The position numbers and the translations under genes were made by a program. A stretch of 22,377 bases of DNA from a virus. Within the stretch, counting starts at the first letter, position 1. Every line of letters starts with the position of its first letter. The notes beneath the pieces were generated by a model that saw nothing but the letters and a program-made list of their open reading frames with translations, was not told the origin of the DNA and did not search any database. Below are positions 1 to 22,377 of the stretch, piece by piece. Location of the stretch: IMG/VR virus record IMGVR_UViG_3300030329_001012, positions 1 to 22,377 of that record. One strand, written 5' to 3'.

Positions 1-2076
1 TGGGGTATCTACAACTATGAAAACTCCCGTGATGATGTAGAGTACATTCATTGTATTGATGAACGTCAGATGCTTGAGGAGTTTGTTGCGTTCATGGTTG
101 AAGTTCAACCAGATGTTATCACAGGTTGGAACACAACCTTCTTTGATATTCCATATCTGGCTGTTCGTATTACACGACTGTTCGGTGACAAGATGAGAAA
201 CAATATGTCACCCTGGAACATGGTGTCAGAAGAAAAGACTTCAACCTTTGGTCGTGAACAAATCAAATACAACATTTGGGGTGTGGCCAATCTAGACTAC
301 CTTGACCTGTATCGTAAGTTTACATACAAGAACCAGGAGTCATATCGTCTTGACTACATTGCAGGTGTAGAACTCGGAGCACAGAAGGACGAGAATCCAT
401 ACGAGACATACAAAGAATGGTACACCAACGACTATCAATCGTTCATTGATTACAACATCAAAGACGTGGAGTTGGTTGATGCGTTAGAAGATAAGATGAA
501 ACTTATCGAACTGGCATTGACTATGGCCTATGAGGCAAAGGTGAACTACATGGATGTATTCTCACAGGTTCGTATGTGGGATGTGACCATCTATAACTAT
601 CTGCGTGATAGAGATATCGTGGTACCGCAACGAGACACAAGTTCCAAAGGCTCTCGGTATGAAGGTGCCTATGTCAAAGAACCACAGACTGGTGGCCACA
701 ACTGGGTTATGTCGTTTGACCTCAACAGTCTGTATCCACATTTGATTATGCAGTACAACATATCACCAGAGACTTTGATTGTTCAAAGATTCCCAGAGGC
801 TATCTCTGTCGATAAACTATTGAACCAAGAAGTCCAGACAGAAGTTCTTGGCGACAAACTGACCGTTACACCAAACGCTGCCTGTTTCAGAAAAGACATT
901 CGTGGGTTTCTACCTGACCTTATGGAAACAATGTATGGTGACCGTGTAAAGTTCAAGAAGTATTCTTTGGAAGCAAAACAGCGTTATCAAGACACAAAAG
1001 ATAAAAAATATCTGAACGATATATCTAAATATAACAACATACAGATGGCTAGAAAGATTGCACTAAACAGTGCTTATGGTGCAGTCGGCAATCAGTATTT
1101 TAGATATTACGATGAACGATTGGCCACTGCGATCACAACGGCAGGTCAGTTGAGCATTCGGTGGATTGAGAACAAGGTAAATGAATACCTCAACAGAATA
1201 CTACAGACGAAAGATCAAGACTACATTATCGCGTCAGATACAGATTCCATTTATGTTACTTTTGACACGTTGGTATCTAAGTCTTTTGGAAACAGAGATG
1301 ATGTGCCAACAGAAAAAGTTGTCAACTTCTTGGATCAAATCGCCAAGGATAAAGTTGAACCTTACATTACTAAGTGTTATCAGGACCTTGCAGATTATGT
1401 AAGAGCATACGAGCAGAAGATGGAGATGGCTCGTGAGGTGATTGCTGACAAAGGTATCTGGACTGCAAAGAAAAGATACATTCTCAATGTGTATGACAGT
1501 GAAGGTGTACGGTTCGCAGAACCAGAACTCAAGATCATGGGCATCGAGGCAGTTAAGTCCTCAACACCAGAACCCTGTCGTGATAAGATTAAAGAAGCAT
1601 TGAGAGTTATTATCAACGAAGATGAACAGGCACTAAATAAGTTTATTCAGTCATTCCGCAAAGAGTTTATGAAGATGGACCCAGAACGTATTGCGTTCCC
1701 AAGGTCATGCAACGGACTCAAGAAGTGGGGTGATCGGTCATCGGTCTACAAGAAAGGAACACCGATGCACATCAAAGGTTCGTTGATGTATAATTATCTA
1801 CTCAACAAAGAAAAAGTGACACATAAGTATCCCCTTATCCAAGAAGGTGAGAAGATAAAGTTTATTCAATTAAGAACACCCAACAAAATTCAAACCAATG
1901 TCATTTCGTTCATGGGCCAACTGCCTAGAGAGTTTGACTTGACAGAAGTGGTAGATTATGATATAATGTTTCTAAAGAGTTTTGTTGAACCTATGACATT
2001 TATCCTTGACCAGATTGGCTGGCAAGTCGATAGGTCGTGGGGCACCCAGAGGACACTTGAAGGATTATTCGGATGA
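1..2076 (+). CDS. 43: Family B DNA polymerase, T4 gp43-like (5' end outside window)
   Basis: The reading frame is open from base 1, so the gene starts upstream and about 692 residues are visible, against roughly 900 in T4 gp43. Family B motifs occur in the expected order. Exonuclease motif Exo II (GWNTTFFDIPYL) is near 124-160 and Exo III (YNIKDVEL) near 451-475. Polymerase motif A (SFDLNSLYPH) is near 712-740, motif B (KIALNSAYG) near 1054-1080, motif C (SDTDS) near 1236-1250, and the KKRY element near 1470. Both the proofreading and the polymerase acidic residues are present, so the enzyme should be active in replicating phage DNA. An ATG at 70 lies inside the exonuclease domain and is not the true start. 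The stop codon overlaps the start of the next gene (ATGA). Assignment is very secure; the exact subgroup is not determined. Confidence 0.97.
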   Translation, partial: WGIYNYENSRDDVEYIHCIDERQMLEEFVAFMVEVQPDVITGWNTTFFDIPYLAVRITRLFGDKMRNNMSPWNMVSEEKTSTFGREQIKYNIWGVANLDYLDLYRKFTYKNQESYRLDYIAGVELGAQKDENPYETYKEWYTNDYQSFIDYNIKDVELVDALEDKMKLIELALTMAYEAKVNYMDVFSQVRMWDVTIYNYLRDRDIVVPQRDTSSKGSRYEGAYVKEPQTGGHNWVMSFDLNSLYPHLIMQYNISPETLIVQRFPEAISVDKLLNQEVQTEVLGDKLTVTPNAACFRKDIRGFLPDLMETMYGDRVKFKKYSLEAKQRYQDTKDKKYLNDISKYNNIQMARKIALNSAYGAVGNQYFRYYDERLATAITTAGQLSIRWIENKVNEYLNRILQTKDQDYIIASDTDSIYVTFDTLVSKSFGNRDDVPTEKVVNFLDQIAKDKVEPYITKCYQDLADYVRAYEQKMEMAREVIADKGIWTAKKRYILNVYDSEGVRFAEPELKIMGIEAVKSSTPEPCRDKIKEALRVIINEDEQALNKFIQSFRKEFMKMDPERIAFPRSCNGLKKWGDRSSVYKKGTPMHIKGSLMYNYLLNKEKVTHKYPLIQEGEKIKFIQLRTPNKIQTNVISFMGQLPREFDLTEVVDYDIMFLKSFVEPMTFILDQIGWQVDRSWGTQRTLEGLFG

Positions 2077-3212
2077 AGTACACACCATATTATATGAAAG
2101 ATGTTCGTGCTGGTGAAGCACAAGAGAAGTTCACAGTTATCTCTACCTTTGCAGGTGGAGGCGGTTCGTCTACTGGTTATCGTTTGGCAGGTGGCAAGAT
2201 ACTTGCTATCAACGAGTTTGTAAAAGAGGCAAGAGAAACCTATTCAGCAAACTATCCAACGACACCAATCATACCAGATGACATAAAAGAACTTACTGGT
2301 AAAGACATTCTGGAAGTTGCAGGTATCAGTGAAGGTGAACTTGATCTGTTAGATGGTTCCCCTCCCTGTTCTGCGTTCAGTGTTGCTGGTCGTGGATTTA
2401 CACATCACGGTGGCAGTCACAAGGCCGGGTATGGTAAGAGCAAACACTATTCAGATGAACAGTCAGTATCAAATATTGAGGACTTGTTCTTTGAGTTTAT
2501 TCGTGTTGCCAAAGACATTCAACCCAAGACAATCATTGCAGAGAACGTCAAGGGTCTAACAATTGGTGAGGCGAAGGAATACTTCAATATGATTAACAAT
2601 GCCTTTGATGAACTAGGTTATGATGTATGTGCAAAGGTACTCAATTCCAAACATTACGGCGTCCCACAGGCCCGTGAGCGCACGATCTTTATTGGGGTGA
2701 GGAAAGACTTGACTGCAAAAGTAGGCCTCTCATTTATGAACATATTTACTGTGTTTCCATCTGAGAACCGAGAGTTTGTTTCTCTAGGTGAAGGGTGTGA
2801 GGGTTTGGACTTAGATCAAGAAGAAGTTGCATGGCTCAATGAGAAGTGGTTAAATACAAAGTTTCATCAAGTAACTGGTATTCTATTCCCACAGGATCCA
2901 GAGAAAGTTATCAGTGGAGAAAATGTGGGAAAGAAGAATCTGCATTTCAGTTGTAAGAAAACATCACAGTATATGCCAGCACCGACATTGACAGCAATGG
3001 GTGCAGGATCAACGACTGGTGGATTAGTACATTGGAATGAAGATAGAAAATTTACAATCAAAGAATTGAAACGTATCATGTCTCTGCCTGAAGATTTTGA
3101 ACTTACAGGAACATTTAATCAGAAGGCGGAACGATGTGGTCGTATGGTACCTTCACTTATGATGAAGGCCATAGCAAGTTCAGTGTACGATAAAGTGCTG
3201 AACAAATTATAA
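2073..3212 (+). CDS. DNA cytosine-C5 methyltransferase (orphan)
   Basis: This 379-residue protein carries the C5-cytosine methyltransferase motifs in canonical order. Motif I is TFAGGGG at residues 25-31 (SAM binding). Motif IV is SPPCSAF with the catalytic Cys at residue 99. Motif VI is ENV at 157-159 and motif VIII is QARER at 199-203. A GRMVP segment near the C-terminus stands in for motif X. Residues about 205-330 contain the variable target-recognition region. The start overlaps the polymerase stop by four bases, so the two are probably translationally coupled. No partner restriction enzyme lies beside it, so it is an orphan phage methyltransferase. Its likely role is to protect phage DNA from host restriction or from nucleases made or carried by the phage. 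The target sequence cannot be read from the protein. Confidence 0.94.
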   Translation: MKYTPYYMKDVRAGEAQEKFTVISTFAGGGGSSTGYRLAGGKILAINEFVKEARETYSANYPTTPIIPDDIKELTGKDILEVAGISEGELDLLDGSPPCSAFSVAGRGFTHHGGSHKAGYGKSKHYSDEQSVSNIEDLFFEFIRVAKDIQPKTIIAENVKGLTIGEAKEYFNMINNAFDELGYDVCAKVLNSKHYGVPQARERTIFIGVRKDLTAKVGLSFMNIFTVFPSENREFVSLGEGCEGLDLDQEEVAWLNEKWLNTKFHQVTGILFPQDPEKVISGENVGKKNLHFSCKKTSQYMPAPTLTAMGAGSTTGGLVHWNEDRKFTIKELKRIMSLPEDFELTGTFNQKAERCGRMVPSLMMKAIASSVYDKVLNKL

Positions 3213-3224
3213 TGAGGAGAAAAA

Positions 3225-4229
3225 ATGGGGTTCTTACAAGATGCGATTAAAAACGCTGGAAACGAATTCGGGGTCATTGCTAAAGACGGCATTGATGCCA
3301 GTGATGTTGATGGGTATGTGGATACTGGTAGCCATATTTTTAATGCTTTGGTATCTGGTAGTCTATGGGGTGGTCTACCCAATAATAAAATTACGGCAAT
3401 TGCTGGTGAAAGTGCGACAGGCAAGACGTTCTTCGCACTAGGTGTATGCAAGTCATTTCTAGAAGCTGATCCAGAAGCCAATGTAGTTTATTTTGAATCA
3501 GAGTCTGCGGTAACCAAAGACATGATTGAGCAGAGGGATATTGATTCCTCTCGTATGGCTATCATGCCTGTTACCACAGTACAGGAGTTTCGTTATCAGG
3601 CCCTTCAGGTATTAGACCTATACGAGAAACAAGGTGAAGGCAAACCACTAATGCTTTGTCTTGACAGTCTCGGTATGCTATCAACAACCAAAGAGTTGGA
3701 AGATACAGAGGCCGGAAAAGAAACAAGAGACATGACCAGATCACAGATTGTCAAATCAACCTTCCGTGTTCTGACATTGAAACTTGGCAAACTGAAAGTG
3801 CCAATGCTGATGACCAATCATACCTATGATGTTATCGGTTCAATGTTTCCCACCAAAGAGATGGGTGGTGGTAGTGGTCTCAAGTATGCCGCATCAAGTA
3901 TCATCTATCTATCAAAGAAGAAAGATAAAGATGGCACAGAAATTGTTGGCAATATTATCCATTGTAAAACATATAAGTCCAGGCTAACTAAAGAAAATCA
4001 AATGGTGGATGTAAGATTATCTTATACTAAAGGTCTTGATAGATACTATGGTCTATTGGAACTTGCTATTGAGGCAGGTGTATTCAATGCAGTATCAACC
4101 CGAGTTGAGTTGCCTGATGGCACAAAGACATTTGGTAAGACTATCAATAATGATCCAGAGAAATATTACACACCAGAAGTGATGGAAAAACTTGATGCGT
4201 TTGCCAAAGAGAAATTCACTTATGGATAA
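3225..4229 (+). CDS. uvsX: UvsX-type RecA-like recombinase
   Basis: This 334-residue RecA/UvsX family ATPase has Walker A GESATGKT at residues 61-68 and Walker B PLMLCLDS with Asp at 147. A glycine-rich MGGGSGLKY segment occurs near residues 212-220, where DNA-binding loop 2 is expected. It is shorter than T4 UvsX (about 390 residues), as is common in marine T4-like phages. It should coat single-stranded DNA and drive strand exchange for recombination-dependent replication. A clear ribosome binding site (GAGGAG, 3213-3218) lies upstream of the ATG. The next gene starts eight bases before this stop. Placement between polymerase and helicase genes fits a replication operon. Confidence 0.95.
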
Positions 4230-4797
4230 TTACATCAAAGTCTATGACGATGTAATAGACGAGATAAGTTGCAAAGAACTCATCAAGAGGTTTGAAGATG
4301 AGCATGAGATGTACGAGACAGTGCATCAAGAGGATGGTGATAATGTTATTTCATTTGAGCAACTGAACCTATTTGTACAAGGTTGGGATGATGTTCAGAA
4401 AGGACTGCTTGAGTTGTTTCAAGACTACATCGTACATTACAAAATAGATTGTAATGTCTATGACAAGATGTGGCCTGAGAAGTATGGTTACGAGGCAGTG
4501 AGAATAAAACGGTATCTAGGAAATGACTATGACCGTTTTGATCCTCACGTTGATGTAATGAACCATGAGTCAGCACGAAGATTCCTTGCCTTCTTTATCT
4601 ACCTCAATGATGTAGAGGAAGGCGGTGAGACACAGTTTCTAAACATAAATCAGCCGGGAACTTATTTACCCTACACAGTAAAACCAAAGAGAGGACGATT
4701 GTTAATGTTTCCACCAACGTGGCAATACTATCATGCAGGTCTGAAACCTGTATCTGGTAGGAAATACATTTTACATTCGTATTGTCATTATGCATGA
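4222..4797 (+). CDS. 2-oxoglutarate/Fe(II)-dependent oxygenase, prolyl-4-hydroxylase-like
   Basis: Starting at the ATG at 4222 gives 191 residues. The iron-binding triad is visible: H109 and D111 in FDPHVDV, and H171 in YYHAGL. R180 in SGRKYIL is the usual 2-oxoglutarate salt-bridge residue. GGETQFLN (about 134-141) and the GRLLMFPP strand (158-165) are typical of the P4Hc double-stranded beta-helix. The family hydroxylates proteins or nucleic acids using oxygen and 2-oxoglutarate. Such genes are common in marine T4-like phages, but substrates are mostly unknown. The eight-base overlap with uvsX suggests coupled expression. A frame extension upstream to 4192 exists but lies inside uvsX and adds no family sequence, so I rejected it. 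Confidence 0.88.
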
Positions 4798-5128
4798 TTA
4801 TCATTACGTTTATCACAAAGAGACAGACGAACAAGCCTTCCGACTACAGGCAGGTGAGTTTGAAGGTGTAGTCTGGAACTTCCGTGATGTCAAGTTGCCA
4901 ATACACGACGAAGATGGCAACAGATTAAACTTGGAAGAAGTTGAGACAATACCCTTGACATTTTCCTATGTTGTGTTGTATAATAAAGATGGGCTGGTGA
5001 ATGAAGATTCACTGGATAGATTTAACACAGTTCTAGGTGACATACTTATGACTGTTCTGGATGAAGGATTAGAGCATGACCAAATTGAGATTGGAACAGA
5101 CGATACTGAGCAATCTGATACACAATGA
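4790..5128 (+). CDS. Small acidic protein of unknown function
   Basis: This 112-residue protein has no family I recognise. It is acidic, especially at the C-terminus (GTDDTEQSD), has no signal peptide or membrane segment, and looks mostly alpha/beta. It overlaps the oxygenase gene by eight bases and the helicase gene by about 50 bases, so it is embedded in the replication operon. That arrangement supports real translation. A small replication accessory factor is possible, but nothing in the sequence proves it. A second ATG at 4794 is in another frame and does not lead to a gene. Confidence 0.72.
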   Translation: MHDYHYVYHKETDEQAFRLQAGEFEGVVWNFRDVKLPIHDEDGNRLNLEEVETIPLTFSYVVLYNKDGLVNEDSLDRFNTVLGDILMTVLDEGLEHDQIEIGTDDTEQSDTQ

Positions 5129-6434
5129 GGATTTCGCAAGAAAGGCAATCCCATTTATCAAAGACGAGTATTTTCAAGACGGTATTGAGAAAGTTATTTT
5201 TCAAACCATCTTAGACTATACCAATAATTATTCAGTAAATCCTACAATCGAAGCTCTGAGTATTGATGTCCAGAAGAAGTCATTAAACGAAGAACAATTC
5301 AAACAAGCAGTAGGGTATCTGTCAGAGATAGAGAAAACAGATACAGACCTTCAGTGGTTACTCGACCAAACAGAACAGTGGTGTAAAGATAAGGCAATCT
5401 ATAATGCCATCCTTAATGGTATTCATATCATTGAAGGCAAAGATAAAGAACAAACACCAGATGCACTTCCGACTATTCTTTCGGAAGCATTATCAGTTTC
5501 GTTTGATACGAACATCGGTCACGACTATATGGAACAGTCGGAAGACCGATATGAATTCTATCATACGAAAGAAGAAAAGATACCATTTGATTTAGATTTC
5601 TTTAATCGTATCACCAAAGGTGGTATGCCAAACAAAACTCTGAACATTGCACTTGCAGGTACAGGTGTAGGTAAGTCATTGTTTATGTGCCATGTCGCAG
5701 CATCGACTTTGATGCAGGGTAAGAATGTTTTGTATATCACATTAGAGATGGCAGAAGAAAAGATTGCAGAACGCATCGATGCTAATCTGATGAACATCAC
5801 AATGGATGATATGCACGATCTACCAAGGCATATGTACGAGAACAAGTTTGAGAAGATACAAAAGAAAACACAAGGCAAACTGATCGTCAAAGAATACCCA
5901 ACAGCATCTGCACACTGTGGTCATTTTCGATCCTTGTTAAATGAACTCAATTTGAAAAAAGACTTTATGCCAGAAATAGTATTCATTGATTATCTAAACA
6001 TCTGTGCATCAAGTAGGTTTCGTGCAGGAGCAAATGTAAACTCATATACATACATCAAGGCCATCGCAGAAGAACTTAGAGGTCTTGCAGTTGAATATGA
6101 TCTACCTATCGTGTCAGCAACACAGACAACCAGAACTGGGTTTGTATCGACAGACATTGGTCTAGAAGATACATCCGAATCGTTTGGTTTGCCAGCAACA
6201 GCAGACTTTATGTTTGCACTGATATCGTCAGAAGAACTAGAGCAGTTGAATCAGATGTTGGTCAAACAGTTGAAGAACAGATATGCAGACCCAACATCAA
6301 ACAAAAAGTTTATCATTGGTGTAGATAGAGCCAAGATGAAACTGTATGATGTGGCACAAACAGCACAAGAAGATTTGGTAGATACAGGACAAGAGGAAGA
6401 AGCCATTGACCGATTCGCAGACTTCAAAGTTTAG
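5076..6434 (+). CDS. 41: DnaB-family replicative helicase, T4 gp41-like
   Basis: This 452-residue protein matches the T4 gp41/DnaB layout. An N-terminal helical domain (about 1-140) is followed by a RecA-like ATPase with Walker A AGTGVGKS at 194-201 and Walker B IVFIDYLN with Asp at 305. The TLEMAEEKIAERI segment (222-234) matches the conserved DnaB helix after the Walker A strand, and SATQTTR lies downstream in the H3 position. Length is close to T4 gp41 (about 475). It should unwind the fork ahead of the polymerase encoded at the left edge. The start lies within the preceding small gene, with an overlap of about 50 bases. Confidence 0.95.
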   Translation: MTKLRLEQTILSNLIHNEDFARKAIPFIKDEYFQDGIEKVIFQTILDYTNNYSVNPTIEALSIDVQKKSLNEEQFKQAVGYLSEIEKTDTDLQWLLDQTEQWCKDKAIYNAILNGIHIIEGKDKEQTPDALPTILSEALSVSFDTNIGHDYMEQSEDRYEFYHTKEEKIPFDLDFFNRITKGGMPNKTLNIALAGTGVGKSLFMCHVAASTLMQGKNVLYITLEMAEEKIAERIDANLMNITMDDMHDLPRHMYENKFEKIQKKTQGKLIVKEYPTASAHCGHFRSLLNELNLKKDFMPEIVFIDYLNICASSRFRAGANVNSYTYIKAIAEELRGLAVEYDLPIVSATQTTRTGFVSTDIGLEDTSESFGLPATADFMFALISSEELEQLNQMLVKQLKNRYADPTSNKKFIIGVDRAKMKLYDVAQTAQEDLVDTGQEEEAIDRFADFKV

Positions 6435-7236
6435 AGAAATAAAGTATGAAAAATTCTATACTCCCTGGCAAACAGCACACGAACTCTATGATAGAACTCT
6501 ACTCATAGTCGGCAATCTCTTTGATAACTTTGTAGAGCCATCAGCAGGCAGAGGAGCATTTCTTTCTGCCATGCCACCAAACAAAAGAATTGGTATTGAC
6601 ATAGACATGGCCAGTTGGGGCTATGGTAAGATATGCCAAGAGATAGAGATACAAAATTTCTTTGACTTTATTTGGCCTGAAGGTAGAACGATTACAATAG
6701 GTAATCCTCCCTTTGGTCGTCGTGGTAAGTTGGCAATGAAGTTTCTTAACATCAGTGCTGAGAACTCTGATGTTGTTGCGTTCATACTTCCTGCTATCTT
6801 TTCCAAGTTTACCTTTATCAATAGAGTACATCCATACTTCCATTTGATACACGAAACTCCTGTCACAGAGTTTGAGGACAATGTAAAGGTAAAGTGTGTT
6901 TTTCAAATATGGGAAAGACGAGCACATAAACGAGAGAGAATAGTTAGACAGTCATCGTGCGATGAGTTTACTATGACACATCGACACATTTCTCGTACCA
7001 CACCAGAAGAACTAGAACAACTAAAACAAGATAGTACAGTTGCCATACAACAGATTGGTGGTAGAGTGATACCATTAGAAGAAATAAAGAGAGGTAGTAT
7101 TTGGTTTATCAAAGGCGGTGATCCAGAAGCGTTCAAAAGAATAGACTATTCACATCTACATAAACATCATTTAGGTGCCATTTCTTTGACAAAGGCGGAT
7201 ATTGTTGAGGGATATTTGAATACGATAAAGAGATAA
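6406..7236 (+). CDS. Probable N6-adenine DNA methyltransferase
   Basis: This 276-residue protein has a SAM-binding motif I (VEPSAGRGAF, 43-52), an acidic residue pair after the second strand (GIDID, 63-67) and the catalytic NPPFG motif at 100-104. The motif I then NPPF order is that of amino-methyltransferases, most often N6-adenine enzymes, though NPPF alone does not exclude other targets such as tRNA, rRNA or N5-glutamine. The start is a TTG inside the helicase 3' end, preceded by GAGGAAG. The first in-frame ATG falls after motif I, so a non-ATG start is required. The C-terminal third (about 165-276) is unrecognised. With the C5 methyltransferase, the phage may modify its DNA at two bases. 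Confidence 0.82.
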   Translation: MTDSQTSKFREIKYEKFYTPWQTAHELYDRTLLIVGNLFDNFVEPSAGRGAFLSAMPPNKRIGIDIDMASWGYGKICQEIEIQNFFDFIWPEGRTITIGNPPFGRRGKLAMKFLNISAENSDVVAFILPAIFSKFTFINRVHPYFHLIHETPVTEFEDNVKVKCVFQIWERRAHKRERIVRQSSCDEFTMTHRHISRTTPEELEQLKQDSTVAIQQIGGRVIPLEEIKRGSIWFIKGGDPEAFKRIDYSHLHKHHLGAISLTKADIVEGYLNTIKR

Positions 7237-7239
7237 ATA
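7232..7239 (+). promoter_or_regulatory. T4-like late promoter box (GATAAATA)
   Basis: The sequence GATAAATA differs at one base from the T4 late consensus TATAAATA. It overlaps the stop codon of the methyltransferase gene (7234-7236). It sits at the boundary between replication genes and virion genes, where a late promoter is expected. With the T4 spacing (box about -13 to -6), transcription would start at 7245, the first base of the next gene's ATG. A weak AAAGAG at 7227-7232 could serve as ribosome binding site on read-through transcripts. The box is short, so chance occurrence is possible. Confidence 0.5.
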
Positions 7240-7244
7240 GTATT

Positions 7245-7267
7245 ATGAAAACTTTTAAAGAACATCT
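7245..7267 (+). repeat. Direct repeat at the start of paralogous gene 1
   Basis: The first 17 bases of this gene are identical to the first 17 bases of the gene at 8384, and 22 of the first 23 match. Because the encoded MKTFKEHL segment is under selection, this may reflect gene duplication plus constraint rather than an active recombination site. Confidence 0.6.
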
Positions 7268-8375
7268 GCTTCTTGCAGAAGCAAAAAATCGTGGCGAGGA
7301 AATGGAAGATGTTATCATTGCCGCGGCAGAAGGGAAAAAATATAAACCAATCAAAAGAAAAGATAATCAAATTCCCCCTGATGCAGGTAAGAAGATTGTA
7401 AAGAAAATGAAGTACGGGAAGTTTAAAGGAAAACCAGGAGGACAACCAATTTCAAAAGAATGGGCCAAGGCTTTGGAAGATGCTGGTTCAAAAACAGCTG
7501 GACAAAATAAAGAATCTAAAACTGATTTGATTTTTGGTAGAAAAAGAATATCGCTAAAGACTGGTAAGACAGCTTTTATAACCAACTCAAATGCCGTTGA
7601 GGCTAGGGTTATACTATATTTTGCTGCAAAGGGAGCTCGTATTTCTCCTAAACCAGAAGTTAAAAGATTGGCAAACACAGTTAAGAAGATGCATAAGGCA
7701 AAGTTAGATCCAGGCAAATTGCCCCCAAGGTGGAAAGATAAGGATGGTGTATGGCACAAAACCTCTGAGAAACCACCAACAGATTCCACAATTCGGAATA
7801 CAGCAGTTGCAAAAAATTCTGAGATGGGTATTGAAGCACATAAACTTAGAGATAAACTTCAAACTGATATTGACAAATTATTCCAAGGTAATGACCAGTT
7901 TGCTATTGCCTATGTTAAAGAAGGAATGTCTGGAGAAAGAAAATTTGGTAATGGTCCTGGTACTGCTGAATTTTGTTTAGTGACAGATGCCAATGGAGAT
8001 AATCCAGTAGAACATAATATCTTAAAGGATAAATCTTATCTAAAGAAAATTGCTGGTAGAACTAAAATGGTTGTTAGACTTAGAGCCTTTCAACAAGGAA
8101 AGAAAGAAGAAAGACGATTTGCTTGGCATCATATGTGGTTTGCACAAACCAAGTTTGTAAATGAGCAAGTAGAAAAATTAGAAAGGGAATCTCATTTATT
8201 AACTGAAGCAGCTATTATGGATAGAATAAAGAGTATCTATAATAAAGTTGTAAGGTTTTTAGAAAGAGCTCTTGATAAGATGATAGAATTTATCGGTGAT
8301 AGTTGGGAAAGATTTGAGGAGTTTATGGGATTTCGATTCGACGTAGACTTTAATAATGAAATAAGGTTTGACTAA
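7245..8375 (+). CDS. Capsid-targeted protein with PD-(D/E)xK nuclease-like motifs, copy 1
   Basis: This 376-residue protein begins MKTFKEHLLLAEA, which resembles the T4 internal-protein capsid targeting sequence (from memory, MKTYQEFIAE) and ends in an L-A-E site (10-12) suited to prohead protease cleavage. The core holds a helix with acidic residues (EEMEDVIIAAA), then KTDLIFG with D94 and RISLK (102-105). This E...D...(S)xK pattern resembles PD-(D/E)xK nucleases. It is a paralogue of the next gene; both share a later block (EGMSGERKFG and VTDANGD, near 226-252). A second L-T-E site at 319-321 precedes a basic amphipathic tail. The inferred role is a protein packaged in the head and injected with DNA. 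Nuclease activity is inference from motifs only. The DNA looks more AT-rich than copy 2. Confidence 0.75.
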   Translation: MKTFKEHLLLAEAKNRGEEMEDVIIAAAEGKKYKPIKRKDNQIPPDAGKKIVKKMKYGKFKGKPGGQPISKEWAKALEDAGSKTAGQNKESKTDLIFGRKRISLKTGKTAFITNSNAVEARVILYFAAKGARISPKPEVKRLANTVKKMHKAKLDPGKLPPRWKDKDGVWHKTSEKPPTDSTIRNTAVAKNSEMGIEAHKLRDKLQTDIDKLFQGNDQFAIAYVKEGMSGERKFGNGPGTAEFCLVTDANGDNPVEHNILKDKSYLKKIAGRTKMVVRLRAFQQGKKEERRFAWHHMWFAQTKFVNEQVEKLERESHLLTEAAIMDRIKSIYNKVVRFLERALDKMIEFIGDSWERFEEFMGFRFDVDFNNEIRFD

Positions 8376-8383
8376 GGAGTAAT

Positions 8384-8406
8384 ATGAAAACTTTTAAAGA
8401 GCATCT
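8384..8406 (+). repeat. Direct repeat at the start of paralogous gene 2
   Basis: This is the second copy of the repeat at 7245-7267; see that entry. The two copies are 1139 bases apart, the length of one gene unit, which fits tandem gene duplication. Confidence 0.6.
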
Positions 8407-9451
8407 ATTAACTGAGGCCGCAACATCTGCAGCGTTTGAGATGGAAAGTGTCATCGTGGCAGCTGCCGGCGGTCCAGCATATAAACCCAAGGACAAGAAG
8501 ATTGCCCCAGATGCAGGTAAAAAGATTGTCAAGAATTTGAAACTAAAAGGCAAGGGTGCAATGCCCAAGAACGCCTACGATGTCACACCAGAGTGGGCAT
8601 CATACTTCCCCGGTGGTAAAGCACCAGGTGCTACCAAAACTCCTAAGACAGATTTTCTCATTGGTGATAAAAGAATATCACTAAAGACGGGTAGTGGTGC
8701 TCAGTTGATGAGTGGTGGTAAGTCAGAAGCAACAGCAACATTCTATGCTGCAACTAAGGCAGGTAAGATACCTATCAAAGGTGCCATCAAGAAGTTGGAA
8801 AAACATTTCAACTCTATGATGACCACAACAGTTCCTAAAGTTCAAGGCAATGCCGCAGAGTTAGTTAAGAACAGAAAGTCTAAGATCATTAATGAGACTA
8901 ATAAAGTCCATGAAGAATTTAAGAAAGACCTTCGGACTATGTTCTCTAAAGATAAAAACTTTGCTTATCACTTTACCTTTGAGGCCATGACTGGTGTTCA
9001 GAAGTTTGGTCGTAAGGGTGTAGGGGCCGCACAGTATTTTCTAGTCACAGACTGGGCAGGAGACAAGGCAAGTATACACGATGCCTTTAAACAGAAAGGA
9101 TATGTAAAGAAGATTGCAAGTCAGGTAGTTCCCGAAGCAAGATTCAAGTCGGGGTCACAAAAGAAGATGGATCCCAAAACAAGAATCACAAAGAAAACAG
9201 GATTCTATTCTATTTACAGTGCAGTGGGTCTTGGTCTAAAAAATATGCAGGAAGAAATAGAAGCCATCGAAGGCGATCTACTTACAGAGGCAGTTCTAGA
9301 TAAAATTAAAAATGCCTTCAACAAGTTCAAAAACTACATCAAGAAAATGTGGTCAAGGGTTAGAGAGTACATCGGAGATAGTTGGGATAGGCTCATACAG
9401 TTCTTAGAACTAGAAGCAGAAGTAAGTTTCAATAACAACATTAGTTGGTAG
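8384..9451 (+). CDS. Capsid-targeted protein with PD-(D/E)xK nuclease-like motifs, copy 2
   Basis: This 355-residue protein begins MKTFKEHLLTEAA, with a capsid-targeting-like segment and an L-T-E cleavage site at 9-11. It parallels the preceding gene. It has an acidic helix (FEMESVIVAAAGG), APDAGKKIVK, then KTDFLIG with D90 and RISLK (98-101), followed by GAQLMSGGKSEATATFYAA. The D...SLK arrangement with an upstream Glu helix is consistent with a PD-(D/E)xK fold in which Ser replaces the usual acidic residue. A second L-T-E at 300-302 precedes an amphipathic tail containing YIGDSWDRL, matching FIGDSWERF in copy 1. A clear AAGGAG ribosome binding site lies upstream. Similar proteins occur, to my memory, in marine T4-like phages as hypotheticals. 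Confidence 0.76.
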   Translation: MKTFKEHLLTEAATSAAFEMESVIVAAAGGPAYKPKDKKIAPDAGKKIVKNLKLKGKGAMPKNAYDVTPEWASYFPGGKAPGATKTPKTDFLIGDKRISLKTGSGAQLMSGGKSEATATFYAATKAGKIPIKGAIKKLEKHFNSMMTTTVPKVQGNAAELVKNRKSKIINETNKVHEEFKKDLRTMFSKDKNFAYHFTFEAMTGVQKFGRKGVGAAQYFLVTDWAGDKASIHDAFKQKGYVKKIASQVVPEARFKSGSQKKMDPKTRITKKTGFYSIYSAVGLGLKNMQEEIEAIEGDLLTEAVLDKIKNAFNKFKNYIKKMWSRVREYIGDSWDRLIQFLELEAEVSFNNNISW

Positions 9452-9454
9452 ATT

Positions 9455-10693
9455 ATGAACAACTTTGGTCAATTTCTTACCGAAGATAAGAACACACACC
9501 TTGAACATTTGGAAGATGAGATTCTAAATGATGGTGTGACTGGTGGCAAGAACGCCATATCCTTTTTATTGGCTCTAAGTGATATGCTACAGGGTCACAG
9601 TAAGAGTAAAACAAATGTGACCGTGAAGTGGGATGGTGCTCCTGCTATCTTTGCAGGCACGAACCCAGAGAACGGAAAGTTCTTTGTTGGAACGAAAGCA
9701 GTATTCAATAAGATTGGTGGACGAGTAGGACCAAAGATAAACTACACACCAGCAGATATCAGAAAGAATCATGGCGGTGGACTCGCAGACAAACTTTTAG
9801 CTGCTCTAAAATATTTCCCTGCACTAAAGATTCCTGGCATCTGGCAAGGTGATCTACTGTACACACAGGACGATCTAAAGACAGCAGAGGTTGGCGGTGA
9901 TACTTCTGTTATTTTTACACCTAACACAATCACATATGCAGTACCACTGATAGATGAACTTGCTAATACAATTCAAGCAGCAAAGATTGGAGTAGTCTGG
10001 CACACATCATACAGTGGTAAGAAGATGGATTCTCTCAAGGCTAAGTTTGGGGTCAATGCAAGTCAGTTAGCCAAGTCACGAAACGTCTGGTCGATTGATG
10101 CAACCTTTAAAGACACATCGGGTAATGTGAAATTCACTGCTGCCGAAGCTAAACAGTTTCAGAAAGTATTGAACATGGCATCAGGTTCTCTAAAAAGGTC
10201 CTCTAACTACCTACGAATGATGGACAAAGTTACGCACGCTGAGGCCCCATCTAACCTTCTCAAAATATTCCTCAACTCATATATTAGGGGTGGAGAGAAG
10301 ATAGAAAACACAAAGAAAGTGGTAGATTTTTTCGGGAAATACTATGAGGAACGCCTGAATAAGAAGATAAAAAGTGTCAAAAGTGCCGCTGGAAGAGAGA
10401 AGTGGGAACAGATCAAGAAGGATGGACTTTCCGAATATAATAAATACAAGAAAGATTTGTATTATGTTGTTGCAACATACATAACTTTACAAACTGCTAA
10501 GACTCTAATCATCAGAAAGTTAGAGAGGGCAGAGAACATAGGTACATTTATCCAAACTCCCAATGGTTACAGAGTAACAGCACCAGAAGGTTTTGTTGCT
10601 ATTGATCGTATTGGTAAAGCAACAAAACTAGTAGATCGACTTGAGTTTAGTCGTGCTAATTTCCAAGTAGATAAGAATTGGGTCAAAGGATAA
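9455..10693 (+). CDS. Capsid-targeted DUF6267-like protein with KWDG motif
   Basis: This 412-residue protein begins MNNFGQFLTED, again a capsid-targeting-like segment with L-T-E at 8-10. It resembles a conserved marine phage family that I recall as DUF6267. The notable block is VTVKWDGAPAIF (55-66), where K58-W-D60-G61 matches motif I (KxDG) of ATP-dependent DNA and RNA ligases and related covalent nucleotidyltransferases. FFVGTKAVFNK follows, then GIWQGDLLYT (128-137) near the place of motif III and IGVVWHT (178-184) near motif IV, although the motif IV Glu is not evident. It could be an injected ligase-like enzyme or a catalytically altered relative. The C-terminal half is helical and Lys-rich. 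Family membership is likely; enzymatic activity is a hypothesis. Confidence 0.78.
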   Translation: MNNFGQFLTEDKNTHLEHLEDEILNDGVTGGKNAISFLLALSDMLQGHSKSKTNVTVKWDGAPAIFAGTNPENGKFFVGTKAVFNKIGGRVGPKINYTPADIRKNHGGGLADKLLAALKYFPALKIPGIWQGDLLYTQDDLKTAEVGGDTSVIFTPNTITYAVPLIDELANTIQAAKIGVVWHTSYSGKKMDSLKAKFGVNASQLAKSRNVWSIDATFKDTSGNVKFTAAEAKQFQKVLNMASGSLKRSSNYLRMMDKVTHAEAPSNLLKIFLNSYIRGGEKIENTKKVVDFFGKYYEERLNKKIKSVKSAAGREKWEQIKKDGLSEYNKYKKDLYYVVATYITLQTAKTLIIRKLERAENIGTFIQTPNGYRVTAPEGFVAIDRIGKATKLVDRLEFSRANFQVDKNWVKG

Positions 10694-10708
10694 CATGGAG
10701 AACGAACT

Positions 10709-10984
10709 ATGGAATGGAGTGGTAGCACAGTAGCTCTTGGAGTGTTTCTAACCACGCAGTTAGGTGCTGCTGTGTGGTGGGCATCAGAAACAGATACCAA
10801 GTTAAATGCTACACAGGATACAGTTACTAAGGTTGTCGAGAACGCAACTGACATTGCAGTAATACAAAACGATGTTATTACCATCAAAGAGATGATGGAA
10901 GAAAATGAAGAACGAGTCGAAGAACTCCGAGAGATGATGCATCAAATTTTATATACTTACCGAAACGCAGCTGAAGTAGAATAA
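10709..10984 (+). CDS. Small membrane protein with cytoplasmic or periplasmic coiled coil
   Basis: This 91-residue protein has one hydrophobic segment at about residues 7-23 followed by a predicted coiled coil rich in Glu, Val and Met (about 32-80). A GGAG sequence at 10697-10700 serves as ribosome binding site. Its stop overlaps the start of the next gene (TAATG). No family is recognised. It resembles in layout the small membrane proteins at 19247 and 19898. Holin-like or virion-associated membrane roles are possible, but the sequence does not decide. Confidence 0.68.
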   Translation: MEWSGSTVALGVFLTTQLGAAVWWASETDTKLNATQDTVTKVVENATDIAVIQNDVITIKEMMEENEERVEELREMMHQILYTYRNAAEVE

Positions 10985-12204
10985 TGGCAAAGACTATATC
11001 ATTTACGTTTGGGAGATTCAATCCACCAACTATCGGTCACGAAAAGTTGATGGATCAAACTCGTAAGGCAAATAGAAACTATCGTATCTATGCGAGTCAG
11101 TCACAGGACTCTAAGAAGAATCCCCTAGACTTCAAAACTAAAACAACCTTTATGAAGGCTATGTTTCCTGTTCATGCAAGAAGCATATCAACAGATAAGG
11201 TTGTAACTCCATTCGACATTCTAACAAACCTTTACAAAGAAAAATATACAGATGTGATTATGGTTGTTGGTTCAGACCGAGTCGAGGAGTTTGAGAAAAA
11301 ATTAACCCCGTATAATGGTAAGAAGGCAAGACACGGATATTTCAAATTCAATTCTATCAAAGTTGTAAGTGCCGGCGAAAGAGATCCAGATGCAGAAGGT
11401 GTATCTGGTATGTCTGCATCTAAGATGAGAAAGGCCGCACAAGACAACGATTATGATTCGTTTGCCAAAGGTCTACCAAGAAAATTCAAACAAGGTAAGA
11501 TGTTATTCAAAACTCTACAGAAGACAATGGGTGTCAAGACTCTAAAAGAATACATTGAAGAATCTAAGGTATCCAGACAAGAATTTCAAAGGAGACTAAA
11601 GAATAAACAAAAAAAGAGAGGTTATCATAAACTTTCACCTCAAGACCCTAAGTCAAAGGTCGTAGTAGGCTATCCAAAAGGAACTTCTATAGGTAAAAGA
11701 AAAGAAACTCAACCCGATATGTCCGATGTCGGTGGCGGTAAAGTGGATGTAAAGGCCTACAGAAAAAAACATGGTATGGGTGAAGAATCCGAGATAGAAG
11801 AAGGTCGTCCCAATCAAGCAGCAAAGTCATTATCTGATCCTAAGTTCAGAGCCAAGACTGAGAAAGATAGAAAGAAGGCATCGAAGAAAGGATACCAGAA
11901 ACATAAAGGTAGAATGTACGAGGATGGAAAGGTAATGACATTCAAACAAGCTCAAGAAAAAGATAAGAAGGACCAGAACAAAGACCCTGTTGGTCCTCAA
12001 CACGAAGGTATCCTAGATACTTTATTCCCTAAACAACTATCCGCAGCACAGAAAAGAATCTACAAAAAAGAATATGCTGCCGCATCTAGACTGTATCAAC
12101 AGTTAATTAAGCGTGGTGATAAACCTGCTGTGGCACTACATAAGGCGGCTAGTTCAGTCAAACACGTCACGGATCGTGGCCTCCAACAGTATTTAAAAGT
12201 ATAA
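10984..12204 (+). CDS. NMN-adenylyltransferase-like nucleotidyltransferase with long basic tail
   Basis: Residues 1-160 of this 406-residue protein form a HIGH-superfamily nucleotidyltransferase. GRFNPPTIGH (10-19) is the nucleotide-binding motif, with Thr in place of the first His of HxGH. VVGSDR (94-99) and SASKMR (144-149) match the later conserved motifs. The closest relatives by pattern are NMN/nicotinate and cytidylyl transferases. At 184-193 an internal VKTLKEYIEE resembles a capsid targeting sequence and offers I-E-E as a cleavage site. It sits just after an in-frame ATG at 11527. The remaining 210 residues are Lys-rich low-complexity (about 200-335) and end in a compact helical segment (KQLSAAQKRIY onward). 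The order suggests an enzyme fused to an internal virion protein. The upstream stop overlaps its ATG. Confidence 0.82.
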   Translation: MAKTISFTFGRFNPPTIGHEKLMDQTRKANRNYRIYASQSQDSKKNPLDFKTKTTFMKAMFPVHARSISTDKVVTPFDILTNLYKEKYTDVIMVVGSDRVEEFEKKLTPYNGKKARHGYFKFNSIKVVSAGERDPDAEGVSGMSASKMRKAAQDNDYDSFAKGLPRKFKQGKMLFKTLQKTMGVKTLKEYIEESKVSRQEFQRRLKNKQKKRGYHKLSPQDPKSKVVVGYPKGTSIGKRKETQPDMSDVGGGKVDVKAYRKKHGMGEESEIEEGRPNQAAKSLSDPKFRAKTEKDRKKASKKGYQKHKGRMYEDGKVMTFKQAQEKDKKDQNKDPVGPQHEGILDTLFPKQLSAAQKRIYKKEYAAASRLYQQLIKRGDKPAVALHKAASSVKHVTDRGLQQYLKV

Positions 12205-12207
12205 ATA
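12200..12207 (+). promoter_or_regulatory. T4-like late promoter box (TATAAATA)
   Basis: This is an exact match to the T4 late promoter consensus. It overlaps the stop codon of the preceding gene (12202-12204). At T4 spacing transcription would begin near 12213, leaving a leader of about 63 bases before the virion protein gene at 12276, which has its own ribosome binding site (GAGAGGAAA). Position before two structural genes fits a late promoter. Confidence 0.72.
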
Positions 12208-12275
12208 GTCATACAAATAACAAATATATTATGCCGAGTAGGTGAAGTTATCAACCGAAAAGAGAGGAAATAATA

Positions 12276-12869
12276 ATGTCAGATCCAAGTAGTGCGCATA
12301 AACCAAAATATCTAACAAGTGCGCAGAAAAGAAATGTAGAAATGGGACCCGGTGGTTGGGTTCGCAAACCCGGTGCTGAAATGGGCATCGACGATGCTAA
12401 CGCTGATCCAGAAGTTCTAGTAGCTTTCCGTGGTTCAGGTTCCATCACTGGTTGGATTTCATCCTTCCGTTGGGGTTCAGATACAGTTACATCTAGCACA
12501 AATAGTCTATCTGTTTCTGTTTACTTCAGTGAGAATGTTGATATCACAGGTACGCCTCAGTTGCTCGTCAACTCCACAGGCACAAACACAACACTTGATT
12601 ATGCTTCTGGCACAGGCACAGACGTAATCGTGTTTAGTAAATCAGGTATCGCAGGCAACTTGAGTGCTACTGATATTCTTAATATCAATACAAATGCTAT
12701 CTCGTTGAATGGCGGTACGATCAAAGATGCTGGTACATCCCAGGTAACAACAATCACCAACGTAGCCAACCAAGGCGCACAGGGTGGTGTAGTAACTGGT
12801 GGTAACCGTGCAGCAGCAACAGATACTGCTGAGACAGATGGACCAAGAATCAAAGTAATATTACCATAG
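12276..12869 (+). CDS. Probable virion surface protein with bacterial Ig-like/adhesin domain
   Basis: This 197-residue protein has an N-terminal region (1-50) with GPGGWVRKPG at 24-33, which I associate with marine phage virion proteins. A beta-rich domain at about 78-150 follows, in which SVYFSENVDITGTPQLLVN and DYASGTGTDVIVF match the repeat found in large bacterial adhesins. The tail (165-197) is Gly/Ala/Thr-rich. No signal peptide is present, so the protein is assembled from the cytoplasm, as expected for a head decoration or fibre protein. It follows a perfect late box and a strong ribosome binding site. It may act like T4 Hoc, which also uses Ig-like domains, but that is analogy. Confidence 0.72.
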   Translation: MSDPSSAHKPKYLTSAQKRNVEMGPGGWVRKPGAEMGIDDANADPEVLVAFRGSGSITGWISSFRWGSDTVTSSTNSLSVSVYFSENVDITGTPQLLVNSTGTNTTLDYASGTGTDVIVFSKSGIAGNLSATDILNINTNAISLNGGTIKDAGTSQVTTITNVANQGAQGGVVTGGNRAAATDTAETDGPRIKVILP

Positions 12870-12884
12870 TATGATTTAACGTGA

Positions 12885-12920
12885 TCTATGTATATGCATA
12901 GAGTAGAATTCCCGAAAGGG
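12885..12920 (+). other. Two small hairpins in the leader of the next structural gene
   Basis: TCTATG (12885-12890) and CATAGA (12897-12902) can pair around a six-base loop. CCCGAAAGGG (12911-12920) can form a three-base-pair stem closed by a GAAA tetraloop. They lie just upstream of an AGGAG ribosome binding site (12928-12932). They could stabilise the messenger 5' end or modulate translation. The stems are too short and AT-rich for a convincing terminator, and no late box is seen here. Confidence 0.35.
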
Positions 12921-12941
12921 TTTATATAGGAGAAAAAGAAA

Positions 12942-13442
12942 ATGGCAGATAAGAAAATTACGGCTTTGACCGATCTAGGAACAGGTATCGCTTCGGTAGA
13001 CTTGTTTCATGTAATTGATGACCCATCAGGTACACCTGTAAACAAGAAGGTGAGTGCAGCTAATGTATTCAATAACATTCCATCTTGGCTAGGTCTTAAA
13101 GACACAGCACAGGCCCTAACAGCAGCTGGTGCTGTCAACGTCACATCATCCATCACCAACTTGACACTTGCTGGTACAGCACAGGCTCTAACGCTTGCTG
13201 ACGGTGCCCAGGGTCAGATCAAGATCGTCACTTGTATTGACGGTTCCGGTGCTGGTACAATGACATTGACACCAACTAACCTTGCTGGTGCTTCAACAAT
13301 TGCATTTACACAGGGTACTAACGGTGCCACCATCGCACCTTCTACAGGTGTTGCTGGTACTGGTACAGGTTCCATGTGGATCGGCATCTTCAATAACAGT
13401 GCTTGGCATACAATCTCAGCAGTGGGTGTAACTATTGCTTAA
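12942..13442 (+). CDS. Probable virion structural (decoration or fibre-type) protein
   Basis: This 166-residue protein is rich in Ala, Thr, Gly and Ser and largely beta. It begins [13 protein letters not shown] followed by [15 protein letters not shown], an N-terminal pattern I associate with structural proteins of marine phages. Residues about 60-166 are repetitive (two copies of TAQALT in [12 protein letters not shown] and [12 protein letters not shown]). No signal peptide or membrane segment occurs. A good ribosome binding site is at 12928-12932. Placement next to another structural gene supports a virion role; the exact position on the particle is unknown. Confidence 0.72.
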
Positions 13443-13460
13443 TAGCTAAGGTACTTTATT

Positions 13461-13667
13461 ATGATTACGATTGACAATCTAACCGAAAGGAAGGAAACTG
13501 TTACAGAAGATATCAGAAAAGTTGAAGAAACAATTGCTACCTTGGACGCACAGAGGTCACAGCTACAGGCTAACCTCTATGCGCTCCAAGGTGCATTGCA
13601 ACAGATAGATTTCTTTCTGGAACAAAACGAAGAAACAAAAGAACAACCTAAGGGGAAAACCAAATGA
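13461..13667 (+). CDS. Small coiled-coil protein
   Basis: This 68-residue protein is almost entirely a predicted coiled coil, with heptad-like spacing from about residue 5 to 55 (ETIATLDAQRSQLQANLYALQ) and a charged tail. CTAAGG upstream can serve as ribosome binding site. The stop overlaps the next ATG (ATGA), so it is coupled to the following acidic protein. It may be a scaffold, chaperone or structural accessory for the virion proteins upstream, but there is no family match I recognise. Confidence 0.68.
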   Translation: MITIDNLTERKETVTEDIRKVEETIATLDAQRSQLQANLYALQGALQQIDFFLEQNEETKEQPKGKTK

Positions 13668-13867
13668 GTGATGAAGAAGTAATACGTTATGGTGCTGGAG
13701 GTAAACCTTACAAGGGTACAGTTGGTCCCCAAAGTACAGATGTTGAACCAACACCAGAAGAAGAATCACCTGTCGAAGAACCAAAAGTATCAGTTGAGTT
13801 TGTAGAAGATGATACTCCGGTTACCGACGAAGAAGTAAAAGAAAAAACTAAGAAAGGCGGAAAATAA
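13664..13867 (+). CDS. Small highly acidic protein
   Basis: This 67-residue protein is dominated by Glu, Asp, Pro and Val with a short basic end (KEKTKKGGK). It appears disordered. It overlaps the upstream coiled-coil gene by four bases and is followed two bases later by a capsid-targeted protein gene. Acidic disordered proteins are common in phage heads and as scaffolding parts, but no function can be assigned. Confidence 0.62.
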   Translation: MSDEEVIRYGAGGKPYKGTVGPQSTDVEPTPEEESPVEEPKVSVEFVEDDTPVTDEEVKEKTKKGGK

Positions 13868-13868
13868 A

Positions 13869-14288
13869 ATGAAATCCTACAAACAGTTTGTGTCAGAGGA
13901 TGCCCCAGGATCAAAGGTCGGAAATTCTATTTCTGTAAACCAGACTGGTGGTAGTGACCCCTATGACATTCAGAACGATGACGTACTCAAAAGAGTAAAT
14001 GCTTTCGTCGGTTCTATTGCAGACCGAGAGTATCTTATTCCTGAGAATGCCGTACATCAACTACAGGGATTCTTGGAGAGAATCGGACTATGCTTTGATA
14101 TGCCCGAAGAACTCCCAGAGTCAGGTAATGTCAGTCTACCATTGAAAAGATATGGTGGCGTTTTTGGTAAGGGTACAGATACACCCTTTGATGAGTTTGA
14201 TCGTGAGGAAGGCATTGATAAGAGTTTGAATATTCAAATTGAAGGACTAAGAAATAACTCTTTTAAGGTATATGCTAAGATAGCATAA
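13869..14288 (+). CDS. Capsid-targeted small virion protein, unknown function
   Basis: This 139-residue protein begins MKSYKQFVSEDAPG, which closely parallels the capsid-targeting-like starts at 7245, 8384 and 9455. A V-S-E site at residues 8-10 is a plausible prohead protease cleavage point, although Val in place of Leu or Ile is weaker. The SVNQTGGSDPYDIQNDDVLKR stretch near 25-45 and LPLKRYGGVFG near 90-100 look like folded, conserved segments. I infer a small internal head protein. The next gene starts directly after the stop codon. Confidence 0.7.
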   Translation: MKSYKQFVSEDAPGSKVGNSISVNQTGGSDPYDIQNDDVLKRVNAFVGSIADREYLIPENAVHQLQGFLERIGLCFDMPEELPESGNVSLPLKRYGGVFGKGTDTPFDEFDREEGIDKSLNIQIEGLRNNSFKVYAKIA

Positions 14289-14657
14289 ATGTTTGAAAAA
14301 ATAACTCCGGCGAACTGGCAGATGTTCGCTATGAAACATTATGATAATCCCCAGGCGGATGGCGAAGAGGAGTTTCAAGATGACCTCAAGAGGTTTAAGT
14401 ATCTCAAAAGGTTGTTGAAGAAATATCACGAAGGGGGTGAGTTGAAGGAGAGGTTGATACTGAATCACATTATTGTTTTGACAAATGTGTTTGGTGTTGA
14501 GGCTTCTGTAACTTTATTATTGTTTAAGATTGAACCAGAATACTGGTCGGAGTTAAAAACATTTTTGTTGTATCTAAACATGGTTACTGTATTTGAACCA
14601 GCATTATCAAGAGTTAGACGGGACGAACATATATGGAACACTTTACAAAATATATAG
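14289..14657 (+). CDS. Conserved marine T4-like phage protein, unknown function
   Basis: This 122-residue helical protein starts MFEKITPANWQMFAMKHYDN, followed by FKYLKRLLKKYHEGGELKER and LILNHIIVLTNVFGVEA. I recall this pattern as a short, well conserved protein in marine T4-like phages near internal head proteins, possibly a named DUF, but I cannot confirm the accession. No signal peptide; the hydrophobic helices around 57-85 look amphipathic rather than membrane-spanning. The ATG follows the previous stop directly and the gene overlaps the next by 25 bases, so translation is probably coupled. Confidence 0.7.
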   Translation: MFEKITPANWQMFAMKHYDNPQADGEEEFQDDLKRFKYLKRLLKKYHEGGELKERLILNHIIVLTNVFGVEASVTLLLFKIEPEYWSELKTFLLYLNMVTVFEPALSRVRRDEHIWNTLQNI

Positions 14658-15274
14658 ATGACCATCATCAGTTGTTGGCAGAAGGTCGTGCTATTGATTT
14701 GTTCGTTGCATATCGTTTCTTGAGAATCCTCACAACGCCTTGGGAAGACCAAGATGCATACAAGTTCGGCATCATTGATGATGATGGTAAACTGTTAAGA
14801 AAAGCAAACACGCTTCAAACCGATGAGGAGAAGAAATCATTTACTCTCCTCCATCGGTTAGTGTTTAATCTAAAAAGAATATTAAACAAAATTCCTGGTG
14901 TAAGAACAAAGATTGGAACTTATGCCACTGCTTTGTATCTACTGAAACAAAGTGTTGTCACCGATCAAGAAGAAGGTGACATGATAGAAAAAACATTTGC
15001 AAACTGGTTGATAGACAACGGGTATGCACATCCAGATGACTTGGAAGAATCTGTTATTGGTATTGGAGAAAATCTACCTAAAGGTAAGTACAAACTAATA
15101 CAAGATATCTTTACAGACAAGTCAGAGATAAAAGGTAACAAAGGAGATTTGGTTGTTGCCTTTTCAGACACACCACCAACAGATGAAGTCCTTGGTCAAA
15201 ACATTTTCAAGGTCGTTCATCAAAGATCAAAAGAAGAAATCTATGTAGCCCTAGAGGATTTAGAAGATGCTTAA
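14633..15274 (+). CDS. Probable internal virion protein with L-x-E cleavage site
   Basis: This 213-residue protein starts MEHFTKYIDDHHQLLAEGR. The first part resembles a diverged capsid targeting segment and L-A-E at about 15-17 would be the cleavage site. The block AIDLFVAYRFLRILTTPWED through LLHRLVFNLKRIL (about 20-90) is conserved, as I recall, in marine T4-like phages. The C-terminal part has two small beta-rich sections (ENLPKGKYKLIQDIF and KGDLVVAFSDTPP). No export signal. It sits in the middle of a run of capsid-targeted genes, which supports the same fate. Confidence 0.68.
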   Translation: MEHFTKYIDDHHQLLAEGRAIDLFVAYRFLRILTTPWEDQDAYKFGIIDDDGKLLRKANTLQTDEEKKSFTLLHRLVFNLKRILNKIPGVRTKIGTYATALYLLKQSVVTDQEEGDMIEKTFANWLIDNGYAHPDDLEESVIGIGENLPKGKYKLIQDIFTDKSEIKGNKGDLVVAFSDTPPTDEVLGQNIFKVVHQRSKEEIYVALEDLEDA

Positions 15275-16445
15275 TAAACTAAATACTAGAAAGTATATAT
15301 TAAAAGAAACTGTTACTAAAGAAGAGGCACCAGTCAATTCAGTTGCAGGTGGTGGTGTTGATATGGCCCCAACCGCAAAGGGCACAAAAGTTTTTATGAA
15401 AAGAAATAAACTAGACGGCCGTACGAAAGAATACAGAGAAGCCGCACGACGAATCAAAGAACGCAAGGATAAATTGTATCAAAAAGAAGTACAAGCCAAA
15501 CTAAGTCAGTTTGGTATTGCTGCTATGGAATCAACAACAATGGACAACAACAAATATCTTGACACTAAACCAGGTAGCATTGAAGATGCAGTTCTTCAGG
15601 CTCTCAATCCCAATGCAGAAAAGGAAACTCTAACTCTACCAAAGACTGACGAAGAGGAAGAACTCAAAGAGTATATCAAATCAGACGGGTCACGCAGACG
15701 TTGTGCTGACGGTGACGGGCGTAGAACAAGATCCGAAGATAACACCAACGATGAAGATGATGACGGTGAGGGCCTAGACAAAGTTCAACCTAAGGCACTC
15801 AAGAAGAAGTTTAAAGATCGTAAAGATAAAGACATTGATAACGATGGTGACGAAGATGATTCCGACGAGTATCTACATAAAAAACGTAAAGCAATTTCTG
15901 CCAAGATGAAAGAGAGTAGAAAAACTTTCAAACAGTTTAGATCAGAAGCACACGAAATTGGCACAGACGAGTATGCAAACTACACTAAGGAGATGACTCC
16001 TGGTGAAGCCATCACAAATAAAGATGCACGAAAGGCTGATGCCAATAAGAAAAAAGAACAGGCTGCTCAACAGAATCAGTTGAATGTTGATGAAGAAGAT
16101 GCAAAAGAAGCATTTGCAAATCCACCTGCAGGAATGAAGTTCCCAACCACAGGTGTTAAGAACATGGGTGGTCCAAACAGACGCAAACGAAACCTCGGTG
16201 GTAATAAACGAAAGGGTGATGTTAAGAAGTTTCCTGTTGCCAAGACGGCAGAAGAAAAAGAACTAGACGAACTTAGCAACAAGACGATGGACAGTTATGC
16301 ACAGAAGGCAACTGCATCACAAGCATCTGCTGAGAAGAAAGGTGACTACAAGAAAGCAGACAAAAGAATCGCTGGTAAGTTGAGAGCTACCCGTAGAAAG
16401 TTCAGTAACGATACAAACAGGATTCTACGAGGGTTAAATAAATAA
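15267..16445 (+). CDS. Highly charged low-complexity virion protein with internal capsid-targeting-like motif
   Basis: This 392-residue protein is mostly charged and disordered. It has Lys/Arg-rich stretches, an acidic run (EDNTNDEDDDGEG, near 152-164), and KDKDIDNDGDEDDSDEY (about 187-203). The DIDNDGDEDDSD stretch resembles a calcium-binding loop and, as I recall, recurs in marine phage head proteins. YILKET near residues 11-16 offers a possible L-K-E cleavage site. Internally, KTFKQFRSEAHE (about 219-230) resembles the capsid-targeting starts of neighbouring genes, just after an in-frame ATG (15906). The basic C-terminus could bind packaged DNA. A fusion or polyprotein is plausible. It overlaps the preceding gene by eight bases. 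Confidence 0.72.
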   Translation: MLNKLNTRKYILKETVTKEEAPVNSVAGGGVDMAPTAKGTKVFMKRNKLDGRTKEYREAARRIKERKDKLYQKEVQAKLSQFGIAAMESTTMDNNKYLDTKPGSIEDAVLQALNPNAEKETLTLPKTDEEEELKEYIKSDGSRRRCADGDGRRTRSEDNTNDEDDDGEGLDKVQPKALKKKFKDRKDKDIDNDGDEDDSDEYLHKKRKAISAKMKESRKTFKQFRSEAHEIGTDEYANYTKEMTPGEAITNKDARKADANKKKEQAAQQNQLNVDEEDAKEAFANPPAGMKFPTTGVKNMGGPNRRKRNLGGNKRKGDVKKFPVAKTAEEKELDELSNKTMDSYAQKATASQASAEKKGDYKKADKRIAGKLRATRRKFSNDTNRILRGLNK

Positions 16446-16464
16446 AATAAACTGAGGTTATATT

Positions 16465-16935
16465 ATGGTACAGGTTATTATTATATTAGTATTACTAATG
16501 GGTGCAGGTGGATTTGGAGCCTATAGTTGGATCACCAACTTACAGGCAGAGAATCAGATTCTTCAAGTCAATCAAGAGAAACTTGAAGGAGCTGTTGCCG
16601 AACAAGAAAAGACTATTGCTAATCAGCAAGCAGAGGCAGCCGCAATTCAGAAAGCAAACTCTGAGTTGCGTGATGCCCAGAACAAACTCCGTGCAGACTC
16701 AAAGAATCTTGCCAACAAACTTGGCAAACACGAACTTGATATTCTAGCACAGAACAAACCAGGACTCGTTGATCGTATTATCAACAGAGCATCTGGTGCC
16801 GAGTTGAGATGCTTTGAACTTGCTACTGGTGCAGAACATACACCAGAAGAACTCGCAGCAACAAAGAAGTCCCAAAGCAACCGTGAGTGTCCTGAGTTGG
16901 CAAACCCCAACTTAGGTAAGGAGAATACAGAATGA
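16465..16935 (+). CDS. Inner-membrane coiled-coil protein, candidate i-spanin
   Basis: This 156-residue protein has an N-terminal membrane anchor (about 3-22) and a long predicted coiled coil (24-90), then LVDRIINRASGAELRCFELATG (101-122). That is the topology of a phage i-spanin: cytoplasmic end, one membrane span and a periplasmic coiled coil. The next gene encodes a short lipoprotein and overlaps by four bases, the usual spanin-pair layout. The pair would join the inner and outer membranes at lysis. GAGGTT upstream gives a ribosome binding site. An AT-rich TTAAATAAATAA before it (16434-16445) could be a weak late promoter. No sequence motif proves the spanin role. Confidence 0.62.
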   Translation: MVQVIIILVLLMGAGGFGAYSWITNLQAENQILQVNQEKLEGAVAEQEKTIANQQAEAAAIQKANSELRDAQNKLRADSKNLANKLGKHELDILAQNKPGLVDRIINRASGAELRCFELATGAEHTPEELAATKKSQSNRECPELANPNLGKENTE

Positions 16936-17300
16936 AGAAGGTGATTTTATTATTAGTGGGTGTTGCGTTTCTGGCAGGTTGTAGTATTACCCCCAAGACA
17001 AAACAAGTAGAGGTAACTTCTATTCCAACAGAGAAGTTGCCACTAAGTATTCCTAACCCAGAACCATTAGAGTTACGAGATGTGGGTTGGGTGATTGTAA
17101 CTGAAGCTAACATTGATGAAGTGTGGCAGATGTTGAAAGATGATAATGAAGGTGTAGCATTGTTTGCTCTCCGCCATGGTGACTACGAGCGATTGGCTCT
17201 TAACATAAAAGATATTCGTGCTCAGATAGGAGAGTACATTGTTATCTTAAAACAGTATCGGGAGTATTACGAAGGTGACACACCACAAGAAAGGGACTAA
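16932..17300 (+). CDS. Lipoprotein, candidate o-spanin
   Basis: This 122-residue protein has a signal peptide ending in the lipobox LAGC, with the lipidated Cys at 17. A Pro-rich stretch (about 35-50) is followed by WVIVTEANIDEVWQML and a helical end with NIKDIRAQIGEYIVILKQY. Similar lipoproteins occur, as I recall, beside i-spanin-like genes in marine phages. Outer-membrane attachment is expected since the residue after the Cys is Ser, not Asp. Overlap with the preceding membrane coiled-coil gene supports a pair. It is longer than the classic Rz1, so other lipoprotein roles remain possible. Confidence 0.66.
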   Translation: MKKVILLLVGVAFLAGCSITPKTKQVEVTSIPTEKLPLSIPNPEPLELRDVGWVIVTEANIDEVWQMLKDDNEGVALFALRHGDYERLALNIKDIRAQIGEYIVILKQYREYYEGDTPQERD

Positions 17301-17781
17301 AGTCTGGTCCGGTAAATTAGACTGTACGTTCCACGGCAAGATGCATTGGGAACTGAATAAAGAAATCTGGTTTCTATCTAAAGAAGCCCACGGCCATCAC
17401 AACATTTGGAAAGATATGGGTGTAAAGATTACAGAACCCAAAGATCAAGAAGGTTATTCTAAAGTGTATGCCCCAAAAGGTTATGACACAGACCTCGCAT
17501 CTATTCCACGTTTCGGTTGGGTGGCAGTCGCACCTTGGGATGTAGCACGACCTGCTATCATCCATGATGTACTCTACGGTGCTCTAAGAGATGCACTAAA
17601 AAACAAAACATATGATGAGAAGGTAGTGAACGAAATGCGAGCAGAAGCAGATCGTGTATTCCTAGAAGGAATGATGCACGTTGAACCTCCTGTCAAGATG
17701 TGGAAGGCCAAACCTTGTTATTGGTCTGTCCGTCCATTTGGTCGATTCGCAATTCGTAAGGCAGGCATGGCCCAGACCTGA
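17275..17781 (+). CDS. DUF1353 family protein
   Basis: This 168-residue protein carries the DUF1353 signature: DTDLASIPR (71-79) followed by PAIIHDVLYG (93-102), with Asp and His residues that look catalytic or metal-binding. The family is common in phages and often near lysis genes; its biochemical function is not established to my knowledge. The best start is a GTG at 17275, which overlaps the lipoprotein gene by 26 bases. The first ATG would remove about 22 residues ahead of the conserved core. Position beside the spanin pair is consistent with a role in envelope breakdown, though that is only inference. Confidence 0.85.
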   Translation: MTHHKKGTKVWSGKLDCTFHGKMHWELNKEIWFLSKEAHGHHNIWKDMGVKITEPKDQEGYSKVYAPKGYDTDLASIPRFGWVAVAPWDVARPAIIHDVLYGALRDALKNKTYDEKVVNEMRAEADRVFLEGMMHVEPPVKMWKAKPCYWSVRPFGRFAIRKAGMAQT

Positions 17782-17993
17782 TGTTTATCGTTTGGAAGTT
17801 ACTGCTCACCATACTATTGAGTACGGTGGGTAACAGTTTCTATAAGTGGTTTGCAAAAACTAAAATGGGCAAGTGGTTTGATAAGAAAATGGAAAATATT
17901 ATGAGCAAAGTGACTAGTAAAGTTGAACATTTGGAGATTCAAGATGACAACGAAAATGGTAGCAGTGCTCCTAGGAAGTCTAATAAGCCTTAG
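17781..17993 (+). CDS. Small single-span membrane protein
   Basis: This 70-residue protein has one hydrophobic N-terminal segment (about 2-20) followed by aromatic and basic residues (FYKWFAKTKMGKWFDKK), then a helical charged tail. The start overlaps the DUF1353 stop (TGATG) and its 3' end overlaps the next gene by 50 bases. The size and topology would fit a holin-like or lysis-regulating protein in a lysis block, but I recognise no family. Translation is supported by tight coupling on both sides. Confidence 0.6.
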   Translation: MFIVWKLLLTILLSTVGNSFYKWFAKTKMGKWFDKKMENIMSKVTSKVEHLEIQDDNENGSSAPRKSNKP

Positions 17994-19008
17994 CTCATTT
18001 GCCTACGACACAAATTATTCGCTGCACGGACATAGTGCAAGTTTTTTAATGATGGATGATAAGTGGATGACACTTAATTATCTACACCCTAACGCCAACA
18101 AAGTTGGTATGAGAAATGCCGCCAAGGCAAATGGTGATACCCACATCTATCTTTACACCAGAAATGCTGGAGATAACGGTGGTGGTTACAATCTAGGACA
18201 AATAAGTCCTCAATCAGATTGGGAAGCAAGACTAGATGAACTCAATAATCTAGGACTCAAACCAGTTCTTTGGTTGACCCCCGATGATAGTCCTTCTATC
18301 ACAAATCAATCTATGGATGCCCAGAAGGCACATTTCACTGCTATGGTGAATAGATTTGATAGTAGAGTCACAGGGTATGTTACTTGTTTAGAATGTGATG
18401 AGTATTGGAGTGCTGCTCAAGTGCAGGCTCTAGTAGCACATCTAAAGAGTGTAACAAATAAACCTGTTGGTGTTCATCTGACACCTAGTTTTAAACCAGA
18501 ATACTTTGTCAACGCAGACTATGTATTTCTACAGACAGGTTTTAATAAGACACCAGAACAAGTCAAGGCACTTGTTGCTCATGCGATTGCTGTTACAGGC
18601 AAACCTGTTGTAGCATCAGAGTATGAATGGGAAAGTCGGTCTGCTACTGCTCGTGCTCTTGGTGATGCTGCTTGTGCGGCAGGGGCAATCGGTACTGGTA
18701 ACGGTAGAAGTATTACATTCTGTGGTGCAGAAGAAGCACCCAAGAAGAAAAACAAAGATGCCGAGACTGCAATGGCAGTCATAGGTATTGCCGCTGTTGC
18801 GTTTGGTGCCTACTATCTACACACTAATTATGATTTTGAGTTGAAGTTTGACTTGACAGATAACTATCAGATTTACGGAACTAAAAAGACATTCAATCTG
18901 TTTGAGAAGGATGATAACTCATTAAACTTTGAGATGGACTTCTCCCATACTACTACAGATGACTTTTATTCCAATAGAATATTTTTAGGATTTTCAGGTA
19001 CGTTCTAA
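17944..19008 (+). CDS. Secreted TIM-barrel glycosidase-like protein with outer-membrane-like C-terminus
   Basis: From the ATG at 17944, preceded by GGAG, the protein has 354 residues. It begins with a clear signal peptide (MTTKMVAVLLGSLISLSSFA). A TIM-barrel-like domain follows. DTHIYLYTRN, GLKPVLWLTPD, VTGYVTCLECDEYW and GKPVVASEYEWES look like successive barrel strands, and Glu residues in LECDEYW and ASEYEWE are candidate catalytic acids. After a Cys-Gly/Lys linker comes a hydrophobic segment (TAMAVIGIAAVAFGAYYL), then amphipathic strands ending in Phe (IFLGFSGTF), as seen in outer-membrane proteins. The substrate is unknown. Export by a phage gene is unusual and suggests action on the host envelope or surface glycans. 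A TTG start 21 bases upstream would spoil the signal peptide. Confidence 0.7.
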   Translation: MTTKMVAVLLGSLISLSSFAYDTNYSLHGHSASFLMMDDKWMTLNYLHPNANKVGMRNAAKANGDTHIYLYTRNAGDNGGGYNLGQISPQSDWEARLDELNNLGLKPVLWLTPDDSPSITNQSMDAQKAHFTAMVNRFDSRVTGYVTCLECDEYWSAAQVQALVAHLKSVTNKPVGVHLTPSFKPEYFVNADYVFLQTGFNKTPEQVKALVAHAIAVTGKPVVASEYEWESRSATARALGDAACAAGAIGTGNGRSITFCGAEEAPKKKNKDAETAMAVIGIAAVAFGAYYLHTNYDFELKFDLTDNYQIYGTKKTFNLFEKDDNSLNFEMDFSHTTTDDFYSNRIFLGFSGTF

Positions 19009-19019
19009 CAACTATAAAA

Positions 19020-19027
19020 TATAAATA
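19020..19027 (+). promoter_or_regulatory. T4-like late promoter box (TATAAATA)
   Basis: This is an exact match to the T4 late consensus, in the 24-base gap before the DUF6356 gene. At T4 spacing transcription starts at 19033, exactly the first base of the GTG start codon, which would give a leaderless message for that gene and a late transcript covering the curli-like cassette. It is the last promoter-like signal seen before csgF. Confidence 0.68.
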
Positions 19028-19032
19028 GTTCT

Positions 19033-19239
19033 GTGAAAAATATATTTACAGAACACCCTAGAAGTGTCGGTGAGAGTTATCTTCTGCATATGTTTAACGC
19101 AGCAAGATATGCTCTTACCTTTTTAGTATTATTTTTTATTGCATTAGTACATGCTATATTACCTTTCCTGTTCGTAAGAACAGCTAGTGACATTGTTTGT
19201 GAAATGAGCAAAGACATGGAGTGTAGAAAGAAAGGATGA
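19033..19239 (+). CDS. DUF6356-like small membrane protein
   Basis: This 68-residue protein starts IFTEHPRSVGESYLLHMF, which matches the characteristic start of the DUF6356 family. A hydrophobic stretch follows (ALTFLVLFFIALVHAILPFLFV, about 27-48), then a short charged tail. The GTG at 19033 is the only usable start after the in-frame stop at 19015-19017. There is no Shine-Dalgarno sequence, and the late box is five bases away, so a leaderless transcript is likely. Family members occur in proteobacteria and phages with no known function. Confidence 0.8.
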   Translation: MKNIFTEHPRSVGESYLLHMFNAARYALTFLVLFFIALVHAILPFLFVRTASDIVCEMSKDMECRKKG

Positions 19240-19246
19240 ATATTGC

Positions 19247-19537
19247 ATGGAACCAACTACAGATGCTCTTGCTCAGTTTCTTGAGTTAGGGTTCGCCGCT
19301 GCTGGCACTCTTGCCGGCGGCTTCTTCATTGTACTTCTACTAAAGTACATCCTTGAGTCTGTCGTAGGACAGGCTAATTCGTTACACGCTATGATTACCG
19401 CACTAGACTTGCGGGTTAAAACCATGAACAACGAGGTTGTCAGAATAGACACCTTGATTAGTACGGTCGTGGGTGTTAGACCTGATTTGGATCGAATCGC
19501 TCGTGCAGACGGGCAGAAAGATGCGAGGAAAGACTAA
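19247..19537 (+). CDS. Small membrane protein with coiled-coil tail, paralogue A
   Basis: This 96-residue protein has a hydrophobic helix (about 12-32) and a soluble helical part (LHAMITALDLRVKTMNNEVVRIDTLI). The same arrangement is found in the gene at 19898, where LIALIDRIRMLDNDLIRLDQKL lies in the equivalent place. The two are probably paralogues. AAAGGATGA upstream supplies a ribosome binding site. The stop overlaps the next ATG. The topology could fit a holin or an assembly partner of the neighbouring export genes. Confidence 0.66.
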   Translation: MEPTTDALAQFLELGFAAAGTLAGGFFIVLLLKYILESVVGQANSLHAMITALDLRVKTMNNEVVRIDTLISTVVGVRPDLDRIARADGQKDARKD

Positions 19538-19713
19538 TGAAATGGATTGATTATTCCATAGATCAAGCACCCGATGGTAGTTTTAGAATAGAGGGAGATA
19601 CTCCCACGGAAGTAATGGATAAGAATTATTCTTTATACAAACCCGGAGATATTTTTGTTGTCAACGAAAGTGGTTGGCTTGTGAAGGTAGAACCGGAGAC
19701 TGTTGTATTGTGA
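19537..19713 (+). CDS. Small protein of unknown function
   Basis: This 58-residue protein is encoded between two overlapping neighbours: its ATG overlaps the previous stop (TAATG) and its stop overlaps the next start (GTGA). It reads MKWIDYSIDQAPDG, then KPGDIFVVNESGWLVKVEP, which looks like a small beta-rich fold. No signal peptide or membrane segment. It is likely real because of the perfect coupling on both sides, but I do not recognise a family. Confidence 0.66.
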   Translation: MKWIDYSIDQAPDGSFRIEGDTPTEVMDKNYSLYKPGDIFVVNESGWLVKVEPETVVL

Positions 19714-19898
19714 AGTGGATGATACAAACAGAAAAAGATAAACAAGGATATCATACAGTAACATATAACGGACAATACCGATGTACTTGCCCACAGTTTG
19801 AAAGAGGTATAGGATATTGTAAACACATTTGGTCTGTCAATGGAGGCCAGGTGTCTGTTAGACAACGCAAGTATGGACATATAGTAAGGGTAGAGTAA
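19710..19898 (+). CDS. SWIM-type zinc finger small protein
   Basis: Starting at the GTG at 19710 gives 62 residues. CTCPQFERGIGYCKH (25-39) fits the SWIM zinc-binding pattern CxC...CxH. SWIM fingers are found in DNA-binding and ubiquitin-related proteins and in bacterial helicase-associated proteins. A stand-alone finger of this size could bind DNA, RNA or protein. The GTG start overlaps the previous stop by three bases; an upstream ATG at 19674 lies inside that gene. The stop overlaps the next gene (TAATG). Confidence 0.74.
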   Translation: MKWMIQTEKDKQGYHTVTYNGQYRCTCPQFERGIGYCKHIWSVNGGQVSVRQRKYGHIVRVE

Positions 19899-20176
19899 TG
19901 GATGTCATTGAACTAGTAAACCAATATGGTTTGCCTATTGTAGTAGCAGGAGGAATGGGTTATTTCATATTCTTTATATGGAAGTATGTAACAACACAGA
20001 TCAAACCTAAGTTGGGTGATACTGCTGTAGTGTTGATTGCATTGATAGACCGTATTAGAATGTTAGATAACGACCTAATACGTTTGGATCAGAAACTAAA
20101 CATCTTCATTGAAATGGATGAAGCAATAAAACTAAAGGAAAAAAATGGCAAAAGTACAGAAAAACTGGACGACTAG
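19898..20176 (+). CDS. Small membrane protein with coiled-coil tail, paralogue B
   Basis: This 92-residue protein has one hydrophobic segment (YGLPIVVAGGMGYFIFFIW, about 10-28) then a soluble helical region with LIALIDRIRMLDNDLIRLDQKL (47-68) and a Lys/Glu-rich tail. It shares its layout and short motifs with the gene at 19247. It overlaps the CsgF-like gene by 32 bases, which ties its expression to the curli-like cassette. It may be a holin-like protein or an inner-membrane partner of the exporter. Confidence 0.66.
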   Translation: MDVIELVNQYGLPIVVAGGMGYFIFFIWKYVTTQIKPKLGDTAVVLIALIDRIRMLDNDLIRLDQKLNIFIEMDEAIKLKEKNGKSTEKLDD

Positions 20177-20687
20177 AGATTTGTGGTTTGCTGCCATTGG
20201 TGGTGGTGGAATCATTGCATTGTTCATTGGTCTTATGTTCTTTGCTGCAATAAGAGCAACTGCCTCCGAACTTGTACATGAGTTTCATAGTCCATCATTC
20301 AGCGGCATCGGTTGGAGTACGCATATGCTTTCTATTGAACAACTACAACACAATAGAAAAGAAGATATGCGAGAACGAGCAGAGGCCCAAGAAAGAAAAG
20401 AAGAACGTGAAGAAAACAACACGACCATTAATAAGTTTATCAAGAACGTAGAGAGCCGTATCTATGCTAACTTATCAAAACAGTTAGTGGATAATATGTT
20501 TGCCACACCAGATGAAGATTGCGAAGGTGATGAGTGTGATGTTCCACTGACAGGTACGGCAGATGTTGATGGTTCTATTTTAGTATGGACTAAAGACCCT
20601 GATATGGGAACGATTACTTTGGTCATAACAGGAGAAGATGGTACGACAACTACAATGACTGTGCCAGTAGGAGACTTTGGATTTTGA
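20145..20687 (+). CDS. csgF: CsgF-like curli assembly protein
   Basis: This 180-residue protein has an N-terminal hydrophobic segment (13-36) ending in AIRATA-S, a likely signal peptidase site. The new N-terminus, ELVHEFHSPSFSGIG, aligns with the start of mature E. coli CsgF (TFQFRNPNFGGNP), the part that inserts into the CsgG channel. NKFIKNVESRIYANL (96-110) aligns with the CsgF helix DNFTQAIQSQILGGL. The end, GSILVWTKDPDMGTITLVITG then TTTTMTVPV (143-175), aligns with the C-terminal strands. A charged linker (69-92) is longer than in CsgF. CsgF couples the secretion channel to surface fibre nucleation. It precedes a csgG gene, which strongly supports the assignment. Confidence 0.85.
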   Translation: MAKVQKNWTTRDLWFAAIGGGGIIALFIGLMFFAAIRATASELVHEFHSPSFSGIGWSTHMLSIEQLQHNRKEDMRERAEAQERKEEREENNTTINKFIKNVESRIYANLSKQLVDNMFATPDEDCEGDECDVPLTGTADVDGSILVWTKDPDMGTITLVITGEDGTTTTMTVPVGDFGF

Positions 20688-21478
20688 AAAAGATATTATT
20701 ACTGTTGAGTGTTATACTGATTGCTGGTTGTTCAACTAGTAGTAAGCTTATTCTACATGGGTCATTGCCCTATGCAGAAGGAACTCCTACTACTGAGTTG
20801 CTAATGTCAGTTCCAGAGTTAGACCAACCAGTGATAACAATAGCGGTGTATAACTTTCCAGACAGAACAGGACAAAGAAAACCATCAACAAGATTTTCAC
20901 AACTATCAACTGCCGTATCACAGGCACCAGAAACATATCTCATAGATGCGTTGAAGTGTGTCGGTAAAGGCAAATGGTTTACAGTAGTAGAGAGACAAGG
21001 ACTAGACAGTTTAATAAAAGAGAGACAACTAATACGATCAACAAGAGAACAATACGATGGAGATACGAAGTCCGTTTTAAAACCATTACTCTTTGCAGGA
21101 CTTTTAGTAGAAGGTGGAATCGTAAGTTATGATTCCAATGTGATGAGTGGTGGAGAAGGTGCAAGATACTTTGGCATAGGTGCTCATAGAAAGTACCGAA
21201 CAGATCAAGTCACAGTATCATTGCGTATAGTTGCTGTTCAAACAGGTGAGATACTTTTATCAGTATCATCAACTAAAACAATTGCCAGTCAGAAGATAGG
21301 CGGCGATGCCTTTAAGTTTCTAGATTTAGGAACAAAGGCCTTGGAAATAGAAGTAGGTGTAGCTAGAAACGAACCCACTAACTACGCTATCAGAACAGCA
21401 ATAGAGTATAGTGTATTACAGATGATAGAGAAAGGTGAGGCGAAGGGTTTATGGAAATATAAGAAGGAGGTACAATGA
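20684..21478 (+). CDS. csgG: CsgG-like outer-membrane curli secretion channel lipoprotein
   Basis: Translation starts at a TTG overlapping the csgF stop, after AGGAG. The signal peptide ends in lipobox IAGC with Cys 16. The CsgG family signature is strong: ITIAVYNFPDRTGQRKPS (51-68), WFTVVERQGLDSLIKERQLIR (98-118), EGGIVSYDSNVMSGGEGARYFGIG (143-166) and VSLRIVAVQTGEIL (178-191), plus RNEPTNYAIRTAIEY and GLWKY near the end. E. coli CsgG is a nonameric channel that exports curlin. Here the pore-eyelet region reads KPSTRFSQLSTAV (66-78) where E. coli has KPYPASNFSTAV. Length (264) is close to E. coli (277). Assignment is very secure. Confidence 0.93.
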   Translation: MKKILLLLSVILIAGCSTSSKLILHGSLPYAEGTPTTELLMSVPELDQPVITIAVYNFPDRTGQRKPSTRFSQLSTAVSQAPETYLIDALKCVGKGKWFTVVERQGLDSLIKERQLIRSTREQYDGDTKSVLKPLLFAGLLVEGGIVSYDSNVMSGGEGARYFGIGAHRKYRTDQVTVSLRIVAVQTGEILLSVSSTKTIASQKIGGDAFKFLDLGTKALEIEVGVARNEPTNYAIRTAIEYSVLQMIEKGEAKGLWKYKKEVQ

Positions 21479-22158
21479 AAAGGTTATTCTTAGGAATAAT
21501 GATGTTAATGATGATGTCATTTGCTCATGCGAATGATATTTATGTAACACAATCGGGTGCATCTTTAGAGTTGAACATCAAACAAGATGGCACAGACAAC
21601 AAGGTAGGTAACTCTACCACAGCATCAACGGTTACTGGCGCAACAAGTGATATTGATATTGATCAGATAGGTAATACAAACGTATTGACCTTTGATGTCA
21701 ATGGTGCAAGTTTTACTGGTAAGTTTGACGTAACTGGTAATAGTAACAACATTGACTTCAACTGTGATAGTGATGGTTCAGGTTCGTCTTGTGCTACAGC
21801 AACAGCAACTATTGTTTGGATAGGTAGTTCAAACGATATTGATATTGATATCGGTGAAGATGCCGATGCTGCAACTGCGACAGTATCTATTACAGGTGCT
21901 TCAGGTAGTGACAGTAACGTGATTGCTGGTACGATAGATGGTAAGTCTGCTATTCTAACACTAACGGTGAATGGTGATACCAACAACTACTTGATTGATA
22001 TAAATGGAGACGGCGATTCCGCAGGTCATACTTATATCCATACACACGTTGGAAGTATTGCTGATGTTGATGTAACACAGTCGGGTGTCTATGATAACAT
22101 GGTGACACTATCAACAAGTGGAGACAATCACGATATAGATATCAGTCAAACAGACTAA
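21475..22158 (+). CDS. Secreted curlin-like repeat protein, candidate CsgG substrate
   Basis: This 227-residue protein has a signal peptide (1-19, cut after AHA) and a repetitive, Asp/Asn/Gly/Thr-rich body with curlin-like elements: TQSGASLELNIKQDGTDN (25-42), IDIDQIGNTN (60-69), WIGSSNDIDIDIG (115-127) and TQSGVYDN (201-208). The Q-x-G-x-x-N spacing resembles curlin repeats, but the repeats are irregular and highly acidic. DINGDGD (175-181) matches a DxNxDG calcium loop. Two Cys (97, 106) could form a disulphide. A strong AAGGAGG site precedes it, implying high expression. The position directly after csgG, as in curli loci, supports it as the exported subunit. A beta-solenoid virion or adhesin protein remains possible. 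Confidence 0.78.
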   Translation: MKRLFLGIMMLMMMSFAHANDIYVTQSGASLELNIKQDGTDNKVGNSTTASTVTGATSDIDIDQIGNTNVLTFDVNGASFTGKFDVTGNSNNIDFNCDSDGSGSSCATATATIVWIGSSNDIDIDIGEDADAATATVSITGASGSDSNVIAGTIDGKSAILTLTVNGDTNNYLIDINGDGDSAGHTYIHTHVGSIADVDVTQSGVYDNMVTLSTSGDNHDIDISQTD

Positions 22159-22377
22159 TGAAAATATTACTATTACTTCTGTTATTGTTTAGTGTGCCTG
22201 CCCATGCCAGCATCGGGGATGTTATTCTCCATGAGGGTAGTGGGCAGGTTGAAAGGTCGGAAGATGGTTCAGAAGTTGTCACTGAAAAAGAGTTGGATAT
22301 CTTTTCAGATGATATCGTCAAGACAGGCAAGGGTAAGACTGCCATTCAGTTTCTAGACGATACGAGAGTAGACATAA
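22158..22377 (+). CDS. FecR-domain-like exported protein (3' end outside window)
   Basis: A new frame starts at an ATG overlapping the curlin-like gene's stop (TAATG) and runs to the window end (73 codons visible). It encodes a signal peptide (MKILLLLLLLFSVPAHA), then IGDVILHEGSGQVERS and LDIFSDDIVKTGKGKTAIQFLDDTRVDI. The pattern of a short strand, D-x-V-x-TG-x-x-(K/R)-A and F-x-D-x-T matches the FecR domain. Such periplasmic or surface beta proteins are often found with export or adhesin loci. The C-terminal part is not visible, so full function is unknown. It extends the exported cassette beyond csgG and the curlin-like gene. Confidence 0.8.
   Translation, partial: MKILLLLLLLFSVPAHASIGDVILHEGSGQVERSEDGSEVVTEKELDIFSDDIVKTGKGKTAIQFLDDTRVDI

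Follow-up and report, generated by a model that had tools for sequence, protein, structure and literature searches.

A capsid-targeting sequence (CTS) on the internal proteins IPI, IPII, and IPIII of phage T4 was reportedly described by Mullaney and Black in 1996. Mutations in IPIII at residues 4 and 7 affect targeting, and those at residues 8 and 10 affect processing; the T4 internal proteins are ejected, as is Alt, and IPIII also influences head assembly (PMC9026906). The mature form of IPI is 76 residues long (PMC3012670), and Alt is cut at ITE-6 and LTE-619, shedding 63 C-terminal residues (PMC5694885). In cyanophages, mass spectrometry (MS) has found an NMNAT/cytidylyltransferase in the virions of S-SM1 (PMC3037559), S-SZBM1 (PMC9146016), S-SCSM1 (PMC9602691), and S-CREM2 (PMC10665884), and the authors of two of these proteomes have raised the possibility that these enzymes are contaminants (PMC10665884; PMC9602691). 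Here we describe an operon whose protein products share starts that are very probably T4-type capsid-targeting sequences, borne by the cargo of a marine T4-like phage.

The operon lies on a virus contig, record IMGVR_UViG_3300030329_001012, which was analyzed over its entire length of 22,377 bases (the window), a fragment that contains no head genes. Its gene order runs from a B-family DNA polymerase through a Dcm-like methylase, UvsX, a 2OG-Fe oxygenase, and the gp41 helicase to the tagged operon and a set of curli-like genes. The same order is seen in two Kyanoviridae, Pelagibacter phage HTVC008M and Methylophilales phage Melnitz, and roughly the same order in the cyanophages S-SZBM1, S-SCSM1, and S-SM1; the uvsX/gp41 replication genes precede the operon in the window and in all five of these phages. 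In S-CREM2, the homologous genes are flanked by the late sigma factor on one side and primase/nrdA on the other, not by the helicase. A late-promoter-like motif of the T4 type, GATAAATA, is found at positions 7232 to 7239 on the + strand, 5 bases 5' of the first tagged gene. The count of this motif in the window alone is not above chance, and the signal emerges only across homologous loci: among 47 distinct loci, 35 have [AC]TAAATA within 80 nt upstream of the first cargo gene (7245 family), compared with a background of 3%.

Five genes of the operon, named here by their start positions and all on the + strand, encode the predicted cargo proteins 1 to 5, each with an N-terminal propeptide. With a slash at the predicted cut, these starts are MKTFKEHLLLAE/A in 7245 (gene, 7245 to 8375; propeptide, 7245 to 7280), MKTFKEHLLTE/A in 8384 (8384 to 9451; 8384 to 8416), MNNFGQFLTE/D in 9455 (9455 to 10693; 9455 to 9484), MKSYKQFVSE/D in 13869 (13869 to 14288; 13869 to 13898), and MEHFTKYIDDHHQLLAE/G in 14633 (14633 to 15274; 14633 to 14683), where the body begins with GRAIDLF. 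An earlier note on this DNA had spoken of at least four near-identical starts and a diverged fifth at 14633, and all five N-termini were found at the genes that it named; the end that it gave to the set, 15323, lies beyond that of the last tagged gene (15274). All five tags end in (L/I/V)-x-E, with V at P3 in 13869; residue 4 is, in gene order, F/F/F/Y/F and residue 7 is H/H/F/F/Y. A strict form of the N-terminal pattern matches 4 of the 32 called open reading frames, namely 7245, 8384, 9455, and 13869, whereas 200 composition-preserving shuffles gave a mean of 0.28 matches and a maximum of 3. Across 80 homologous contigs, the pattern is found at 174 starts on the coding strand versus 3 on the other.

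The resemblance to the start of T4 internal proteins, also proposed in the earlier note, holds up against the T4 sequences as controls. T4 IPI begins with MKTFKEFTSTTTPVSTITE/A and IPII and IPIII with MKTYQEFIAE/A, the IPI segment (MKTFKEF...ITE/A) being nearly identical to the window tags; a cut after E19 of the 95-residue IPI yields 76 residues, matching the published mature form. Unlike the Ala at the T4 sites, an Asp follows the predicted cut in the 9455 and 13869 proteins. The same note's view that the bodies are otherwise unrelated needs amending for 7245 and 8384, which are paralogues at 38% identity with nearly identical first 21 bases, and stands for the others, which belong to separate families: DUF6267 (9455), a 139-aa family (13869), and the phrog_18642 family (14633). 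Paralogy alone as the source of the shared start was rejected, because unrelated families carry the same start.

Conservation within these families is concentrated on the tag positions. In the 8384 family, the 58 distinct proteins, drawn from metagenomic viruses, all have N-terminal segments ending in [LI]xE/[AGSD], one of them with N at P3, even as tag length ranges from 10 to 23 residues; examples are MKTFKQHLTE/A, MLSFTGYSNLSE/A, MHKFNEFTEVLAE/G, and MTIQSFKEYRTNLQE/A. The P1 Glu (the Glu-11 column) is 100% conserved in the alignment, and the adjacent columns show low conservation. An AlphaFold2 model of the 8384 protein (pLDDT 85), built from an alignment of the window and homologous-locus proteins, has a well-folded body and disordered residues 1 to 13. 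Among 22 DUF6267 proteins, E10 is kept in 21, F is present at residue 4 in 15, and F or Y at residue 7 in 17. The most conserved of the tag residues, 4 (F), 7 (F/Y), 8 (L/I), and 10 (E), coincide with the T4 IPIII positions shown to be important by mutation.

The tag is common to many unrelated families in homologous loci and, within a family, may be present in some members and absent from others. Homologues of the 13869 protein begin with MKSFNDYISE, MKNFKNHIAE, or MKTFKQHLEE. Other bearers of the tag are an adenylate kinase (Pfam E 2.9e-44) and, in Melnitz, a RimK-like ATP-grasp protein. Among members of the 14633 family, the window protein and its close relatives are tagged before GRAIDLF, and the Melnitz (MGRAIDLF) and HTVC008M (MASTAIDAF) versions lack exactly the tag; the DUF6267 protein of S-SZBM1 is likewise untagged. 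Most NMNAT homologues bear MK(S/T)F...E immediately ahead of the enzyme core, and some do not, among them the window copy (10984 to 12204, + strand). In this copy and two close relatives, a KxLKE(Y/F)IE segment is instead found after the enzyme domain, in the window as KTLKEYIEES at residue 185 (11536 to 11565). A comparable peptide, KTFKQFRSEA, lies at residue 219 (15921 to 15950) of a basic low-complexity protein encoded in the same operon (15267 to 16445, + strand), which also has EEAPVNSVAGGG near its N-terminus (15321 to 15356) and is a candidate cargo by synteny only. These internal copies are considered real tags only tentatively, because a position-independent search of the complete HTVC008M and Melnitz genomes gave no clear excess over shuffles (15 versus 9.7 and 16 versus 8.5).

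A second site is seen at the other end of the 7245/8384 proteins. In 41 sequences of the 8384 family, the Glu-302 column (LLTE, 53 residues before the end) is 100% conserved, and an [LI]xE site occurs within the last 75 residues in 57 of the 58 distinct proteins, mostly 50 to 55 residues from the end; the 58th is cut off by the end of its contig. Because this LLTE site is invariant and T4 Alt offers a precedent, the best reading by analogy is that the family carries a C-terminal propeptide of 50 to 55 residues. In the window, this putative propeptide would occupy 8208 to 8372 in cargo 1, after LLTE-321, and 9290 to 9448 in cargo 2, where it would comprise the 53 residues after LLTE-302 (both on the + strand).

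The machinery expected to process such proteins is present in the relatives. A gp21-type protease is encoded by every relative record searched that reaches the gene, comprising HTVC008M, Melnitz, S-CREM2, and six contigs, and most relatives display the same (L/I)-x-E site in their major capsid protein (Melnitz, FLSE/A; S-CREM2, LLTE/A; S-SCSM1, FLAE/A). Evidence from virions points in the same direction. All four NMNATs detected by MS are tagged (S-SM1, MKKFSAFLNEA; S-SCSM1 gp281, MKSFLQFLKEA; S-SZBM1_140, MRFRQFIIEA; S-CREM2 gp154, MKNFSSFLTEA), whereas the untagged NMNAT of S-PM2 was undetected in that phage's proteome, a single case from a less sensitive proteome. Similarly, the untagged DUF6267 protein is absent from the S-SZBM1 virion list (PMC9146016), and in S-SCSM1 six neighboring genes of the homologous region are marked as virion proteins. 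The contrasts between tagged and untagged proteins are few and mutually consistent. In S-SCSM1, the genome-wide tag pattern is found in 2 of 39 virion proteins versus 6 of 227 others, a difference that is not significant, because the pattern collects false positives among short open reading frames and there are few tagged proteins; gp030 of this phage, with the perfect tag MKTFKQFMSES, was undetected by MS. The published proteomes of homologues report no peptides starting after the predicted cuts.

The cargo bodies resemble enzymes with nucleic acid or nucleotide substrates. For the 7245/8384 family, a Pfam search gave no match, and the best PDB match of the 8384 model was MspI, at a weak score (probability 0.75, E 0.098). 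Because this match accompanies an invariant KTD-90...S-x-K-101 signature (D90, S99, K101), cargo 2 could plausibly be a PD-(D/E)XK-like nuclease, and its paralogue, cargo 1, may share the fold. The 9455 protein belongs to DUF6267 (Pfam E 3.4e-123), in which K58, D60, G61, E378, G379, V381, and K391 are invariant within the segments KWDG-58..61, PEGFV-377..381, and K-391. We read these against ligase motifs I (KxDG), IV (EGxV), and V (a lysine). The fold matches of this protein are mostly DNA and RNA ligases, each weak and none with E<0.001, and an ATP/NAD-dependent nucleic acid ligase-like activity, like the nuclease reading of cargo 2, is offered as a lead rather than as an assignment. Sequence profiles of both main families retrieved no matches from the PDB, and PADLOC yielded nothing useful.

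That the shared start is a packaging tag, as the earlier note had argued, is thus supported by its conservation, the T4 controls, the tagged and untagged homologues, the virion proteomics of homologues, and the gp21-type proteases of relatives. Under such a mechanism, the operon would be transcribed late, and the N-terminal peptide, with aromatics at about residues 4 and 7, would dock each protein on the scaffold core of the prohead while the shell is still open. A gp21-type prohead protease would then cut after (L/I/V)-x-E and free the protein inside the head, with the C-terminal propeptide of the 7245/8384 family probably also being removed. The freed enzymes (a possible nuclease, the ligase-like DUF6267 protein, and small proteins, along with NMNAT in most relatives) would remain with the DNA and be delivered on infection. 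For the window proteins themselves, we infer cleavage, internal location, and injection.

Docking on the scaffold core might also serve head assembly itself, with the proteins being packaged but not injected. The role of T4 IPIII in head assembly (PMC9026906) and the conservation of the cargo families across the group, rather than rapid change, would fit such a role; yet the bodies are enzyme-like, which would suit action in the cell, and the T4 internal proteins and Alt are ejected (PMC9026906), making this alternative rather unlikely. We regard it as very improbable that the shared N-terminus acts as a leader that enhances translation or regulates expression, or that it was simply inherited through gene duplication, with no part in packaging. 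The paralogy of 7245 and 8384 and their near-identical first 21 bases are what such an origin would leave, but unrelated families carry the tag, F4, F/Y7, L/I8, and E10 persist through changes in its DNA and peptide, and it ends in the cleavage motif of the capsid protein itself. Placement of the operon after uvsX/gp41 in the window, HTVC008M, Melnitz, S-SZBM1, S-SCSM1, and S-SM1 might suggest an N-terminal helix that docks onto a non-head assembly, such as the replisome or a membrane complex beside the helicase. This is scarcely credible, given that in most relatives a late-promoter motif stands between the operon and the replication genes, homologues are present in virions, and the S-CREM2 genes lie away from the helicase.

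Returning to capsid targeting, one may tentatively go further, to a proposal that we hold to be possible but doubtful: marine T4-type phages that infect SAR11, methylotrophs, and picocyanobacteria would share a swappable late cargo operon, in which the CTS preloads a time-zero kit of nuclease, nucleic acid ligase, NMNAT, and adenylate kinase. Such a kit might, for example, repair or protect the incoming DNA or restore NAD+ against NAD-depleting defenses, and internal tags might package proteins lacking an N-terminal one. More generally, the tag permits a reading, from sequence alone, of the proteins that marine T4-type phages probably bring into their hosts. It is a possible explanation for the recurrent and puzzling detection of NMNAT in cyanophage virions, and it makes the question of contaminant or cargo testable through peptides that begin immediately after L-x-E. 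The CTS mechanism is known from T4, and its use in marine phages seems not to have been described before: in the collection of papers searched, capsid targeting together with cyanophages is found only in a T4 review, searches on pelagiphages or DUF6267 returned nothing on the tag, and the reports of cyanophage virion NMNATs cited here do not mention it. The principle established in coliphages would thereby be widened to phages whose hosts are among the most abundant ocean bacteria.

Parallels to known systems may be drawn at several levels. With DarB of phage P1, there is the common principle of a short N-terminal signal that routes a protein to the head; however, the Dar proteins share no common sequence among themselves, and P1 apparently lacks a separate scaffold of the T4 type (PMC9024508). 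The cyanophage virion NMNATs (T4-GC190) share operon position in most genomes, enzyme family, and the N-terminal tag, along with MS detection in four phages, whereas in the window copy the sole tag-like peptide is internal. T4 Alt resembles the 7245/8384 family in having propeptides at both ends (cut at ITE-6 and LTE-619, with 63 aa lost at the C-terminus, versus a predicted 10 to 23 residues at the N-terminus and 50 to 55 at the C-terminus), but the 8384 family has no ADP-ribosyltransferase family match and instead hints at a nuclease-like fold. Unlike the T4 internal proteins, to which no sequence relationship of the bodies was seen, the marine cargo proteins are larger and enzyme-like, come from a single operon that follows gp41 and has a late-promoter motif, and have tags of 10 to 23 residues. 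Yet with IPI, IPII, and IPIII they share the essentials of the system: an N-terminal propeptide (10 to 19 aa in T4) with aromatics at positions 4 and 7, an (L/I)-x-E site of the kind cut by gp21, and a single tag spread across unrelated bodies.

Small proteins at the close of the cargo operon copy the N-terminal arm that the major capsid protein, gp23, bears after cleavage, with local alignment scores at three loci of 95, 83, and 62, as against shuffle maxima of 51, 36, and 37. The resemblance is seen in relatives at L011:16343-17236, L010:33122-33307, and L192:27806-28354, and in weaker form at 15321-15356 of the window; in the cyanophage S-CREM2, for example, the small protein reads ATGFTGAAAPEGPVAGYDPLM and gp23 reads ADGFTGAAAPGGPNAGFDPVM. 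One of these proteins, S-CREM2 gp160, was found in virions by mass spectrometry. The arm copy is possibly a second packaging signal.

The capsid-targeting tag is tandemly duplicated in MKKFKQYISEQYISE, with the predicted cut before A (L076 from 5185), and tag-like starts (MIPFILKEG, MKFKEFLLQEG) occur in a family of Zeta-toxin-like P-loop kinases, at L005:6562-7221 and, fused to NMNAT, at L150 from 859. The 11-kDa gp030 of cyanophage S-SCSM1 (L187:44215-44535), flanked by two virion proteins, is absent from the virion protein list despite its perfect tag, MKTFKQFMSES. Outside the operon, a RimK-like ATP-grasp protein of the Methylophilales phage Melnitz (L006:82-1128) begins with the tag MTQKFSQFITEE; it is a candidate for injection into the host, where it would modify ribosomal proteins or others.

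In contig G004 (L101), the gp21-type protease contains an in-frame TAG stop, possibly a sequencing error or a true interruption. Separately, the window carries phage-borne curli secretion genes, CsgG and curlin-repeat genes (20684-22158; CsgG Pfam E 6.7e-54), which are present likewise in HTVC008M and Melnitz.

Follow-up and report, generated by a model that had tools for sequence, protein, structure and literature searches.

What are two adjacent and related genes of no recognized family doing in the replication region of a marine T4-like phage, and do they act together with the DNA methyltransferases encoded close by? The question is raised by a stretch of viral DNA (IMGVR_UViG_3300030329_001012:1-22377), the whole of which, 22,377 nucleotides, was analysed and is referred to here as the window. 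It is a portion of a T4-like phage DNA-replication cluster and carries, in order, DNA polymerase, a C5 methyltransferase, UvsX, a 2OG oxygenase, a DnaB-type helicase, an N6-type methyltransferase, the two genes in question (A and B), DUF6267 and a cytidylyltransferase. The closest annotated relatives of the window belong to the Kyanoviridae: Pelagibacter phage HTVC008M and the Methylophilales phages Melnitz. The window also has, at 20684-22158, a CsgG-like gene for curli secretion (PF03783, E 7e-54), and a curlin-repeat protein is encoded after it, an arrangement reported from pelagimyophages (PMC7029224). An initial annotation had described A and B as tandem paralogues and, more speculatively, as injected nucleases that work with the two phage methyltransferases. 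The first of these statements holds, as both open reading frames are intact and the products share 34% identity (E 4e-60). The genes that matter for the question are the following:

2073..3212, plus strand: C5-cytosine DNA methyltransferase (PF00145, E 8e-56; TIGR00675 above cut-off)
6406..7236, plus strand: N6-adenine-type DNA methyltransferase with an NPPF motif, directly upstream of A (PADLOC type II methyltransferase, E 8e-21; phrog_799, E 1e-13)
7245..8375, plus strand: gene A, predicted restriction-like nuclease paralogue, 376 aa, intact open reading frame
8384..9451, plus strand: gene B, predicted head-targeted PD-(D/E)xK-type nuclease, 355 aa, intact open reading frame with orthologues in 99 loci
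8420..9250, plus strand: predicted nuclease domain of B, residues about 13-289, from the AlphaFold model and structural matches

Neither A nor B has a family match in Pfam, PHROGs, NCBIfam, PADLOC or the PDB sequences and profiles. Pfam gave nothing near its cut-off for A, B and 15 further family members, and the sole PHROG match for the pair, to a tape-measure protein, was disregarded as weak. B is nevertheless a member of a family, previously undescribed, that occurs in T4-like marine phages and includes proteins of HTVC008M and Melnitz. Direct searching recovered orthologues from 21 contigs, and with the alignment as query 99 matches were obtained in 100 loci, one per locus; the figure of 99 refers to loci and not to phages, some loci being overlapping copies of one contig. 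Reduction at 88% identity left 41 members, and the nonredundant alignment used below contains 39 sequences, A included. No bacterial relatives were confirmed in the genome contigs searched. Orthologues of A were not found in the sequence data searched, where A was seen in the window only, and none of the 99 loci carries two copies, so that the tandem state is private to the window in these data. In the tree A forms a long branch (1.77 changes per column) that attaches basally to the B clade with support of 91/84, and a loop that reads QLMSG almost invariantly elsewhere in the family reads FITNS in A. Judged from these sequences, A is likely to be a diverged copy.

To address the nature of the protein we turned to structure prediction, which the initial annotation had proposed for both paralogues and which was run on B. 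The AlphaFold model, based on the 39 sequences (pLDDT 84.3, pTM 0.73), has the fold of a restriction enzyme, with an invariant set of active-site residues. The result that would have contradicted the initial annotation, a fold lacking a nuclease active site, was not obtained. When the PDB was searched with Foldseek, MspI was the only match below 1e-3 (8e-4), and VIA-align placed HinP1I (Z 11.0), MspI (10.1), HinP1I again (9.3) and the HhaI restriction enzyme (7.3) above the next score of 3.4; rows further down include RecE (3.3) and Hjc (3.1), which are likewise PD-(D/E)xK proteins. Among predicted viral structures (BFVD), the best matches were uncharacterised cyanophage proteins from S-RIM50 (E 9e-9) and S-IOM18 (E 7e-8). 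Both methyltransferases claimed for the window were borne out, C5 by PF00145 and N6-type by PADLOC and phrog_799. The accompanying remark that they have no adjacent restriction enzyme needs revising, since A and B are themselves predicted to have a restriction-enzyme fold.

The residues singled out earlier, D94 and K105 in A and D90 and K101 in B, are correctly placed within the motif KTD-x(8)-S-x-K. In B numbering, the positions invariant in 39/39 sequences are E11, E21, K88, D90, S99, K101, E115, A123, E200, G204, K207, F208 and L220. Because K88 and D90 lay in the search pattern that fetched L026-L100, and MKTFKEHL in the direct-search pattern, each of these features was judged on sequences obtained by other routes; K88, D90 and the N-terminal tag also hold in such relatives, including those found by tblastn in HTVC008M and Melnitz. 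S99, K101, E115 and E21 were absent from every fetching pattern. In the model D90 and K101 map to neighbouring strands (91-93 and 96-102), and E21 sits in the first helix. The acidic residue expected two positions before the catalytic lysine is a serine (S99) in all members, and it is by analogy with permuted enzymes (PMC6344858) that the invariant E115 and E21 could supply a third acidic residue. The predicted active site of B thus comprises E21, D90, S99-x-K101 and E115, and A retains the presumed catalytic set (E21, D94, S103, K105 and E119). We consider it very probable that the B family has a nuclease fold with an invariant site.

A nuclease fold might in principle serve a DNA-binding internal protein that does not cut, comparable to the anti-restriction or DNA-condensing internal proteins (IPs) of T4, and A in particular may be inactive, given that it lacks the QLMSG loop and lies on a long branch. 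The T4 proteins are basic and injected, several of them being inhibitors of type IV restriction enzymes (PMC12373910). The presumed catalytic residues are however invariant in all 39 sequences, A included, and if the host is SAR11 there would be small need for anti-restriction, a restriction-modification system having been reported in only one of >100 SAR11 genomes (PMC7029224). We therefore regard a non-cutting protein as quite improbable.

Capsid-targeting starts had also been claimed for both paralogues. The wider family supports this: a strict regular expression for the capsid-targeting sequence (CTS) fits 28/39 members vs 4/198 N-termini of HTVC008M, and among these four the B orthologue is the most convincing by eye. 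The predicted elements at the ends of the two proteins are as follows, a slash marking the cut:

7245..7280, plus strand: capsid-targeting peptide of A, MKTFKEHLLLAE, with a predicted prohead-protease cut after E12 (L-A-E/A) by the T4 rule
8199..8372, plus strand: second cleavage site of A, L319-T-E321/A, and C-terminal amphipathic helical tail, predicted from sequence
8384..8416, plus strand: capsid-targeting peptide of B, MKTFKEHLLTE, with a predicted cut after E11, a column invariant in 39/39
9281..9448, plus strand: predicted second cleavage site of B, L300-T-E302/A (E302 in 38/39), and detachable C-terminal helical tail, residues 303-355

Each protein contains exactly two LxE[AGS] sites, at 10-13 and 319-322 in A and at 9-12 and 300-303 in B, and the residue that follows E11 is A, G or S in 33/39 family members. 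In the B model a low-confidence internal linker (290-301) ends at the C-terminal site and is followed by helices at 302-330 and 334-341. In T4, targeting is conferred by the first ~10 residues of IPIII, gp21 cleaves after L/I-x-E, Alt is cleaved at both ends and CTS-tagged proteins are ejected into the host; in addition, when EcoRI and staphylococcal nuclease were fused to IPIII or its CTS, the fusion proteins were taken up into the head and transferred to cells (PMC9026906). Genes for gp55 and gp21 are present in HTVC008M. Elsewhere in the window, a small open reading frame at 13869-14288, with the start MKSYKQFVSED and no Pfam match, may encode a further capsid-targeted protein.

Additional information on the two ends comes from S-IOM18 and its relatives (10 Synechococcus phage records). 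The S-IOM18 homologue SWYG_00149 (L107:5099-5926; the same phage and length as the fold match at E 7e-8) possesses the B nuclease domain, scoring 41.7 bits against the B profile, and occupies the same slot upstream of DUF6267. Unlike B, it has no capsid-targeting start and no C-terminal tail but begins at the first helix, which marks both ends of B as separable delivery parts. Cytidylyltransferase relatives have been detected in cyanophage virions (PMC9146016; PMC9602691), and a gene of this type also lies in the window:

10984..12204, plus strand: cytidylyltransferase/NMNAT-like protein, of a type whose cyanophage relatives are contained in virions

The virion table of S-SZBM1 (PMC9146016) lists the cytidylyltransferase and gene 139, and does not list the nuclease-slot gene 142 or DUF6267. 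Overall, the sequences make it likely that A and B are packaged in the head and processed by proteolysis.

Proteins destined for the prohead would be expected to be made late, and a suitable element precedes A:

7232..7239, plus strand: T4-type late-promoter-like element GATAAATA, whose TAAATA core starts 11 nt before the A start codon

A TAAATA core lies <=45 nt upstream of 29/41 family genes, many at exactly -11, vs 31/183 HTVC008M genes (Fisher p 5e-11, a value that ignores the relatedness of the sequences). In the window there is no TAAATA core before B, and A and B therefore probably share the promoter. HTVC008M is not among the phages of a published pelagiphage transcriptome. Late expression of the family genes is what the promoter core would suggest. 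It would also suit a nuclease that acts in the producing cell, where, present late in the prohead core, it might trim, debranch or clear DNA in packaging or degrade leftover host DNA, and one could add that the genes neighbour helicase, UvsX and polymerase within the replication cluster and adjoin the ligase-like DUF6267. T4-like phages already possess gp17 and other packaging nucleases, which counts against such a role. The capsid-targeting peptide and cleavage site, furthermore, put the protein inside the head, and T4 proteins so tagged are ejected (PMC9026906). A function confined to the producing cell thus appears unlikely, and ejection of A and B with the genome seems to us rather likely, if somewhat less so than their packaging.

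The position of B deserves attention in its own right, because what lies between helicase and DUF6267 varies: the interval may hold B alone, B with one extra open reading frame, or a methyltransferase before B. Several families are represented among the extra frames, marked by a D...SxK or ExK pattern, and in five cyanophages (S-SZBM1, S-CAM9, S-IOM18, S-RIM8 and Syn9) the gene directly upstream of DUF6267 has a pattern of this type. Some slot genes match the PADLOC profile PDLC03459 (REase_II), with E values of 4e-14 (L052), 3e-13 (L020) and 8e-10 (S-CAM9):

L052:2888-3685, beside B
L020 3370-4386
S-CAM9, L102:5255-5995

These proteins are encoded beside B or upstream of DUF6267 and, like B, show a KxD...SxK pattern; a profile comparison with B brings this motif into register (E 0.0024, probability 12%). 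They differ in being a separate sequence family, and the S-CAM9 and L052 copies have no capsid-targeting start. phrog_3060 and phrog_1462 were considered as B homologues and rejected: they have only the D...SLK pattern in common with B and profile comparison gave no homology, so they are restriction-like by motif only. The slot frames of L060 and L068 are GIY-YIG-like by motif. Beside B, L048:7292-8056 and L071:5117-5788 are PAP2-phosphatase-like (SYPSGH-type motif by eye) and have capsid-targeting-like starts. We conclude that the slot upstream of DUF6267, to judge by these motifs and profiles, houses interchangeable restriction-like families. Such turnover raises the possibility of a hot spot for invading nuclease genes, A and B being homing-type or other selfish endonuclease cassettes, and both the many unrelated nuclease-like families, GIY-YIG-like ones among them, and the private insertion of A beside B would fit. 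B, however, has stayed in place over deep divergence with its head-targeting ends and promoter core kept, neither of which homing enzymes need, and of the explanations considered here we find this the hardest to credit.

DUF6267 itself, a Pfam family of unknown function matched in 467 phage records, proved informative:

9455..10693, plus strand: DUF6267, predicted covalent nucleotidyltransferase (ligase-like), with the start MNNFGQFLTE/D (PF19782, E 3e-123)

In 26 sequences the full motif set of a covalent nucleotidyltransferase is invariant: K58, D60 and G61 (KxDG), Q131-G132-D133 (QGD), E378, G379 and V381 (EGxV) and K391. The model (pLDDT 75.6) finds mostly RNA and DNA ligases among its best matches, at Z <=6.6 and with no Foldseek E below 0.001. 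A CTS-like start, mostly with D after LxE, is present in 20/26 sequences; pelagiphage-type members have it. DUF6267 therefore looks like a capsid-targeted ligase-type enzyme, and the family gains a ligase-type prediction that can be tested. Given the ligase motifs, the weak ligase fold and the CTS-like start, we suspect that the nuclease and DUF6267 travel together in the head. A further step would be to see a natural head-delivered DNA-processing module of marine T4-like phages, in which a restriction-type nuclease with detachable tags on its two ends, drawn from interchangeable families of this one slot, is co-packaged with DUF6267. If true, DNA of the host or of a competitor would be cut by the module, and phage DNA sealed or protected as it enters; we put this forward tentatively, as a rather doubtful proposal.

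Next, we consider whether A and B are functionally tied to the methyltransferases. In a packaged restriction-modification pair, the C5 and N6 enzymes of the window would mark phage DNA at the A/B cut sites and the injected nucleases would destroy unmarked DNA. The HinP1I/MspI/HhaI-like fold of B and the presence of both enzymes in the window speak for this, as do the unrelated methyltransferases that other clades carry immediately before B and the type II restriction enzyme-matching slot family beside B in L052. An N6-type methyltransferase beside B recurs in L030, and a TSPPY-type enzyme (PF01555-like) precedes B in the L051/L060 groups. The example at L051:4419-5705, directly upstream of B, matches PF01555 at E 4e-5, below cut-off; others occur in L053, L054, L056, L059, L060 and elsewhere. 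Melnitz (HhaI-like) and the L016 record have the C5 family, PF01555 is confined to the L042 record and PF02086 to the L048 record, and the N6 family phrog_5172 occurs in 0/13 records. Searches with PF00145, PF01555, PF02086 and phrog_5172 gave no match in complete HTVC008M (147 kb) or in two B-type records of ~146-147 kb. B-carrying phages hence often, but not always, carry some DNA methyltransferase. Since B-type genes occur in genomes without the methyltransferase families searched, and the methyltransferase type switches while B stays unchanged, the link is weak; no stable linkage of B to a cognate enzyme emerged among these families. A packaged pair of this kind is in our judgement improbable, and a working partnership of A and B with the window's own two enzymes is likewise to be doubted. 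Of the combined proposal in the initial annotation, the nuclease fold and the head-packaging signals were upheld, whereas the methyltransferase link found no support as a general rule; the recurrent upstream methyltransferases and the HhaI-like enzyme of Melnitz speak for a looser tie. If the host is SAR11, the reported scarcity of restriction-modification systems in that group means that the methyltransferases are less obviously there to counter host restriction.

HTVC008M (L103-L105), a phage that lacks the methyltransferase families searched, displays very strong avoidance of several palindromes, with observed vs expected counts of 2 vs 121 for TCGA, 1 vs 68 for CGCG, 83 vs 405 for GATC and 0 vs 40 for AGTACT. 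We considered this as a hint of the B cut site and rejected it, since many palindromes are avoided and the avoidance is not attributable to B.

The fold, the invariant residues, the tags, the promoter core and the untagged S-IOM18 homologue, taken together, give good support to a virion-packaged and probably injected nuclease. From the computed features, synteny among them, we infer a course of events that runs from packaging and injection to cutting, target and self-protection. A and B would serve a marine T4-like phage as internal proteins of the head, produced late and drawn into the prohead core via the N-terminal capsid-targeting peptide. The prohead protease would trim both ends, A after E12 and E321 and B after E11 and E302, and both proteins would enter the next cell along with the ejected genome. 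Trimming would release a domain of about 290-310 residues, predicted to be a metal-dependent PD-(D/E)xK DNA endonuclease whose most likely substrate is unprotected DNA present in a newly infected cell, whether chromosomal, plasmid-borne or belonging to a rival phage. Where a methyltransferase is present, methylation would protect the phage's own DNA; elsewhere, avoidance of sites or a low copy number would do so. B would be the standing copy and A an extra, fast-evolving one in which the catalytic set is intact and the loop has changed, probably with a different target. That A and B are late-made, head-packaged and injected PD-(D/E)xK endonucleases is the reading that we favour and think reasonably likely; an attack on host or rival DNA is plausible, at slightly under an even chance.

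To our knowledge, T4 has delivered a restriction enzyme through its head only where this was engineered. Nature appears to use head delivery of a restriction-type nuclease too, in phages related to isolates infecting SAR11 and OM43, which would point to how marine T4-like phages attack host or rival DNA. SAR11 and OM43 are abundant ocean bacteria, and the cultured pair HTVC008M/HTCC1062 makes head delivery testable. The hypothetical proteins of 99 loci would gain a function.

Among known systems, HinP1I, MspI and HhaI are the nearest to B in the predicted structure, with a common overall fold across 173-199 residues in the alignments (Z 7.3-11.0), the catalytic D and K on adjacent strands and a glutamate in the first helix. 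By contrast, B has no detectable sequence similarity to them and S-x-K replaces (D/E)-x-K; it is a phage late gene, as far as its promoter core indicates, with head-targeting ends and no fixed methyltransferase partner. On the model, B resembles these enzymes by fold and is not a member of their group by sequence profile. The CCGG family (Cfr10I, NgoMIV and Bse634I) has the same order of residues as E21, D90, K101 and E115 in B, a resemblance in order only; in the permuted PD...K...D/E site of NgoMIV, E70 of the first helix, D140, the K and E201 take part (PMC6344858). These enzymes are not among the structural matches listed for B, an absence that proves nothing. With IPI, IPII, IPIII and Alt of T4, A and B have in common an N-terminal targeting peptide with L/I-x-E cleavage, and Alt has a further cut close to the C terminus. 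One known T4 member is a mono-ADP-ribosyltransferase and the others are small basic or anti-restriction proteins; a restriction-like nuclease is not among them, and whereas nuclease delivery in T4 came about only by engineering, through EcoRI and staphylococcal nuclease fusions, A and B would appear to be natural counterparts.
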